Position numbers and translations under genes: made by a program. This document shows, piece by piece, positions 1-64,000 of a DNA stretch of 64,000 nt; position 1 is the first letter of the stretch, and every line of letters starts with the position of its first letter. Below the pieces are notes generated by a model. It had not been told where the DNA came from and ran no database searches. It worked only from the letters and a program-made list of their open reading frames with translations. Where the stretch lies: assembly GCF_025770725.1 (NCBI RefSeq), contig NZ_JANZKZ010000001.1, positions 496,001 through 560,000 on the forward strand, given 5' to 3'. This DNA comes from Sulfurospirillum oryzae (GTDB taxonomy: Bacteria; Campylobacterota; Campylobacteria; Campylobacterales; Sulfurospirillaceae).

Positions 1-10
1 TCCAACTGGC

Positions 11-60
11 GATTTCAAGTAGAGATGAGTTGCCTCAAATTAAGCTTTCGCCTCTACTCT
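11..60 (-). promoter_or_regulatory. Probable L10 leader of rplJ (partial)
   Basis: The spacer just beyond rplA, where rplJ should follow on the minus strand, folds: bases 18-24 pair with 52-58 around a purine-rich interior. Position and shape fit the ribosomal protein L10 leader, the mRNA site bound by L10-L7/L12 to repress rplJL. rplJ itself lies outside the window, so this is inference from place and stem only. Confidence 0.45.
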
Positions 61-102
61 CTCCAATCATAAGATTAAGTACGTAAAATAGTTTTAAGAG
101 TC

Positions 103-807
103 TTATCTAAGATCGATAAGCTCTTGGTTCTCGAGGTTAATTGATGGGCTCATTGTAAGTGACAATGCAGCACATTTAATATATTTACCTTTTGCAGCAG
201 CAGGTTTATTTTTGTTAATTGCTTTGATAAATGCTTCAAAGTTCTCTCTGATTTGCTCAGATGTGAAGCTAATTTTACCAATACCTGCGTGGATGTTTCC
301 TTGTTTGTCAACACGGAAGTTTACTTGTCCACCTTTATTGTTCTCAACAGCCTTAGCAACGTCCATTGTTACAGTACCTGTTTTTGGATTTGGCATGATA
401 CCTTTTGGTCCAAGAATACGACCAACTTTACCCACTAAACCCATCATATTTGGTGTTGCAATTAAAACGTCAAAATTGATTTTACCAGCTTGAATATCTT
501 CGATCAAATCATCGCTACCAACAATATCAGCACCCGCCGCTCTTGCTTCATCTGCTTTTTCGTCTTTTGCAATAACAGCAACACGAACTGTTTTACCAGT
601 ACCTGCAGGAAGAACAACAGAGCCTCTTACCATTTGATCAGCATGTCTTGGATCAACATTAAGTTTAAGCGCTACTTCGATTGTTTCGTCAAATTTTGCA
701 GAAGCTAGGTTTTTAATATTGCCTAAAGCTTCATCAACTGAATATTTTTTTTCTTTGTCAACTTTTTTTAGAAGTTCTTGAAATCTTTTATTTACTTTCT
801 TTGCCAT
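103..807 (-). CDS. rplA: 50S ribosomal protein L1
   Basis: Full-length L1 (234 aa) of the large subunit stalk; it binds 23S rRNA and, in known systems, its own mRNA for feedback control. The sequence is recognisable throughout, including the conserved stretch [14 protein letters not shown] in the middle. The ATG at 807 is followed by the usual MAKK start. It sits in the minus-strand run nusG-rplK-rplA, 59 bp after rplK, with the presumed rplJ next. Confidence 0.98.
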
Positions 808-866
808 TCTTTATCTCCGCATAATTTTGCTTCCGCCTTTAAAACCCTGACGGTAAAGGGTAAGGA

Positions 867-1292
867 TTAATCGACGACGTTAATACCGATACTTCTAGCT
901 GAACCCGCAATAATTTTTGCAGCTGCTTCTTTATCTGTTGTATTAAGATCAGCGATTTTTTTCTCAACAATCTCAAGGATTTGAGCTTTGTTAAGTGTGC
1001 CTACTTTGTTTTTTAAAGGGTTGCTTGAACCACTTTTAAGGCCAACTGCTTTTTTGATAAGATCAGTAGCAGGTGGTTGTTTTGTAACAAATGTAAAACT
1101 TTTATCGGCATAAACAGTGATAACTACAGGAATTCTAAATCCTGCCATCTCTTTTGTTCTTTCGTTAAATGCTTTACAAAACTCCATAATGTTAACACCA
1201 CGTTGACCTAGGGCTGGTCCTACTGGAGGTGATGGATTTGCTTTAGCAGCTTCAATTTGCAATTTAATTTCGCCAATGACTTTTTTTGCCAT
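867..1292 (-). CDS. rplK: 50S ribosomal protein L11
   Basis: L11 (141 aa, normal length) forms the GTPase-associated centre with 23S rRNA and takes part in stringent-response signalling. The proline-rich [13 protein letters not shown] motif near residue 20 and the C-terminal rRNA-binding domain are clear. It starts 16 bp after the nusG stop, so it is almost certainly in the same transcript. Confidence 0.98.
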
Positions 1293-1308
1293 TTCTTTTC
1301 CTTTACGC

Positions 1309-1839
1309 TTAAACTATTTTTTCAACTTGAGAATAGAGAATCTCAACTGGGGTACTTCTACCAAAGATTGAAACATTGAGTGTGAGTTTGCCATGAACCA
1401 TATCATACTCTTCAACTGAACCTGTAAAGTTTGCGAAAGGACCTTCTGTAATCCTAACACTCTCTCCATTTTCGAAGAAGATTTTTGGTTTTGGCGCACC
1501 TTTTTTCTCAGCTTTCTCCAAGATCAATGCAATGTCTTTTTCACTCAAAGGTGTAGGTTTTTTAGCCTCTCCGATGAATCTTCCGACTTTTGGCAAAGAT
1601 TGAATAAGATGCCAGAGTGCGGTGTCTAAATCTAGTTTTGCAAACGCATAACCAGGATAGAGACTTCGCTCACTAATCTTTTTTTTACCATTCTTAACTT
1701 CAATTACATCTTCGGTTGGAACAACGATTTGCTCCAACTTCTCAGCGATACCATGATCGTTGACAAGAGTAATAATTCCTTTTTTGACTGCTTGCTCACT
1801 ACCTGCATAGGTTTGAATTGCGTACCATCTATGTGCCAT
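1309..1839 (-). CDS. nusG: Transcription elongation/antitermination factor NusG
   Basis: NusG (176 aa) binds RNA polymerase and couples it to Rho or the ribosome. The N-terminal NGN domain opens with the typical [12 protein letters not shown]; a C-terminal KOW domain follows from about residue 120 ([14 protein letters not shown]). It lies between secE and rplK as in most bacteria and starts 9 bp after the secE stop. Confidence 0.98.
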
Positions 1840-1848
1840 TCTTTCTCC

Positions 1849-2028
1849 TTAAATTAAAGAAGATAAAGAAAAAGACATAATAGCATCAATCAACGCTAAG
1901 AAGAGTGAAATTACGGTTACGACAACGAAAACAGAAATGAAAGCATTTCGAATCTGTTCTTTAGTCGGAAAAATAACTTTTGACAATTCAGCTTTAGAAT
2001 GATGATAATAAGCTCTTAATTTTTCCAT
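1849..2028 (-). CDS. secE: Preprotein translocase subunit SecE
   Basis: A 59-codon gene between tRNA-Trp and nusG. Translation begins MEKLRAYYHHSKAELSKVIF and contains the SecE signature around PTKEQ, followed by one hydrophobic transmembrane helix (about residues 30-55). This is the short single-helix SecE of most bacteria, part of the SecYEG channel in the inner membrane. Conserved position before nusG supports the call. Confidence 0.95.
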   Translation of the reverse strand: MEKLRAYYHHSKAELSKVIFPTKEQIRNAFISVFVVVTVISLFLALIDAIMSFSLSSLI

Positions 2029-2045
2029 TGTATTACCTCGACTAG

Positions 2046-2121
2046 TGGCAGGGTAGGAGGGACTCGAACCCCCAACCTGCGGTTTTGGAGACCGACGCTC
2101 TACCGTTGGAGCTACTACCCT
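2046..2121 (-). tRNA. tRNA-Trp (anticodon CCA)
   Basis: Complete cloverleaf on the minus strand with a 7-bp acceptor stem (AGGGTAG/CTACCCT), anticodon loop TCTCCAAA reading CCA, a T-loop GTTCGAGTC and an encoded CCA end. It lies between rpmG and secE in the tuf-nusG transcript, a common arrangement. Confidence 0.97.
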
Positions 2122-2130
2122 ACATGATTA

Positions 2131-2157
2131 AGTTAAGTCTGTATTAGAGACTTAACT
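2131..2157. other. Stem-loop between rpmG and tRNA-Trp
   Basis: Bases 2131-2139 and 2149-2157 are a perfect 9-bp inverted repeat with a 9-base loop, overlapping the rpmG stop codon. No T-run follows on the minus strand, so an RNA processing or 3'-end stabilising site is more likely than a terminator. Confidence 0.5.
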
Positions 2158-2310
2158 TTTTAATTTCACTTCTTTGTGAACAGTGTGTTTTTTCAGTCTT
2201 GGACAATACTTGCTAAGTTCAACTTTTTCAGTAACTGTCTTGCTGTTTTTGGTTGTAGTGTAATTAATGTCACCACATTCAGAACACTTTAGTCCGATTT
2301 TAACGGTCAT
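2152..2310 (-). CDS. rpmG: 50S ribosomal protein L33
   Basis: A 52-residue protein beginning [20 protein letters not shown] with two Cys pairs (CSEC near residue 9 and one Cys at 36 in YCPRLKKH). It matches L33 of the large subunit in length and sequence; three of the four zinc-ribbon cysteines are present. It lies 51 bp after tuf and before tRNA-Trp, the usual order. Confidence 0.95.
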
Positions 2311-2325
2311 AATATTTCCTTGACT

Positions 2326-2358
2326 AAATTACACGTAAGGGTTCCCCCTTACATGTTA
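2326..2358. other. Hairpin in the tuf-rpmG spacer
   Basis: Bases 2335-2341 (GTAAGGG) pair with 2346-2352 (CCCTTAC) around a 4-base loop, with imperfect extension outward. It contains a near copy of the window-wide ACATGT palindrome at 2351-2356. No T-run follows; function unknown. Confidence 0.35.
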
Positions 2359-2361
2359 AAA

Positions 2362-3561
2362 TTACTTGATGATTGTAGAAACAACACCCGCACCAACAGT
2401 TCTACCACCCTCACGGATTGCAAAACGAGTACCTTCTTCAAGAGCGATAGGTGCGATAAGTGCTACTTTAATTTTTACGTTATCACCAGGCATAACCATC
2501 TCAGTACCTTCTGGTAATGTGATAGAACCTGTTACGTCTGTTGTACGAACATAGAATTGTGGTCTATAGTTGTTAAAGAATGGAGTATGTCTACCACCCT
2601 CTTCTTTTGAAAGAACATAGATTTCAGCTTCAAAGTCAGTGTGAGGAGTGATTGATTTTGGCTTACAAAGAACCATACCACGCTCAACTTCTTCTTTTTT
2701 GATACCACGTAGCAAGATACCACAGTTATCACCAGCTTCACCACGCTCCATCTCTTTACGGAACATTTCAACACCAGTTACAGTTGTAGTTTTTGTGTCT
2801 TTGATACCTACGATTTCAATAGTCTCACCAATTTTTACAGCGCCTCTTTCGATTTTACCTGTAACAACGGTACCACGACCTGAAATTGAGAATACGTCTT
2901 CGATTGGCATCAAGAAATCTTTTTCAGTTTCACGTTGTGGAACTGGAATATAAGCATCAACTGCTGCCATAAGATCAAGAATTTTTTGACCCCATGGTCC
3001 AACAGTACCAGCTTTTGCTTCTTCAAGTGCTTTAAGAGCTGAACCAGAAACGATTGGAGTATCGTCACCTGGGAAGTCATAAACAGAAAGAAGTTCGCGA
3101 ATTTCCATTTCAACGAGTTCAAGAAGTTCTTCGTCATCAACCATATCAGCTTTGTTCATGAAAACAACGATATAAGGAACACCTACTTGACGTGAAAGAA
3201 GAATGTGCTCACGAGTTTGTGGCATAGGACCATCTGCTGCAGAAACAACAAGGATCGCGCCGTCCATTTGAGCAGCACCAGTAATCATGTTTTTAACGTA
3301 ATCCGCGTGACCTGGACAGTCTACGTGAGCGTAGTGGCGATTTTCTGTTTCATATTCAATGTGAGAAGTTGCAATAGTAATACCGCGCTCTCTCTCTTCA
3401 GGAGCGTTATCAATACCATCGTAATCTTTAAATTCACAAAGACCTTTTGTCGCTAGAACTGCTGAGATTGCAGCTGTAAGCGTAGTTTTACCATGATCAA
3501 CGTGACCGATGGTTCCAATGTTAACGTGTGGCTTGGTTCTAGAGAACTTTTCTTTTGCCAT
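2362..3561 (-). CDS. tuf: Elongation factor Tu
   Basis: EF-Tu (399 aa) carries aminoacyl-tRNA to the ribosome as a GTP complex. G-domain motifs are intact: GHVDHGKT at residues 19-26, the DCPGH switch II motif near 80 and NKAD near 136; domains 2 and 3 follow. The ATG at 3561 has a strong GGAGG upstream. The open frame continues upstream through tRNA-Thr, but that extension is not coding. It is co-transcribed with the four upstream tRNAs, like tufB in E. coli. Confidence 0.99.
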
Positions 3562-3635
3562 TTTTTCCTCCGTAATGAGTTTGTTTTTTTTAATACATTT
3601 CAATTTGTCAAAGTTATTTAAAACTTTTTGAGTGA

Positions 3636-3710
<75 letters not shown>

Positions 3711-3855
3711 CGACTACAAAAGGGTGAACCAAATTGTACCGAAACAATAATAATGATTTGATTTTATTAAGAAAGGAAGGTAAGACTACTGAACTTGTTC
3801 TGTAGTGCCCTAAAGCAGAAGAAATTCAACAGCTCCCAGTTTGCTTATAAAATCT

Positions 3856-3932
3856 TGGAGCGGGAGACGGGACTCGAACCCGCGACCCCCAGCTTGGAAG
3901 GCTAATGCTCTAGCCAACTGAGCTACTCCCGC
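3856..3932 (-). tRNA. tRNA-Gly (anticodon TCC)
   Basis: Minus-strand cloverleaf with acceptor GCGGGAG/CTCCCGC, anticodon loop CTTCCAA reading TCC, and encoded CCA. Two bases separate it from tRNA-Tyr. Confidence 0.97.
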
Positions 3933-3934
3933 AA

Positions 3935-4019
<85 letters not shown>

Positions 4020-4071
4020 GTATTTTTACCATTTTCATTGCTGGTCAAACACTGTCTTTCACAAACAAAAA

Positions 4072-4147
4072 TGGAGCTGGTGAACGGAATCGAACCGCCG
4101 ACCTACTGCTTACAAGGCAGTTGCTCTACCAACTGAGCTACACCAGC
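4072..4147 (-). tRNA. tRNA-Thr (anticodon TGT)
   Basis: Minus-strand cloverleaf with acceptor GCTGGTG/CACCAGC, anticodon loop CTTGTAA reading TGT, and encoded CCA. First gene of the tRNA-tuf-nusG transcript. Confidence 0.97.
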
Positions 4148-4167
4148 ACCCTTGATTGTGAGGTGAA

Positions 4168-4196
4168 ATTATATCTCAAAAGATTTCCAAAGTCAA
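4168..4196 (-). promoter_or_regulatory. Sigma-70 promoter of the tRNA-tuf operon
   Basis: On the minus strand TTGACT (4191-4196) and TATAAT (4168-4173) are separated by exactly 17 bp, 20 bp upstream of the first tRNA. This near-perfect promoter fits the high expression expected for tRNA and EF-Tu genes. Confidence 0.88.
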
Positions 4197-4265
4197 TACT
4201 TTTTTAGATATTTTACTTAAATATTCGCTAAAATAGCCTCTTATGTTCGCAATCAAAGGGTTATC

Positions 4266-5009
4266 ATGAAAATTTTATTCTCTCCAAGTGAAACCAAAAG
4301 CCCTAAACAGACCTCCGATTCTATCAATGAAAACAGCTTTATCTTTTCCTATTTATATGAAAAACGCTATCATGTATTAGCGCGCTATCAAACGCTTTTA
4401 GAGGAACATCATTTGGAGAAGTTGGAGCAACTTTTTGGGCTTAAAGATGAACAAAAGATACTTTTACAAGCCTCTAAAAATATTTTTACCACTTTTACAT
4501 GTAAAGCCATTGAGCGTTATACAGGCATTGCGTACGATCATCTGCTTTTTGACACATTAGATAAGAACGCACAAATGTATCTTGAAACAAATGTTATGAT
4601 CTTCTCCAACCTTTTTGGTCCTATTTTAGCGGGCGATATGATCCCAGAATATAAACTCCAGCAAGGTCAAAGTTTGGATGGTTTTAAGAGCGAGCTTTTC
4701 TATAAAGAACATTTTAGTAACGCTATAGACGAATGGATAGGAGAAGAGAGTGTTTTAGACTTGCGTGCTGGCTTTTATGAGAAATTCTACACCCTCAAAC
4801 GACCTTACGTTACGATGAAATTTCTCAAAAATGGCAAGATTGTCAGTCACTTTGCAAAAGCCTATCGTGGGCAAGTTCTGCGTGAAGTTGCTTTTGTAAA
4901 ACCTCGCGATGAAAAAGAGCTTGGAAACATCAGCTTTAGTGGGCTTCGCATCCGTGAAATCATAGAACAAAAACTCAAACGAGAATATGTCTTTGACATT
5001 ATTGATTGA
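4266..5009 (+). CDS. yaaA: YaaA family peroxide-stress protein (DUF328)
   Basis: A 247-aa protein of the YaaA/DUF328 family, which in E. coli lowers intracellular free iron during peroxide stress and binds DNA. The N-terminus MKILFSPSETK matches the family opening (ISPAKT type), and the C-terminal half has the conserved pattern PYVTMKFLKNGKIVSHFAKA and GLRIREI. The ATG at 4266 has AAAGGG upstream. A copy of the TTACATGTAA word lies inside (4495-4504), encoding Thr-Cys-Lys. Stand-alone gene, divergent from the tRNA operon. Confidence 0.85.
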   Translation: MKILFSPSETKSPKQTSDSINENSFIFSYLYEKRYHVLARYQTLLEEHHLEKLEQLFGLKDEQKILLQASKNIFTTFTCKAIERYTGIAYDHLLFDTLDKNAQMYLETNVMIFSNLFGPILAGDMIPEYKLQQGQSLDGFKSELFYKEHFSNAIDEWIGEESVLDLRAGFYEKFYTLKRPYVTMKFLKNGKIVSHFAKAYRGQVLREVAFVKPRDEKELGNISFSGLRIREIIEQKLKREYVFDIID

Positions 5010-5060
5010 TTTGAATTAAAAAGATACAATAACGTCAAATTTGCATATGAAGGAAACGTT

Positions 5061-5303
5061 ATGGCTGTTTTACAATGGATCGTTATTGGCATACTGATTT
5101 ACGCCATCTATTATCTTATCAATAAATATGAACGAAGAGTTGATGAACTGACCAGACTCATTGAGCTTAACCGTGAAGAGATTAACGCCAACAAAAAAGA
5201 CATCGCCAAAAACCGTGAAAAAATCGAAAAAACAGCAGAGGGCGTTGCTAAAAACAAAGAAAAACTCGACCTTAATCAAAGCATTATAGAAAAACTCAAA
5301 TAA
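5061..5303 (+). CDS. Small membrane-anchored coiled-coil protein
   Basis: An 80-aa protein of unknown function. Residues 4-22 form one hydrophobic helix (LQWIVIGILIYAIYYLI); the rest is charged and Asn/Lys/Glu-rich with leucines and isoleucines at heptad-like spacing, so a membrane-anchored coiled coil is likely. A good ribosome site (AAGGAAA) precedes the ATG, 51 bp after yaaA. No family recognised; function not inferred. Confidence 0.7.
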   Translation: MAVLQWIVIGILIYAIYYLINKYERRVDELTRLIELNREEINANKKDIAKNREKIEKTAEGVAKNKEKLDLNQSIIEKLK

Positions 5304-5316
5304 TTGAGTAACTCCT

Positions 5317-5340
5317 AGAGGATAAACTCGTTTGTCCTCT
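5317..5340 (+). terminator. Probable terminator after the coiled-coil gene
   Basis: AGAGGATAAAC (5317-5327) and GTTTGTCCTCT (5330-5340) form a long stem with one G-T pair, 14 bp after the stop at 5303. The following T-run is weak. Confidence 0.5.
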
Positions 5341-5354
5341 TAACACTTAGGGTA

Positions 5355-5386
5355 TAAAAAGTTAAAAGTTTAGCCCTGACCCCTTT
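5355..5386 (+). repeat. Solo copy of the RAYT-element terminal repeat
   Basis: These 32 bases are identical to 45975-46006, the right end of the transposon near gyrA, and their core (GTTTAGCCCTGACCCC) is the inverted repeat at its left end. No transposase gene lies here. It is a stray REP-like unit or the scar of a lost element, 2 bp past the end of the next gene. Confidence 0.9.
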
Positions 5387-5388
5387 AT

Positions 5389-6330
5389 TTATTTTTTTCC
5401 TTTTATATATTTGTTGTAAAGTTTTATGTTTAAATCAACTGCGTGTTTTGCTGAACCGTAGGATGCAATATATTTAAAGCCATCTCCATTGTAATAGAGA
5501 TAACTCTGACTTTCACATATTTCCCAGCCCCATGGACTATAATATCTATTCCCCAATGCAAAATCAGGTGCGATATTGTAAAAAAATGGGGAATCTGATC
5601 TATTATAAGCAATAGTATTACCCGTTTGATTCTCTATGATTTTTGTCTCATCTGAGTAGAGGAACTTCCTTGAAAAAGGGTTCAGCCTAACTTCATTGAA
5701 AGTGACCGTGTAGTTCATCTGAGGCATAGCGTTTTTGTCATCATAGATGGTTTCTTGGAGTTCAAAGCTATTTAAAAGAGCACTTAATTTATTTCTCAAA
5801 ACATCATTTTCTTTGTCCATGCTAAGATATTTGTCTCTCGTCTCTTTCCAGTTTGGAGGGTATGAGTCGGTAGCTTTTTTGAACTCTTGGCGTAGTTTCT
5901 GAAGTTCTTTGGAAAAGGTGGCGTACTCTTCTGCTAATTGATAATATTCTTGTGATACATCTTTGTATTGGTAAACATAAACTTTACCATCAGGTGCATT
6001 GAGAGCCATAACCTTTAGACGAATATCATTAAGATAGTTTTTAACCATCAACTCTCTATCTTTCTTGTCAAATCCTGGATAAACATTGTCTTCCCAGTAG
6101 ATGCTTATTGGGTATTCCACTTTCTTATTGACATAAGTCGATGGTGTCGTAAGACAATAATAAGCCCCTAATGTATTGGTGATGATGATGTCATAGGTTG
6201 GCAATAGTATAAAAAAAGCCAACGCACCTCTTTTTATCCACTTGTTATCTGTTTTTTGTTTAACAAATTTATAGATACCTATCGCTACTAAAATATAAAC
6301 AAGCAAAGCTGCGCCTAAAATCATTGGCAT
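5389..6330 (-). CDS. Membrane-anchored protein of unknown function
   Basis: A 313-aa protein I do not recognise. The first 60 residues contain two hydrophobic helices (about 3-22 and 33-53) around a short basic loop. The remainder is polar, with a charged helical stretch at about residues 130-190 (LAEEYATFSKELQKLRQEF) that could be coiled coil, and a Tyr/Asn-rich C-terminus. GGAGG lies 9 bp before the ATG. It stands alone, with a transposon end repeat directly after its stop and a long spacer upstream, so it may belong to an accessory insert. Confidence 0.65.
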   Translation of the reverse strand: MPMILGAALLVYILVAIGIYKFVKQKTDNKWIKRGALAFFILLPTYDIIITNTLGAYYCLTTPSTYVNKKVEYPISIYWEDNVYPGFDKKDRELMVKNYLNDIRLKVMALNAPDGKVYVYQYKDVSQEYYQLAEEYATFSKELQKLRQEFKKATDSYPPNWKETRDKYLSMDKENDVLRNKLSALLNSFELQETIYDDKNAMPQMNYTVTFNEVRLNPFSRKFLYSDETKIIENQTGNTIAYNRSDSPFFYNIAPDFALGNRYYSPWGWEICESQSYLYYNGDGFKYIASYGSAKHAVDLNIKLYNKYIKGKK

Positions 6331-6351
6331 TGGATTTTTCCTCCATTTTTA

Positions 6352-6369
6352 ATCTTTACATGTAAAGAT
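6352..6369. repeat. TTTACATGTAAA palindrome, 18-bp version
   Basis: ATCTTTACATGTAAAGAT is a perfect 18-bp palindrome just upstream of the unknown gene at 5389-6330. It is one of the 27 exact TTACATGTAA copies in the window. Confidence 0.9.
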
Positions 6370-6949
6370 ATTTCTTGCTCTTTTCTCCACCGTTTCAACA
6401 TACCACCTCCTTATGTTCTTTCGCTTTTCCTAGCTCATGCCATCCTAGTTTTTTCATCATCTTTTGCCCTTTTTGATGTTATTTATATCTTTACATGTAA
6501 AGCCGTTTTACCCCTGTTAGTTCACCACATTGTGTACAACAAGAAGGAACATTCTTTTGGACTAAGAGAGCTTGTATCTGTTTGGTTGGCAACACCTTTG
6601 AAACATCTATCATGTAACAACACGGTGCTTGTGTTCCAGCCACAAAGTAGTAACGCATTTTTTCTTTTTCCAAGTAAGAACACTGAAATGTTTTATAGGA
6701 GAAAGGCTCTGTTTTGTAATGTGTTTGATAACTTTTTTGATGAGTGAACATGGTCGATCTCTTTCATGTAACCTACTGTATTTAAAAGCATGAATGGTCG
6801 ATGTCGTGCAAATATCTTTATAAGCATGGGGCAAAAGTTTACAGTTCTTTACATTCCATTTTGAGTAACGCCTATATCTAACTGTTTATGTAAGTTACAT
6901 TCTAGACATTATAACCTTAAAATTAATAGCACACTATAGGCTCAAATTT
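6370..6949. other. Long intergenic region before the putA end
   Basis: Apart from a second palindrome copy (CTTTACATGTAAAG, 6489-6502) and a possible small gene at 6491-6658, I see no RNA gene, transposase fragment or clear promoter here. The region lies between two minus-strand genes. Confidence 0.6.
6491..6658 (-). CDS. Possible small Cys-rich protein (55 aa)
   Basis: A short open frame beginning MRYYFVAGTQAPCC with a purine-rich stretch (GGAAAAAGAAAAA) before the ATG at 6658. It has four further cysteines in two CC/CxxC-like groups (SCCTQCGE) near the C-terminus. The frame ends on the TTACATGTAA word, which supplies the last codons (Tyr-Met-stop). Codon use is unremarkable. A longer version would start at 6748. 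No family recognised; it may not be expressed. Confidence 0.3.
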   Translation of the reverse strand: MRYYFVAGTQAPCCYMIDVSKVLPTKQIQALLVQKNVPSCCTQCGELTGVKRLYM

Positions 6950-6968
6950 CAGGGGCAAGGCGCCCCTG
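6950..6968 (-). terminator. putA terminator hairpin
   Basis: CAGGGGC (6950-6956) and GCCCCTG (6962-6968) form a 7-bp GC-rich stem with a 5-base loop, 8 bp past the putA stop. The downstream bases on the minus strand are AAATTT, a weak tail. Confidence 0.65.
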
Positions 6969-6976
6969 TCGTAGTT

Positions 6977-9900
6977 TTAGGCTTTAATGCCTCTGGCTCC
7001 TAGATTTCCGTAACGATGATAACTGTGCGAAATACTCTGTTCAGCGAAATAGTGCAACAACTCTACGCGTCCTTCCATTAAAGGTTTCGACCTTACAATA
7101 CACTTCGCTTTTTTTGCCGCTTCTTGATAGACAAAAGCCGAAATCAGTGCTTCATGCGCATAGAAAATTTTATCCACACGATCAAAGGAGCGCGTGAAAT
7201 TCATTTCATCTTCACGTACAAGCGTATCATGTGGTTCAAGAATGCTCTCTTTGTTTTCATAAAGGAATGAAACCACACTGTCTTCAACGCTCATATCAAT
7301 GCTGACATGTAAAGCTATTTTAGCAATTTTAGCCGCTAAAATACGGCTCATGACATCAAAAAGCCCATCCTCTTTACTTACACGGATTGTAATTTTTGAA
7401 AGCGGGAGATACCTAAAGAGATTGTCTTCGCCTCTTACTTTCACAAAATCCTTCTCTTTACTAAATTCTTCTTCGTAATTTTCAAAATAACTTCCAAGAG
7501 CAAGGCTCAGTTTTTCAAAATCCTCTTTGAACCCAACATGCGCACCTTTACTGCAGCCATCACTCCAGCCCTCAATAAGATGGATAAATTTATGGCTTAC
7601 CGAGTGGTTGATTTTAGGCACGGCTACCTCTTCAAAGTCCATAAACTGTGTGATGTAATTGTGAATACCCGCTTTTCTACCTGCGCCCACGGCTGATTTG
7701 CCTAACCCTCCAAAAGGTTGACGTAGTACTACAGCTCCCGTTGTGCCACGATTGATGTAAAGATTTCCCGCTTTGAGATGTTTTTTCCAATACGCCACTT
7801 CGCGCTCATCCAATGACTCAATGCCCGAAGTCAACCCGTATCCTGTGGCATTGACAATCTCGATGGCATGCTTCAAGTCTTTTGCACACATCACAGAGAG
7901 TACGGGGCCAAAAAGCTCGTTCATGTGGCAAAAACTGCCCTCTTTTACGCCCCATTTAATGCACGGTTTGAGCATGTATTCGTTTTCGTCTGCATACGAA
8001 GGTGCTAACGCCCAACTCTCGCCTACTTCAAGGTTTTCAAGTGCATGTTTTAGCGCTCCACTCACCGGATTGGCAAGGGTTCCTAAACGATTGGTAAAGT
8101 CCCACACCGAGCCTACATGTAAACTCTTAGCCGCATCAATCAGCCCTGCTTTAAAGTGTGGGTCATTGTAAACCTCTTCTTCTAAAATCAAAAGTGACGT
8201 TGCGGAACATTTTTGACCGCTATTGGAAAAAGCGGAGTGAATCACATTTTTAATCGCTTGATCGCGATCACTCATCGCGGTGACAATGGTGGCGTCTTTT
8301 CCACCCGTCTCCGCGCTTAGAAGAAGGTTGGGGCGACTTTCTAGCATTTTATACGCGGTCTCTTCACCGCCCGTTAAAATGACAAAATCCACTTTCTCGT
8401 TTTTGATGAGATGCTCACCCGCCAAACTTCCCGAGCAGGGTACAAATTGGAGTGTATTTTGACTGACTCCTGCTTCCCAGAAACATTGGCAAAGCTCATA
8501 CGCGCAAAGCGCTGCTGCGCTGGCTGGCTTGATGATAACACAGTTTCCAGCCGCTAATGCCGCACTGATGCCACCCACGGGAATCGCAATCGGAAAGTTC
8601 CAAGGTGGTGTTACAACACCCACCCCTTTGCCTTTACATGTAAGATTTTTATAGCCCTCAAAATAGCGCGCACTGTGACCGTAAAACTCTAAAAAGTCGA
8701 TGGCTTCACTCACCTCAACATCGGTTTCACTAAAGACTTTTCCTACTTCAGCCGCAGCGACACCGATCAGATCAGCTCTTTTAGCGCGTACTTTATTGGC
8801 GACCAAACAGAGGACTTTTTGGCGCTCACTCACACTTAGACTTCTCCAACCGTCTTTATCTTCTACGGCAACCGCGATGGCTTTTTCTAAATCCTCTTTG
8901 GTTGCGATGGCGTATTTGCCACATATCACGCCCTCTCCCAGTTGAGACTTGTCGATGACCTCTTTGACTTCACGCTCTAAAATCAACTCACCCCCCACCA
9001 CCACAGGCGCAATGCCAAGCGCTTCACCCGCTTTTTTCTTCCATTTTGCACGAATACCTCTCGCCCACTCTTTATTCGGTGGCAAGATAAAGTCGGTGTC
9101 GGCTTCACCATGATAGTACCCCGTAAAGAAACTTCCACCTTCATAATTTTCCCACTTCTCCGTAAGCCTGTTTTGCTGACGTTTAGCACCTATAAAAATA
9201 TGTTTGGCGTTTTCAAAAGAGGCCATAAATTTCTGCTTTTGTGTTTCCCATTCGGGTGTGCCCACTTTAAGACCAAAAGAGTAGCGAATAAAATTTTCAA
9301 CCCCCGTATTTTCATCCAAACGTCTGACCAGATAAGCTATGGCGTTGGTAAACTGCTCTTTTTTCGCAATCGGTGCGTATAAAATAACTTCCCCGCTGAT
9401 CTGTTTAATCGCAAGGCGTGCCGACTCACACATGCCTTCTAGCATCTCCATGCTAAAGTACTCGGTCGTGCCATACTCACGTGAGAGCTCATACCCATAC
9501 GCCAATTCAAACAGATTGTGTGAAGCCATGCCGATGTTGACATACTTCGCATTTTCAGCCCTTAGAGCAAATTCGCCCATCACTTTGTAGTTGCTATCGG
9601 TGTCAATTTTTTGAGTAAAGGTGACCATTTCCCAGTGACGAAGCCCCGCTTCTGTCTCTTCCATCTCCATATTAGCACCCTTAACGAGGCGCATTTTGAT
9701 CGGAACACCCCCATTTTCAACACGTTTTTTAGCCCACTCGACCAATTTTTGCTGCCATAAATGAGAATCAGGAAGGTAGGCTTGAAGCACAATCCCCGCA
9801 CGGAAATCTTGAAACTCAGCAAGATCGAGTGTTTGGGTAAAGGCACTAAACGTAAGAGAAAGGTCACGGTACTCTTCCATATCAAGGTTGATAAATTTGT

Positions 9901-10573
9901 TCTCTTTTTCACCTTTGGCATTGGTGAAGCTGTACTTTTTTGCTTGTGCGTAGATGCGACTCAACCGCTTGACCAACTCCGAAACGGTCTCTTCATACGC
10001 TAGGGCGTTAATCTGCGAAAAGAGCGTTGAGATTTTGATAGAGATATAGTCAACATTAGGATTTTCAAGCACTTTAAGGTACTTTTCGATGCGCTCTTCT
10101 GCTTCTTCTTCGCCTAACACGACTTCGCCGATGAGATTGATATTAACACGTGTGCCCTCACTTTTACGTTTAGCCAAGTGAGCGTTAAATGGCTCATCTT
10201 CGCCTTTTAAGACCACTGTTTTGGTGTCTTCTCTGATGGTGCTGACAAACAGTGGAATGGAGATTTGAGGCAGGTAAATACCTGCGTTGAGAAATAAGAA
10301 GACTAAAAAGCGCTCCGAGGTTGTAAAAAATGATGCCATGTCGTATTTTGAGAAAAGATACTCGATCTGATTGGCAACACGCGTAGGATTTTTACTTCGA
10401 AAGCTCTGATCCATGAGTTCGATCAAAAAGACTTTATCTTTGGGGTGTGAAAGCATTTTATTCATTTTGATGTGGAATTTTTTATCAAAGTCACTCACCA
10501 ACTCGCTGGCTCTATTTTGCCACGTTTCAGCCAAGGCTATCGCACGACTCATCACCTCATTTTGATTTTTCAT
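6977..10573 (-). CDS. putA: Bifunctional proline dehydrogenase / L-glutamate gamma-semialdehyde dehydrogenase PutA
   Basis: PutA (1198 aa) oxidises proline to glutamate in two steps, using FAD in the N-terminal proline dehydrogenase barrel and NAD in the C-terminal aldehyde dehydrogenase. The barrel shows IKMRLVKGANMEMEE; the dehydrogenase half shows PPWNFPIAIPVGG, the LSAETGGK motif and the catalytic Cys in NSGQKCSATS. There is no N-terminal ribbon-helix-helix domain, unlike the autoregulatory 1320-aa E. coli protein. A strong AGGAG precedes the ATG. Upstream lies a repeat shared with a separate RHH gene at 15962, the likely regulator. Two palindrome-related words fall inside the coding region (8634-8643, 8115-8120). 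Confidence 0.95.
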   Translation of the reverse strand: MKNQNEVMSRAIALAETWQNRASELVSDFDKKFHIKMNKMLSHPKDKVFLIELMDQSFRSKNPTRVANQIEYLFSKYDMASFFTTSERFLVFLFLNAGIYLPQISIPLFVSTIREDTKTVVLKGEDEPFNAHLAKRKSEGTRVNINLIGEVVLGEEEAEERIEKYLKVLENPNVDYISIKISTLFSQINALAYEETVSELVKRLSRIYAQAKKYSFTNAKGEKENKFINLDMEEYRDLSLTFSAFTQTLDLAEFQDFRAGIVLQAYLPDSHLWQQKLVEWAKKRVENGGVPIKMRLVKGANMEMEETEAGLRHWEMVTFTQKIDTDSNYKVMGEFALRAENAKYVNIGMASHNLFELAYGYELSREYGTTEYFSMEMLEGMCESARLAIKQISGEVILYAPIAKKEQFTNAIAYLVRRLDENTGVENFIRYSFGLKVGTPEWETQKQKFMASFENAKHIFIGAKRQQNRLTEKWENYEGGSFFTGYYHGEADTDFILPPNKEWARGIRAKWKKKAGEALGIAPVVVGGELILEREVKEVIDKSQLGEGVICGKYAIATKEDLEKAIAVAVEDKDGWRSLSVSERQKVLCLVANKVRAKRADLIGVAAAEVGKVFSETDVEVSEAIDFLEFYGHSARYFEGYKNLTCKGKGVGVVTPPWNFPIAIPVGGISAALAAGNCVIIKPASAAALCAYELCQCFWEAGVSQNTLQFVPCSGSLAGEHLIKNEKVDFVILTGGEETAYKMLESRPNLLLSAETGGKDATIVTAMSDRDQAIKNVIHSAFSNSGQKCSATSLLILEEEVYNDPHFKAGLIDAAKSLHVGSVWDFTNRLGTLANPVSGALKHALENLEVGESWALAPSYADENEYMLKPCIKWGVKEGSFCHMNELFGPVLSVMCAKDLKHAIEIVNATGYGLTSGIESLDEREVAYWKKHLKAGNLYINRGTTGAVVLRQPFGGLGKSAVGAGRKAGIHNYITQFMDFEEVAVPKINHSVSHKFIHLIEGWSDGCSKGAHVGFKEDFEKLSLALGSYFENYEEEFSKEKDFVKVRGEDNLFRYLPLSKITIRVSKEDGLFDVMSRILAAKIAKIALHVSIDMSVEDSVVSFLYENKESILEPHDTLVREDEMNFTRSFDRVDKIFYAHEALISAFVYQEAAKKAKCIVRSKPLMEGRVELLHYFAEQSISHSYHRYGNLGARGIKA

Positions 10574-10606
10574 TGTCTCTCCTTCTAGAGTTTTTTATAT
10601 TAATTT

Positions 10607-10631
10607 AGTAGTACTAAAAGTAGTACTTTTT
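10607..10631 (-). promoter_or_regulatory. Candidate put operator (tandem AGTAGTACT)
   Basis: Two copies of AGTAGTACT at 10607-10615 and 10619-10627, 12 bp apart, sit 34-58 bp upstream of the putA start. Bases 10612-10631 are identical to 16214-16233, upstream of the ribbon-helix-helix gene. Tandem sites with one-turn spacing are typical of RHH repressors. Binding itself is inference. Confidence 0.6.
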
Positions 10632-10651
10632 TTGTCATAGAAAAATTGGGC

Positions 10652-10682
10652 AAAAAAAACCGCCTGCCAAAACGGCAGACGG
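10652..10682 (-). terminator. Rho-independent terminator of the liv operon
   Basis: On the minus strand a 9-bp stem (10674-10682 with 10660-10668, one G-T pair) and 5-base loop are followed by eight T residues. It lies 15 bp after the livF stop. Confidence 0.92.
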
Positions 10683-10697
10683 CTTTTACATGTAACC

Positions 10698-11414
10698 TTA
10701 CTTTTTCTTACCCAAATACGCCTCTTGTATCATTTCTGAGTTCAATAACTCCTCACTGTTTCCACTGTGTGTTATTTTTCCAAGTTCTAAAACATAGCCG
10801 CGATTGGCAAGTTTGAGTGCCGCTTTGGCATTTTGCTCAACGAGCAATACGGTAACACCTGACTTACTGATTTCTTTAATCGCTTTAAAAATCACCTTGA
10901 CCAAAACAGGCGCAAGCCCAAGGCTTGGTTCATCAAGGATGAGGAGTTTTGGCTTACTCATAATGGCTCTACCGATGGCTAACATCTGCTGTTCGCCACC
11001 ACTAAGCGTTCCCGCAAGCTGTTTTTTGCGCTCATGCAGACGAGGTAATATTTGGTAAATCCATTCAAGCGTTTGCTCATCGTACTTTTTCAAACTGTAC
11101 GCACCCATCATTAAGTTCTCTTCCACACTGAGTGTCCCAAAAACACGTCTTCCCTCAGGTGAATGGCTCATGCCAAGACTCACAATCTCATGCGCAGGTG
11201 TTTGCGTGATCTCTTTGCCATCAAAAAGAATGCTTCCAGAACTTGATTTCAAAAGTCCGCTGATGGTACGAAGCGTTGTGGTTTTCCCTGCGCCATTAGC
11301 ACCTAATATCGTAACCACTTCACCCTTATTGACGTAAAGATCAATGCCTTTAATCGCTTCGATGGCTCCATAGTTTACATGTAAGCCTTTTACTTCGAGT
11401 AATTTCTCATTCAT
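10698..11414 (-). CDS. livF: Branched-chain-type amino acid ABC transporter ATPase LivF
   Basis: Second ATPase (238 aa) of a hydrophobic amino acid transporter. Walker A GANGAGKT is at residues 38-45, signature LSGGEQQML near 140 and Walker B LLILDEPSLGL near 160; the spacing and C-terminal EAYLG mark LivF rather than LivG. The ATG at 11414 overlaps the livG stop by 8 bp (ATGAATGA) with GAGG upstream, so I prefer it to start codons at 11423 or 11438. A palindrome copy encodes LHVN at residues 11-14. Confidence 0.93.
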   Translation of the reverse strand: MNEKLLEVKGLHVNYGAIEAIKGIDLYVNKGEVVTILGANGAGKTTTLRTISGLLKSSSGSILFDGKEITQTPAHEIVSLGMSHSPEGRRVFGTLSVEENLMMGAYSLKKYDEQTLEWIYQILPRLHERKKQLAGTLSGGEQQMLAIGRAIMSKPKLLILDEPSLGLAPVLVKVIFKAIKEISKSGVTVLLVEQNAKAALKLANRGYVLELGKITHSGNSEELLNSEMIQEAYLGKKK

Positions 11415-12189
11415 CTTCGTCATCCTCATCACTTCCAATGTACGCTTCTATAACGACAGGATCGTCTTGAACAAAGGATGGTACACCTTCGCTTATTTTT
11501 GCTCCAAAGTTAATGACCGTGATGTATTCGGTCAAACTCATGACCATCTCCATGTCATGTTCAATCATCATGATGGTCACACCCATCGCTTGAATTTTGC
11601 GAATGGTTTGGGTAAGCTCCAACGTCTCGTTTTCATTCAGACCCGCAGCAGGTTCATCCAAAATGAGAAGCTCAGGCTCTGCCGCAAGCGCTCTTGCCAT
11701 CTCGATACGACGCTGAATGCCATAGGAGAGATCGCCCGCAGGGGTTGAGGCATACTCTGAAAGGTTGAAAAACGCCATCAATTCGCCTACTTTTTCCCAA
11801 TTCTCTTTTTCATCTCTGTAATACGCAGGAGTAGGAATCACCCCGTTGTACCAACGCTGTTTAGACTTGATGTGACGACCTGACATAATGTTTTCTGCCA
11901 CGCTCATCTCAGCAAACAGACGAATGGTTTGAAAAGTTCTCAAAATGCCAAGTTCCGCAATTTTATAAGGATTAATGCCCTTAATATCGTGACCTTTCCA
12001 CAAAATTTGCCCAATTTCAGGGCGATAAATGCCTGTTATGCAGTTAAACAAAGTTGTTTTTCCCGCACCATTAGGTCCGATAATGCCATATATCTGCCCT
12101 TTTTTGACCTTCATAGAGAGATCGTTAATGGCAACGAGTCCTTGAAAATACTTACTCACATGGCTAATTTCTAAGATATACTCGCTCAT
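11407..12189 (-). CDS. livG: Branched-chain-type amino acid ABC transporter ATPase LivG
   Basis: LivG (260 aa) is the first ATPase of the HAAT-type importer. Walker A GPNGAGKT is at residues 38-45, signature LSYGIQRRIEMARAL near 175 and Walker B LLILDEPAAGLN near 195, with the LivG-specific long insert between. The acidic tail (GSDEDDEDE) is unusual. It overlaps livM by 4 bp (ATGA), so the genes are translationally coupled. Confidence 0.95.
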   Translation of the reverse strand: MSEYILEISHVSKYFQGLVAINDLSMKVKKGQIYGIIGPNGAGKTTLFNCITGIYRPEIGQILWKGHDIKGINPYKIAELGILRTFQTIRLFAEMSVAENIMSGRHIKSKQRWYNGVIPTPAYYRDEKENWEKVGELMAFFNLSEYASTPAGDLSYGIQRRIEMARALAAEPELLILDEPAAGLNENETLELTQTIRKIQAMGVTIMMIEHDMEMVMSLTEYITVINFGAKISEGVPSFVQDDPVVIEAYIGSDEDDEDE

Positions 12190-13139
12190 TTGACCTCCTC
12201 CTTTTTAAGGAAGCTTGGAATGTTACCAAAGCGAACAGGCCAAATACCACGCGGTCTTAAAATCATCGTCAAAATCATCGCGATACCAAAGACCAAGTAA
12301 CGCGCTGTCTCAAACTCTCTAAACATTTCAGGCAATACAAACATGACAAAAGTACCGATTAAAACACCCGGCAAGGAAGCAGAACCGCCTACCAAAACAA
12401 TCGTAAAGAACATAATGGACTGTGTGACATTAAACGCTTCTGGACTGACCGCTGAGTACTGCACCGAAAACATACTACCCGCCGCCCCTGCAATACCTGC
12501 GCCCAAAATAAAAGCATAGAGTTTGTAGTAACGCACATTGATCCCCATACTTTGCGCGGCAATTTCATCTTTATGAATGTAAAACATCGCTCGCCCAAAT
12601 TTACTACGATCTAAATTTCGCATGATAAACAGTGTTATGCCCAAAAGGATAAACGCCATATAATACATGTGCGTTTGAGAAGAAAAGTCAAAGCCAAGTA
12701 CCCTTACAACATCAATGCCAAAGAGACCGTTTGGACCTCCGGTTAAGCCAAAAACATCGTTTTGCAACACTTGAATAAAGATGATGTTAAAGCCAATGGT
12801 TGCCACCAATAAGTAGTCTCCTCGAAGATGAATGATGGGGAATACCAAAATAAAAGCAACCAACATAGGAACCAGTACCGCAGGCGCCCATGTTGCTAAA
12901 ATGGGAAGTCCAAAGTGAACATTCAAAATAGCGGTTGTGTAGGCTCCAAGTCCAAAAAACATCGCATGGCCCATGTGAAAAACACCCGCGCGCCCCAAGA
13001 TGATGTCTTGAGAAAGTGCCACGACAGAGAAGACCAAAAAGGTTGTTCCTACCGCCAACCATGCAGAGTCCACAAAGAGTGGGAAGAAGCCCATGAAAAT
13101 AAGTAGCGTCATCGCTATAAGACTGGTTTTATTCATCAT
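12186..13139 (-). CDS. livM: Branched-chain-type amino acid ABC transporter permease LivM
   Basis: Inner-membrane permease (317 aa) with about nine hydrophobic helices and the family motif GRAGVFHMGHAMFFGLGAY near residue 50. The EAA-type loop QSMGINVRYYKLYAFILGAG lies near 200. It overlaps livH and livG by 4 bp each, which makes a fixed order H-M-G-F. Confidence 0.95.
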   Translation of the reverse strand: MMNKTSLIAMTLLIFMGFFPLFVDSAWLAVGTTFLVFSVVALSQDIILGRAGVFHMGHAMFFGLGAYTTAILNVHFGLPILATWAPAVLVPMLVAFILVFPIIHLRGDYLLVATIGFNIIFIQVLQNDVFGLTGGPNGLFGIDVVRVLGFDFSSQTHMYYMAFILLGITLFIMRNLDRSKFGRAMFYIHKDEIAAQSMGINVRYYKLYAFILGAGIAGAAGSMFSVQYSAVSPEAFNVTQSIMFFTIVLVGGSASLPGVLIGTFVMFVLPEMFREFETARYLVFGIAMILTMILRPRGIWPVRFGNIPSFLKKEEVK

Positions 13140-14038
13140 ACTTTCTCCGCCACAGTTTCGCCAAGGATGCCCGTTGGTCTAAAGACAAGAATCACAATGA
13201 GAAGCACAAATGTAAACGTTTCTGCCCATTGGGTTGAGATGTAGCCTGTAATCATGGCATTAAAAAGTCCCAAAAGAAGACCTCCAAGCATCGCACCAGG
13301 AATATTGCCAATGCCTCCCATAATTGCCGCAACAAAGGCATTGAGTCCATACATCCAGCCCATATCAAACGTAACACCTCGATAGTACGTTCCTATGAAA
13401 AGCCCCGCTACAGCTCCCAAAGTTGAGCCTATGATGAAGATAATCATAATAATGCGACCCACATTAATGCCCATCAGCTTTGCCGCGTCTTGATCAATCG
13501 CGACGGCTCGAATAGCCGTGCCAATTTTTGTTTGGTGAATAAAAAAGTAAAGCCCTACCATCAAAACCGATGAAAGCCCCAAAATCATCACTTGCGTAAA
13601 GGTAATGACAATGCCACCGATCTCCCAAATCGTTGAAGGGAAAAGGTCGGAAGGAAATATCTTCATATTGGGTCCCCAAATGAGCATAATGGAATTTTGA
13701 ATCACCAATCCTGCGCCTAAAGCTGAAACCACGGCACTTAAACGTGGTGCTGTTCGTAAAGGTCTGTATGCGAGACGTTCAAGAAGCACACCCACAAAAG
13801 CAACGATAGCAGCCGTAAAAACAAAAACTGTGATGACCGCAATCAATGAAGTAACACTCTCTCCAAAAATTTGGGCATAAACACTGAGCCCTATAAAGGC
13901 TGAAAAAGCAACGAGGTCACCGTGCGCGAAGTTGATCAGTCGCATAACGCCATAAACCATTGTGTACCCAAGAGCTACAAGCGCATAGAGGCTTCCAATC
14001 GTAAGGCCATTGACCATTTGTTGTAAGAAAATATCCAT
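13136..14038 (-). CDS. livH: Branched-chain-type amino acid ABC transporter permease LivH
   Basis: Permease partner of LivM (300 aa), opening LQQMVNGLTIGSLYALVALGYTMVYGV, the LivH hallmark, with about eight further membrane helices and the conserved loop AAKLMGINVGRIIMIIF near residue 190. It follows livK after a strong stem-loop. The transported substrate cannot be read from sequence; location beside putA makes proline or a related amino acid possible. Confidence 0.95.
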   Translation of the reverse strand: MDIFLQQMVNGLTIGSLYALVALGYTMVYGVMRLINFAHGDLVAFSAFIGLSVYAQIFGESVTSLIAVITVFVFTAAIVAFVGVLLERLAYRPLRTAPRLSAVVSALGAGLVIQNSIMLIWGPNMKIFPSDLFPSTIWEIGGIVITFTQVMILGLSSVLMVGLYFFIHQTKIGTAIRAVAIDQDAAKLMGINVGRIIMIIFIIGSTLGAVAGLFIGTYYRGVTFDMGWMYGLNAFVAAIMGGIGNIPGAMLGGLLLGLFNAMITGYISTQWAETFTFVLLIVILVFRPTGILGETVAEKV

Positions 14039-14063
14039 AAGATAACCTTATCCTAATGTAATT

Positions 14064-14096
14064 GCATGCCAAAGAGAAACTTTCTCCTTGGCAATG
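14064..14096 (-). promoter_or_regulatory. Stem-loop in the livK-livH spacer
   Basis: Bases 14067-14079 pair with 14081-14093 almost perfectly (TGCCAAGGAGAAA against TTTCTCTTTGGCA on the minus strand), extended by GCAT on the outside. A strong hairpin after a binding-protein gene usually protects the upstream mRNA or lets only part of transcription through. No T-run follows. Confidence 0.6.
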
Positions 14097-14117
14097 CGAG
14101 TTATATCCGCAAAATAC

Positions 14118-15245
14118 TTATTGATAGACGATCTTATAGCTCTTATCTGCTTGAACTTCATAAGTCATGTAGCCTCCGCCAATGCGCTCACCATCTTCTC
14201 TAAAGGTCACAGGGCCTGTAATGCCTGGGAAATCTTTGAGTTTGTGCAAGTTCTCAGCGATGACTTTAGTATCTTCTGATTTGGTTTGCTCCATTGTATG
14301 GAGAATCGCACGAAGACCATCAACATTCATAAGTGACCAGATAGAAGCTGGCATCATGTTGAATTTTGCTTTGTAGTCCACTAAAAAGGTTTTAGCGATG
14401 TCATACGGTAAAAGATCTGGCGTTGGAACGTTGATAAGGAGTGTTCCTTTGGCACTATCGCCTGCTAGTTTCATGTAATCAGGGTTGTCATTGGAGTCAC
14501 CACCAACAAAGTCCGCTTTGATGCCAAGCTGAATTTGTTGCGCACGCAATAATCCACCATCTGTGTAGTAGCCACTAAAATAGATAACATCGGGATCCAT
14601 TGATTTGATTTTTGTCAAAGTCGCTGTAAAGTTTTGAGAGCCTGATTTGATTTTGCCTTCATAAATGATGTTGGCATTTTTAGCTTTAAGCGCTTTGATT
14701 GTAGCATCGGCTAAGTCAGTTGAATAGCTTGAATAGTCTGAGAGAATAACGATTTTTTTGTACTGTTTTCCGTCCACAAAATATTTCGCTGTGTAGTCTG
14801 CTTCAGCACTGTTTGGGAATGAATTTCTGAAAAATGTCCAGTATTTGTGTGCGATCAAAGAGTCACTCGTACCATCGCTGGTTTGAAGCACGCCTGCTCT
14901 GTTATAGGTCGTTTGTGCCGCTTCGGTTGCACCTGAAGTGTAAGAACCAATGACCGCTTTAACGCCTTCATTGACCAGTTTTTTCGCACAAATCGCTGCT
15001 TGTTGTGCGGTACCTTGGTCATCGCACGTTACAACTTCGATTTTTTTGCCTAAAACGCCACCTTTGGCATTGTATTGATCAACGATAAGCTTAACGCCGT
15101 TGTCGATGCTTTGACCTTCATTGGCATACTGCCCCGTAATGGGTGCTTGAACACCAATTTTAATCACATCTGCTGCAATACTTGCACTGACAAGCACCGA
15201 ACATACTGCTAAAGAAGCAGTCAACTTTGGAAACATTTTCTTCAT
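14118..15245 (-). CDS. livK: Branched-chain-type amino acid ABC transporter substrate-binding protein
   Basis: Periplasmic binding protein (375 aa) of the HAAT system. A signal peptide occupies about residues 1-23 (KLTASLAVCSVLVSASIAA); the mature part opens VIKIGVQAPITGQYANEG and has the CDDQGTAQQAA motif, both typical of LivJ/LivK. I chose ATG 15245 because AGGAG lies 5 bp upstream; a GTG at 15251 would overlap that site. First gene of the transporter set; a palindrome copy lies upstream. Confidence 0.93.
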   Translation of the reverse strand: MKKMFPKLTASLAVCSVLVSASIAADVIKIGVQAPITGQYANEGQSIDNGVKLIVDQYNAKGGVLGKKIEVVTCDDQGTAQQAAICAKKLVNEGVKAVIGSYTSGATEAAQTTYNRAGVLQTSDGTSDSLIAHKYWTFFRNSFPNSAEADYTAKYFVDGKQYKKIVILSDYSSYSTDLADATIKALKAKNANIIYEGKIKSGSQNFTATLTKIKSMDPDVIYFSGYYTDGGLLRAQQIQLGIKADFVGGDSNDNPDYMKLAGDSAKGTLLINVPTPDLLPYDIAKTFLVDYKAKFNMMPASIWSLMNVDGLRAILHTMEQTKSEDTKVIAENLHKLKDFPGITGPVTFREDGERIGGGYMTYEVQADKSYKIVYQ

Positions 15246-15283
15246 TCTCACTCCTTTTAAAATTTTAAAATCTCATTTCAGCA

Positions 15284-15297
15284 CTTTACATGTAAAG
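15284..15297. repeat. TTTACATGTAAA palindrome upstream of livK
   Basis: CTTTACATGTAAAG, a perfect 14-bp palindrome in the 67-bp spacer between the unknown gene at 15313 and livK. Confidence 0.9.
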
Positions 15298-15312
15298 CAG
15301 TGAAATCAGACT

Positions 15313-15969
15313 TTATTTAGGCTCTATCACATAACATCCTGCCATCCACTCACCCACCTCCTCAACTTCGCGTATTGGCGTTGCGATCCATTTAGACTGA
15401 AGCATTGGGAAATGGCTCACCACCTCATCAAAACTGGCAATGATCTCAGGAACGCGTTTTGTTAGCTTTTTTCGTGCTTGGGGTGAAAGGTCTGAATAAA
15501 ATGCAAACACACCATAATCAAGCGTTGAGTCTTCCTTGCTTTTTCGCTGAAGCATTTTGCACAAACGTTCTATCTCAAAACTATACTCAGCCTTTACATT
15601 GCACACACCATTTTTCAGTGTTATAATCACTCTTGAAATGGAGTCATTGTGGTTTTGATGCACAGACCTCTCATCTAACGTAATGCTAAAAACACCTTGA
15701 GAGAGCGCATTTTTTTCCATAAAAGCTTTAAAGGCTTTACGATTGGGCAGAGAACAACGCAAAATATCTGAAACCGTAGCATCGATGAAAACTTCAGGCG
15801 CATTTTCAATACAGCTCAAGGCTTGTGCGACATGAATGGAGAGAATTTTTTGAGGACCGTTAGAGAGTGAAAGTCTGTTGTTCGTCCAAAAAAGAAAGTT
15901 TTGTTCCGCTTTACTGATACCATCCAAAATGGCTTGCACAACAACGGTTTGCGCTGGAAAATTACTCAT
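15313..15969 (-). CDS. Protein of unknown family, coupled to an RHH regulator
   Basis: A 218-aa soluble protein I do not recognise. It has no signal peptide or membrane helix; the middle (about residues 85-135) alternates beta-like segments (GVFSITLDERS, SRVIITLKNGVCNVKAEYSFEIE) and the C-terminus ends with WMAGCYVIEP. The ATG at 15969 overlaps the RHH stop by 8 bp (ATGAGTAA) with GAGG upstream, better than the GTG/ATG at 16002. The coupled pair resembles an antitoxin-toxin or regulator-sensor arrangement, but neither is shown; it sits between the RHH gene and the liv operon on the same strand. Confidence 0.7.
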   Translation of the reverse strand: MSNFPAQTVVVQAILDGISKAEQNFLFWTNNRLSLSNGPQKILSIHVAQALSCIENAPEVFIDATVSDILRCSLPNRKAFKAFMEKNALSQGVFSITLDERSVHQNHNDSISRVIITLKNGVCNVKAEYSFEIERLCKMLQRKSKEDSTLDYGVFAFYSDLSPQARKKLTKRVPEIIASFDEVVSHFPMLQSKWIATPIREVEEVGEWMAGCYVIEPK

Positions 15970-16186
15970 AATAGTTTTCCTCAACTTCTTGTATAATGCC
16001 ACTTTCCATTAAGATGTCTTCAATGAGTCTGTTTTTTGAGATATTAAGTGAATTGGAGAGTTTACCAAGGGCGATGTCGAGCTTCGCATCAATCTTGATG
16101 GTCAGTTGCGCAATCTCACGTTTCTTGGTCTGATTTTTTTCAATCACACTTTGAATAATCTCTCTGCCAAATTTCTGTTTTGCCAC
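15962..16186 (-). CDS. Ribbon-helix-helix (CopG/Arc-type) regulator
   Basis: A 74-aa protein. After a charged N-terminal 24 residues comes one RHH fold: strand IAQLTIKID, helix LDIALGKLSNSLN, turn ISKN, helix RLIEDILMESG. Such proteins dimerise and bind tandem DNA sites. A GTG at 16186 with AAGG 8 bp upstream gives MAKQKFG; a GTG at 16195 would leave no room for a ribosome site. It is translationally coupled to the unknown gene downstream. Its upstream region carries the same 20-bp sequence as putA, so autoregulation and control of put are likely. Confidence 0.8.
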   Translation of the reverse strand: MAKQKFGREIIQSVIEKNQTKKREIAQLTIKIDAKLDIALGKLSNSLNISKNRLIEDILMESGIIQEVEENYYE

Positions 16187-16208
16187 GTCGCTCACCTTAG
16201 TAAATTTT

Positions 16209-16233
16209 AGGAATACTAAAAGTAGTACTTTTT
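16209..16233 (-). promoter_or_regulatory. Candidate operator upstream of the RHH gene
   Basis: AGTAGTACT at 16221-16229 and a degenerate copy AGGAATACT at 16209-16217 keep the 12-bp spacing seen before putA. Bases 16214-16233 match 10612-10631 exactly. Confidence 0.6.
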
Positions 16234-16420
16234 GTTCAACAAGGAAATCTTAATACATTTTTGTGAAATTTACTCAAATTTCGATGATGAAATTTTAAAC
16301 AAAGCGTATGATTTCTTGAATTCACCCATTCATAAGAGCCATTTTAAGGCAAATTTTAGTGTATTGAGTCCTGAAAACATTTTTTGACCAAGTTACCAAA
16401 GGTATCATTACAACTCACTT

Positions 16421-16429
16421 TGCTATAAT
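16421..16429 (+). promoter_or_regulatory. Extended -10 promoter of ydfG
   Basis: TGCTATAAT at 16421-16429 is a consensus extended -10 box, 23 bp before the ydfG start. There is no good -35, as is common in this phylum. Confidence 0.6.
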
Positions 16430-16452
16430 TGAAAAAAATGTAAAGGATGCGC

Positions 16453-17208
16453 ATGTCAAAAATCGTCTTGATTACCGGTGCTACTTCAGGCTTTGGAGAA
16501 GCAACCGCTGAAAAGTTCGCTAAAGCTGGCTATAAAGTCATCGTCACAGGTCGTCGCAAAGAACGATTGGAGGCACTTAAAGAGCGTTTGTCCACCTGCG
16601 ATATACTGCCTCTTTGTTTTGATGTGACCCAAAAAGAAGAGGTATTTAATGCGATCTCGTCTTTGCCAAAAGAGTATAAAAACATTGATATTTTGGTCAA
16701 TAACGCGGGTCTTGCTTTGGGCTTAGAACATGCCAATGAAGCCAGTTTGGATGATTGGGAGAAGATGATTGACACCAACATCAAAGGTTTGCTCTACGTT
16801 ACCAAAGCGGTTCTTCCTATTATGGTCGAGCGCAAAACGGGTTACATCTTTAATATTGGCTCAACCGCTGGTAGCTGGCCTTATGAAGGTGGCAATGTGT
16901 ACGGTGCGACCAAAGCGTTTGTCAAACAGTTCTCACTTAACCTTAGAACCGATCTTAAAGGCACACACGTTCGTGTGACCAACATAGAACCGGGCTTTTC
17001 ACTCACCGAATTTTCCGATGTACGCTTTAAAGGCGATAAAGCAAAAGCGGACTCTGTGTATCAAAACACCACACCGCTTTCCAAAGAGGACATCGCTAAC
17101 GCTATTTTCACACTTGCGGAACTTCCTTCCCATGTGAATGTCAACCGTATCGAGATCATGCCAACCGTTCAAAGTTATGCAGGTCTTAGTGTAGAGCGCA
17201 ACAATTAA
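16453..17208 (+). CDS. ydfG: YdfG-type short-chain dehydrogenase (3-hydroxy acid dehydrogenase)
   Basis: A 251-aa NADP-dependent oxidoreductase. The Rossmann motif TGATSGFGEA is at residues 8-17, NNAG at 83-86, and the catalytic Ser137, Tyr150 and Lys154 are all present. The sequence follows E. coli YdfG closely (GSTAGSWPYEGGNVYGATKAF and the C-terminal MPTVQSYAGLSVER), an enzyme acting on serine, 3-hydroxy acids and malonic semialdehyde. I chose ATG 16453 because AAGGA sits 5 bp upstream; 16447 overlaps it. It starts a plus-strand run of three genes. Confidence 0.92.
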   Translation: MSKIVLITGATSGFGEATAEKFAKAGYKVIVTGRRKERLEALKERLSTCDILPLCFDVTQKEEVFNAISSLPKEYKNIDILVNNAGLALGLEHANEASLDDWEKMIDTNIKGLLYVTKAVLPIMVERKTGYIFNIGSTAGSWPYEGGNVYGATKAFVKQFSLNLRTDLKGTHVRVTNIEPGFSLTEFSDVRFKGDKAKADSVYQNTTPLSKEDIANAIFTLAELPSHVNVNRIEIMPTVQSYAGLSVERNN

Positions 17209-17213
17209 ATCTT

Positions 17214-17245
17214 TTTACATGTAAGGATTTTTCCTTACATGTAAA
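17214..17245 (+). terminator. Hairpin made of two TTACATGTAA copies
   Basis: Two palindromes (17215-17224 and 17235-17244) with GGA/TCC between them form a perfect 14-bp stem with a TTTT loop, 5 bp after the ydfG stop. It looks like a terminator or 3'-end stabiliser between ydfG and the VF530 gene. Confidence 0.7.
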
Positions 17246-17263
17246 CCCATTTTTGAGGAATCA

Positions 17264-17497
17264 ATGAATCAAAACGAACACAACAACAATCCCCTTCATG
17301 GTGTCACGCTAGAGAAACTCATCACAGAATTACAAGCGCATTATGGCTGGGAAAAACTGGATGAAATGATGCGGATGAACTGTTTTCATGTTAATCCTAG
17401 CATCAACTCATGCCTAAAGTTTTTCCGAAAGACCCCTTGGGCACGCGAAAAAATCGAAAAACTCTACATTAACTTTCGTAAAAATCATACAAAGTAA
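17264..17497 (+). CDS. VF530 family DNA-binding protein (DUF2132)
   Basis: A 77-aa protein with the VF530/DUF2132 core NPLHGVTLEKLITELQAHYGWEKL, NCF..NPSINSCLKFFRKTPWAREKIEKLY. The structure of the Vibrio fischeri member resembles DNA-binding domains; its cellular role is not established. A ribosome site (GAGGAA) precedes the ATG. The next gene starts 4 bp after the stop. Confidence 0.88.
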   Translation: MNQNEHNNNPLHGVTLEKLITELQAHYGWEKLDEMMRMNCFHVNPSINSCLKFFRKTPWAREKIEKLYINFRKNHTK

Positions 17498-17501
17498 TTC
17501 C

Positions 17502-18374
17502 ATGAGCTACTCCAAAGCCTTTGGAATTACCACCCTAGGCATGCTTCTTATGAGCTTTGAATCGCCACTGATTAAAATGACGCATGTGCCTGCTCAGAAC
17601 TTTACCTTTTACTTTGGTCTGTGCATGTTTTTAACGATGAACATTACCTTGTACTCAAAGCATCAAAACAGCATTGTGACTCTCTATAAAAACCATCTCA
17701 CTTCTATTTTATGGAGCGGTCTTTGCATCGGTCTGAGCAATCTTTTGTTTATTCTTGCCATCAAACATACCAGTGTGGCTAGTGCGGTATTTATTTTAAG
17801 CACAGGTCCTTTGGTGAGTGCGATGATCGCATTTATCTTTTTCAAACAAAAAACACCACGCCGTACCTTTAGGGCAATCTTTTTTGTTTTCATAGGGCTT
17901 GCTATTATTTTGTTCAATGACCTAGAACTGGGTAATATGGAAGGAAATCTCTACGCCTTTGGCTGTGTGTTTGCTTTTGTGTCGATGCTCTCGGTTTTGG
18001 AGCGAGATAAAGAGGCTAACCGCCTTGCCTGTTTTGGAACGGGAGCACTCATCGCTTCACTTTTAGCAGCTCTTACAGCTCCGATTATTGTTCCCGATAG
18101 CTATTCACTTTGGATTATTGTCTTTATGGGAGCGTTGCTTACGCCGCTTTCACGGGCATTTATTGGCATGGGGACGAAAGTTTTACCTTCGGTGGAAGTG
18201 GCACTCTTGACGATTATTGAACCCGTCCTAGCACCCTTTTGGGTCTGGATTTTAATGGATGAAAAACCGCATATCAATACTCTTATAGGAGGAGCCATCA
18301 TCGTTGTGACTTTGGTCGTTCACTCAATGATGGCGTATAAAGAGGCGAAATTTAATGATGCTCAGCCGCGTTAA
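17502..18374 (+). CDS. EamA/DMT superfamily transporter
   Basis: A 290-aa integral membrane protein with about ten hydrophobic helices in two EamA repeats; the first repeat ends near ARAIFFVFIGLAIILFNDLE and the second near GGAIIVVTLVVHSMMA. Family members export amino acids or other metabolites; the substrate is unknown. It starts 4 bp after the VF530 gene. Its last 23 bp overlap the end of the convergent SnoaL-like gene. Confidence 0.88.
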   Translation: MSYSKAFGITTLGMLLMSFESPLIKMTHVPAQNFTFYFGLCMFLTMNITLYSKHQNSIVTLYKNHLTSILWSGLCIGLSNLLFILAIKHTSVASAVFILSTGPLVSAMIAFIFFKQKTPRRTFRAIFFVFIGLAIILFNDLELGNMEGNLYAFGCVFAFVSMLSVLERDKEANRLACFGTGALIASLLAALTAPIIVPDSYSLWIIVFMGALLTPLSRAFIGMGTKVLPSVEVALLTIIEPVLAPFWVWILMDEKPHINTLIGGAIIVVTLVVHSMMAYKEAKFNDAQPR

Positions 18375-18768
18375 GCTGTCCGTACAACGCATTAAGGTCA
18401 CCTAAAACCCACGCGTCGACAATTTTTTCATTTTCAAATTTAAAAAAGCAGGCACCTGAGTAACGGATACGATTGCCCGTTGGCTCAAATCCAAAAAGTT
18501 TTCCAGAGTGTGTTGCTGTATACACCAGTCTTACAGCGGCTTTATCACCTTCAATAACAATGTCTTCAATGACATGGTAAAGGTTAGGAAAAGCACTAAA
18601 AAGCATCTTGGCATAGTCGCAAAAACCATTGATGCTATCGACTCTCATACCTAAAGAGCCTCTAAAATTCAGTGAAGGGTCTAAAAATTTGTGTGCTTGG
18701 TCAAGTTTTTTCTCATTCCAAAGCACCTCATAGTACTCTTCGATCAGTTGTCTTATCTGCTTTGCCAT
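18352..18768 (-). CDS. SnoaL-like/ester cyclase family protein
   Basis: A 138-aa cone-shaped NTF2-like fold protein: YYEVLWNEKKLDQAHKFLDPSLNFRG, a central region on pre-active-site strands (VIEDIVIEGDKAAVRLVYTATHSGKLFGFEPTGNRIRYSGACFFKFENEKIVDAW) and no signal peptide. Members bind or convert small ligands; the reaction here is unknown. It begins immediately after the stop of the upstream gene (TAGATG). Confidence 0.8.
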   Translation of the reverse strand: MAKQIRQLIEEYYEVLWNEKKLDQAHKFLDPSLNFRGSLGMRVDSINGFCDYAKMLFSAFPNLYHVIEDIVIEGDKAAVRLVYTATHSGKLFGFEPTGNRIRYSGACFFKFENEKIVDAWVLGDLNALYGQLNAAEHH

Positions 18769-19023
18769 CTATTTTTTTTCCTTTTCTAGTCCCTGTTTTA
18801 CAGGTGTCTTGTGTGCAGGTGCAGCACTTGCGCCACCTTCAAACCAACTCTCACTTGCATCGTACTCAAATTCAAAAACTTTATCCAAGCCTCTGGTTTC
18901 AAGCTCTTTGTCGATGTTCTGAGGACTGAGCCCTTTTTTCTTGCAAATCTCAAGAATCTCTTCGATGTCCTCTTCAGGGATTCCACTATAACGCATCTCT
19001 AAAACTGCTTCGTTGACCGTCAT
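18769..19023 (-). CDS. Small acidic protein of unknown function
   Basis: An 84-aa protein beginning MTVNEAVLEMRYSGIPEEDIEEIL; residues 1-45 look like a three-helix acidic domain, the tail (GGASAAPAHKTPVKQGLEKEKK) is flexible. No family recognised. The start at 19023 is preferred because the upstream extension to 19098 has a composition unlike the rest. Its stop abuts the SnoaL-like start, so the two are likely co-translated. Confidence 0.6.
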   Translation of the reverse strand: MTVNEAVLEMRYSGIPEEDIEEILEICKKKGLSPQNIDKELETRGLDKVFEFEYDASESWFEGGASAAPAHKTPVKQGLEKEKK

Positions 19024-19163
19024 TCTCTCATTCTCATTATTTCTCTTAGGCGTTACCGCCTTCAAATCCGTTTGAAAACTCAAACACCGCCTAGACAATA
19101 TTTAGCGAAATTATAATCATATTTTTTCAAAAAAGAGCTAAAATTCTTTTAAAAGGAGTTTGT

Positions 19164-20063
19164 ATGTTACGAGTGATTTTATCTCTAGCGTTATGTTGGC
19201 TTCCACTCTTCGCCATTGAGCACATTGAGCACTACGAAGTATTTGTAAAACAGTACCAAGAAAACAATACTTTCTTTCTCGTCTCACGCCGCCTTAAACT
19301 GAGTGGTGTCACCTTTTACCTTACCACAAACACACAAACCCTGCAAACAAAAGTACTCTCGCTTGACGCTTCAAAGCTGATGCCTTTAGATGAAAACTTT
19401 GCAAAAACACCCTTTGCAAAACAACTGAGTGACGCTACATCTTTACATGTAAAAGGTGGTGCGACGCATGCGACAACGCAAAACGATAAAGCAATATACC
19501 TTACAATGGATCTTTGCCCTTCACAGAAAAAAGGGTATGAGAGTGAGTTTATAGAGCATCTTACAAAACAAAATGGCAAAACACCCATCGCAATCGCCAT
19601 CAGTTCGGCGTGGAAAGAGCACCATGAAAAAGAGTTTGAAACACTTCTTCACAATCCACTCTTAGAGATCACTTGGGTGAACCACACGCATACCCATTTT
19701 TATGACCGTAACCTTCCTGATCGTGAAAATTTTATGTTACATGTAAACACCAATGTCAAAAGTGAAATCCTTGGTGTAGAGAAAAAACTGCTTGAAGTTG
19801 GCATTACGCCCTCCGTATTCTTTCGCTTTCCCGGACTTATTGCCGATGAAAAATTGATGCGAGAGCTTAGGGAAACCTACTTTTTAATTCCATTGGGGGC
19901 TAATGCGTGGGTTGCTAAAAATGAGCCTATCAAAACGGGAAGCTTCATCCTTATTCATGGCAATAAAAATGAACCTCAAGGCATAGAGATGCTGGAGAAA
20001 AAGCTTCCTGAAGTGCTCAAAACCTACCGATTTAAGCCTATTCAAGAAGCATTTGTCCAATAA
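19164..20063 (+). CDS. Exported polysaccharide deacetylase-like protein
   Basis: A 299-aa protein with a signal peptide (about residues 1-17, VILSLALCWLPLFA). From about residue 105 it has a NodB-type deacetylase region: motif 1 is degenerate (YLTMDLCPS instead of TFDDG) with one Asp, while the metal-binding HTHTH motif is intact and RFPG resembles motif 3. It may deacetylate an envelope glycan in the periplasm, or be a divergent member. A ribosome site (AAAGGAG) precedes the ATG. Two palindrome words inside encode LHV (SLHVKGG, MLHVNTN). Confidence 0.8.
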   Translation: MLRVILSLALCWLPLFAIEHIEHYEVFVKQYQENNTFFLVSRRLKLSGVTFYLTTNTQTLQTKVLSLDASKLMPLDENFAKTPFAKQLSDATSLHVKGGATHATTQNDKAIYLTMDLCPSQKKGYESEFIEHLTKQNGKTPIAIAISSAWKEHHEKEFETLLHNPLLEITWVNHTHTHFYDRNLPDRENFMLHVNTNVKSEILGVEKKLLEVGITPSVFFRFPGLIADEKLMRELRETYFLIPLGANAWVAKNEPIKTGSFILIHGNKNEPQGIEMLEKKLPEVLKTYRFKPIQEAFVQ

Positions 20064-20067
20064 GATT

Positions 20068-20835
20068 TTATTCGTAGTACTCGCTGTCTTTTTTATCGGT
20101 CACAAACATATGCCCCGGTGAGTGGGTGATCGCAAAAGGAAGTTTCATACTGGTAATGACGTTTTGAGGTGTGACACCACACGGCCAAAAAAGAGGAATT
20201 TCATCTGCTTTGATCTCCACCGCATCACCGTAATCAGGGTGCGCAACATCATTAATGCCGATCATTTCAGGGTAGCCAACTTGTATCGGCGAGCCATGCA
20301 TACGCGGGTAATGGCTCGTAACCACACACGCATCGGCGACTTTTTCTTTTTTAATCGGGCGCATACTTACTACCATTTCACCCTCAAAACCTTCAACGCT
20401 CTTGAGTTTAATGTTGGTTCTATACATTGCCACATTCTTTTGTTGATCAACATGGCGAAGCGGCATACCATTTTCAATGAGTGCATTTTCAAATGAAAAA
20501 CTGCAACCGATCAAGAAAAAAACCAAATCAGGTGTATAAAAAGGGGTGATGTCTGTCACGGTCTCGACCAAAACACCATCGCGCAAAATGTTGTATTTTG
20601 GAATCTCTTTTAAGATATCAGCGCCAGGAGCGAGCACTTTGGAGATATGTCCCTCGTGAATCACTTCAAGTACTGGAATAGCTTTGGAGTTTTCTTTGGC
20701 AAACGCTTCAAAACGTTTGGCGTACTCCCTTGGAAGGGCTACCATATTCATCTGGATGTAACCAGGACATTCGCCCGCGGTCGGTCTTGTAAATTCGCCT
20801 TTAGCAATCTTAGAGCGCAACTCTTTTGGACACAT
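20068..20835 (-). CDS. DUF1445 protein, half of a split D-glutamate cyclase
   Basis: A 255-aa protein of the DUF1445 (YcsI, putative hydro-lyase) family, with GEFTRPTAGECPGYIQMNMVALP, FYTPDLVFFLIGCSFSFENAL, HYPRMHGSPIQVG and IPLFWPCGVTPQN. Mammalian D-glutamate cyclase is this domain followed by DUF4392, and the DUF4392 gene stands next to it here, divergently, 80 bp away. Together they would turn D-glutamate into 5-oxo-D-proline; for DUF1445 alone only a lyase-like role can be proposed. Confidence 0.85.
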   Translation of the reverse strand: MCPKELRSKIAKGEFTRPTAGECPGYIQMNMVALPREYAKRFEAFAKENSKAIPVLEVIHEGHISKVLAPGADILKEIPKYNILRDGVLVETVTDITPFYTPDLVFFLIGCSFSFENALIENGMPLRHVDQQKNVAMYRTNIKLKSVEGFEGEMVVSMRPIKKEKVADACVVTSHYPRMHGSPIQVGYPEMIGINDVAHPDYGDAVEIKADEIPLFWPCGVTPQNVITSMKLPFAITHSPGHMFVTDKKDSEYYE

Positions 20836-20915
20836 TTTAATCCCTTTTTTTGGTTAAATTGTATCAAATTTTAGATACAATTTTTCCAGTTAACTTTTTA
20901 CATGTAAAGGCTTTC

Positions 20916-21752
20916 ATGCATAATTTTCATACCATTGAAGAGATCGTTCTCCAACACTCAACCCGCAATATGGACAAAATTCAGGCACATTTTCCCAATG
21001 AACACACCAAACATGCTGTTAATGCTTTTTTAAAGCTCGAAAAAGGCGTTGTTTTCATCTATACTGGCTTTTACGTTGCTGGCTATGCCGAGACCGATGG
21101 ACCTTTGGGCGCATACTTTTTAGCCAAAGCATTTTTAAAACTGGGTTATACGCCTGTCATTATCACCGATTCTTTTTGCGAAGACTATTTCCCCGATGTC
21201 AAAACACTCTACATTCCACTTTCCGGACTAAGTGATGAAGAGAGCACGATGATTTTAAATACCTATAAGCCTATTTGCCACCTCTCCATCGAACGATGCG
21301 GACAAAACCATGAAGGGCGTTACCTCAACGCTCGCGGTGTTGACATCAAAGAATTTACTGCTCCAGTGGATGAACTTTTTAAAAAAGGAAGCAAAACAGC
21401 CCCTAGCTTTGGCATAGGTGATGGCGGCAATGAAGTGGGCATGGGAAGCTTTGCAGAAATACTCAAAAATAAAGAGTTTTTTTACGACTACTGTGTCATT
21501 CCTTGCGACTACCCAATGATCGCTTCGGTTTCTAACTGGGGAGGTTATGGATTCATTGCAGAGCTTGAAAAATCTTTACATATAAATGTTCTACCAAGTT
21601 TTGAAGAGGTTGAAAAATACCTCGAATTCATTGTTTCCAAAGGCTCAGTCGATGGCATCAAACGAGAATCTGTTATGTCCGTCGATGGTAAAGAGTGGTC
21701 GTTGGAGCCTGAAATTCTCCAAGCACTTAAAGACTATGCAACAAAAGGATAA
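20916..21752 (+). CDS. DUF4392 protein, D-glutamate cyclase-like
   Basis: A 278-aa protein matching DUF4392, the C-terminal part of mitochondrial D-glutamate cyclase: TGFYVAGYAETDGPLGAYFLAKAF, IERCGQN..GRYLNARG and GIGDGGNEVGMG are recognisable. ATG 20916 has AAAGG 7 bp upstream; that ribosome site is part of a TTTACATGTAAAGG palindrome copy. The ORF could be read from 20850 but without a ribosome site. trxC follows 3 bp after the stop. Confidence 0.85.
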   Translation: MHNFHTIEEIVLQHSTRNMDKIQAHFPNEHTKHAVNAFLKLEKGVVFIYTGFYVAGYAETDGPLGAYFLAKAFLKLGYTPVIITDSFCEDYFPDVKTLYIPLSGLSDEESTMILNTYKPICHLSIERCGQNHEGRYLNARGVDIKEFTAPVDELFKKGSKTAPSFGIGDGGNEVGMGSFAEILKNKEFFYDYCVIPCDYPMIASVSNWGGYGFIAELEKSLHINVLPSFEEVEKYLEFIVSKGSVDGIKRESVMSVDGKEWSLEPEILQALKDYATKG

Positions 21753-21755
21753 CCT

Positions 21756-22178
21756 ATGAAAGTGATTTGTCCCTCTTGCCTCGCAACCAATAATGTCCCA
21801 AAACAAGAAGTCTATAAAAAAGCAAACTGCGGTAAATGCAAAGCTTCCTTGCTTGACCCACACCCACTAGCGCTTACAAGCGATAACCTTGAGGCTGTCT
21901 TAGAGAGTACCGATGTTCCCGTCATCGTGGACTTTTGGGCGCCTTGGTGCGGACCGTGCAAAATGTTCGCCCCCATCTATGAACAAGCCGCACGCGCTTA
22001 CCCGCTTCGTGTTTTATTTGCCAAAGTTGACACGGAAGCCGAGCAATTCCTCGCTTCGCGCTTTAAAATTCGCTCCATTCCAACGCTTATCGTCTTTAAA
22101 GACGGCAAAGAGATTGAGCGCGTTAGCGGAGCTATGAATCATGAAGGTTTGGATCGTTTTGTGGAGAGGTTTTTGTAA
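21756..22178 (+). CDS. trxC: Thioredoxin 2 (zinc-finger thioredoxin)
   Basis: A 140-aa cytosolic disulfide reductase. The N-terminal zinc finger has Cys5, Cys8, Cys25 and Cys28; the thioredoxin domain follows from about residue 38 with the active site WCGPC at 64-68 and the cis-proline loop RSIPT. TrxC is usually linked to oxidative stress. It starts 3 bp after the DUF4392 gene and ends in a terminator that overlaps the stop codon. Confidence 0.93.
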   Translation: MKVICPSCLATNNVPKQEVYKKANCGKCKASLLDPHPLALTSDNLEAVLESTDVPVIVDFWAPWCGPCKMFAPIYEQAARAYPLRVLFAKVDTEAEQFLASRFKIRSIPTLIVFKDGKEIERVSGAMNHEGLDRFVERFL

Positions 22179-22190
22179 AACCTCTCTTAA
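22164..22190 (+). terminator. trxC terminator
   Basis: GAGAGGTTTT (22164-22173) and AAAACCTCTC (22177-22186) form a 10-bp stem with a 3-base loop, overlapping the last trxC codons and stop; the tail is TTAATCTTT. Confidence 0.7.
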
Positions 22191-22315
22191 TCTTTCCAAA
22201 AAAGTTACTTACTTTAACTACTCCCAAAAAATAAAATCTTTCAAATTGCAATATTTTCAACCCCTCTTTTCCCACTTTGCTACCATATACTCATAAATCA
22301 ACATTGAGGTGTGTG

Positions 22316-22666
22316 ATGGTTCTTGGCAAGTGCCCGTATTGTGGCGGAGCGGTGATGTCGCAAAAGCTGACCATTCAAGGTCAAAAGGTCAATCTTTACC
22401 GTTGTGAGCATGCGAAAAAAGAGCGTGATATTAACGATGACTATGTTTTTAGTAGCGATGCAACGTGTCGGTTTCGGGTTTACTCCAACACTTTTTTACG
22501 CTGGAACAAGCGAAGCCTCAGCGAATACGAGATGAAGCAACTTCTAAAAGAGGGGCAAATTGCTGTGCGTTTGCATGGCAGGAAAGGAACGAGCGAGTAT
22601 TTTAAATACATCATCCCCGATCTCGAATATGGCGTCTCAATACTTTGGGATATGGAAGTTGCCTAA
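22316..22666 (+). CDS. Stand-alone zinc-ribbon / topoisomerase C-terminal repeat-like protein
   Basis: A 116-aa protein. It opens with a CxxC pair (LGKCPYCGGAV), then has Cys at YRCEH and ATCRF, a possible zinc ribbon. The second half (RWNKRSLSEYEMKQLLKEG, HGRKGTSEYFKYII, LEYG) resembles the C-terminal repeat of type IA topoisomerases, here without any topoisomerase core. ATG 22316 has GAGG 6 bp upstream; the longer frame to 22277 is unlikely. Function unknown. Confidence 0.65.
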   Translation: MVLGKCPYCGGAVMSQKLTIQGQKVNLYRCEHAKKERDINDDYVFSSDATCRFRVYSNTFLRWNKRSLSEYEMKQLLKEGQIAVRLHGRKGTSEYFKYIIPDLEYGVSILWDMEVA

Positions 22667-22672
22667 AGCTTA

Positions 22673-22692
22673 CATGTAAAAATATTTACATG
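22673..22692. terminator. Palindrome-derived hairpin between convergent genes
   Basis: CATGTAAA (22673-22680) and TTTACATG (22685-22692) form an 8-bp stem with a 4-base loop between the stops at 22666 and 22686. It is one full TTACATGTAA copy (22670-22679) plus a partial inverted copy, placed as a bidirectional terminator. Confidence 0.55.
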
Positions 22693-23990
22693 ACGATTTG
22701 AGGGGATGGCATGTCGATATAATAGCCCTGCGAGTAGTCAATACCCAGTTGTTTAACCGTAGAGAGAACGGTGCTAGAGTGTACAAACTCAGCAACAGTT
22801 TGAATGCCAAGTTTTTTAGAAAAATTCACAATAGTCTCAACGATAATTTGTGCATTTTTATCTTGGTCAATGTCTTTGATGAGGCTGCCATCAATTTTAA
22901 GAAAATCAGGATTGAGTTTGGTTATGTAGGAGAAGTTAGAAAACCCGCTTCCAAAATCATCGATGGCTACTTTTGCCCCATAACGTTTAATCTCATTGAA
23001 AAAGTGCATTACTTTATTAAAGTCATTGACTTTTTCGGACTCTAAAAGCTCAAAAGTAACTCGATGTCCCATATTTGAGTCGCGCAATTTTCGGATAATA
23101 AAATCGTAAATCTCTTGGTTAATAATGTCCTCAAACGAGAGGTTGATGCTAAAGTCAAACGGATGTGTTTCAAAGACCTTAAAGCTTTTATCAATGATTG
23201 TCATCGTGATCTTGTCATACACTTTAATCATCTTCGCAACCGGAATAAAGTTGTGCGGTGAGTGGATAACCCCCTCTTCGTCAATCAAGCGGGAGAGCGC
23301 TTCAAATTTTATAATTTCATTGGTTTCATTGTCGATAATCGGCTGAAAATAAGGCACGATGCCTGAATAATCAACAATAGCTTTACGCACTTTTGTTGCA
23401 TACTTGAGGTTGTTCTCATACTCTTGCGAAAAATTCATTGTGTCTTCATAGATCCAAAATTTCAACTGCTCTTTTTTGGCATATTTCAAAGCCATACTCA
23501 CTTTAGAAAAGATGTCATCATTCGTGAAACTCGCACTTGAAGAGAGTGTACAATCTACATAAATCTCTGTTTGAGCATAGGCGTATTTCAAATGTGTGAG
23601 CTGTTTGGAAAGGTGTATGAGATAATTTTTAAGCAGATAAAAGCTCATTCGCTCAGGCACTAAAATAGCAAATTCATCGCCAGCAATACGGTATACTGCA
23701 ACATCTTGAAGCTCAACTTTAAGTGTTTTAGCAAATGACTCTAAAATGAAATCTCCCACGACAAAACCATAAAAATCATTAAGTAATTTAAAGTTATCAA
23801 TATTGGCGATAATGAGTGTGAAGTTATTGATTTCTTCAAGATCATGGCGCAATCTATAAAGGTTCGGCAAACGAGTCAGTGGGTCAGTATAAAACTGTTC
23901 TACAAGATTTTTTTGAACTTTTTTGAGTTCATTAGAGAGAAGTTTGATCTTATCTTTTTGTTCTTGCTCTTTTTCTATGCTATTCTCCAT
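22686..23990 (-). CDS. GGDEF-EAL protein (cyclic di-GMP enzyme)
   Basis: A 434-aa cytosolic protein: coiled coil at about residues 1-32, GGDEF domain at about 33-190 and EAL domain at about 195-430. The cyclase motif reads AGDEF, a known variant, with no RxxD inhibitory site before it. The EAL half keeps FEALSRL, the Asn in INLSFE, FELLESE and DDFGSGFSN, so phosphodiesterase activity is plausible. Start ATG 23990 has AAGGG upstream; the in-frame TTG at 24008 is weaker. No membrane or sensory domain is present. Confidence 0.92.
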   Translation of the reverse strand: MENSIEKEQEQKDKIKLLSNELKKVQKNLVEQFYTDPLTRLPNLYRLRHDLEEINNFTLIIANIDNFKLLNDFYGFVVGDFILESFAKTLKVELQDVAVYRIAGDEFAILVPERMSFYLLKNYLIHLSKQLTHLKYAYAQTEIYVDCTLSSSASFTNDDIFSKVSMALKYAKKEQLKFWIYEDTMNFSQEYENNLKYATKVRKAIVDYSGIVPYFQPIIDNETNEIIKFEALSRLIDEEGVIHSPHNFIPVAKMIKVYDKITMTIIDKSFKVFETHPFDFSINLSFEDIINQEIYDFIIRKLRDSNMGHRVTFELLESEKVNDFNKVMHFFNEIKRYGAKVAIDDFGSGFSNFSYITKLNPDFLKIDGSLIKDIDQDKNAQIIVETIVNFSKKLGIQTVAEFVHSSTVLSTVKQLGIDYSQGYYIDMPSPQIVM

Positions 23991-24154
23991 GCAAAGCCCT
24001 TTATACAAACGTGTGACAATGTGTACTAACCATTGTATCCAAAGATTAATAAATTGTAAAATTGTGACACTTTCATTGCTAAAAATAACACTCTAATGTC
24101 AGATTGAGTCTGCTTTTGCTACAATAAAATGAGATTTAACAGAGGAGGAAGCGT

Positions 24155-24511
24155 ATGTTCAAACAAAAAAAATTTCTGCTTATTTGTGGATTTATGGTAC
24201 TTTTAAACACCTACGCTATGAGTAAATCTCAAGAAATTGAAATCCCGCGCATCGCTTATAAAGATATTTATAAATACTATGTTTTAGAAGAAGGAAAACA
24301 AGCAACAACAAATTACATTATATTAAGACGTCAAAGTTTTGACACAATTTTATATATTAAAGCCGAAGTCAATTGTCCTTCACGCTATATAAGACAACTG
24401 GGAACGAGCACGAGATCGGCAAGGGAAATACAACCCGCAAATCCATCCCAATGGTACCAACCAACGATGGGTACCGTTGAGCTAGATATTATTAATTACG
24501 TTTGTCGTTAA
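24155..24511 (+). CDS. Small exported protein of unknown function
   Basis: A 118-aa protein with a signal peptide (about residues 1-22, KKFLLICGFMVLLNTYA) and a strong GAGGAGG ribosome site. The mature part has two cysteines (near 75 and 117) that could form a disulfide. No family recognised. The 3' end overlaps the convergent gene by 4 bp. Confidence 0.65.
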   Translation: MFKQKKFLLICGFMVLLNTYAMSKSQEIEIPRIAYKDIYKYYVLEEGKQATTNYIILRRQSFDTILYIKAEVNCPSRYIRQLGTSTRSAREIQPANPSQWYQPTMGTVELDIINYVCR

Positions 24512-24879
24512 CCCATCAATTGTTCAAGGAGAGGCTTCATTTTAGCATAGTCTTCTCGTTTACTAAAGGCTTGCATCAGTTGAAGTTTAAGCGCGCTTGC
24601 TTGGGTGTCAAAAAAATCAGATGAACTTCCCGCACCTAAAAGATCCAGTCCATTTATGCCTAGCGTATTCATAGCATTCCAGACTTCTGGAGAACTAAGC
24701 GCATTGTTGGTGTCTTCTTTAATGAGTTTTGTCAGCCATGAACTATCATCTTTGTTTGCCCCTGTTGAATCATAATGAAGTAAGAAATCCTCAAAGCTTC
24801 CTTTATCACCCTTGATCGAATTATAAAGCCCATAACTGATACCGGCATAGGGATCAACTTGAAATAGTCTGTTATCCAT
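24508..24879 (-). CDS. Hypothetical soluble protein
   Basis: A 123-aa acidic protein (MDNRLFQVDPYAGISYGLYNS), mostly helical in appearance, with no signal peptide and no recognised domain. The ATG has AAGGAG 8 bp upstream; this site is directly fused to a TTTACATGTAAA palindrome (24892-24901). Its function cannot be read from the sequence. Confidence 0.6.
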   Translation of the reverse strand: MDNRLFQVDPYAGISYGLYNSIKGDKGSFEDFLLHYDSTGANKDDSSWLTKLIKEDTNNALSSPEVWNAMNTLGINGLDLLGAGSSSDFFDTQASALKLQLMQAFSKREDYAKMKPLLEQLMG

Positions 24880-24922
24880 GGAAAACTCCTTTTACATGTA
24901 AAGATACAAGCAAAAAACATAC

Positions 24923-25051
24923 CTATTTAGAGAGTGTCGTATAGTAACCCTCATACGTTTTGCCATCCACCACGTACGAAACAAAGCCTTCTTTAGCAAA
25001 ACCCCATGTTGCAAGGCATAACATCATTGTCGCCAGTAAAAAATTTTTCAT
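24923..25051 (-). CDS. 42-residue exported peptide, possible dienelactone hydrolase remnant
   Basis: A short frame with an excellent ribosome site (AAGGAG) and a clear signal peptide (MKNFLLATMMLCLATWGFA), then KEGFVSYVVDGKTYEGYY and a stop. That short mature part resembles the first strands of exported dienelactone hydrolase-family proteins, whose catalytic core is missing here. Either a small secreted peptide or the leftover start of a deleted gene. Confidence 0.45.
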   Translation of the reverse strand: MKNFLLATMMLCLATWGFAKEGFVSYVVDGKTYEGYYTTLSK

Positions 25052-25208
25052 CTTTTTCTCCTTAGGGTATAATTTCACTATTGTAAAACAGCTTTCTTCA
25101 AGTTTTCTATGGCATCATTGATCTAACGCTATTTTTTAAGATTGTAACATGCTTGTAACTTTTCTTCTCTACGATTGTGTTATTAAAATTTTTAGTGGAG
25201 GCTCTCTC

Positions 25209-27050
25209 GTGAAATCACTCAAAACACTCTGTATCTCTCTTTCTTTAGTTGCATCAAGCCTATGCGCAGGCACCAGCGTAGAATTCATCGGCATGAATGC
25301 GCCAACAACGCCTGAACAGATGGCAAAAACCTACTCGGAAGCTAAAGTCATCATCCATACACAAAGTGGTGGCAAGATCGAAAGAGCGCTTTCGTATGAA
25401 ACGCTTTTTGGTGTTAAAGATAAAGTTGGCACAAGCAAAAACCCTGCTGGACAGCTTTACTCCGCTTCCATGAAACCTCTGCTCGACCCTTTTGGTAAGC
25501 CCCTCATCGCTGAGACTCCCGATAGCAACTCGCTTTTAAATGTTGAAGGCTCACTTTACCTTGTAACGCATTATGAATACGACTGGATTTTAAGCAATGG
25601 TTCTTCGGCTGAGAAAACAGATGTTTGGCATGAGCGAGCACCGATGAGCATGACACTCACATCTCTTCGTCAAAATCCTGTGGATGGCAAGCTCAAAGCT
25701 GTCGATCAATACCCCATCGATTTTTCAAAGGTTGGTGGCATCTGGATACCATGTGCAGGTTCTCAAACACCGTGGAACACTCACTTAGGAAGCGAAGAAG
25801 ATTATGATCTTTTCTTTACAAAGGCAAGTGGAAAAGAGTATCAACGAGCACAAAAAGGGCTCAAAGCAATGAGTGAGCTCTACTTTGAAGGTAAAAAAGA
25901 GGCGAAAGCTTATGACTATGGCTACATCACCGAAGTCACTGTCAAACCCAATGGCAAAACCTCTGTTAAAAAACACTATGCGATGGGTCGAGCCACATGG
26001 GAAATGTCTAAAATCATGAGTGACAAGAAAACCGCCTTTTTTGGCGATGATGGCACACAAGTTGGTCTTTACATGTACATAGGAGATGGCGAAAAAGAAC
26101 TCGACAGCGGTACACTCTACGCAGCAATCTGGAATCAAACCAATGAAGATAATGCCAAAGATGGCGGTCAAGCAACTCTGAGTTGGATCAAACTAGGACA
26201 CGCCAGTAGCGAAGAGGTATGGCGATGGAAAGAAAATCTAAGCTTTGATGACATCTTTGAGGCGTATTCGCCCGCAGAGTATGACCCTCAAAAGCATGAA
26301 GGATTTAAAGCAATCAAAGCGGGTCACTCTGAAATTGAGTACATCAAACTCAAACCAAATATGGAACGTGCCGCAGCCTTTTTAGAGACCAGACGTTATG
26401 CCGCTTACCTTGGAGCAACAACCGAGTTTAACAAAATGGAAGGTGTTGCCTTTAACAAAAAAGATAAAAAACTCTACATCGCCATGTCTTACATCGAAAA
26501 AGGTATGACTAAAGATGCAAGTTTTGGCAAAGATGACATTAGAGTTGCTAAAAATCGTTGTGGTGGAACTTACGAGTTATCGCTAGCATCTGGGGTTTCT
26601 GACACGAATGGAGAAGCTATCAAAAGTGAATTTGTCCCAACCTCAATGTATGTCCCCGCTCCTCTTTTAGGACAAGAAGTCCCTGCCGATCTTTTTGGGA
26701 ACACCTGCGCAGTTGACAAAATTGCCAACACAGACAACCTCTTTTACTCATCAGCAATGCGTACGCTTTTCATCGGTGAAGACAGTGGCGCACATGTGAA
26801 CAACTACTTGTGGGCATACAACATCGACACGAAAAAACTTTCACGCATTCTTTCTATCCCAGCAGGTGCGGAGTCAACAGGATTGCAAGTGGTTGAAAAT
26901 ATAAACGGCTATGCGTACATCATGAGCAACGCCCAACATCAAGGTGATTTTATCAAAACCATGGACAAGGTGCTTCAAATTAAAGTTGCCCCTAAAATCG
27001 ATAAATTTCAAGCACCCGTTGGTTACCTTTATGGCATACCAGGGCTTTAG
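25209..27050 (+). CDS. PhoX-like phosphatase (DUF839 family)
   Basis: A 613-aa exported protein with a signal peptide (LKTLCISLSLVASSLCAG). The mature protein follows the PhoX/DUF839 beta-propeller pattern: VEGSLYLVTHYE, GGIWIPCAGSQTPWNTHLGSEE, the RRYAAYLGATTEFNKMEGVAF segment and the C-terminal FIGEDSGAHVNNYLWAYNI. PhoX enzymes are calcium/iron-dependent alkaline phosphatases or relatives that recycle phosphate outside the cytoplasm. The start is GTG 25209, with GGAGG 7 bp upstream; the in-frame ATG at 25149 would remove the signal peptide from the N-terminus. Confidence 0.85.
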   Translation: MKSLKTLCISLSLVASSLCAGTSVEFIGMNAPTTPEQMAKTYSEAKVIIHTQSGGKIERALSYETLFGVKDKVGTSKNPAGQLYSASMKPLLDPFGKPLIAETPDSNSLLNVEGSLYLVTHYEYDWILSNGSSAEKTDVWHERAPMSMTLTSLRQNPVDGKLKAVDQYPIDFSKVGGIWIPCAGSQTPWNTHLGSEEDYDLFFTKASGKEYQRAQKGLKAMSELYFEGKKEAKAYDYGYITEVTVKPNGKTSVKKHYAMGRATWEMSKIMSDKKTAFFGDDGTQVGLYMYIGDGEKELDSGTLYAAIWNQTNEDNAKDGGQATLSWIKLGHASSEEVWRWKENLSFDDIFEAYSPAEYDPQKHEGFKAIKAGHSEIEYIKLKPNMERAAAFLETRRYAAYLGATTEFNKMEGVAFNKKDKKLYIAMSYIEKGMTKDASFGKDDIRVAKNRCGGTYELSLASGVSDTNGEAIKSEFVPTSMYVPAPLLGQEVPADLFGNTCAVDKIANTDNLFYSSAMRTLFIGEDSGAHVNNYLWAYNIDTKKLSRILSIPAGAESTGLQVVENINGYAYIMSNAQHQGDFIKTMDKVLQIKVAPKIDKFQAPVGYLYGIPGL

Positions 27051-27162
27051 TATCTGAGTATGTTTAAAACATTCTTTCATTTATGAAAAAAGTAAAAAAC
27101 AGTGCTCTTTATGTAATCTCAAAATATTATAATGAAAAATATCTCATTATTAAGGAGTCATG

Positions 27163-27741
27163 ATGCCAAAAAAAATTCTCTTTATCGTCGGAGACTATGT
27201 AGAAGATTATGAAATTATGGTGCCTTTTCAAGCGTTGGCAGCTGTGGGACACACCGTCACAGCTGTTTGCCCTAACAAAAAAGCAGGTGAGTTTATCCGC
27301 ACGGCGGTGCATGACTTTGAAGGTGACCAAACCTATAGCGAAAAACCGGGACACAATTTTACCCTTAACGGTACATTTGATGCCATCAAAGCTGAAGCGT
27401 TTGACGCCCTTGTCATCCCTGGTGGTCGCGCTCCTGAGTACCTTAGACTGAATGAGAAAGTGCTTGACATTGTACGCCATTTTGCCAAAGCAAATAAGCC
27501 TATCGCTGCGATTTGCCATGGAGCACAACTCTTAGCAGCCGCTGACGTTTTAGGTGGCAAAAGTTGTTCCGCCTACCCTGCGTGCGCACCTGAAGTCACC
27601 AAAGCGGGAGGAACATACAAATCCATCGAAGTGACTGAAGCTGCTGTTGATGGAAACCTTGTCACCGCTCCTGCATGGCCTGCTCATCCACAATGGATCG
27701 CCAAATTCTTAGTCGTTTTGGGAACTAAAATCACGCTTTAA
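27163..27741 (+). CDS. DJ-1/PfpI family protein
   Basis: A 192-aa class I glutamine amidotransferase-like protein. The nucleophile elbow AICHGAQLL places Cys118 and His119, with an acidic partner at Glu14 or Glu17 as in PfpI/YhbO-type proteins. Roles in the family include protease, chaperone and deglycase-like stress functions; which applies is unclear. AAGGAG lies 5 bp before ATG 27163, better than the ATG at 27160. A terminator follows. Confidence 0.88.
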
Positions 27742-27753
27742 AATTTCTTCTAT

Positions 27754-27784
27754 AGTGAGGAGTAAGTTTACTCCTCACTTTCTA
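27754..27784 (+). terminator. Terminator after the DJ-1/PfpI gene
   Basis: AGTGAGGAGTAA (27754-27765) and TTACTCCTCACT (27768-27779) form a near-perfect 12-bp inverted repeat followed by TTTCT, 12 bp after the stop. Confidence 0.8.
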
Positions 27785-27794
27785 AGGAAATATT

Positions 27795-28190
27795 ATGTCA
27801 CTCATTACGCACTTAGACCATCTTGTCTTAACGGTTGCAAGTATCAAGCGAAGTTGTGCTTTTTACACAAACGTCTTACAGATGGAAAAGATAGCTTTTA
27901 AAAGATTCAAAGCACTCAAATTTGGACACAGCAAAATCAATTTGGATGAAATAGGCATGAGTTTAAACCAAAAACCATACATCCAACCGCAGACTCAACC
28001 GATCTATGCTTGATCACGCACATGCCAATCGAGCAGTTTTTAGAGTATTTACATCATTGCGGTGTTGTTTGTATTGAATGACCTTTAAAATAAATAGAGC
28101 TAGACATGAACTACTTTACTGACTTTCTGTCTATTTTCGTGACCCCCGATGGGAAACATCATCAAAGTCGCTAATGAGCTAATGCCAATG
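27795..28190 (+). pseudogene. Decayed VOC/glyoxalase-family gene
   Basis: The first frame reads LDHLVLTVASIKRSCAFYTNVLQM, a typical vicinal oxygen chelate N-terminus, and stops at 28013. The next pieces appear in other frames: LITHMPIEQFLEYLHHCGV near 28010-28075, then VTPDGK and IIKVANEL near 28140-28180, the expected end of such a protein. At least two frameshifts and an internal loss have destroyed it. It has an intact ribosome site (AAGGAAA). Confidence 0.75.
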
Positions 28191-28329
28191 TGCTAGGCAA
28201 TGTAAAAAGTTAACGAGTCTTTCAATTTTAAGTACCTAATAACTTAACCAATCTACAAAAAAGAGTAAAATTAATAATTTTAAGTTATTATATTGTTCAA
28301 AATTATAATTTATTTAGAGGAGATATTAT

Positions 28330-29538
28330 TTGACTAGTATTAATCAGATTCTTGAATCTTATATCAATCAACTTGACTCTATTTATTATTCATTACCAAT
28401 AGTTATGAAAAGTACAATTGATGCTACTCAATTAGCAAATGACGGCGTCAAAATATTTCTTGAAAAATATGGAGAAGAAATTGATGATGATGATGGACAC
28501 AAAAGCTTTAATCTTCCTATAAAATTTTCAAAACACATAAATAGAAAGAAAAAGAGAGTTGATCATTTAAAAATCGCCTTATCGCAATTACCAAAAAATT
28601 TTTTAGTTTCTTATGTTTCTGCATATGACGCTTTTTTAGGAAAATTATTAAGAGCATTATATACCTTACATCCCGAATTACTTAATTCAAGTGAACGCGA
28701 ATTACAGTTTAAAGAGCTTATTGAATTTGCGTCCATTAATGATGCAAGAGAGTATATTTTGGAAAAAGAGATTGAATCTGTTTTAAGAAAAAGCCATGCC
28801 GAACAATTTAAATATATGGAAAACAAATTCAATATACTGCTAACAAAAGATTTAAAAATTTGGCCAGAATTTATTGAAATTACTGAAAGAAGAAATTTAT
28901 TAGTACATAATGATGGTATTGTTTCAAACCAATATCTCAAAACATGTAAGTTAAATAATATCCAAACAGAAGAAAAGGTAAATAATATTATTCAGGTTAA
29001 TAAACATTATTTGAAAAATGTTTATTTATGCTTGTACGAATTAGGCTTTAAGTTAGCTCATGTTTTATGGAGAAAAGTTTTGAAAGATGATTTAGAAAAT
29101 GCAGACAGTAATTTAATAGATACTACTTATGAACTTCTTGCTAATAAACAATATGATTTAGCAAAAATTCTTCTTGATTTTTCATTAATAATACTTAAAA
29201 GTCATCACAGTGATGTTAACAAAAGAGTCTTACTTATTAATAGAGCTTTAGCATATAAATTAAGTGGAGACCATGAAAAGTGTAAAGAAGTTATTTCAAA
29301 AGATGATTGGAGTTCTTGTAGTATAACATTCAAGTTAGCTGTCGCTGTACTTCAAGAAAACGATGAAAAAGTTTATAAGTTAATGAAAACAATTGGAAAA
29401 GACAATCAAGAATTACCTGAACATGCGTATGAGGAATGGCCTCTATTCAGAGCTTATAGAGATAAAGATGAATTTTTAAATGCCTATCAAGAAATTTTTG
29501 GAAAAGACTTAGAAATAATTGAAAAAATTGAGATTTAA
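28330..29538 (+). CDS. AT-rich HEPN-like protein with helical repeats (candidate RNase/defence gene)
   Basis: A 402-aa protein whose base composition is clearly more AT-rich than its neighbours. Residues 94-108 (SYVSAYDAFLGKLLR) and Arg188-x4-His193 (RNLLVH) resemble HEPN-domain proteins of the MAE_28990/abortive-infection type, where the R-x4-6-H motif is the RNase site. The last 150 residues look like TPR-type helical repeats (ELLANKQYDLAKILL, LINRALAYKLSGDHEKC). It starts at TTG 28330 with GAGGAG 7 bp upstream. Single gene after a decayed gene: likely acquired. The function is inference. Confidence 0.6.
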   Translation: MTSINQILESYINQLDSIYYSLPIVMKSTIDATQLANDGVKIFLEKYGEEIDDDDGHKSFNLPIKFSKHINRKKKRVDHLKIALSQLPKNFLVSYVSAYDAFLGKLLRALYTLHPELLNSSERELQFKELIEFASINDAREYILEKEIESVLRKSHAEQFKYMENKFNILLTKDLKIWPEFIEITERRNLLVHNDGIVSNQYLKTCKLNNIQTEEKVNNIIQVNKHYLKNVYLCLYELGFKLAHVLWRKVLKDDLENADSNLIDTTYELLANKQYDLAKILLDFSLIILKSHHSDVNKRVLLINRALAYKLSGDHEKCKEVISKDDWSSCSITFKLAVAVLQENDEKVYKLMKTIGKDNQELPEHAYEEWPLFRAYRDKDEFLNAYQEIFGKDLEIIEKIEI

Positions 29539-30299
29539 CTTTTAAACAGCACGCTCATGCAGGTTAGCCCTGCCTCAGCCTTTACAAACTCACTGATATT
29601 GACTGTTTCAACCCTGTAGCCCAGCGATTTTACCAGCGCAATGCTTTTAGGAAATGCTTCGTTCATGCAAAGGATGTTGCCGATTTTCAGCACATTGACG
29701 CCAAAAGGCTCATCGCTGAGTGCTTCGATTTTAGAAAAACCTTTAAATGCTTCTACATCCACCCAGTTAGAATTGATAAAAATCGTTTGATTGTCCAATG
29801 CTGTAACGCCTGTTTTGAGATGCAAACATCCAAAAACTTTCACCGCGATGACCTCATAACCCAAAGGCTTGATGATCGCTTCGAGTGCTTGAATGCCCTC
29901 TTGATTGGTACGTGATGACTCACCTACAAAGATTTTTTTACCTACTTTCAAAACATCGCCACCTTCAATTTTTGCGGGTAATGTGATTCGCTCTATTTTG
30001 CGGTACTGCGAAAAGACTTTTCCCATAGATGCACTCTCGGCTCTGCGTGACTCCACACCCATAGAGGTCAACACGGCGACCTCATCAAAAACAATGATGG
30101 GATCTTCCACAAAAACACTATCGGGCAGTGCGATATTTTCATCTAACGTAATGACCTTTGCCCCACAACGCTCCAGCATGGAGCGATAATTTTGATGTTG
30201 AACATTGGCCTTTTCAATGTCAATCGCTTCACTTTCTAAAAACGTAAGCTCGCAGTTTTGTAAATTTGGAGATGGAAGATGGGTAATCGCCATAAGCAT
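29535..30299 (-). CDS. Dimethylarginine dimethylaminohydrolase (DDAH)-family amidinohydrolase
   Basis: A 254-aa guanidine-modifying enzyme. The family triad is visible: Glu112 in KIEGGDVL, His160 in GCLHLKTGV and the nucleophile Cys247 in AGLTCMSVLF; SVFVEDPIIVFDE is the substrate-loop motif. DDAH relatives hydrolyse methylated arginine or arginine to citrulline. In a bacterium with amino acid use nearby it may act on free arginine-type guanidines. The ATG at 30299 has AGGA 8 bp upstream. Convergent with the HEPN gene (4-bp overlap). Confidence 0.88.
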   Translation of the reverse strand: MLMAITHLPSPNLQNCELTFLESEAIDIEKANVQHQNYRSMLERCGAKVITLDENIALPDSVFVEDPIIVFDEVAVLTSMGVESRRAESASMGKVFSQYRKIERITLPAKIEGGDVLKVGKKIFVGESSRTNQEGIQALEAIIKPLGYEVIAVKVFGCLHLKTGVTALDNQTIFINSNWVDVEAFKGFSKIEALSDEPFGVNVLKIGNILCMNEAFPKSIALVKSLGYRVETVNISEFVKAEAGLTCMSVLFKS

Positions 30300-30407
30300 T
30301 TAAAGATCCTTGTGTCAGTTAAAGATAAAATGATAACACAACACCAATGTGCTTTAAGTAAAATTGAAGTAGCATAACCTTACGACTCATCTTCGCTGGA
30401 GGATACC

Positions 30408-32774
30408 ATGAAACATGAACCGCTTTCATCATCTGAACTAGAGCACATTAACGCGTATTGGCGTGCAGCCAATTATCTTTCTGTTGGGCAAATTTACCTG
30501 CTCGATAACCCGCTGCTTAAACAACCTTTGACATTAAAACATATCAAACCGCGCCTTCTTGGGCATTGGGGCACAACACCAGGGCTTAATTTTATCTACG
30601 CGCATCTAAACCGTATCATTCAAAAAGATGATCTTAACATGCTCTTTATCGCAGGGCCTGGGCATGGAGGGCCTGCTGTGGTTGCCAACACTTACTTGGA
30701 GGGAATCTACAGTGAAGTCTATCCTGAAATCTCACAAGATGAAAAAGGTATGCAAAAACTCTTCAAACAATTCTCATTTCCGGGCGGCATTCCAAGCCAT
30801 GCCGCGCCCCAAACACCCGGTTCCATCCATGAGGGAGGTGAGCTTGGGTATGCGGTGTCGCATGCTTATGGTGCGGTATTTGACAACCCTGAACTTATCG
30901 CGTGTTGTGTAGTCGGTGATGGCGAAGCTGAAACAGGACCTCTGGCTACAGCGTGGCACTCCAACAAATTTTTAGACCCAAAACGTGATGGCGCAGTGCT
31001 TCCCATCTTACACCTCAACGGCTACAAAATCGCCAATCCAACCGTACTTGCGCGCATCTCGCACGATGAGCTTGAAAAACTCTTTGTGGGATATGGGTAT
31101 GAACCCTACTTTGTTGAGGGCGATGAGCCCATGGCGATGCATCAAAAAATGGCAGAAACCTTGGATGCCATAACCCTCAAAATTAAAACCATTTGGCATG
31201 AAGCCCGAAATAAAGGCAATACAAAGCGTCCTCGCTGGCCTATAATTATTTTACGTAGTCCCAAAGGCTGGACAGGTCCTAAAGAGGTTGATGGACTCAA
31301 AACCGAAGGTTCATGGCGTTCACACCAAGTGCCACTTTCCGAGCTTGATAAAAAACCTGAGCACATTACCATTCTTGAAAACTGGATGAAAAGTTATAAA
31401 CCCGAAGAGCTTTTTGATAAAAATGGAAAACTTATTCCCAAGCTCGCATCTCTTGCTCCACAAGGCGAAAAACGCATGGGAGCAAATCCTCATACCAATG
31501 GTGGGGCTTTACTCAAAGAGTTACACGTGCCTGATTTTAAAAAATATGCAGTAGAGGTCAAAGCCCCAGGTTTTGTCACCTGCGAATCCACACGTACTTT
31601 AGGAAATTACCTGCGTGATGTGATGGCTTCTAATATGCAAAATTTTCGCGTTTTTGGACCCGATGAAACGGCATCCAATCGCCTAGGTGCGCTTTTTGAA
31701 GTGACTAACCGCGTTTGGATGGCAGAGCATTACGACACAGATGACCACCTTGCCCAAGATGGTAGAGTCATGGAAATTCTCTCCGAACATACCTGCCAAG
31801 GCTGGTTAGAGGGTTATCTACTCACGGGACGTCATGGCTTTTTCTCGTGTTATGAGGCATTTATCCACATCATCGACTCCATGTTCAACCAACATGCAAA
31901 ATGGCTTAAAGTGACCAGTCGTGAAATCCCATGGCGTAAACCTATTGCATCGCTCAACTATCTTTTGACCTCACACGTTTGGCGTCAAGACCACAACGGT
32001 TTTTCACACCAAGACCCTGGCTTTATCGATGTCGTCGTGAACAAAAAAGCACACATCGTCAATGTCTACTTTCCACCCGATGCCAACACACTTTTATGGG
32101 TTGGGGAACATTGTCTTAAAAGTCGTGACTCCATCAATGTCATCGTTGCGGGAAAACAGCCTGAATTACAGTGGCTTGGTATGAAAGAAGCGATAGAACA
32201 TTGTGAAAAAGGCATTGGTATTTGGGAGTGGGCAAGCAATGATAAAGGGGACGAGCCTGATGTGGTGATGGCATGTTGTGGCGATGTCCCAACGTTAGAA
32301 ATGCTCGCAGCGGTGAGTATTTTACACGACTTGGCACCTGAGCTCAAAATTCGTTTTATCAATGTTGTTGACCTTATGGCACTTGAACCCCAAGAAGAGC
32401 ATCCTCATGGACTGTCACATGAAGCCTTTAACGCCCTCTTTCCTAAAGATACCCCTACCATCTTTGCGTATCATGGTTATCCGTGGTTGATTCACCGTTT
32501 GGCGTACCGAAGAGCCAATCACGACCATTTACATGTAAGAGGGTATAAAGAAGAGGGAACGACCACAACGCCCTTTGATATGGTTGTACTCAACGATATG
32601 GACAGATTTCATTTGGTTATGGATGTGATGGATCGCGTACCTAAAATGCACGCTCATGCAGAGTCTATTAGACAAAAAATGCGCGCAAAACTGCTTGAGC
32701 ATAAAACATACATTGAAGCGTACGGTCAAGATATGCCGGAGATTTTAAACTGGAAGTGGACGAGGTCGCTTTAA
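30408..32774 (+). CDS. xfp: Phosphoketolase
   Basis: A thiamine-diphosphate enzyme (788 aa, full length) that cleaves xylulose-5-phosphate and/or fructose-6-phosphate to acetyl phosphate. Motifs include [35 protein letters not shown], the ThDP-binding [11 protein letters not shown] and [11 protein letters not shown]-like and [10 protein letters not shown] segments. The ATG has GGAGG upstream. It ends 4 bp into the convergent dehydrogenase gene. With that enzyme it suggests a fermentative acetate/lactate branch for sugar phosphates. Confidence 0.95.
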
Positions 32775-33700
32775 AGCACCTCGCGCGCCATTTTTTGCAT
32801 GACTTTTGCGCTTACATGTAACGCTTCAAGCTCTTCAGGTAAAAGTTTGTAATTGAGGATTTTACTAGCCCCCGCTTTGTTTACGACAACGGGAACATTA
32901 AGCACGACATCGCGAAGCCCATACTCACCTTCTAAGTAAACACCAAGAGGAAGTACAGAGTGTTCGTTGTTGGCAATCGCACGAATGATGCGAAAAACAC
33001 TTGCCGCTATGCTGTGATTGGTATTGCCTTTTTTGTGGAAAATCTCAAAGCCAGCATTGATGACATCGTGGTAAATTTGTTCTTTATCCAGCGGTGGTAA
33101 GCCATTGAGTTCACAAAACGTATCGACGTCTAAACCACAAATATTGCAAATACTCCAAGGAATCGTACTTCCTTTTCCATGTTCGCCCAAAACAAAACCA
33201 TAAATATTTTTAGGGTCTATCCCTACTTTTTTACTGACAATTTTCATAAAACGTGCCGTATCAACCAATGTCCCCGCACTGATAAGGCGCTCTCTTGGGT
33301 AAAGCCCCTCTTTAAAAGCGATATGCGTTAAAACATCTACGGGGTTGGTCACCATGATAAGAATAGCATTGGGGGCATAGTGATGAAGTTCGCGCACCAT
33401 ACTTTTAATCAGTGAAGCGTTTTCACCTAAGAGTTCATCTCTGGTTTGATTACCTTTGAGTTGAACACCTGCGGTGATGACAATAACATCACACTCCTTG
33501 CAATCGGCATAGTCACCATGATGCAAGCGTGTGTTTCGTGCATACGTAAAAGAAGCGACATACGAAAAATCTTCGATCTCTGCCCAAGCTTTCTCTTTAT
33601 TGCGATTGACCAAAGTGATTTCACTCATATTGCCAAGCGTTAAGAGGTAATTCACTAACTCAACACCAACGCCACCCGCTCCGATAATTCCTACACGCAT
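32771..33700 (-). CDS. L-lactate/malate dehydrogenase family 2-hydroxyacid dehydrogenase
   Basis: A 309-aa NAD-dependent dehydrogenase. GAGGVG is at residues 7-12; catalytic residues are in place: Arg in the loop (QTRDELL), Asp-x-x-Arg in DTARF and His in GEHGKGS. The specificity position, Gln in lactate and Arg in malate dehydrogenases, appears to be Leu ([12 protein letters not shown]), so another 2-oxoacid may be the substrate. The C-terminal region contains a palindrome word encoding LHVS. Confidence 0.85.
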
Positions 33701-33770
33701 ACATTTCCTTTGAAATAATGCAAAATTATAACATCCTTTGGAGCAAGGGGTGTCTTAAAAAATAATCATC

Positions 33771-35255
33771 TTATTTTAGGAAAAAATTAAGCCCTAAATA
33801 TATCCCAGAACCGAGTAATGCTGTAACCGGTAACGTGAAGAGCCATGAAAGCACAATGACTTTTACCGTGCCTTTTTGCACACCGCCATCAGGTTCTGCT
33901 ACCATGGAGCCTGTGACTGCACTGGAGAGAATATGCGTTGTACTAACAGGAGCATGCGCAAAGTTCGCCAATAAAATTGTAATCATCGCAGTCGCTTGTG
34001 CGACAGTTCCTTGCATATAATTAATCGGCTTTGAACCAATTTTTTCACCAATGGTATGTACAATCCTTTGGTATCCTATCATCGTGCCAATTCCTATAGC
34101 AAAAGCAACCGCCATGATAACCCAATAAGGGGCATACTCAATAGAAGCGACAAGGTATTTTCGCTGATTGGCTATGTAATCAGACTTATCTTTGTCTGTT
34201 AAGAGATAAATTTTTTCAGCTTGAGCAAAGAAGTTATCTGAACATAAAATAGAGGTACGAATGCTCCATCTATCCTTAGGAGAAAGCTGTGAATACGAAC
34301 TTAATCCATCAAGTTTTGAAGCAACAAGAGATGTGGTAGCGGCAACTTGGTCTACGTTACATTCTGCAATCGTATTCTTTGTTTTTAACGCACTAATGAG
34401 ACGCTTTTCATTGACAAGCTGTGCAATTTTTTCATTGTTATCTGCATAAAACCGTGCTAAGTTATTGGCAGCATCTTTGGTTTGAATAATCTTATAGTGA
34501 TGTGAGTTCATATCTAACGCATAATAATTTGGCAAAATACCAATAAGGATGATCATAATAAGACCTATACCCTTTTGTCCATCATTTGAACCATGCGCAA
34601 AACTAACACCTGCCCCTGTTGCGACGATTCCCATTCGCGCTAGGAAACTAGGATGTTTTCTTTTATCTTCATCATTGGGAGACTTGAAAAGTTTTGGATT
34701 GTCAATATATTTTCTTGCTAATTTCATAAGCACTAATGCAAAAACAAATCCTATAACTGGCGATAAAGCCAAGCCCGTTAAGACCGTATAAACAACTTTC
34801 CAATTCACGCTATGCGAAAGATCAAACCCATTAACAATACCAAATGTGGCACTAACGCCAATAATAGAGCCAATAAGTGAATGAGAACTTGATACTGGCA
34901 AAGCAAAATACCATGTACCAAAATTCCATATAACAGCAGAAATAAGAAGTGAATAAACCATCGCAAGTGCGGCATTTTGATTTGTTTCCACCATAATGTC
35001 GAGTGGAAGCAAGTGAACGATGGCGTAAGCAACACCGATACCGCCCATTAAAACACCTAAAAAGTTCATAATACCAGACATAATGACAGAATACTTCGCC
35101 TTCATCGAGTGCGTGTAAATAATCATTGCGACTGCATTCGCAGTATCGTGAAAACCATTAATCATTTCATAAAATAAAGCAATCCCTAACGATAAAAGCA
35201 ATAAGGCTATCGTAAGAGCGCTGACATCATTTAAAGCATTCCAAAGTACAGACAT
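33771..35255 (-). CDS. PiT-family inorganic phosphate transporter
   Basis: A 494-aa membrane protein with the PiT signatures GFHDTANAVA near residue 35 and FAHGSNDGQKGIG near 225, and a second ANFAHAPVSTTHILSSAV repeat near 430. A soluble loop of about 100 residues separates the two halves. It moves phosphate (or metal phosphate) with protons or sodium. Stand-alone gene; a 425-bp spacer lies upstream. Confidence 0.92.
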   Translation of the reverse strand: MSVLWNALNDVSALTIALLLLSLGIALFYEMINGFHDTANAVAMIIYTHSMKAKYSVIMSGIMNFLGVLMGGIGVAYAIVHLLPLDIMVETNQNAALAMVYSLLISAVIWNFGTWYFALPVSSSHSLIGSIIGVSATFGIVNGFDLSHSVNWKVVYTVLTGLALSPVIGFVFALVLMKLARKYIDNPKLFKSPNDEDKRKHPSFLARMGIVATGAGVSFAHGSNDGQKGIGLIMIILIGILPNYYALDMNSHHYKIIQTKDAANNLARFYADNNEKIAQLVNEKRLISALKTKNTIAECNVDQVAATTSLVASKLDGLSSYSQLSPKDRWSIRTSILCSDNFFAQAEKIYLLTDKDKSDYIANQRKYLVASIEYAPYWVIMAVAFAIGIGTMIGYQRIVHTIGEKIGSKPINYMQGTVAQATAMITILLANFAHAPVSTTHILSSAVTGSMVAEPDGGVQKGTVKVIVLSWLFTLPVTALLGSGIYLGLNFFLK

Positions 35256-35681
35256 ATATTATCATCCTAATTGTTGTTAGTATTGTAACTTTATCTAATA
35301 AATCTAGTCAATTTGCTTTAATTGGAAATATTTTTTTGAGTATTTTTTGGATTGAAATAATAAGAGCGGTGCAATAAAATATAAACAAATGATTAAAAAG
35401 CTAGAGGTTTGGCATTTTAAAGAGTTGTTTTGGGATTTTCACATTTTGAATGTTTAAAAAACTAACATAACGCTCAGGTTGGGTAGACTGAGCGTTATGT
35501 ATAAAATTGGAGATTATGTACAAAAAGGAGGTTTTTGTCTTGGTAATGAAAGTATAAACGATTATAATAAATAAGATATGAACCATTAGTAAATAAATTA
35601 TAAATCATTACTAAAATTTTAGTTACTCTGAAAAATTTTGTTGATTTGTTACATTGGACTTTAGGAGATTTAAAAAAAGAG
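35256..35681. other. Gene-free AT-rich spacer with a strong hairpin
   Basis: Between the phosphate transporter start and tRNA-Asn I find no convincing coding frame. The one distinct element is a perfect 13-bp inverted repeat at 35465-35477 and 35488-35500. Directly after the tRNA on the minus strand is a T7 run near 35672-35678. Confidence 0.6.
35465..35500 (-). terminator. Perfect 13-bp stem-loop in the pit-tRNA-Asn spacer
   Basis: ACATAACGCTCAG pairs with CTGAGCGTTATGT around a 10-base loop. On the minus strand it is followed by TAGTTTTTT, as in a Rho-independent terminator. It ends 182 bp after tRNA-Asn, so the transcript it closes is not identified. Confidence 0.6.
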
Positions 35682-35756
35682 TGGCTCCGAATGCAGGATT
35701 CGAACCTGCGACCAAGTGATTAACAGTCACCTACTCTACCGCTGAGCTAATTCGGA
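35682..35756 (-). tRNA. tRNA-Asn (anticodon GTT)
   Basis: Minus-strand cloverleaf with acceptor TCCGAA/TTCGGA, anticodon loop CTGTTAA reading GTT, T-loop GTTCGAATC and encoded CCA. Confidence 0.97.
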
Positions 35757-35776
35757 ACACTTTGAATGAGGTCGAA

Positions 35777-35805
35777 ATTATAGTCAAAAAATACTTTATT
35801 GTCAA
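35777..35805 (-). promoter_or_regulatory. Consensus sigma-70 promoter of tRNA-Asn
   Basis: TTGACA (35800-35805) and TATAAT (35777-35782) on the minus strand, both perfect, with a 17-bp spacer; 20 bp separate the -10 box from the tRNA. Confidence 0.9.
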
Positions 35806-35952
35806 GATGTATTTCAAAAATACACCAAAAAGAGTTTGTACAAACAATTTTTACAAGACCTATAAATCTTACATAGTAATACATATTTATTCAAGAAAAG
35901 GTAAGAAAAAAGGTTGTACGATATGTGTGATATTTGATTTCAGGGAGTTGGT

Positions 35953-36903
35953 ATGCATAGAAAACTTGCTACACTAGCACTTGTCGGAACGTTCAGTCTT
36001 TCTATGTTTGCCGCAGAATTTATTACTATTGGAACAGGTAGTGTAACGGGAACATACTACCCAACAGGTGGATCAATCTGCCAAATGGTGAATAAAAATA
36101 AAAAAGAGACCAATATTCGATGCTCTGTAGAATCCACCGCTGGCTCTATTTATAATGTCAATACAATTAAAGCAGGTGAACTTGACTTTGGCATTGCACA
36201 AAGCGATACTGTTTATCAAGCCTATAGAGGTGAAGGCAAATTTGAGGGAGCTGCTGCGATACCAGAGCTTAAAAGTGTTATAGCAATCTATCCTGAGCTT
36301 TTAGCCCTTGTTGTCAGTCAAAAATCAGACATCAAAAAGATAACTGATCTCAAAGGGAAAAAGATTAATCTTGATTCACCAGGCTCAGGTACACGCTTTA
36401 CAGCAAATATTGTCTTTGATGCTTTTGGCATGAAACTCTCTGCTCTTGCCCCAACGAATGAGCTTAAATCATCTGATGGACCAACGCTGCTACAACACAA
36501 TCAAATAGATGGTTATTTTTTTCTAGCGGGACATCCAACGGCTAACATTAAAGATGCGGCTAACGTTGTTGACATCTCTATTGTTCCTATCGAAGGCCCT
36601 AGCATCGATGCTCTTTTGAAAAAATATCCCTATTACGCAAAAGGCTTTATCTCTAAAACATTTTACAGAGGTGTTCCAAATGATGTTCCAAGTATTGGGG
36701 TGAAAGCTGTTCTTGTAACCAATAGCAAAGTAAAAGAAGAGACCGTCTATCAAGTCACCAAAGCCATTCTTGACAACTTCGAGAAATTCAAAGAACTTCA
36801 TCCAGCCTACAAAACGATTACAAAACAAAGTCTTCTTGAAGGTTTAAGTGCACCCCAACATCCTGGTGCCATTCGAGCTTTTAAAGAAGCAGGACTTTTA
36901 TAA
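35953..36903 (+). CDS. TAXI-family solute-binding protein
   Basis: A 316-aa periplasmic protein with a signal peptide (LATLALVGTFSLSMFAA) and the TAXI pattern: ITIGTGSVTGTYYPTGGSICQMV, the VNTIKAGELDFGIAQSD segment, LDSPGSGTR and GPTLLQHNQIDGYFF. TAXI proteins feed fused TRAP permeases with substrates such as glutamate or 2-oxoglutarate, but no DctQM-like gene is in the neighbourhood. It ends 3 bp before the convergent radical SAM gene. Confidence 0.9.
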   Translation: MHRKLATLALVGTFSLSMFAAEFITIGTGSVTGTYYPTGGSICQMVNKNKKETNIRCSVESTAGSIYNVNTIKAGELDFGIAQSDTVYQAYRGEGKFEGAAAIPELKSVIAIYPELLALVVSQKSDIKKITDLKGKKINLDSPGSGTRFTANIVFDAFGMKLSALAPTNELKSSDGPTLLQHNQIDGYFFLAGHPTANIKDAANVVDISIVPIEGPSIDALLKKYPYYAKGFISKTFYRGVPNDVPSIGVKAVLVTNSKVKEETVYQVTKAILDNFEKFKELHPAYKTITKQSLLEGLSAPQHPGAIRAFKEAGLL

Positions 36904-36906
36904 AAA

Positions 36907-37818
36907 TTAGTGTGTCGTATAAAAATCAACGCCAGCGATATGCTTTACATGTAAAACATTTTCATCGACTAAATGTTGTAGATTTTCAAGGCTTTGCTCA
37001 TCAAAACAGAGCGCTATATCTTCAAAACTCTGTGGTCTGCGTTTAAGAAGTTCAAGTATCTCTTCTTTACTAAAATGGCGCTTTTGTGGAATATAGTTTT
37101 TCTTGTAAGCGATGTTTACATGTAAGCCTTGAAGCAGATTTGCAAGCTCAATCAAACGCTCGATACTCACACCTTTTACATCATACGCAGGTGGGCGATC
37201 GATAGTGCCAACATCAATACGATCGGGGTTGATGTCATGCAAAACGGCGCTTAATGCTTGAAACTCTTCTTCGGTGTCATTTAATCCTTCGACCACCAAA
37301 ATTTCAATCACAAGTTCTTTTGAGTAACGCTTTCTAAAACGTTTCATCCCTTCAATAATCTCAGCTATCTCAATGCCTTTATGAGCACGATCGAGCTTTT
37401 TAAAACATTTAGGACTAACACAATCTAAAGAGAGTTTGACGATATCCAGTTTTGAGAGAATCTCTTGGATGGCTGGATCGGAAATGGTCGCACCATTAGA
37501 AAGAATAAGAAGTTTATGCTCTTTTTTTATTTTGAGTATACCCTCAACTAAGGCACCCAGTTCTGGGTAAAGAGTAGGCTCACCATTGGCAGTAAGTGTA
37601 ATGACATCAATATTTTGATGCTTATGCAATGCTTCGCCAAGTGCCTCTAAAATTTCTTGAGTTGAAGGTGCCTCTTTGGCTTTATCGACTGTTTTAGCGC
37701 CTTTGAGTTCGCAGTAAAGGCAGTCAAAATTACATTGCTTGGACAAGGGACTAAGGTCGATGCCAAGAGATTGCCCAAAACGTCTAGACGTAATAGGTCC
37801 AAAAACAATGTTACTCAT
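36907..37818 (-). CDS. Radical SAM protein (COG0731-type)
   Basis: A 303-aa enzyme with the radical SAM cluster motif CNFDCLYC (Cys29, Cys33, Cys36) and the GGE-like TANGEPTLYPEL. The family (COG0731) resembles wybutosine synthesis proteins, but bacterial members have no assigned reaction. The C-terminal 80 residues look like a winged helix (FSKEEILELLKRRPQSFEDIALCF). Two palindrome words encode LHV near residues 232 and 288; a third (37830-37839) supplies AAAGGA as ribosome site before the ATG. Confidence 0.88.
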   Translation of the reverse strand: MSNIVFGPITSRRFGQSLGIDLSPLSKQCNFDCLYCELKGAKTVDKAKEAPSTQEILEALGEALHKHQNIDVITLTANGEPTLYPELGALVEGILKIKKEHKLLILSNGATISDPAIQEILSKLDIVKLSLDCVSPKCFKKLDRAHKGIEIAEIIEGMKRFRKRYSKELVIEILVVEGLNDTEEEFQALSAVLHDINPDRIDVGTIDRPPAYDVKGVSIERLIELANLLQGLHVNIAYKKNYIPQKRHFSKEEILELLKRRPQSFEDIALCFDEQSLENLQHLVDENVLHVKHIAGVDFYTTH

Positions 37819-37843
37819 GGCAAAGTCCTTTACATGTAAAGAA

Positions 37844-37868
37844 GTTTGCCCTTAAAATAAGGGCAAAC
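37844..37868 (-). terminator. hemE terminator
   Basis: GTTTGCCCTTA (37844-37854) and TAAGGGCAAAC (37858-37868) form an 11-bp perfect stem with a 3-base loop, 2 bp past the hemE stop, then TTCTTT on the minus strand. Confidence 0.75.
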
Positions 37869-37870
37869 CG

Positions 37871-38893
37871 TTAGATTTTCGTGCGAGTTTGTACTTGTTT
37901 GATGAAGTATTTAGCGTGTTCAACGGGAATATCTGGCAAAATACCATGCCCTAAGTTAAAGATATGTCTCTCATTTTTCATAACATTGATAATATGATCA
38001 ATTCCCTCATCAATCGCCTCTTTGCTGTAAAGGCGCGTTGGCTCCATGTTGCCTTGAAGAACATACTTACCTCCCAATTTTGCTTTTGCGAGCTCAATCG
38101 GCGTTGACCAATCCACACCAAAAACATCAAATTCACCATCGATTTTATCCAAATAACCACTAATTCCTTTTGGGAATAAAATAATAGGAACATGCGGGTA
38201 TTTTAATTTCAAATACGCGCTAATCTCTTTCATATACGACCAGCTAAATTCAAAATAAGCACTCTCTTCAAGTGCTGCTGCCCATGAGTCAAAAATCATC
38301 ACGACATTGGTACCACTTTGAATTTGACGCTCCATATAACCTTTTAGCACTTCCGTTACTTTTTTCAAAAGGGCGTGCATAAATTGAGGATTAGAGTAAA
38401 TCAATTTTTTGACAAGTGCATACGTCTTAGTGCCTTGACCTTCAATCATATAAGTCGCAAGTGTCCAAGGAGCCCCGCAAAAGCCAATAAGCGCTTTATC
38501 GGCAGCCAAACGACCTCGGATCAGTCGAATTGTCTCATAGACATACTCCAACCCATCAATGGCTTTTTGCACATCAAGTTTGTCAAGGTCTGCTTGGTTT
38601 TTAATAGGGTGTGAAAAAACGGGACCTTCGCCTTTTAAAAACTGAAGCTCCATTCCCATTTCAAGAGGCACAACCAAAATATCGCTAAATAAAATAGCCG
38701 CATCCACCCCTAAAATATCAACCGGTTGCAGGGTAACTGCACACGCTTTTTCAGGGTCTTTGCAAAGAGATAAAAAATCTCCCGCTTGAGCTCTGACTTC
38801 CATATACTCAGGCAAATAACGTCCGGCTTGACGCATCATCCATACAGGCGTATAGGGGGTTTTCTTACCGAAACACGCATCCACAAAAATCAT
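37871..38893 (-). CDS. hemE: Uroporphyrinogen decarboxylase
   Basis: HemE (340 aa) decarboxylates uroporphyrinogen III in haem synthesis. The N-terminus carries [16 protein letters not shown] and the substrate loop [12 protein letters not shown] and [16 protein letters not shown] are complete; [14 protein letters not shown] near the end is the C-terminal signature. ATG overlaps the yqhA stop by one base (TAATG). Confidence 0.97.
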
Positions 38894-39402
38894 TAGTGTT
38901 TTCCCTCTTTATGTAAAAAATAAAGCCCTAGAGAGAGTGCTAAAATAGAAAATGAAAGATAGAGCATCTCTAAAGCACCCTTGTATTCAGCGTGAAGTAC
39001 CCGTTGAAAAAAGCTAACAACAAGTACCATCACGATCACTTTACCAATTTTATCTTTGAGTTCGTCAAGTGAGCTCACATATAAAATCTTATCGCCACCA
39101 GAATCTTTGGCAACATCAATTTCTGAGATAAAAAGCTCATAAATACCAAAACCAAAGATCAGTAAAACAACCGCAATCAAGTAGAGATCAATAGCCCCAA
39201 TAATTTCAGCAACAATATCCTCATGAAAATTTTCAGGATGGATACCTGCAAAAAAGTACTGATACGTCGTTACGAGCACATGGTACAAATCAGCACTTGC
39301 AACAAAGAAGAGTGCAAATGCTGCTAAAATACTAAAAATAACGGCCGTAAGTGTAATAAACCTACTTGACCATAGGGTTGATTCAAACAATTTTTCAAGC
39401 AT
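38893..39402 (-). CDS. yqhA: YqhA-like membrane protein (UPF0114)
   Basis: A 169-aa integral membrane protein with four hydrophobic helices and the UPF0114 core [22 protein letters not shown] and [21 protein letters not shown]. The function of this family is unknown. It is one-base overlapped with both asd upstream and hemE downstream (TAATG on each side), so asd-yqhA-hemE is one operon. Confidence 0.88.
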
Positions 39403-40430
39403 TACGCTTCTTCTCTTTTAATCCATTTTTGTGCAATCCTAACAGCATTTGTTGCCGCTCCTACACGAATTTGATCCGCCACACACCACAAATGAAGTAC
39501 GTTATCGCGGTTGATATCTTTACGAATTCTTCCCACATAAGTTTCATTGGTATCAGTTGAGATAATTGGCATTGGGTACTCTTTTTTCGCTGGATTATCG
39601 ATAACCACAACATTCTCAGCATTTTTAAGTGCTTCAATCGCTTTGTCTAAATTGACATCTTTTTCAAAATGAATAGTAATGGCTTCAGAGTGACTTCTCA
39701 TGACAGGCACACGAACACATGTTGCGCTGATTTCCATTTTTTTACCCAAGATTTTTTGAGTCTCATTGACCATTTTCATCTCTTCTTTGGTGTACGCATT
39801 GTCCATAAATACGTCAATATGAGGAATAACATTAAGCGCAATTTGATGTGCGAACGTTTTAGGCTCACATTGATCAAGTTTGAATGCAAAAAAATCTTGC
39901 ATTTGATTGACGAGTTCTTCCATACCACTTTTTCCAGCACCGCTGACCGCTTGGTAAGTTGCAACATCGACACGTGTAATGTTAAACAGATCATCAAGTG
40001 GTTTTAACACTTGCACCATTTGAATGGTTGAGCAGTTTGGATTAGCGATAATGCCTCTGTTTTGCCATTGGTCAATATCCGCAGGATTACACTCAGGAAC
40101 AACCAAAGGAACATCGGGGTCCATTCTAAAATGGCTTGTATTGTCAATGACGACTGCACCAGCTTCTGCTGCAAATGGAGCATAGTGTGCTGAGATGTCA
40201 CCACCTGCGCTAAAAAATGCAATCTCGACATCATTCTCCTCAAAAGATTTTTCAGTAAGCTCAAGCACTTTATAGGCTTTACCTTTGAACTCAACTTCAA
40301 GTCCTGCACTTTTGCTACTTGCTAATGGAACAAGATTATTGACAGGAAAGTCAACCTCTTCTAAAACTCTACACAGCTCTTCGCCAACCGCACCAGTAGC
40401 TCCAACGATTGCTACATTGTACTTTTTCAT
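39402..40430 (-). CDS. asd: Aspartate-semialdehyde dehydrogenase
   Basis: A 342-aa NADP enzyme that makes aspartate semialdehyde for lysine, threonine, methionine and diaminopimelate. GATGAVGEEL near residue 10 binds NADP and catalytic Cys133 sits in NPNCSTIQMV; the His in the C-terminal SHSEA motif is present. In C. jejuni asd likewise follows flgR. Confidence 0.97.
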   Translation of the reverse strand: MKKYNVAIVGATGAVGEELCRVLEEVDFPVNNLVPLASSKSAGLEVEFKGKAYKVLELTEKSFEENDVEIAFFSAGGDISAHYAPFAAEAGAVVIDNTSHFRMDPDVPLVVPECNPADIDQWQNRGIIANPNCSTIQMVQVLKPLDDLFNITRVDVATYQAVSGAGKSGMEELVNQMQDFFAFKLDQCEPKTFAHQIALNVIPHIDVFMDNAYTKEEMKMVNETQKILGKKMEISATCVRVPVMRSHSEAITIHFEKDVNLDKAIEALKNAENVVVIDNPAKKEYPMPIISTDTNETYVGRIRKDINRDNVLHLWCVADQIRVGAATNAVRIAQKWIKREEA

Positions 40431-40518
40431 TTCTCTTACCTTATTTTTTATGTGAGACTTTTTTAATAACCCAATAGAGTTGGTATTAAGTTATCAAAAA
40501 AGTCTATTTGTCTGTTTA

Positions 40519-41682
40519 CTACGAACTAAACCAATTACGACTCTCTAAGAAAAGATCTTCTTTACTGATCGCTTCGGTATCACTCAAGATCACTGCACGC
40601 TCGACGACAGAGATCAACTCTCTAATATTTCCAGGCCATCGATAGGTCATTAAAGATTCGATTGCCTCTTCTGAAAAATAACGCTTTTGCAAACCATATT
40701 TCTTCGTCACACGCTCTAAAATCACCTCGCAAATAGGTAAAATTTCCTCTTTACGTTGTCGAAGCGGTGCTATTTCAATAGGAATCGTATTGAGCCTATA
40801 GTAAAGGTCTTCTCTAAAATGACCTTCCTTGATGCTTTTTTTAATATCGGCATTCGTTGCAGAAACAATACGCACATCAATTGTTAACTCTTTTGTTCCA
40901 CCTACTCGAACCATGACACGTTCTTGAATCACCCTTAAAAGCTTTGCTTGAAGTGTCATTGGCATTTCACCAATTTCATCTAAGAAAAGTGTTCCACCAT
41001 TGGCAACTTCAAAATAACCTTTTTTCTCCGCAATCGCATCGGTAAATGCACCTTTTTCATAGCCAAAAAGCTCGCTTTCCAAAAGGTTTTCAGGAATTGC
41101 TGCCATATTGATCGCTACAAAAGGATTTTTAGCGCGTGGGGAATTTTTATGCACGTAATTGGCAAAAAGCTCTTTTCCCACACCACTTTCACCTAAAAGA
41201 AGCACACTTACATCTGTTTTTGCCGCTTTTCTTGCAATCGTTAGTGCTTTTTCAAGCTCAGGAGAAGTAGCGATAAAATCGCCATTTTCCTCTTTAGTGC
41301 TATCGATCTTTTCAAAACTCTCTTTTACTTTAGTACGAATTTTATCGTGTCGCTTGATCGCTTCAACGAGTGTTTCGATTTCAAAAGGTTTGGTTAAAAA
41401 ATCTTTCACACCCAATCGAACAGACTCAATGGCACGGCTTAGTGTCGCGTTACCCGTAATCACGATAATATCATACTGACCATCAAGCTTTTTAATAAAT
41501 TCAATGCCATCCATTCCAGGCATATTAATGTCTGTCACAATCAAATCAACACTGGAATCAATCTTTTTAAGTGCATCCAATGCGCTTTTGTAGGTAGAAA
41601 TTTTAAATTCTTCATACTCCCCAAGTGCTATCTCTAGGGATTTTCTCATATTTATATCATCTTCTACAATTGCGACATGCAT
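40519..41682 (-). CDS. flgR: Sigma-54-dependent flagellar response regulator FlgR
   Basis: An NtrC-type activator (387 aa): receiver domain with phospho-acceptor Asp51, then AAA+ domain with Walker A GESGVGKE (164-171) and the sigma-54 contact loop GAFTDA (211-216). It stops soon after the AAA+ domain (FLESRNWFSS), so the Fis-type DNA-binding domain is absent, as in H. pylori FlgR. Adjacent flgQ, flgP and gyrA match the C. jejuni order. It should activate sigma-54 promoters of rod and hook genes with the FlgS kinase, which is not in the window. Confidence 0.9.
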   Translation of the reverse strand: MHVAIVEDDINMRKSLEIALGEYEEFKISTYKSALDALKKIDSSVDLIVTDINMPGMDGIEFIKKLDGQYDIIVITGNATLSRAIESVRLGVKDFLTKPFEIETLVEAIKRHDKIRTKVKESFEKIDSTKEENGDFIATSPELEKALTIARKAAKTDVSVLLLGESGVGKELFANYVHKNSPRAKNPFVAINMAAIPENLLESELFGYEKGAFTDAIAEKKGYFEVANGGTLFLDEIGEMPMTLQAKLLRVIQERVMVRVGGTKELTIDVRIVSATNADIKKSIKEGHFREDLYYRLNTIPIEIAPLRQRKEEILPICEVILERVTKKYGLQKRYFSEEAIESLMTYRWPGNIRELISVVERAVILSDTEAISKEDLFLESRNWFSS

Positions 41683-41709
41683 TTTTAATTAATCCTGCCA
41701 AAAAGAGTT

Positions 41710-42102
41710 TTACCTAATGGCATTTATGGTAGCAAATTCATCTTTAAAGTCTACTGTAAAGCGCACCGGCTCAATGACTAACTCTATTCTATCATTGCTA
41801 TGTCTTAAATATTGGTCGTCCCATGAACGAAGACGCGTTGAGAGTGGGTAAAAGCAAGGAAGAATTTTATCGAAATGCTTTCGCAAGAAAGCTTCTTTAG
41901 AAAGATTGGTACTGTTTTGTAGGGGAAGTTCACATAAAACTTGCTTCTTGCCTTCATAAGGAATCATGGCAAGAGCAATGTTTTTTTCTTCATGAATCAC
42001 AACACTATTTACAGTGACAATTTTGTATGAAAACCAAAAAAGATCACTGCAAAAAAGTGTTTGCGATAGTCCAAAAATTAATAGGAAAAGAGTTCGTGCC
42101 AC
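41710..42102 (-). CDS. flgQ: FlgQ-like flagellar protein
   Basis: A 130-aa protein with a signal peptide (LFLLIFGLSQTLFC). I call it FlgQ from its position between flgP and flgR, exactly as in C. jejuni, where FlgP/FlgQ are needed for the motility-supporting basal disk. The sequence alone gives little; the start overlaps the end of flgP by 25 bp, implying coupling. Confidence 0.65.
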   Translation of the reverse strand: MARTLFLLIFGLSQTLFCSDLFWFSYKIVTVNSVVIHEEKNIALAMIPYEGKKQVLCELPLQNSTNLSKEAFLRKHFDKILPCFYPLSTRLRSWDDQYLRHSNDRIELVIEPVRFTVDFKDEFATINAIR

Positions 42103-42518
42103 CTACGTGCGCTCATTGTAATTTCCATTCTAACACTGTATAACCCGTCTTTAAAAGTTGCGTCTGTTATAGCAGCATCTTTAATAAGAGCATTGACTTG
42201 TGCAGTAACACGAGAATCTTTCAACATAGCATCTTTAACGGTTTCTGTTGAATTAATTTTCACACCATAAAGTTTTTCACCAAGCTGACGGTAACCATCT
42301 GTAATTGCGGCACGTTTTGCAAGAGCAACTGCTTGCGCAGGAGACACTGTATGCAAAGGAGCAATACCTTCACCGTAAACAACAAATGATTTTTCATTGC
42401 TGAAATCATATGCTGCAGCTTTTGGATCTTTAGGCGGTTCATCCTTTTTCGCAGAACAACCCGAAACAATAAGCAACAACCCTATGCTTGCCAAAAGTGT
42501 TACAAACCATCTATTCAT
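42078..42518 (-). CDS. flgP: FlgP-like lipoprotein (LPP20 family)
   Basis: A 146-aa lipoprotein: hydrophobic signal and lipobox LIVSGC with Cys21, then an LPP20-type domain (AQAVALAKRAAITDGYRQLGEKLYGVKI). FlgP forms the outer-membrane basal disk around the flagellar motor in Campylobacter. A sigma-54 promoter motif lies upstream and flgQ is coupled downstream. Confidence 0.85.
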   Translation of the reverse strand: MNRWFVTLLASIGLLLIVSGCSAKKDEPPKDPKAAAYDFSNEKSFVVYGEGIAPLHTVSPAQAVALAKRAAITDGYRQLGEKLYGVKINSTETVKDAMLKDSRVTAQVNALIKDAAITDATFKDGLYSVRMEITMSARRWHELFSY

Positions 42519-42548
42519 AGCTACACCTTTAATATTTTTTTATCTTTA

Positions 42549-42565
42549 AGCAACTACCATTCCAA
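42549..42565 (-). promoter_or_regulatory. Candidate sigma-54 promoter of flgPQ
   Basis: On the minus strand TTGGAATGGTAGTTGCT carries the invariant GG and GC exactly 10 bases apart, 31 bp before the flgP start and directly after the gyrA stop. The sigma-54 activator FlgR is encoded two genes further on. Confidence 0.6.
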
Positions 42566-45097
42566 TTATTCATCACTCGGTGCATCATCTGGGATAATCA
42601 AACTACCCTCAGTTGAGCTTTCATCATCTTCCAAACCTTCGCCATCAAGTTCATCGATCTCCTCTTTCGGACAACGAGCAAGACTTTGAACAACATCTTT
42701 ACCATCAACAGAAACTACTTTAACACCACTGGTATTACGTCCGGCTTTTCGGATTGTCTCCATATCGACACGAATCATTTTACCGCTACTGGTCAGCGCC
42801 ATAAGGTCTTTATCTTCATCAACAATGACAACACCAACTAGATCGGCAGTTTTTGGTGTAAGTTTCATAGCAATGACACCTTTACCACCACGATTTTGCA
42901 ATCTGTACTCTTCAGCGGTTGTGCGTTTTCCAATACCTTTTTCAGTCACAGTCAACAACTCTTCTTGATCATGATAGATAACAGCTGCACCTACAACACG
43001 GTCATTCTCTTCTTTAAAGCGAATACCTGTAACACCACGTGCTGTTCTGCCGATCTCTCTTGCATCACCTACTTCAAAACGAATACACATACCTTTTTTC
43101 GTTACAATGAAAAGGTTTTTAGTATCGTGTGTGACAACTTTAGCGGTTACCAATTCATCATCATCATCTAATGTAATCGCTCTAACACCAACTGAGCGGA
43201 TATTTTTAAATTCGCTGAGATTTGTACGTTTAATGACACCATTTTTCGTAAAGAATGCCAATGATTTTGTCTCATCAAAGTCTGTTGTTGGAATGATTGC
43301 CATAATTTTCTCATCCGCTTGTAGCTGAATGAGGTTGACAACAGCTTTACCCTTAGCGGTTCTACTTCCTTCTGGAATTCTATACACTTTGAGCCAGTAG
43401 AGTTGTCCGCGATCAGTCACAAACATCAACGTATCGTGTGTATCGGAGACAAAGAAGCTCTCAATAAAGTCATCATCGTATGTGGTTACGGCAATTTTGC
43501 CTTTGCCACCACGTTTTTGTTTTTCATACTGTTTGAGTGGTACACGTTTAATGTAGCCTCTGTGAGTAATGGTCACAACCATTGACTCATTCGCAATCAA
43601 ATCTTCCACATCAATGTCATCGTAATCATCAACAATTTCAGTAATACGTTTTGATTTGAATTTATCTTTAATCTCGAGCAATTCTTCTTTAATGAGAGCA
43701 TTTAAAAGTGCTTCACTACGTAAGATGTCACTAAGACGTTGAATCTCTAGAAGTAACTCTGCAAGCTCATTCTCAATCTTATCTCTCTCAAGTCCTGTAA
43801 GACGTTGGAGTCTCATATCTAGGATTGCGCCTGCTTGAACTTCACTCAGGTTAAATCGTTCGATCAAACCATCTTTGGCACTTTTTGTATCAGCACTGCC
43901 TTTGATAAGAGCGATGATTTCATCAATATTATCAAGTGCAATTTTTAAACCCTCTAAAATGTGGGCTTTGGCTTTGGCTTTTTCAAGTTCAAAAATAGTA
44001 CGGCGAATAATAACCGTTTTACGGTGACGTAAGAAAAGTTTTAAAAGCTCAATCAGTGTAAATACTTTTGGCTCTTTATTATGAATAGCAAGTAAGATAA
44101 CACCAAATGTTACTTCAAGATTGGTCGATTTGTAAAGGTTATTAAGAACAATCTCGCTCATCGCTTCACGTTTAAGCTCGATGACAAGACGAATACCATC
44201 TCTATCACTCTCATCTCTGATTTCGCTAATACCTTCGATCATCTTCTCTTTAACAAGTGCCACGATCTGCTCAATCAGACGAACTTTGTTTACTTGGTAG
44301 GGAAGTTCATCAATAACGATGATGTCTTTATTACCTTTTTTCTCAATATGCACTTTTGCACGTACTTTAACACGACCACGTCCTGTTTTATACGCCTCTA
44401 AAATACCTTTTTTACCAAAAATAATGCCGCTTGTTGGGAAGTCTGGACCTTTAATAAACTCCATTACCTCATCCAGTGTTGCTTCTGGGTTTTCAATCAA
44501 AAGGAGCAATGCATCCAAAAGCTCATCTAAGCAGTGTGGAGGAATGTTTGTTGCCATACCAACCGCAATACCACTTGATCCGTTAAGTAACAAGTTTGGT
44601 ACACGGCTTGGCAGTACGTCTGGTTCAATCATACTATCATCGTAGTTGGGTACAAAATCAACAGTGTCTTTATCAAGGTCACGCAAAAGCTCTTCCGCCA
44701 ATGGTGTCATACGAGCTTCCGTATAACGCATCGCAGCCGCGTTGTCACCGTCGATTGAACCGAAGTTTCCTTGTCCATCAACCATCGGAATACGCATTGA
44801 GAACGGCTGTGCCATACGAACAAGTGCGTCATAAACCGCAGTGTCACCATGAGGGTGGTACTTACCGATAACATCACCGACGATACGTGCCGATTTCTTG
44901 TACGGACTGCGTGAAGAGATCGCAAGATCGTTCATCGCATATAAAATTCTTCTGTGTACGGGCTTTAGTCCATCTCGTGCATCGGGAAGCGCACGCCCGA
45001 TGATAACGCTCATCGAATAATCAAGATAACTGGTCTTTATCGACTCTTCAATACTGATCGTCTTGATGTCTTGGTTCGAATCAAAAATATTATCCAT
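42566..45097 (-). CDS. gyrA: DNA gyrase subunit A
   Basis: GyrA (843 aa), the breakage-reunion subunit of gyrase. The catalytic tyrosine lies in [11 protein letters not shown], and the quinolone-resistance region reads [12 protein letters not shown], with Thr and Asp as in susceptible Campylobacter. The C-terminal beta-pinwheel has the gyrase box-like GGKG and QKRGGKGK repeats and an acidic tail. A consensus promoter lies upstream. Confidence 0.98.
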
Positions 45098-45126
45098 TCA
45101 TTAACCTTGCAATGTAAAATTGTTTG

Positions 45127-45155
45127 ATTGTACTTTACTTTTCCTTTGGTTTCAA
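45127..45155 (-). promoter_or_regulatory. gyrA promoter
   Basis: TTGAAA (45150-45155) and TACAAT (45127-45132) on the minus strand with a 17-bp spacer. The left end of the transposon begins one base beyond the -35 box. Confidence 0.75.
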
Positions 45156-45156
45156 T

Positions 45157-46004
45157 AGGGGTCAGGGCTAAACTTTTAACTTTTGAGTATTTTGCTTACT
45201 CCTGCAACGCTTAGAGAGAGATTTCTAGCAACATCACTTTTACTATACCCATCTTCATAGGCTTTTTTTATTGCTTCATTTCTTTGCGGTTTATTCTTTA
45301 CATGTAAGAAATAATTGGCTAACTCTTTTTTGTGTAAAGGCAGGGTTTGTCCCTCTTCTTGCTTATACTTTGTTTTATGAAATGCGTCTATATTTAAACG
45401 CTCAGAGTCACTTAGAGGAATGCTCAAAAGTTCAAATAGCTCTTTAGTATTGTAATCTCGTAAAACAAATGAGTTCTGCAAAAAAGGTGGCACGGCATCT
45501 TTGAGCATGCTATACGTTGCGCAGTACATGTACTCACCGATGACTTTCGTCATTTTAGCTTTGAGCGGATTCGATTCAATGTATTTAAAAAGTGTAAAAA
45601 GATATTTGTTGTCCAAGACATACCATGACTTGAAGCGGTCTTGCCACAAATGACCTACACGGTCATGCCGTTTATTGAAATAACTTGCATACTGCGCGTT
45701 GAGCTGGCGCATACCTGAAGAGAGATTTTCACGCGAGTTTTGCACTAAAATATGATAATGGTTATCCATCAAACAAAACGCATGAATATTGAACTTATGC
45801 TCTTTAGCAGTACTTGCCATCAATTCTATAAACTTTACTTTGTCTTTTTCATCTATAAAAACATTGCTTTTGGCAACGCCCCTGTTGTAGACATGATGGT
45901 ACCCTAAGCTTTCAATGCGCAATCGTCGTGGCATAAATACCCTCTTTTTTTGCTAGAATTATAACGCAGAATGTTAAAAAGTTAAAAGTTTAGCCCTGAC
46001 CCCT
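45157..46004. mobile_element. RAYT transposon with 28-bp terminal inverted repeats
   Basis: Bases 45157-45184 and 45977-46004 are perfect inverted copies (outer ends AGGGGTCAGGGC and GCCCTGACCCCT), enclosing one transposase gene in an 848-bp unit. A third copy of the repeat is at 5355-5386. No target duplication is evident. IS200/IS605 relatives normally lack inverted ends; REP-associated transposases are flanked by REP pairs, which this resembles. It sits between the gyrA promoter and the next gene's ribosome site. Confidence 0.85.
45176..45934 (-). CDS. REP-associated tyrosine transposase (Y1_Tnp family)
   Basis: A 252-aa single-strand transposase. The HUH motif is HYH at residues 59-61 in LMDNHYHILVQN; the nucleophile is probably Tyr82 or Tyr85 in NAQYASYFNKRH, followed by the RAYT signature GHLWQDRFKS and YIESNPLKAKM. 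The C-terminal 40 residues form a helix-turn-helix-like end (YSKSDVARNLSLSVAGVSKIL). The stop codon lies inside the left terminal repeat. A palindrome copy falls within the gene (45298-45307). Confidence 0.92.
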   Translation of the reverse strand: MPRRLRIESLGYHHVYNRGVAKSNVFIDEKDKVKFIELMASTAKEHKFNIHAFCLMDNHYHILVQNSRENLSSGMRQLNAQYASYFNKRHDRVGHLWQDRFKSWYVLDNKYLFTLFKYIESNPLKAKMTKVIGEYMYCATYSMLKDAVPPFLQNSFVLRDYNTKELFELLSIPLSDSERLNIDAFHKTKYKQEEGQTLPLHKKELANYFLHVKNKPQRNEAIKKAYEDGYSKSDVARNLSLSVAGVSKILKS

Positions 46005-46019
46005 TTTAAAGGAATTTTT

Positions 46020-46538
46020 GTGTTCGCTCATCTTAATGAAACCGTTCTTAAAGTCGTGATTATTATAGCTGTTCTTGTGATGTTTCTTGTTCTTTATACC
46101 ACTGGTATTGCTTTTGTATTGGGTAGTTATACAACCGACAATATTATCTTGCACAAACTCGCTGCACTGATTATTATCGGGCTTTTAAGTGTACATGCGT
46201 GGTTGCGCAGATGCACGATACGAAGACTTTTACAAGAGTGTGTTGCGATTTTTTTTAACAAACATATTCATCATGAAGACAACATCGATTTTATTATTCA
46301 CAATACAAAAAATCAAACCTTTGCGCAACTCTGCTTATGGTTTAATTCTGACATTTCATTTCTTCAACAAAAACTTTTAGAAAACCATGTCAAAATTGAA
46401 AATGTTGAAGATACATTAAAAACGATCGCCAAATACAACGATAAAGATATGTACCAAATCTTCCTGCTTATGATGAAATTACATGTAGAAAAAAATAGCC
46501 CCTCACCCATTTATGACGCCTCATGTTCTAGAATGTAA
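46020..46538 (+). CDS. Membrane protein of unknown function
   Basis: A 172-aa protein with two hydrophobic helices (about residues 9-33 and 45-62) followed by a polar, helical C-terminal part. No family recognised. It starts at GTG 46020 with AAAGGA 8 bp upstream, 15 bp past the transposon end, so its native upstream region has been replaced by the element; a possible -10 (TAGAAT, 45954-45959) lies inside it. Confidence 0.6.
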   Translation: MFAHLNETVLKVVIIIAVLVMFLVLYTTGIAFVLGSYTTDNIILHKLAALIIIGLLSVHAWLRRCTIRRLLQECVAIFFNKHIHHEDNIDFIIHNTKNQTFAQLCLWFNSDISFLQQKLLENHVKIENVEDTLKTIAKYNDKDMYQIFLLMMKLHVEKNSPSPIYDASCSRM

Positions 46539-46631
46539 ACGCTCTTTTGGTATTAAATTTTACACACACATGAAGATTTAGTCACACAAATTTTTGTTAT
46601 ACTTCACGTTTTACAAACTCAAGGATATGCA

Positions 46632-47945
46632 ATGGCACAGCAACATACAACAACAAAGCATAAAAGACTGCTCAGTTCTCAAGACTATAAAACACTTTCC
46701 CTTTCCGCTTTTGGTGGAGCGTTAGAGTTTTATGACTTTATTATTTTTGTCTTTTTTTCCAAAGTCATTGGGATTTTGTTCTTTCCTGCTGATATGCCTG
46801 TGTGGCTTAGTCAACTTCAAACGTTTGGCATCTTTGCAGCGGGCTATTTAGCGCGCCCTTTTGGTGGCATTGTGATGGCGCACTTTGGTGATCTGTTTGG
46901 AAGAAAACGTATGTTTACGCTTAGTATTCTTCTGATGGCAATCCCCACACTTCTCATTGGTTGTTTACCAACGTATGCGGTAGTCGGTTATTTAGCACCT
47001 ATTTTACTTCTCATTCTTAGAGTCTGTCAAGGTCTTGCTGTCGGAGGTGAAATCCCTGGTGCTTGGACCTTTGTAGCCGAACACGTTCCCAAAAACAAAG
47101 TAGGACTTGCGTGTGGAACGCTGACTTCTGGCTTAACGCTTGGCATCTTTCTTGGCTCATTGGTTTCGATTATGATGCAAAGTAATTTTAATGCGCTCGA
47201 GATGAACAGTTGGGTATGGAGAATTCCGTTTATTGTGGGTGGTATTTTTGGATTTATCGCGATGTATCTTAGACGTTGGCTGAAAGAGACACCTATTTTT
47301 CTTGAAATGCAAAAAAGAGAAAAAGAGGATATTTCCAAAAAACTACCGGTTTGGAATGTTTTATCAAATCATCTACCACAAACGACTATTTCTATTTTAC
47401 TAACATGGGTTTTATCCGCTGGCATTATGGTCATTATCGTCACAGCACATGTCTATTTGCAAGGGCAGTTTGGCTTTTCAGAAATTGACGTTTCCATATC
47501 AAGACTTCTAGCCACTGCTGGTTTAGCACTGGGGTGTGTCTTTTACGGTTACCTCGCCGATAAATTCTCCATTGGTAAAATTATATCCCTAGGGTGTATC
47601 TTCGTTCTCATTGCAACAATAATTTTTCTCGCATCGCTTTCTTTTGGTCGTGAAATGCTTTACATCACTTATCCCATTGTTGGCTTTAGCATTGGCATTG
47701 TTGGGGCTTTTCCTTACTACATGGTGCGCGCCTTTCCTGCCAAAGTCAGATACAGCGGTGTCGCTTTTTCGTTTAATATCTCCTACGCTATCACAGGTGC
47801 TTTAACCGCTTTTCTTATCCCTATTCTTGCCAACTTTTTCAGCAAATACGCCGCAGGTTTTTATGTGATGGGGGTCTTTGTATTTGGTGCACTTCTTGGC
47901 TGGTATATTATCCGTAAAGAAAAAGAGTTAGCTGAGGATATCTAA
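46632..47945 (+). CDS. MFS transporter, metabolite:H+ symporter (MHS) family
   Basis: A 437-aa carrier with twelve hydrophobic helices. The N-terminal GALEFYDFIIFVFFSKVIG, the loop FGDLFGRKRMF and LRVCQGLAVGGEIPGAW are MHS signatures (ProP, KgtP, ShiA group). Substrates are osmolytes or carboxylates; which one cannot be told. Ribosome site AAGGA precedes the ATG. A bidirectional terminator follows. Confidence 0.9.
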   Translation: MAQQHTTTKHKRLLSSQDYKTLSLSAFGGALEFYDFIIFVFFSKVIGILFFPADMPVWLSQLQTFGIFAAGYLARPFGGIVMAHFGDLFGRKRMFTLSILLMAIPTLLIGCLPTYAVVGYLAPILLLILRVCQGLAVGGEIPGAWTFVAEHVPKNKVGLACGTLTSGLTLGIFLGSLVSIMMQSNFNALEMNSWVWRIPFIVGGIFGFIAMYLRRWLKETPIFLEMQKREKEDISKKLPVWNVLSNHLPQTTISILLTWVLSAGIMVIIVTAHVYLQGQFGFSEIDVSISRLLATAGLALGCVFYGYLADKFSIGKIISLGCIFVLIATIIFLASLSFGREMLYITYPIVGFSIGIVGAFPYYMVRAFPAKVRYSGVAFSFNISYAITGALTAFLIPILANFFSKYAAGFYVMGVFVFGALLGWYIIRKEKELAEDI

Positions 47946-47957
47946 TTTTACAATCAA

Positions 47958-47980
47958 AGAGAGTAAAAATTTTACTCTCT
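47958..47980. terminator. Bidirectional terminator between the MFS and XRE genes
   Basis: AGAGAGTAAAA and TTTTACTCTCT form a perfect 11-bp inverted repeat between the convergent stops at 47945 and 47985. Confidence 0.8.
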
Positions 47981-47984
47981 TCAC

Positions 47985-48365
47985 TTAGTTCTGCTTTAGT
48001 TGACGTTTATAGCGCCTAAAATAAAGCGTTATACCCCAGCCAAACAACGGATAAATAAACCATAGATGATGTGGATTAGTTAGTATGTTAATAATAAATA
48101 AAAGCAAATTCACCCCTATAAAAGTGATGACTCCCGTATTTTTTTCTATTTTCTCGCGAATTGGCATTGGCTTTCCTTTATTGTTTAACAACTCTTGTAA
48201 ATTTTTTATGTCTATTTTGAATGCATTTGCAAGTAATTTCAAAGACTCTAAACTGACTTCATCATCCTTTTCAATTCGCTGAATGGTTCTTGTACTCAAT
48301 CCTGTTATGTCGGCTAACTGCTCTTGTGACCAACCATTTTCTAACCTTAGGTTTTTAATAATCAT
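47985..48365 (-). CDS. XRE-family regulator with 2TM C-terminal domain
   Basis: A 126-aa protein: helix-turn-helix at residues 1-60 (LRLENGWSQEQLADITGLSTRTIQRIEK) and two hydrophobic helices at about 75-97 and 101-115, a 2TM-type tail. Such proteins are membrane-tethered regulators found near transporters or as accessory genes; the target is unknown. Confidence 0.85.
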   Translation of the reverse strand: MIIKNLRLENGWSQEQLADITGLSTRTIQRIEKDDEVSLESLKLLANAFKIDIKNLQELLNNKGKPMPIREKIEKNTGVITFIGVNLLLFIINILTNPHHLWFIYPLFGWGITLYFRRYKRQLKQN

Positions 48366-48465
48366 TGGTTTCTCCGTAGAATTTTGTTTGAATTATATCG
48401 CTTTTGAGACTATGTCGGTTACGACACATAAGTGACATTTTAGACTTAAAAGAAGGCGGATGTGC

Positions 48466-49038
48466 TTAATTCTCTCTAGCATCTGCCAAAACAAGCGCAA
48501 ACAGTACATTTACCCCATGCTGTTTAAGTGTCTCATGCGCCTCTTCCAAAGTACTTCCCGTGGTAACAATATCATCGATCAAAATGGCATCAACTTCATC
48601 TTTACATGTAAAGATGAAATCACGTTTATTGGCTTGTCGGTAGGCTCTGCTTTTACCTGAATAACTCTCATGGTTCTGCGCTCTTAAACTTCCATACATT
48701 GGCGTTAAATAAGGCTTGGTTGCTTTTGCTAGAATCGCACTGTGCGAATAGCCATGTCGCACATGATCGTCGATAGGAATTGCACAAATTCCTTTGGGTA
48801 ACTCAAACGTTTTTAAAAATTGAAAGAAAGTATGCGTTCCAAGTTGCGCGAAGATTTTAGCGCCGATGTAAGTGTGCTTTGTATGAAGGAGTGGGGCTAT
48901 GTCATTGTAGTTGTAAAAAGAGTAGACTTTCAGCCCACTTTCCAACACCCTAAAAGCGGGAGTTGGGGCTAAAATCGTTTGTAGGCACATTTTACAAAGT
49001 GGTTGCCAACTTAGATTTAAACAAAGATGGCAACGCAT
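48466..49038 (-). CDS. ComF-family phosphoribosyltransferase-like protein
   Basis: A 190-aa ComF family protein. The N-terminal zinc ribbon uses Cys3, Cys6, Cys15 and Cys18 (CHLC..CKMC); the C-terminal phosphoribosyltransferase fold has AILIDDIVTTGSTLEEA. ComF is needed for DNA uptake in naturally competent bacteria. The gene contains a 24-bp perfect palindrome (48595-48618), and its ATG adjoins another copy of the same word. It lies 12 bp after lepA. Confidence 0.88.
   Translation of the reverse strand: MRCHLCLNLSWQPLCKMCLQTILAPTPAFRVLESGLKVYSFYNYNDIAPLLHTKHTYIGAKIFAQLGTHTFFQFLKTFELPKGICAIPIDDHVRHGYSHSAILAKATKPYLTPMYGSLRAQNHESYSGKSRAYRQANKRDFIFTCKDEVDAILIDDIVTTGSTLEEAHETLKQHGVNVLFALVLADAREN
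48595..48618. repeat. 24-bp perfect palindrome around TTTACATGTAAA inside comF
   Basis: The core TTTACATGTAAA is extended symmetrically to 24 bp (TTCATC on the left, GATGAA on the right), the longest version in the window. It encodes FIFTCKDEV. Confidence 0.9.
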
Positions 49039-49050
49039 TACATGTAAAGA

Positions 49051-50844
49051 TTAGTCGATTTTGAGAATGGTGAGAAACGCCTCTTGCGGTAATTGAACTT
49101 TACCGATGGATTTCATACGTTTCTTACCCTCTTTTTGTTTATCGAGGAGTTTTCGTTTTCGGGTAATATCGCCACCATAACATTTGGCGGTCACGTTTTT
49201 ACCCATGGATTTGACGGTTTCACGAGCAATGACTTTTGTGCCAATACTCGCTTGGATCGCCACTTCAAAAAGCTGTCGTGGAACGATCTCTTTCATCGCT
49301 TTAACAAAGTCACGACCTCTGGTTTGCGCACTTACACGTGGCACAATGATAGAAAGTGCATCCACAGGCTCACCTGCAACCAAAAGATCAAGTTTGACCA
49401 AGTCACCCACTTGATACCCAATCGGCTCATAATCAAAACTTGCGTACCCTTTTGAGACGGATTTGAGTTTATCGTAAAAGTCCATCACAATTTCATTGAG
49501 AGGAATTTCATACTCCAAAAGTACACGCTCAGGACTGAGATAGTCCATTTTCTTTTGCATACCGCGTTTGTTATTCATTAAAATGATGATGTTGCCCAAA
49601 AATTCAGTCGGTGTTAACACGGTTGCTTTGACGTAAGGCTCTTGAATCTCTTCAAATTCATTGACAGGAGGAAGTTGGCTTGGGTTTTGAATATCAAGCA
49701 CAGTTCCTTTAGTGGTTTTCACTTTGTACGTAACCGTAGGCGCGGTAGCGATGAGATCAAGGTCAAACTCTCGCTCCAAACGCTCTTTGATAACTTCCAT
49801 GTGAAGTAAACCTAAAAAACCAACCCTAAAGCCAAAGCCCAATGCTGCAGAGGTTTCAGGCTCGTACGAAATGCTTGAGTCATTGAGTTTAAGTTTATCT
49901 AACGCGTCTCTGAGTTCTTCAAATTTATCGGTTTCAATCGGATAAAGTCCCGCAAAAACAAACTGTTTGACCTCTTTAAAACCAGCGATCGGCTCTTTCG
50001 TTTTGTTACGAAAATCCGTAATGGTATCGCCTACTTTAACGTCCCCAACATTTTTAAGACCCAGTACGACAATGCCCACTTCGCCCGTTTTAATCATCGG
50101 TGTTTTTTCAAGAACAAGGGGATGCGGATACATGAGGTTTAAAACTTCGTGTTTTTTACCTGTACCCATAACATAGACTTCTTGTCCTTTTTTGATTGCG
50201 CCATCGTAGACGCGAACGAGTGCGAGTGCGCCTAGATAATTGTCAAACCAGCTATCGTAAATAAGCGCTTTGGTAGGAGCATTTTCATCGCCTTTTGGAG
50301 GAGGGATTTTATCGACAAGGGTATCAAGAAGTTCTCTGATACCAATACCACTTTTTGCACTCACGTTCAACGCTTCCGAACAATCAAGCCCAATGGTATG
50401 TTCGATCTCATCTTTCACACGCTCAGGATCAGCAGCAGGAAGGTCTATTTTGTTGATGACAGGAATAATTTCTAAGTTATTTTCAAGCGCTATGTAGACA
50501 TTTGCAATGGTTTGTGCTTCAACGCCCTGAGAGGCATCAACCACCAAAAGTGCTCCATCACTGGAAGCCAAAGAACGGCTCACTTCATACGAAAAGTCAA
50601 CGTGACCTGGAGTGTCAATAAGATTTAAAATATAAGGTTGCCCATCTTTCACATACGTAAGGCGTACACTTTGAGCTTTAATGGTAATGCCACGCTCTTT
50701 TTCGATGTCCATAGTGTCCATCATCTGTGTGGTCATTTCACGTTCACTCACCGCACCGCACTCTTGGATAAGGCGGTCTGCTAGCGTACTTTTACCGTGA
50801 TCGATATGAGCAATAATTGAGAAGTTACGAATATGTTTCTGCAT
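49051..50844 (-). CDS. lepA: Elongation factor 4 (LepA)
   Basis: LepA (597 aa) is a translational GTPase that acts on stalled ribosomes. G motifs are AHIDHGKST near residue 12, DTPGHVDF near 78 and NKIDLP near 131; the C-terminal domain ends in [17 protein letters not shown], specific to LepA. The ATG overlaps the prs stop by one base (TAATG). Confidence 0.98.
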
Positions 50845-51773
50845 TAAATAAAGAGTCCATTTACACTTTCATTGTGATAAACACGACGAATGACTTCCGC
50901 AAAAACAGGTGCAACGCTTAGAACTTTGATTTTTGGGTTTGCTTCTTTAAGAGGAATGGTGTCAGTTACAACTAATTCGTCTAACTCACCTTTAGCGATA
51001 CGCTCGTACGCTGGACCACTGAGAACTGCGTGCGTACAACATGCCATAACGCTTGTAGCACCTCTTTTTTTCAAGACTTCAGCCGCTTTGACAATTGTTC
51101 CTGCTGTATCGATCATATCATCGACTAAAATAACATCTTTGCCTGTAACATCACCAATGATGTTCATCACTTCAGACTCATTGGCTTTTTCACGACGTTT
51201 ATCAACGATGACCATATCAACACCCAAAAGTTTTGCAAAACTTCTTGCACGCGCAACGCCACCAATATCAGGGCTTGCAATAATTGGGTTTTTAAGATTT
51301 TTGGCTTTTACATAGTCGTTGAAGATGATAGAACCGTAAAGGTTATCAACAGGAATATCGAAGAAACCTTGGATTTGTCCTGCGTGAAGGTCAATCGTTA
51401 CAACACGATCAATTCCCGCTGTTTGGATCATGTTAGCAACAAGTTTTGCCGTAATAGGAACACGAGGTGCCGCTTTTCGATCTTGTCGTGCATAACCAAA
51501 ATAAGGCATAATAGCCGTAATGCTATTGGCAGAACTGCGTCTTAGTGCATCTGTTAAAATTAATAGCTCCATCAAATTCACATTCGCAGGAGCACAGGTT
51601 GATTGGATGATGAAAACATCTTTTCCACGCACACTCTCACTGATTTGAACACTGATCTCACCATCGCTAAAGGTCTTAATCTCAGCTGCTGAAAGAGGGA
51701 GAGAAAGATGTTTCGCCACTCGTTTTGCAAACTCTGGATTTGCCGTTCCTGCAAAGACTTTATAGCCTCTCAT
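50844..51773 (-). CDS. prs: Ribose-phosphate pyrophosphokinase
   Basis: Prs (309 aa) makes PRPP for nucleotide, histidine and tryptophan synthesis. Motifs: [10 protein letters not shown] near 36, [10 protein letters not shown] near 95, and the PRPP-binding [11 protein letters not shown] near 217. It is translationally coupled to lepA. Confidence 0.98.
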
Positions 51774-51909
51774 ATTGAATATCCTTTACATCAAAAAGTT
51801 CTCTATTTTATCCAAAGGGGACTTAAGATAGCGTTAACACTCTTTTAACATTAAAGTGCCATAATATCACTATGATTTATTTATATTATAAGTAAATAAA
51901 GGAAATCTT

Positions 51910-52719
51910 ATGTATTCACTCAGACGTTTTATCTCTTTAGAGATTCTCTTGGCATTTTTAATGATGAGCTATACGGGTATCATTCTTTTTCTTTCCCCTA
52001 AAGGCAGAGTCGCCAACTGGACAAATTGGGAGCTTTTAGGACTTGATAAAACACAATACACCAATTTACATGTAACCTTTATGGTGCTCTTTTTGGTTGG
52101 TATGCTTTTTCACATTTATCTTAACTGGCGTGCGCTCTTTATCTACCTAAGCAACAAAGCGAGAGAATTTTCACTCTTTACAAAAGAATTTATTTTGGCA
52201 TTAGGCATTAACCTTCTTTTTCTCTTTGGAACACTTTATTACTGGACACCTTTTGATCAATTTTTAGACTTCCAATACGAGATAAAAGCTTCATGGGAGA
52301 AGAAAGTCGATAAAGCTCCTTATGGACATGCTGAACTCTCAACACTTGGGGAGTTTGCAGAGCGTACCAATAGTAACGTCTCTACCATCATTTCAAAACT
52401 TAATGCGTATAAACTTCAAGGTGTAACCCTTTCAAAAACCGTTGCGCAAATCGCTAAAGAAAATGGCAAATCTCCCGCTCAACTTTTTGACATCATTAAC
52501 GCTAAAGCTCAAAACAATACCTTAAAAGAAGACGGTGGATACAGTAAATTAACCCTCAAAGAGGCGAGTATTCAACAGGCATTTGAGCTTGAGGAAGCAT
52601 TACAAATTATCCATGAAAAAGGCTTTAATGCAACAGAGAATTCAACGATAAAAGAGAGTGCAGAAGCTTTACATGTAAAGCCTATTGAACTCTTAGAATT
52701 ACTCAAAAAATCCCAATAA
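51910..52719 (+). CDS. DUF4405-type membrane protein with helical C-terminus
   Basis: A 269-aa protein. The first 120 residues hold three or four membrane helices with His residues in NLHVTFMVLFLVGMLFHIYLNWRALF, as in DUF4405/cytochrome b561-like haem-binding proteins. The last 140 residues are soluble and helical, with a repeated pattern resembling small DNA- or metal-linked helical motifs (GEFAERTNSNVSTIISKLNAY; TVAQIAKENGKSPAQLF; SAEALHVKPIELLELL). It is followed 10 bp later by an EF-hand gene. Two palindrome copies encode LHV. Confidence 0.75.
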   Translation: MYSLRRFISLEILLAFLMMSYTGIILFLSPKGRVANWTNWELLGLDKTQYTNLHVTFMVLFLVGMLFHIYLNWRALFIYLSNKAREFSLFTKEFILALGINLLFLFGTLYYWTPFDQFLDFQYEIKASWEKKVDKAPYGHAELSTLGEFAERTNSNVSTIISKLNAYKLQGVTLSKTVAQIAKENGKSPAQLFDIINAKAQNNTLKEDGGYSKLTLKEASIQQAFELEEALQIIHEKGFNATENSTIKESAEALHVKPIELLELLKKSQ

Positions 52720-52729
52720 AGGAGTCAAG

Positions 52730-53032
52730 ATGAAAAAAGCACTTATGCTTTTAGCAATGGTAAGCCTTGTAGGTTTAAATCTTTTCGCCGCAGATGCAAC
52801 GCGTGGACCTGTTGCATTTGAAACGTACGATAAAAACAAAGATGGCGTTATTACTCAAGAGGAGTTTGATGCTGTAAAAGCGGAGCGTATGAGCGCAAAA
52901 GCAGAAGCAGGAATGCCAATGAGGAACGCTGCCAATTCACCTGATTTTACCTTTTTTGATACTAATAAAGATGGCAAAATCACAAAAGAAGAGTACCGAG
53001 ATGGGCAACTCTCTCGCATGCGTTCTCGATAA
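52730..53032 (+). CDS. Exported EF-hand calcium-binding protein
   Basis: A 100-aa protein with a signal peptide (ALMLLAMVSLVGLNLFA) and two EF-hand loops, DKNKDGVITQEEF near residue 35 and DTNKDGKITKEEY near 80, with canonical Ca-binding acidic positions. Likely periplasmic calcium sensor or buffer, perhaps linked to the preceding membrane protein (ribosome site AAAGGAG, same operon). Confidence 0.88.
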   Translation: MKKALMLLAMVSLVGLNLFAADATRGPVAFETYDKNKDGVITQEEFDAVKAERMSAKAEAGMPMRNAANSPDFTFFDTNKDGKITKEEYRDGQLSRMRSR

Positions 53033-53037
53033 ATAAA

Positions 53038-53060
53038 GCCAAGAGGTTCTACCTCTTGGC
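53038..53060. terminator. Bidirectional terminator between the EF-hand and cyuA-like genes
   Basis: GCCAAGAGG (53038-53046) and CCTCTTGGC (53052-53060) form a 9-bp stem with a 5-base loop, then GTGGTTTTT on the plus strand; it overlaps the last codons of the minus-strand gene. Confidence 0.8.
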
Positions 53061-54350
53061 GTGGTTTTTACTCATAATATCAATAATGACTTTATCGGTG
53101 ATATACATTCCATCTTGAGAAAGTGCGCCAATATTTTTAAGAGTTTTTTCAATGTCATGCGCGATAATGCCATCGCCTCCTTGAAGAAATCTCCCAGCAG
53201 AAGCAAGCATATACGCATCAAATGCGGCGTATAGCGTAGTGGCTATCTTCATAGCACACGAAGACTTGGCACCATCACAAATGATGCCTGAAACATCTCC
53301 CAGCGTATTGCCAATAGAATGCGAAACCACTTCCAGACTTTCATCGTTCAAAAAGGCTAATGCTCCACTCACCGCTGCCGCAGAGCAAATGACGCCACAA
53401 TAAGCCGAGAGTCTTCCCACGTTGCTTTTAATATGCACCGTTGCCAAATGCGAGAAGAAAAGGGCACGAAGAAGTTTTTCTTCGTTTACATGTAAAACAT
53501 TCGCGTACTCGATTAGTGCTAAAGAGGAGGTCATTCCTTGATTGCCACTACCGCTGGTGGTCATCACAGGAAGAGCACATCCGCTCATCCTTGCATCACT
53601 ACCTGCACTCGCAAAAGCAGCGGCACGGTTACGCACATCATTGCCGTAAAACCCTTTTTTGATGTTATCGCAGATGATCTTTCCGATGTTCACACCATAA
53701 TGCCCTTCTAATCCCTCATGCGCGATGCGAGAGTTAAGCTCAATGACTTTGAGAAATAAGGGTCTTATTTTTGAGAGATCAATCGTTTGTGCTGTCTCAT
53801 AAATGACGGCAATGCTAAGGACTTCACGGTCTTCAAAACTAGAGTTAAAATCAGCATCGTTACACGGACGATCTAAAATAAGTTCACCATCTTTTAGAAT
53901 ACGGGTAATGTTCGTGTGAGTATGTTTAATCTCAACACTCACCCAATGCGATTTACTAAACACTTTGATTTCCACATAAAGCTTTGCATCGCTCTCTACA
54001 TGTAAAACTTCGATCACCTTGCGTTCCAAAAATACCTTGACATGCTGCATCTCATCGGCATCAATATCACTAATGACCATAAGATCTTTTTTGGAATCTC
54101 CTGCGATTAAACCCATTGCAACGGAGGTTTCAATACCCACCATTCCACCGCTATTAGGGACAACGACGCTTTTGACATTTTTGATCATATTACCTGAGAT
54201 GCGCACTTCCACGCGCTCTATGGGCTCATCTAAAATCTCTCTGGCTTTTGCCGCTGTGTACGCAATAGCGATCGGCTCCGTGCATCCTTGAGCTGGGACA
54301 ACCTCTTCAAATAAAATTGTTAATAATTTTTCTTCTACGCTCGCCACCAA
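53049..54350 (-). CDS. cyuA: L-cysteine desulfidase / L-serine dehydratase-like (UPF0597)
   Basis: A 433-aa Fe-S enzyme of the UPF0597 (CyuA/CdsB) family. Cys23 in QGCTEPIAIAY and the later cysteines in SGNQGMTSS and CGVICSAAAVSG are the family hallmarks; CDGAKSSCAMKI carries two more. These enzymes break cysteine to pyruvate, sulfide and ammonia, which suits amino-acid fermentation. Two palindrome words encode LHV. Confidence 0.88.
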   Translation of the reverse strand: MVASVEEKLLTILFEEVVPAQGCTEPIAIAYTAAKAREILDEPIERVEVRISGNMIKNVKSVVVPNSGGMVGIETSVAMGLIAGDSKKDLMVISDIDADEMQHVKVFLERKVIEVLHVESDAKLYVEIKVFSKSHWVSVEIKHTHTNITRILKDGELILDRPCNDADFNSSFEDREVLSIAVIYETAQTIDLSKIRPLFLKVIELNSRIAHEGLEGHYGVNIGKIICDNIKKGFYGNDVRNRAAAFASAGSDARMSGCALPVMTTSGSGNQGMTSSLALIEYANVLHVNEEKLLRALFFSHLATVHIKSNVGRLSAYCGVICSAAAVSGALAFLNDESLEVVSHSIGNTLGDVSGIICDGAKSSCAMKIATTLYAAFDAYMLASAGRFLQGGDGIIAHDIEKTLKNIGALSQDGMYITDKVIIDIMSKNHAKR

Positions 54351-54355
54351 AACTC

Positions 54356-54718
54356 CTAGCCTCGACTTGATATAAATATCCCCAGCACAATCAAGGCAAG
54401 ACCAAGAATTTTATAAAGCGTCACACTCTCGCTAAACAAAAAGACCGATGAAATAAACACGACAACAAATGTAAGCCCCATAAACGGATACGCATAACTT
54501 AACTCAAACTTTGTCATCGCCGCCATCCAACACAAAGAGGCAACAAATGCGGAAATAAATCCACTCAAAATAAAAGGGTCTAAAAAAAGCTTCAATAAAA
54601 AAATCAATTTTTCTGCTGATGCATCAGGCAAATGACCATGAAACGGTATGCGCCACTTAATGACCAGCTGTCCGTACACCGTAAAGAAAATTGTTCCAAA
54701 AATGTATAAATGCGCCAT
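54356..54718 (-). CDS. EmrE-like small membrane protein (ArnE/ArnF-type flippase subunit)
   Basis: A 120-aa protein with four hydrophobic helices (YIFGTIFFTVYGQLVIKW, ILSGFISAFVASLCWMAAM, YPFMGLTFVVVFISSVFLF, ILGLALIVLGIFIS), the size and pattern of DMT single-domain transporters. It starts at ATG 54718 in a one-base overlap with the aminotransferase stop, so it is in that operon. There it would fit a flippase subunit for undecaprenyl-phosphate-linked aminosugar. Confidence 0.78.
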   Translation of the reverse strand: MAHLYIFGTIFFTVYGQLVIKWRIPFHGHLPDASAEKLIFLLKLFLDPFILSGFISAFVASLCWMAAMTKFELSYAYPFMGLTFVVVFISSVFLFSESVTLYKILGLALIVLGIFISSRG

Positions 54719-55851
54719 TAACGTACACTCCACTTCATCAAAATCTCACAGACTGCATCAATCTCTTCAATCGTTAAACCATAATACATCGGCAAGCGAA
54801 CAAGTCTTTCACTCTCTTTTGTCGTATAAATATCCTCGCCAAAGAAGTTTCCAAATTTGAGTCCCGCTGGCGCGCTATGAAGAGGAATATAGTGGAAAAC
54901 AGCGCCAATATTTGCCTCTTTAAACTTCTCTAAAAGTGCTGTTCGCTCATCTAAATCTTTCACCTTGAAATAGAACATGTGCGCATTGTGAACACACCCT
55001 TCTGGAATATAAGGAAGCTCGATCAACCCTTTTTTCGCAAGGGGTTCAAGTCTTTCATAGTACGCTTTCCAACTTGACATACGGTGTGTTTGAATGGCAT
55101 CGACCATCTCAAGTTCACCCCAAAGGTAAGCGGCTTGAAGTTCACTTGGAAGATAGCTACTTCCGATGTCCACCCAACTGTATTTATCCACCATGCCTCT
55201 AAAGAACTGGCTACGGTTTGTTCCTTTTTCACGAATAATCTCCGCGCGATGCGAAAAGCGTTCGTCATTAATCAGTAAAAGTCCACCTTCGCCGCCGCTG
55301 GTGACATTTTTGGTCTCATGGAAACTAAACGCACCTAAATGCCCTATGGTGCCTAGTGGTTTTCCTTTATAAGTACTCTCAAAACCCTGCGCGGCATCTT
55401 CAACCACAAATAGATTATGGCGTGTTGCAATATCCATGATCACATCCATATCGCATCCCACACCCGCATAATGCACAGGGACAATCGCCTTGGTCTTAGG
55501 GGTAATTGCTGCTTCAATCAAACGCTCATCAATGTTCATAGTCTCTGGCTTAACGTCCACAAAAACAATCTTTGCACCTCTTAGCGCAAATGCGTCAGCC
55601 GTACTTACAAAAGTGTAGCTAGGCATAATGACCTCATCAGCCTCTTTGATGTCTAAAAGTAAAGCTGCCATCTCAAGCGCATGCGTACATGAAGGTGTTA
55701 AAAGTGTCTTAGGACATTGATAGCGCTCTTCAAACCATTTTTGACAACGTTTACCAAATGGGCCATCCCCTGAAATTTTAAGGCTGCTCATCGCTTCTAA
55801 TACATATTTTTCTTCATTTCCCGTTCGTGGGGGTTTATTAAAATGGATCAT
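54718..55851 (-). CDS. wecE: Sugar-nucleotide aminotransferase (WecE/RffA-like)
   Basis: A 377-aa PLP enzyme of the DegT/DnrJ/EryC1 family. The PLP lysine is Lys181 in SFHETKNVTSGGEGG, typical of WecE, and Asp152 in EDAAQGF binds the ring nitrogen; GGEGGLLL and SQFFRG follow WecE closely. It would put the amino group on dTDP-4-keto-6-deoxyglucose to give dTDP-Fuc4N. No dTDP-glucose pathway gene is within the window. Confidence 0.9.
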   Translation of the reverse strand: MIHFNKPPRTGNEEKYVLEAMSSLKISGDGPFGKRCQKWFEERYQCPKTLLTPSCTHALEMAALLLDIKEADEVIMPSYTFVSTADAFALRGAKIVFVDVKPETMNIDERLIEAAITPKTKAIVPVHYAGVGCDMDVIMDIATRHNLFVVEDAAQGFESTYKGKPLGTIGHLGAFSFHETKNVTSGGEGGLLLINDERFSHRAEIIREKGTNRSQFFRGMVDKYSWVDIGSSYLPSELQAAYLWGELEMVDAIQTHRMSSWKAYYERLEPLAKKGLIELPYIPEGCVHNAHMFYFKVKDLDERTALLEKFKEANIGAVFHYIPLHSAPAGLKFGNFFGEDIYTTKESERLVRLPMYYGLTIEEIDAVCEILMKWSVR

Positions 55852-55977
55852 TATTGACTCTTAAATTAAGTTTTATAGAGTTATTAAAAACTCTTTACAC
55901 GCGATCAAAGCAAAGCTTCTCACGCTACGCTAACGCTGAGTTCTCTTCGGCAGAGTGCCCGCGCACCTTTGGTGCTT
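55852..55977. other. Structured GC-rich spacer
   Basis: In 126 bp between wecE-like and wbqC-like genes are several self-complementary segments (GCACC...GGTGC at 55963-55975; the alternating CACGCTACGCTAACGCTGAG around 55920). No gene seen. Possibly an mRNA processing element or remnant of a repeat family. Confidence 0.4.
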
Positions 55978-56673
55978 TTATTTACCACCTGTACTTTTAA
56001 GATAATTTTTGGCATTTTCGCCTTCATTTAAGATCAGATCGATCACGCTTACACCATGCTCAAACGGAGGGAAAAGTTGGTGATACTCTTGATAACCACT
56101 GTAATCCATCCACTCAACCGCTATTCCCGCTTCTTTGAAGATGGACTCATCAAGATAATCACGCGCCGCTGGACCACTGAGGTACGTCGTAGCTCCCAAG
56201 TCTTGACAGAGTGCTAAAAGTCGCTCACTCTTACCATCAGCTAAGACAAATTCACGTGAGTCTCTAATAACCGTTTTGATCTCTAACATCGCGCAGATGG
56301 CATCAATAAAATGACGATTGATCTCGCTGATAGTTTCCATAGTAGCACTCATATATAGTGCTTCAAATTGCTCTTTATACGCTTTGAAATGAGGTGCTTT
56401 CGCATAATTTTGAGCAATACTTTTCCAATGGTTTACATTCCATTTTGGATCAGTAATTTTCGTCTCATTGATTTTTTGGTGCAAACTCTCTTGGCGCACA
56501 GGAATGCTGAGCCATTGAAGCCCATTTTGCGTTTTGATTTTATTGCGGTTACGCCAATCATTTTTGGTGTACTGCATATCATCATATAAAACAAACTCGT
56601 CCACACTGCCAATAATGTCAAAATACCCCTTCCATGGGATATAGTTTGATTGTAAAATTGCTATTTTTTTCAT
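55978..56673 (-). CDS. WbqC family protein
   Basis: A 231-aa protein with the WbqC pattern: AILQSNYIPWKGYFDIIGSVDEFVLYDDMQYTKNDWRNRNKIK and QEYHQLFPPFEHGVSVIDLILNEG. WbqC-family genes occur in polysaccharide clusters; their reaction is not established. It overlaps the glycosyltransferase gene by 4 bp (ATGA). Confidence 0.88.
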   Translation of the reverse strand: MKKIAILQSNYIPWKGYFDIIGSVDEFVLYDDMQYTKNDWRNRNKIKTQNGLQWLSIPVRQESLHQKINETKITDPKWNVNHWKSIAQNYAKAPHFKAYKEQFEALYMSATMETISEINRHFIDAICAMLEIKTVIRDSREFVLADGKSERLLALCQDLGATTYLSGPAARDYLDESIFKEAGIAVEWMDYSGYQEYHQLFPPFEHGVSVIDLILNEGENAKNYLKSTGGK

Positions 56674-57599
56674 AAATTGATTGTCTCTTGAATAATATAA
56701 AGAGGTCGTCTCTTAACCTCATCAAAAATCTTGCCAATGTAAAGCCCTGTAATGCCGATAATCGCAAACAGTAGACCAAACATAAAGAACATGGATACCA
56801 TCAAACTTGTCCAACCCTCAGCTGGCGTATGATAGAAAAAGTAACGAATAACAAGCCAACATGCATAGATAAGACTGGCTAATGCGATGAAAAAACCTAA
56901 TTGAATAGAGAGTCTCAAAGGTTTATTCGAGTGCGAAACAATCGAATCAATGGCTAAACGGATCAATTTGGAGAGGTTGTATGAAGACTTTCCATACGCA
57001 CGCGGGGCATGCTCGATTTCAATCTCAGCTTTTTTAAAACCAACCATTTGCGCAAACAGAAGAAAATCTCGGCTGTGTTCGCGGTAGCGATTAATCGTCT
57101 CAACCACTTTTTGAGCATAGATGCCAAAATTGGCAATACTATTATCATGTTTGGTCTCGGTAAAGTACTCCAGAACTCTATTAAACATTTGTGAGCCAAG
57201 TCGCTTGAAGAAACTATCTTGACGCTCTACGCGTTTACCAAAGACAATATCATAACCATCCAATGCTTTGTTGTAGAGCTTGATGATCTCTTCAGGTCTA
57301 TCTTGAAGATCACAATCCATCACAACAACCCAATCACCCTTGGCATGATCAAGTCCTGCGGTAATGGCATAATGTTGACCAAAATTACGCGAAAGGTTTA
57401 TCCCTTTAACACGTGCATCCTTGGCACACAACATCACTATACGCTCCCAAGAAGCTTGGGGACAGGCATCATTAACCAAAATGATTTCAAAATTATCTGT
57501 AATTTGGCTAAGTGTTTTAACCAAACGATCATACAGCTCAAAGAGACACTCTTTGCAGCCATATATAGGAGAAACGACACTAATCTTGACAGACTCCAC
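56670..57599 (-). CDS. GT2 polyprenyl-phosphate glycosyltransferase (ArnC/DPM1-like)
   Basis: A 309-aa membrane enzyme. The GT-A domain shows VVSPIYGCKECLFELYDRL, LVNDACPQASW and the metal motif DCDLQD; two C-terminal helices (about 232-255 and 267-290) are typical of ArnC/GtrB, which load sugar onto undecaprenyl phosphate. The start is GTG 57599 with AAAGG 6 bp upstream; that ribosome site is part of a palindrome copy (57609-57618). Confidence 0.9.
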   Translation of the reverse strand: MESVKISVVSPIYGCKECLFELYDRLVKTLSQITDNFEIILVNDACPQASWERIVMLCAKDARVKGINLSRNFGQHYAITAGLDHAKGDWVVVMDCDLQDRPEEIIKLYNKALDGYDIVFGKRVERQDSFFKRLGSQMFNRVLEYFTETKHDNSIANFGIYAQKVVETINRYREHSRDFLLFAQMVGFKKAEIEIEHAPRAYGKSSYNLSKLIRLAIDSIVSHSNKPLRLSIQLGFFIALASLIYACWLVIRYFFYHTPAEGWTSLMVSMFFMFGLLFAIIGITGLYIGKIFDEVKRRPLYIIQETINL

Positions 57600-57619
57600 G
57601 CGACACCTTTACATGTAAA

Positions 57620-59305
57620 TTAGGGAGCCGTCATTATACGCTTTTTCTTCCTAGGTTCTGCTTTACTTTTTTTCACATAAAGCGGATTTTTTTCGAAAAC
57701 AACAATGGTGTACTTACCAAACTCAAATTGCTCAATAGGGTCTGGCATGTTAAGGTTTTTAATGCCTACTTCAAGATCAGGAATGTCTTCATGCTCAACA
57801 AGAAAAAAGACTTTTCCATCGGTTGAATCTTTCTGATACCATCTATCGCTTGACAACCATTTGACAAGCGAAACACCTTTCTCATCAATTTCAATCGGGC
57901 GAATATCAACTTCACCATCACTAAAGACCGTATAAATATGCGAATCCCAGTAGGAAGCATAACCAAAATGTAGCCCTCTGCTTTTAAGCTCTTCGACTAA
58001 AGCAATTCGTTCATCAACTATACCACGCCACTCTTTTGGAGAGACATAATTCCACGATAATCCCATCGCCATTGTTAAACAAAACGCTAAAATAACTTTT
58101 GCCAAAGGCGTAAAGAAGCGCCACATGATGACATTACAAATGAGGATCATCATGACAAAAGGTGAGATGTAACGAATGTTGTTACGTGCTGCCCATGCGT
58201 GTTCATGCAAACTTGTGGTTGAATAAAGTATATAAATAACAGCAAACCCGACATAGGAAAAAAGTACAAAAAAGCGTTCAGTTGAGCTCATCTGATAAAA
58301 AGATTTTTTTACATGTAAGGCAGGAATAATTAAAACCAAAGGATACAGTGCTAGTTTCAAAAGCGACACAGCGCCCATTACAGAAGCCGCTCTTATCCCT
58401 TCATTCCACTCTGCTCCTATAAAATTAAGCAATCCTAAAAGTGCGTGTGCCGCATGAACAGGAAGAATTTCAAGCGAAACAAGGTTGGCGTTATTAGCAC
58501 CTCCTGCTAGGTGTAAACTCTCCAAAAGATTGAAATGCGCCATTGCCGCAAGACCCATAACAAGACAAGCAAAAATAAAAATAACCACTTTTTTAACAGA
58601 GAAAAGTCGATACAAGACATGCTTAAATGTTTTGAGGCTATCCCGTGCAAAATAGATCGAAAGGGCAAGTGCTCCAAAAAACGGAACCACATAATAGACA
58701 AAAAAACGCACAGGGTTTGCAAGCACGAGCAAATAGAGCAACATCATAAAAAAGATAAAAGCCTTAATCTGGGTACTTTTGCTAATCACATGAGGGCTAA
58801 GTTTGCGAAAAATAAACATAAATGCGATCATAAAAAGAAAATACCACGTGTACGCGGCTTCGCCGAAAAGCTCTCTTAGATACATTGGCGAATAGCCAAT
58901 ACAAACAACCACGCCACCCATAATAGAGGAAGCGCGTGAGAGCATTAAAGAGCGCAAGAAGAAGTAGATAAAAACAATCATGAAAACACTGACTTCAAAA
59001 ACCGTAAAAGCGTGCGCAAAATAACCATTTTTACCCGCAAGTACCCAAGGAATTACAAGCAGTTGCTTATAAAAAACCCATAGATCATTATTGACATACC
59101 ACCAATGGCTAGGGAAAAAAGTACCCGCAACAATAATTTCTTCCGCTAAAATATTGGCAATAGCCGCATCGGAATTAAAAAAGGCACGGTAGGTCTTAAA
59201 AATATAAAAACTGATTTCATACAGCACAAAACTGAGCAGTAAAATTGCTCCTAAAAGTGGCAAATGTTTTTTCAATAAACGCTTGTAATACAATTTTTTT
59301 GTCAT
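57620..59305 (-). CDS. Multi-spanning GT-C-like glycosyltransferase (ArnT-like role)
   Basis: A 561-aa protein with about eleven membrane helices and a C-terminal soluble domain from about residue 430. An acidic motif in the first external loop (FNSDAAIANILAEE) is where GT-C enzymes such as ArnT and Pgl-type proteins have catalytic Asp. It probably transfers an undecaprenyl-linked sugar to an envelope acceptor. No clear Pfam match is claimed. Confidence 0.65.
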   Translation of the reverse strand: MTKKLYYKRLLKKHLPLLGAILLLSFVLYEISFYIFKTYRAFFNSDAAIANILAEEIIVAGTFFPSHWWYVNNDLWVFYKQLLVIPWVLAGKNGYFAHAFTVFEVSVFMIVFIYFFLRSLMLSRASSIMGGVVVCIGYSPMYLRELFGEAAYTWYFLFMIAFMFIFRKLSPHVISKSTQIKAFIFFMMLLYLLVLANPVRFFVYYVVPFFGALALSIYFARDSLKTFKHVLYRLFSVKKVVIFIFACLVMGLAAMAHFNLLESLHLAGGANNANLVSLEILPVHAAHALLGLLNFIGAEWNEGIRAASVMGAVSLLKLALYPLVLIIPALHVKKSFYQMSSTERFFVLFSYVGFAVIYILYSTTSLHEHAWAARNNIRYISPFVMMILICNVIMWRFFTPLAKVILAFCLTMAMGLSWNYVSPKEWRGIVDERIALVEELKSRGLHFGYASYWDSHIYTVFSDGEVDIRPIEIDEKGVSLVKWLSSDRWYQKDSTDGKVFFLVEHEDIPDLEVGIKNLNMPDPIEQFEFGKYTIVVFEKNPLYVKKSKAEPRKKKRIMTAP

Positions 59306-59307
59306 TC

Positions 59308-60042
59308 TTACTCTTGATTCGATAAAAATTCTACGGCTTTTTGATAGTAACGACTATGCTCTAAACCTTCATTTTTAAGCTCATTGATATAAAGTACTAA
59401 GCGCTCATCTATTTTAGCCACAATTTCATCCAAGTCGTCTGTTAATGTAATTAGCTCAATATCTTCAGGGCGAATCGTATGATGTTCAACCATCGTTGTC
59501 TTAATAAAATCAACAAGCTTCTCCCAATACTCTTTCCCGTACAAAAAAATACTAATTTTGGTAATTTTTCCTGTCTGCGTCAAGGTCAAAGCTTCAAAAA
59601 ACTCATCGAGTGTTCCAAAACCGCCTGGGAAAATCACATAAGCCAAAGAGTATTTAACAAGCATGACTTTACGAACAAAAAAATAGTCAAAATTGAGATG
59701 CTTGGTGGTGTATTTATTGCCGGATTGCTCATGAGGAAGATTGATATTAAGCCCAATAGACTGACAATTCTTAGAATCAAATCCACCTCTGTTGGCGGCT
59801 TCCATAATGCCTTTCGAGCCGCCTGTAACAATTGAATAGCCTTTATTACCAAGCTTATTTGCAAGAGCATGCGCATCTTTGTAGTAACGATTATTGGCAT
59901 GAAAACGAGCACTGCCAAAAAAAGTTACGGCGGGTCCTAAATCTTGAAGTTCGTCAAATCCTTTGACAAAATCTGACATAATGCGAAGAACACTCCATTC
60001 ATTTGAGCGTTCTGTATCTTTAATATGTTTTCGCTGTTCCAT
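59308..60042 (-). CDS. LOG-family phosphoribohydrolase (TIGR00730)
   Basis: A 244-aa Rossmann protein with the LOG motif PGGFGTLDEFFE in the middle and GSKGIMEAANRGG upstream. LOG proteins hydrolyse nucleoside 5'-monophosphates to base and ribose 5-phosphate. It starts 8 bp after the fliY stop and precedes the membrane glycosyltransferase. Confidence 0.88.
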   Translation of the reverse strand: MEQRKHIKDTERSNEWSVLRIMSDFVKGFDELQDLGPAVTFFGSARFHANNRYYKDAHALANKLGNKGYSIVTGGSKGIMEAANRGGFDSKNCQSIGLNINLPHEQSGNKYTTKHLNFDYFFVRKVMLVKYSLAYVIFPGGFGTLDEFFEALTLTQTGKITKISIFLYGKEYWEKLVDFIKTTMVEHHTIRPEDIELITLTDDLDEIVAKIDERLVLYINELKNEGLEHSRYYQKAVEFLSNQE

Positions 60043-60050
60043 TCAATCTA

Positions 60051-60911
60051 CTATCGTAATTTTTCTAAACGTTCGCGTTTAGTGCCAATTTCACCTATTT
60101 GTACGCCAAAGTTACCATCTACAATGACCACCTCACCCATGGCAATCACTTTGTCGCCGACTAAAATTTCCAAAGGATCATTGGCTAATTGGTCAAGCTC
60201 TATAACAGAACCAATATCCATGCTTAACACATCTTTTAAAAGCATTTTTTTAGAGCCAATGCGGACGCGAATCGGAAGTCTGACATCTTTGATAAGTTCA
60301 ATATTACTGAGCTCTTCTGGCGATAAATTGGTAACAACTTTTTTAGGTTCTTCAAAAACAAATTCTTGGGTTGGTGCCGATACAACAGGTGCTGGACCAT
60401 CTTCGCCAATAAGAGGTGTTAGCTCATGTGTAATAGCAAAAGCAATCGTATCATGTGAATTGTGAACTGCTAGGTTATAGATAAAAAGCTTCTCAAACCC
60501 TTTAAAATCAATTGTGTTGTTTGCATCGATGTATTCGACATTATCAATATCAAACTCGAGCTTTGGCATATTTTTCTGACTACCAAGTGAACGCGAAAAA
60601 GAACTTAAAATATTAGAGATAATCTCTTTGGTCGCATCAAGATCTTCCGCGTCCATATCCTCTTTTTCATTGCCTTCTCCACCAAGCATCATGTCGCCAA
60701 TAGCTGTTGCGATCGATGTTGCCATCGTCACACGCATTTTTCCGTGAAGCTCTCCGCCAACAGTAACATCAAGTTTTGCCAAAGGAGGACTGAGTTTGAG
60801 TTTACTCTCACCACTCTCTTCAGCGTTAAGTTCAACGGTAGGTGCAATGCCAGTTAAGCCCTCAATAGTAGAGACAACCTCTTGTTGTAATAATTGTACA
60901 AATGTATTCAC
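60051..60911 (-). CDS. fliY: Flagellar motor switch protein FliY
   Basis: A 286-aa switch protein combining a CheC/FliM-like N-terminal region with a C-terminal FliN/SpoA domain (IKDVRLPIRVRIGSKKMLLKDVLSMDIGSVIELDQLANDPLEILVGDKVIA). It works with FliM in the C-ring. It starts 3 bp after fliM. Confidence 0.95.
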   Translation of the reverse strand: MNTFVQLLQQEVVSTIEGLTGIAPTVELNAEESGESKLKLSPPLAKLDVTVGGELHGKMRVTMATSIATAIGDMMLGGEGNEKEDMDAEDLDATKEIISNILSSFSRSLGSQKNMPKLEFDIDNVEYIDANNTIDFKGFEKLFIYNLAVHNSHDTIAFAITHELTPLIGEDGPAPVVSAPTQEFVFEEPKKVVTNLSPEELSNIELIKDVRLPIRVRIGSKKMLLKDVLSMDIGSVIELDQLANDPLEILVGDKVIAMGEVVIVDGNFGVQIGEIGTKRERLEKLR

Positions 60912-60914
60912 ACC

Positions 60915-61976
60915 TTACCCCTGTTGCGTTGTATCAAATGATGAAATTTTTGATTTTCGAATGTGTTCTAACTCTTCTAAAGCACTCTTAATTTCATCTT
61001 TATCAGTTCGAACTAAACTCTCTATTTTAATCGATTTACGGAAACGATGCAAGCCAATTTCAGCTAAAAAAAGCTCTTTTTTATCAATCATTACAATCGC
61101 TTTATCATCCGCTGGTCTATTAAGCCTGATAATATCACCTTTTTTAAGCTCTAACAAATCTCCAACACTAAGCTCGGCTTGACCAATAATGGCCTCATTG
61201 AAAACTTCTGCACGTGAAATAAGCGTATTAAGCTCTTTGTTACGGCTCTTTTTAGCACTGGTTTCACCCAGCATAATGTCACGATTGGCTAAACGTGACA
61301 GAATAGGCTCAAGGTAGATAACAGGATAACAAAGGTTAATCATACCACTGGAATTTCCAATGATAATTTCCATAACGACCATGATGACAATTTCATTCTG
61401 CGAAACGATCTGGACAACGTTTGGGCTGGATTCTTTTGTCTCAACAGTTGGGTACATATCTGTAATAGGTGCCCATCCTTCTTTAAGGCGCTGCATAATG
61501 ATACGTAAAATGGCATCCAATAAATTTAACTCAATATCTGTAAGTTCTCTGGTTGCTTCATACGACTCACCAAGACCGCCAAGCAAACGATCGATCATCG
61601 GAAACGCAATGGAAGGGTTGATTTCGATAATACAGTTTCCATCCAGCGGTTTAATCGAGAAGACGTTAAAACTTGTTGGACTTGGGAGTGACATCAAAAA
61701 TTCACCATACGTCATCTGGTCTACAGAATGAAGTTGAATCTCAACGATACTGCGCATAATTGAAGAGATCTGTGAAGCAAGATTTCTTGCCATCTTATCG
61801 TGAATACCTTTGACCGCACGTAGCTGCTCTTTGGAAACACGATTCGGTCGCTTAAAATCATAAAGGATAACTTGTCTGGTATCACTGCTTTCAGCTTCCG
61901 TCGAAAGGGTATCGCCCTCTTCTTCAACGACCTCTAAGAGCGCATCAATCTCTTCTTGACTTAGTATATCAGCCAT
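60915..61976 (-). CDS. fliM: Flagellar motor switch protein FliM
   Basis: A 353-aa C-ring component. The N-terminus has the CheY-binding helix (ILSQEEIDALL), the central CheC-like region (IHDKMARNLASQISSIMRS, GDLLELKKGDIIRL) and a SpoA end. It overlaps fliA by 8 bp (61969-61976). Confidence 0.96.
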   Translation of the reverse strand: MADILSQEEIDALLEVVEEEGDTLSTEAESSDTRQVILYDFKRPNRVSKEQLRAVKGIHDKMARNLASQISSIMRSIVEIQLHSVDQMTYGEFLMSLPSPTSFNVFSIKPLDGNCIIEINPSIAFPMIDRLLGGLGESYEATRELTDIELNLLDAILRIIMQRLKEGWAPITDMYPTVETKESSPNVVQIVSQNEIVIMVVMEIIIGNSSGMINLCYPVIYLEPILSRLANRDIMLGETSAKKSRNKELNTLISRAEVFNEAIIGQAELSVGDLLELKKGDIIRLNRPADDKAIVMIDKKELFLAEIGLHRFRKSIKIESLVRTDKDEIKSALEELEHIRKSKISSFDTTQQG

Positions 61977-62685
61977 GATGTATTCCCAACTGTTCTTTGA
62001 TCTTTGCTAAAAGTTTCTTATGTATTTGCGAAATGCGTGATTCGCTAATATCTAAAATTTCACTAATTTCTTTAAGATTCAGCTCTTCAAAATAGTAAAG
62101 TTGAATAATCATCTGTTCACGTTCACCAAAGGTTGAAAGAATGCTCTGCACCATCTCTAAAAGTTCATCTTTTTCTACTTTTTGTGCCGTATCTTCGCCT
62201 GAGAGAATAGTGACTTGCTCATTTAATGACATGACTGAGACGATCATGGCACTATTTCTAGCTTCTGCTATTTTTTCAATATCTTCGCCGAGTACTTTTG
62301 CTAAATAAGCATCATCGGGCTCATTTCCATGCTCACCTAAATAGGCAGTAATTTCTTGATCGACCATTTTTATTAAACGGCGATTGGCTCTACTCATCGT
62401 ATCTAATGAGCGTAAAAAATCCAGCATTGAACCATAGACACGCTTTTTACCATACCCCCAAAAGGAGTCATTTTGGTCTTTATCGTAACGCCTAGAGAGT
62501 TTAATCATCTCTTCTGTTCCAATAGAGATAAGATCGTTTACATCCACAGAAGCAGGAAGTCTTTCACGAAGGCGATATGCCATAGCTCGCACTGCAGGGA
62601 GATATTGCAAAACGAGTTCGTCTTGCTCTTTTTTGAGATTTTGGCTGTAAGGATTAGGCTGCTGCTTTTTTACTGTAGGATTCAT
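61969..62685 (-). CDS. fliA: RNA polymerase sigma-28 factor FliA
   Basis: A 238-aa sigma factor for late flagellar and chemotaxis genes. Regions 2 (LPASVDVNDLISIGTEEMI, KRVYGSMLDFLRS), 3 and 4 (YFEELNLKEISEILDISESRISQIHKKLL) are all present. ATG 62685 overlaps the preceding membrane gene by 32 bp. Confidence 0.96.
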   Translation of the reverse strand: MNPTVKKQQPNPYSQNLKKEQDELVLQYLPAVRAMAYRLRERLPASVDVNDLISIGTEEMIKLSRRYDKDQNDSFWGYGKKRVYGSMLDFLRSLDTMSRANRRLIKMVDQEITAYLGEHGNEPDDAYLAKVLGEDIEKIAEARNSAMIVSVMSLNEQVTILSGEDTAQKVEKDELLEMVQSILSTFGEREQMIIQLYYFEELNLKEISEILDISESRISQIHKKLLAKIKEQLGIHHG

Positions 62686-63025
62686 TACTCTCCGTTGAGC
62701 CTTTCATTAACTTTTCATAATGTTGATTCATATTGTCAATGCTCGCCAAAAGACCATCCATCACTTTTTCCCTATTTTCAAGTTCTTGAATAAAGTAATC
62801 GCCAATATTTTCATGGTCTTTTTTGTCAAAGATAAAGGTGCTTAAACGATCAAAATCAAAGAAATTCATGACAGCCACATGGATGATGAGATAGAATACC
62901 AACGTTATTTCTAACGTGTAGAACAGTATCTCTTCTGGCTCTGAAAAATTGAGTATCGAAAACATCAATCCTATAAAAAAACCACAGATGGTGAAAAAAT
63001 AGATGAAATTTTCTGATTTGACCAT
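62654..63025 (-). CDS. Small membrane protein between fliA and flhG
   Basis: A 123-aa protein with two hydrophobic helices (about 8-26 and 36-54) and a charged tail. Its position between flhG and fliA matches the uncharacterised C. jejuni gene Cj0062c. Function unknown; co-transcription suggests a flagellar role. Confidence 0.75.
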   Translation of the reverse strand: MVKSENFIYFFTICGFFIGLMFSILNFSEPEEILFYTLEITLVFYLIIHVAVMNFFDFDRLSTFIFDKKDHENIGDYFIQELENREKVMDGLLASIDNMNQHYEKLMKGSTESNESYSKKAAA

Positions 63026-63047
63026 ATAATGCCTTTACAAAATGTAT

Positions 63048-63920
63048 CTAAAATTGCTCAATAATACGCTTAAAGAAGCTACCAAAACTCTTATTCGTAT
63101 CCGTTTTAAGCACTTTTCGTTCCAATTTGTAGACTAAATTGTTGACGATGCGTTTCATGTCCAATGCTGCTAGAGAATTGGGAGCATCATTGGTAAATAA
63201 GGTACGTTGTTTAATACTCTTTGAAATCAATTTATCTTCGGGTAATTTACCAATCAAATTAAGTTTCAAACCATTACCGATGTTGGCCATAGCTACTTTA
63301 TTGATTTTATCAAAAATAAGTTGCGCCTCTTTTTCACTTTTGGTCATATTTAAAATGACATGAATATTGGACTGTGTTTTACTGGTAATTTTAATCGTTG
63401 CGTACGCATCGGTAATCGCCGCAGGATCAGGAACCGTGACCACAATCACCTCATCGGCTGCTTCTAGAAAAAGCTGTATATGCCCGCCAATGCCAGCCCC
63501 TGTGTCAATAATCATAAAATCAAGATCATTAAGCACCTTGGTCTCTTCTAAAAAACGCTCAAATAAAAACTGCTCAGAGTACTTTAAAATTTCATCGCCG
63601 CTTTCGCCGGGAATGAGCAACAGATTTTTTTTAATCGGGACAATGACGTCCTTGAGTGAACACTCACCTTTGAGTACATGTAAAATATTTTTATCAATAC
63701 GAACATTCAGAATGACATCAAGATTTGCCAAGCCAATATCTGCATCAAAGAGCCCAACTTTATAGCCATTGTTGGAGAGTACATTCGCCATATTGGCACT
63801 GACAGTACTTTTGCCAACACCACCTTTACCACTGGTAATAGCGATATACTTAGTATGACTATGCTCTTTTGCAGAAACTGCGCCGACTAGTTCTTGAAGT
63901 TTATTCGCCTGCGTTTCCAT
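63048..63920 (-). CDS. flhG: Flagellar number regulator FlhG (MinD-like ATPase)
   Basis: A ParA/MinD-type ATPase (290 aa) that limits flagella number with FlhF. The deviant Walker A SGKGGVGKST begins near residue 30, then GLFDADIGLANLD and MIIDTGAGIG. ATG 63920 has AGGTG upstream; the open frame extends to 63947 inside flhF. It overlaps the flhF end. Confidence 0.94.
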   Translation of the reverse strand: METQANKLQELVGAVSAKEHSHTKYIAITSGKGGVGKSTVSANMANVLSNNGYKVGLFDADIGLANLDVILNVRIDKNILHVLKGECSLKDVIVPIKKNLLLIPGESGDEILKYSEQFLFERFLEETKVLNDLDFMIIDTGAGIGGHIQLFLEAADEVIVVTVPDPAAITDAYATIKITSKTQSNIHVILNMTKSEKEAQLIFDKINKVAMANIGNGLKLNLIGKLPEDKLISKSIKQRTLFTNDAPNSLAALDMKRIVNNLVYKLERKVLKTDTNKSFGSFFKRIIEQF

Positions 63921-64000
63921 GTTCACCTCTTTTTTTCTCAAAGCCATCTAAAATGCATTCAACCAAAAAGTCACTCGATGCGGGGACAATGTCATCAGGA
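63901..64000 (-). CDS. flhF: FlhF C-terminus (partial, cut by window end)
   Basis: Only the last 33 codons are visible (PDDIVPASSDFLVECILDGFEKKR, with stop at 63901-63903). The end resembles FlhF, the SRP-like GTPase that sets the flagellar pole, and the gene order fixes the identity. It overlaps flhG by 20 bp. Confidence 0.8.
   Translation of the reverse strand, partial: PDDIVPASSDFLVECILDGFEKKRGEHGNAGE

What the first reader, a model, noticed from the sequence alone, without database searches (positions are those of the whole stretch)
28330..29538. AT-rich single-gene insert encoding a HEPN-like protein with helical repeats
The gene is visibly poorer in G+C than both neighbours, begins with TTG, stands next to a decayed gene and has R188-x4-H193 plus a motif seen in HEPN abortive-infection type proteins. 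The combination with a TPR-like C-terminus could be an uncharacterised RNase defence gene.
Basis: inference. Interest (0 to 1): 0.6.

Follow-up and report, generated by a model that had tools for sequence, protein, structure and literature searches.

The report
Mobile HEPN-TPR anti-phage candidate gene
An AT-rich gene that dropped into an otherwise normal bacterial chromosome belongs to an uncatalogued family of likely RNA-cutting (HEPN) proteins, spread patchily over many phyla and carried by P2 phages and P4 satellites in the slots where they keep anti-phage genes, so it is very probably a one-gene phage-defence system.

Summary
Window 28330-29538 (+) encodes 402 aa at 26.8% G+C (window 39.7%). 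It is the only gene of a ~1.35-kb insert: three congeners join the VOC gene directly to the DDAH gene with ~18 bp between them, and none of 23 congeners has it. The upstream VOC gene is frameshifted.

The protein belongs to a family in no searched library at a significant score (Pfam, NCBIfam, PADLOC, PHROGs). I recovered about 50 members from at least ten phyla. It meets the published sequence hallmarks of an active HEPN RNase: R188-x4-H193 and N189 invariant in 47/47, acidic-x3-R in 47/47, motif at the end of helix 3. A confident model (pLDDT 93) adds an N-terminal helical hairpin and a TPR-like C-terminus. PDB fold searches did not independently return HEPN structures.

The strongest functional evidence is outside the window. 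Homologues sit in the P4-satellite int-psu antiviral hotspot and the P2 cos-proximal hotspot, beside TIR, type I R-M, GmrSD, Dpd and AbiQ-like genes elsewhere, and inside an Eco57I-MTase/PLD-helicase operon in cyanobacteria.

Best reading: stand-alone HEPN RNase defence effector whose TPR part senses or restrains, acting by abortive infection. RNase activity, trigger and protection are untested.

The parts
28180..29534 (.). AT-rich insert (about 1.35 kb, 26.5% G+C) between the VOC pseudogene and the DDAH gene
   Evidence: Empty site in G012, G008 and G019: about 18 bp where the window has 1.36 kb. Ends exact only to about 10-20 bp.
28318..28322 (+). Shine-Dalgarno-like AGGAG, 7 nt before the TTG start
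   Evidence: Sequence
28330..29538 (+). 402-aa HEPN-TPR protein gene, TTG start; its last 4 nt overlap the 3' end of the convergent DDAH gene
   Evidence: ORF; full-length homologues at about 30-45% identity and a partial one at 60%; dN about 0.30 against dS about 1.5 to the nearest relative
28330..28518 (+). aa 1-63: long N-terminal helix plus small beta hairpin
   Evidence: AlphaFold2 model, pLDDT 93 overall
28519..29079 (+). aa 64-250: HEPN-like core (helices 64-113, 136-152, 178-194, 225-250, with insert helix 156-167)
   Evidence: AlphaFold2 models; helix order and motif position compared with PMC3710099
28774..28788 (+). aa 149-153, acidic-x3-R element in helix 2 (E or D at 149 in 47/47, R153 in 47/47)
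   Evidence: Alignment A2; HEPN 'Ex3[KR]' element
28891..28908 (+). aa 188-193, R-N-x3-H predicted RNase motif (R188, N189 and H193 invariant in 47/47)
   Evidence: 16 of 16 rows lacking the FIEITERR search seed keep RRN...H
29086..29523 (+). aa 253-398: TPR-like helical repeat with conserved D326-W327-S328 and W370-P371-x-F373
   Evidence: Structure matches to Rap, PlcR, NprR and LGN TPR regions, Z about 10; conservation
27795..28190 (+). Decayed VOC/glyoxalase gene flanking the insert
   Evidence: Frameshifts and stops against intact 129-aa congener genes
29535..30299 (-). Intact DDAH/arginine-deiminase-like gene, the other flank (native, not part of the system)
   Evidence: Pfam ADI; orthologues in 10 of the 23 congeners

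Best explanation
A laterally acquired, stand-alone anti-phage gene. Its protein is a HEPN ribonuclease (core aa 64-250, active site R188/N189/H193 with E149 and R153) joined to a C-terminal TPR-like helical repeat (aa 253-398). Most likely it sits in the cell as an inactive, probably dimeric HEPN protein. The TPR part, alone or through a host or R-M partner, recognises or is released by a phage product, and the HEPN site then cuts RNA metal-independently, stopping translation and growth before phage release (abortive infection). Shown here: the insert, the family, conserved active-site residues, domain layout, purifying selection, and homologues in antiviral hotspots and beside defence genes. 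Inferred: RNA cleavage, dimerisation, the trigger, the abortive outcome and protection itself.
For: Motif: R188, N189, H193, R153 and an acidic residue at 149 conserved in 47/47 members sharing about 30% mean column identity. These match the HEPN features in PMC3710099: Rx4-6H at the end of helix 3, polar residue (mostly N) after R, Ex3[KR] in helix 2, insert between helices 2 and 3. Tha-1, a proven HEPN defence RNase, has the same R-N-x3-H form (PMC11087260). Sequence links: PADLOC RTasHEPN weakly matches 20/47 members over the motif (best E 3.4e-4); one member matches Pfam HEPN_RiboL-PSP at 2.5e-4; a gene beside a UG36 defence reverse transcriptase aligns over 143 columns through the motif. 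Fold: pLDDT 93, pTM 0.89; TPR-like C-terminus. Context: selC-int-[gene]-psu in E. coli P4-like satellites, P4-like elements in Erwinia L051 and viral L063, portal-[gene]-replication protein in P2-like L064, all with a shared cos-proximal sequence, i.e. the hotspots shown to be rich in anti-phage systems (PMC9122126). Other neighbours: TIR, CAP12-PCTIR, AAA_15, GmrSD, HsdR, DpdF, AbiQ, HEC-05. Patchiness: absent in 23 congeners, closely similar copies crossing phyla.
Against: PDB searches with the whole model and with aa 1-252 returned TPR proteins and generic helical bundles, no HEPN structure (inconclusive). Profile comparison with a six-member HEPN_RiboL-PSP set did not align the motif. The profile links to known HEPN models are weak. 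Many homologues sit between housekeeping genes, as in the window. The PADLOC neighbour tally had no control set. No activity, toxicity or protection data exist for any member that I could find.
Confidence: 0.7

Rival explanations
1. Second-line effector of restriction systems (PrrC-like): the HEPN-TPR protein is restrained by R-M subunits and released when a phage disables them; solo copies have lost or never needed the partner.
For: In Nostoc plasmids and two further cyanobacterial loci it lies in one operon with an Eco57I/type IIG methylase, a 183-aa protein and a PLD-SNF2 helicase, with start/stop overlaps. Type I R-M genes are nearby in Crinalium, L049 and L052. The PrrC-PrrI precedent and R-M-linked HEPN clades are reviewed in PMC3710099.
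Against: Most members, including the window's and those in the P4/P2 hotspots, have no R-M genes adjacent.
Confidence: 0.15
2. A selfish addiction or toxin gene (toxin-antitoxin-like) that stabilises mobile elements rather than a phage-defence gene.
For: HEPN toxins are common in TA modules (PMC3710099); members occur on plasmids and integrated elements.
Against: No conserved small partner gene or MNT antitoxin next to it: neighbour clustering shows no recurrent partner outside the cyanobacterial operon. The window insert is one gene with no room for a protein antitoxin.
Confidence: 0.1
3. A non-catalytic RNA- or protein-binding regulator built on a HEPN-like helical bundle, for instance helper-phage interference by P2/P4 elements.
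For: No HEPN structure was recovered by fold search; presence in P4 satellites next to cos could reflect helper interplay.
Against: The invariant residues are those of the HEPN RNase site and include N189 and the acidic-x3-R pair. Most members are in hosts and loci with no P2/P4 element.
Confidence: 0.05

Closest known systems
HEPN superfamily RNases (Anantharaman et al. 2013, PMC3710099)
   Same: Rx4H with N after R, motif at the end of helix 3, Ex3[KR] in helix 2, insert between helices 2 and 3, association with R-M and mobile elements.
   Different: Matches no named HEPN family significantly; has its own N-terminal hairpin and C-terminal TPR-like part with conserved DWS and WPxF elements.
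Tha (S. aureus prophage, PMC11087260)
   Same: Single protein carried by mobile elements, HEPN with R-N-x3-H, works alone in abortive infection.
   Different: Tha is 301 aa with the HEPN at the C-terminus and no reported TPR; here the HEPN is central and followed by a TPR-like domain. Homology to Tha was not tested by alignment.
RTasHEPN / DRT-associated HEPN (PADLOC PDLC03820) and the gene beside the UG36 RT of Aliarcobacter faecis
   Same: Shared sequence across the HEPN motif region (aa 145-199); nearest catalogued relative.
   Different: RTasHEPN is a 148-position HEPN-only model listed with reverse transcriptases; the present family is a solo gene with a TPR-like domain.
HEPN_LA2681 (PF18733)
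   Same: Recorded as fused to TPR or in operon with TPR genes (PMC3710099): same general architecture.
   Different: The Pfam model does not match the window protein at E up to 5.
PrrC / PrrI and RloC
   Same: HEPN nuclease linked to restriction systems, possible model for the cyanobacterial operon.
   Different: No ABC-ATPase domain; R-M linkage is not general in this family.

Membership tests
HEPN superfamily (catalytically active) | Rx4-6H motif with polar (mostly N/D/H) residue after R | tested here: met
   R188-N189-x3-H193 invariant in 47/47; kept in 16/16 rows without the FIEITERR seed
HEPN superfamily (catalytically active) | Motif at the end of helix 3 / start of the loop to helix 4 | tested here: met
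   Helix 178-194 carries R188 and H193 at its end; next long helix 225-250
HEPN superfamily (catalytically active) | Conserved acidic residue in helix 2 as Ex3[KR] | tested here: met
   E/D149 and R153 in 47/47, helix 136-152
HEPN superfamily (catalytically active) | Two alpha hairpins matching solved HEPN structures | tested here: inconclusive
   No HEPN chain among Foldseek/VIA matches of whole model or aa 1-252; helix order agrees
HEPN superfamily (catalytically active) | Significant profile match to a HEPN family | tested here: inconclusive
   RTasHEPN 20/47 members, best 3.4e-4; HEPN_RiboL-PSP one member 2.5e-4; HEPN_Cthe2314 3 members, best 0.0067; nothing significant for the window protein itself. 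A4 comparison negative
HEPN superfamily (catalytically active) | Metal-independent RNase activity | not testable with these tools
   Needs biochemistry
HEPN_LA2681 (PF18733) | Match to the Pfam model | tested here: not met
   No match for the window protein at E up to 5
RTasHEPN (DRT component) | Adjacent defence reverse transcriptase | tested here: not met
   Single-gene insert in the window; no recurrent RT among family neighbours
Tha | C-terminal HEPN after an N-terminal domain without detectable homology | tested here: not met
   HEPN core is aa 64-250, followed by a TPR-like domain
TPR proteins | TPR-like helical repeat fold | tested here: met
   aa 253-398 align to Rap/NprR/LGN TPR regions, Z about 10, rmsd 3-5 A over 100-140 residues; sequence-level TPR Pfam hits only in a few members
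Anti-phage systems of P2/P4 hotspots (PMC9122126) | Located between int and psu (P4) or portal and gpA (P2), next to cos | tested here: met
   Met by homologues L089, L090, L051, L063 (P4-like; no psu found in L051) and L064 (P2-like), not by the window copy itself
Anti-phage systems of P2/P4 hotspots (PMC9122126) | Demonstrated protection against phage | not testable with these tools
   No experiment found; the paper's system tables (supplements) could not be read

The most novel reading that the evidence does not exclude
This is an unnamed HEPN family in which one polypeptide holds both the RNase and its own phage sensor (the TPR-like repeat with nearly invariant DWS and WPxF elements). It would be a minimal, partner-free bacterial immune receptor shared by Proteobacteria, Bacteroidota, Campylobacterota, Cyanobacteria and others, shuttled by P2 phages and P4 satellites and sometimes wired into restriction operons.
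Probability: 0.45. Interest if true: 0.7.

Novelty: new variant of a known kind. Interest (0 to 1): 0.55.

Why it matters
HEPN RNases are a major class of anti-phage effectors, but what triggers the single-protein ones is mostly unknown. This family is not significantly matched in any library searched, is spread over at least ten phyla, has a clear predicted active site plus a separate candidate sensor domain, and has a natural E. coli P4-satellite member that can be cloned and tested directly against standard phage panels. If it defends, defence surveys currently miss it, and it offers a compact system for asking how a TPR-like domain gates a HEPN nuclease.

Tried and rejected
Single-sequence scans of genome and viral contigs with the window protein found nothing; only the alignment query worked. 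Phage GenBank records gave no match with the window or Erwinia protein. PDB sequence searches found nothing. PDB fold searches returned TPRs and generic bundles; no HEPN listed, read as uninformative. The best viral-structure match, A0A8S5NVI2 (E 4.4e-4, TM 0.39), is an uncharacterised phage protein and was not pursued. Considered and rejected: a native regulatory gene (absent in all congeners); chance motif (47/47 conservation); IS or prophage remnant (no integrase or tRNA beside the insert); terminal-repeat-flanked element (no convincing flanking repeats); TA pair (no partner gene); membership in PDC-S34 (the hit is only a C-terminal extension of one member, L038). PADLOC RTasHEPN gave no hits in 150 class genomes, so no set could be built from it. 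Promoter and terminator scans were not above shuffles.

Full report
OBSERVATION. The gene at 28330-29538 (+) is a 402-aa ORF starting with TTG, preceded by AGGAG at a spacing of 7 nt. Its G+C is 26.8% (17.1% at third positions) against 39.7% for the window; 6 of 1256 windows of that length are as low. Both flanks are ordinary: DJ-1/PfpI and a decayed VOC gene on the left, a DDAH/arginine-deiminase-like gene on the right.

INSERT. The genomes of 23 congeners lack the gene. Eight that keep the DDAH gene were compared. In G012, G008 and G019 the 3' end of the VOC gene (window 28177) is followed after ~18 bp by the DDAH stop codon (window 29535). The window therefore carries about 1.35 kb that these lack: one gene and its leader, with no integrase, tRNA, IS or convincing flanking repeats. 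The VOC gene, intact (129 aa) in four congeners, is frameshifted here. Whether the decay followed the insertion cannot be told.

FAMILY. The window protein has no significant match in Pfam, NCBIfam, PHROGs or PADLOC. tblastn on plasmids found full-length relatives in Nostoc and Crinalium and a genome search found two in Campylobacterota. An alignment query then gave 45 loci in reference genomes and 4 in viral contigs. Hosts include Bacteroidota, Pseudomonadota, Cyanobacteriota, Chloroflexota, Planctomycetota, Myxococcota, Spirochaetota, Cloacimonadota, Sumerlaeota and Campylobacterota. Occurrence is sparse: 4 of 397 genomes by profile in the phylum, one of them a distant match, and 5 of 5426 E. 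coli genomes. The tree pairs the window protein with an epsilonproteobacterial MAG (100/99). It places another campylobacterotal copy (Hydrogenimonas) among marine Gammaproteobacteria (100/99) and a gammaproteobacterial MAG inside Bacteroidota (100/98), as expected of lateral transfer, though MAG contamination cannot be excluded. Selection is purifying: dN 0.30 and dS 1.49 to the nearest relative, dN/dS 0.03-0.14 in three other pairs.

HEPN CORE. In 47 aligned members R188, N189, H193, R153, E183, R187, G196 and Y202 are invariant, and position 149 is E or D in all. The loci were found partly with the peptide FIEITERR, which biases R187/R188; but 16 rows lack that string and all keep RRN...H, and N189, H193, 149 and 153 were not seeded by it. 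The 2013 survey of the superfamily (PMC3710099) describes Rx4-6H with a polar residue after R, placed at the end of helix 3; an acidic residue in helix 2 within Ex3[KR]; and an insert between helices 2 and 3. All are met in the AlphaFold2 model: helices 64-113, 136-152, insert 156-167, 178-194, 225-250 (mean pLDDT 93.2, pTM 0.89; aa 1-252 alone 92.9). Sequence links to named HEPN models exist but are weak: RTasHEPN in 20/47 members, HEPN_RiboL-PSP and HEPN_Cthe2314 in single or few members, and a 272-aa protein beside a UG36 reverse transcriptase in Aliarcobacter faecis. A direct comparison with six HEPN_RiboL-PSP proteins did not align the motif. PDB fold searches gave no HEPN chain, which with long coiled helices in the model is uninformative rather than negative.

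C-TERMINUS. Residues 253-398 align to TPR regions of Rap, NprR, PlcR and LGN at Z about 10. Helical repeats score easily, so this says TPR-like, not a specific family. D326-W327-S328 and W370-P371-x-F373 are invariant or nearly so, which suggests a specific binding or packing role (inference).

CONTEXT. E. coli NCTC11476 and MS20655 carry a member (474 aa, 37% identity over the length) as selC-int-[gene]-psu-delta. This is the int-psu slot of P4-like satellites that PMC9122126 describes as a reservoir of anti-phage systems. Erwinia L051 and viral contig L063 carry P4-like integrase, delta-like, Icd and primase genes around theirs (psu found in L063 only); in L064 the gene lies between a P2-like portal and a replication-protein homologue, the second hotspot of that paper; all four share a cos-proximal sequence next to the gene. 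Elsewhere neighbours include TIR (L021), CAP12-PCTIR (L032), AAA_15/21 (L027), GmrSD (L048), type I restriction subunits (L010, L049, L052). Among 134 near neighbours PADLOC also finds DpdF, HEC-05, PsyrT and AbiQ (no control set was run). In cyanobacteria it is third in an operon of Eco57I/IIG methylase, 183-aa protein, [gene], PLD-SNF2 helicase. About half of the scanned neighbours are housekeeping genes, like the window's.

MECHANISM. Most likely a self-contained HEPN RNase kept inactive until infection, with the TPR-like part as sensor or brake, then RNA cleavage and growth arrest. Tha offers a precedent with the same R-N-x3-H form: a prophage-borne single HEPN protein, activated by phage tail proteins, inactivated by the H-to-A change (PMC11087260). 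DS-11 (PMC13092281) is another one-protein HEPN system with a separate regulatory domain. For the present family, RNA cleavage, dimerisation, trigger and protection are inference.

NOVELTY. The kind (HEPN RNase defence) is known. The family is not significantly matched in the libraries searched, and its accessions do not occur in the held literature. PMC9122126 mentions uncharacterised HEPN genes in the P4 hotspot; I could not read its tables, so this gene may already be listed there, tested or not.

Noticed in passing
L009:2461-10915, L011:5181-12565, L050, L058: Cyanobacterial operon of Eco57I/type IIG methylase, 183-aa coiled/membrane-like protein, HEPN-TPR gene and PLD-SNF2 helicase (PADLOC C3a139-like), partly on plasmids; looks like a composite restriction system worth its own study.
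   Followed up: partly
L013:5785-8681: Aliarcobacter faecis plasmid pAFAEC: UG36 defence reverse transcriptase followed by a 272-aa HEPN-like gene distantly related to this family.
   Followed up: partly
L038:530-2050: An Anaerolineae member has a C-terminal extension (aa 413-493) matching PADLOC candidate PDC-S34 (E 1.6e-14), so the family acquires extra domains.
   Followed up: no
window 27049-27128: Congeners G008 and G019 have about 1.9 kb here with a 571-aa gene of unknown function (contains a CxxCH motif) that the window lacks.
   Followed up: partly
L036, L058, L061, L012:8001-8213, L002: Several homologues are broken or truncated (frameshift, fragment, internal TGA or contig end), as is common for accessory defence genes.
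   Followed up: partly
L051:11226-11275: A 50-bp sequence at the 3' end of the Erwinia gene recurs in about 1290 E. coli genomes; where inspected it lies at a P2-like element near the portal and replication genes, at or near cos, so the defence gene abuts or overlaps it.
   Followed up: partly
L015:502-1359: The Hydrogenimonas copy follows a DUF6236 gene and an integrase-like fragment, near a transposase fragment downstream.
   Followed up: no
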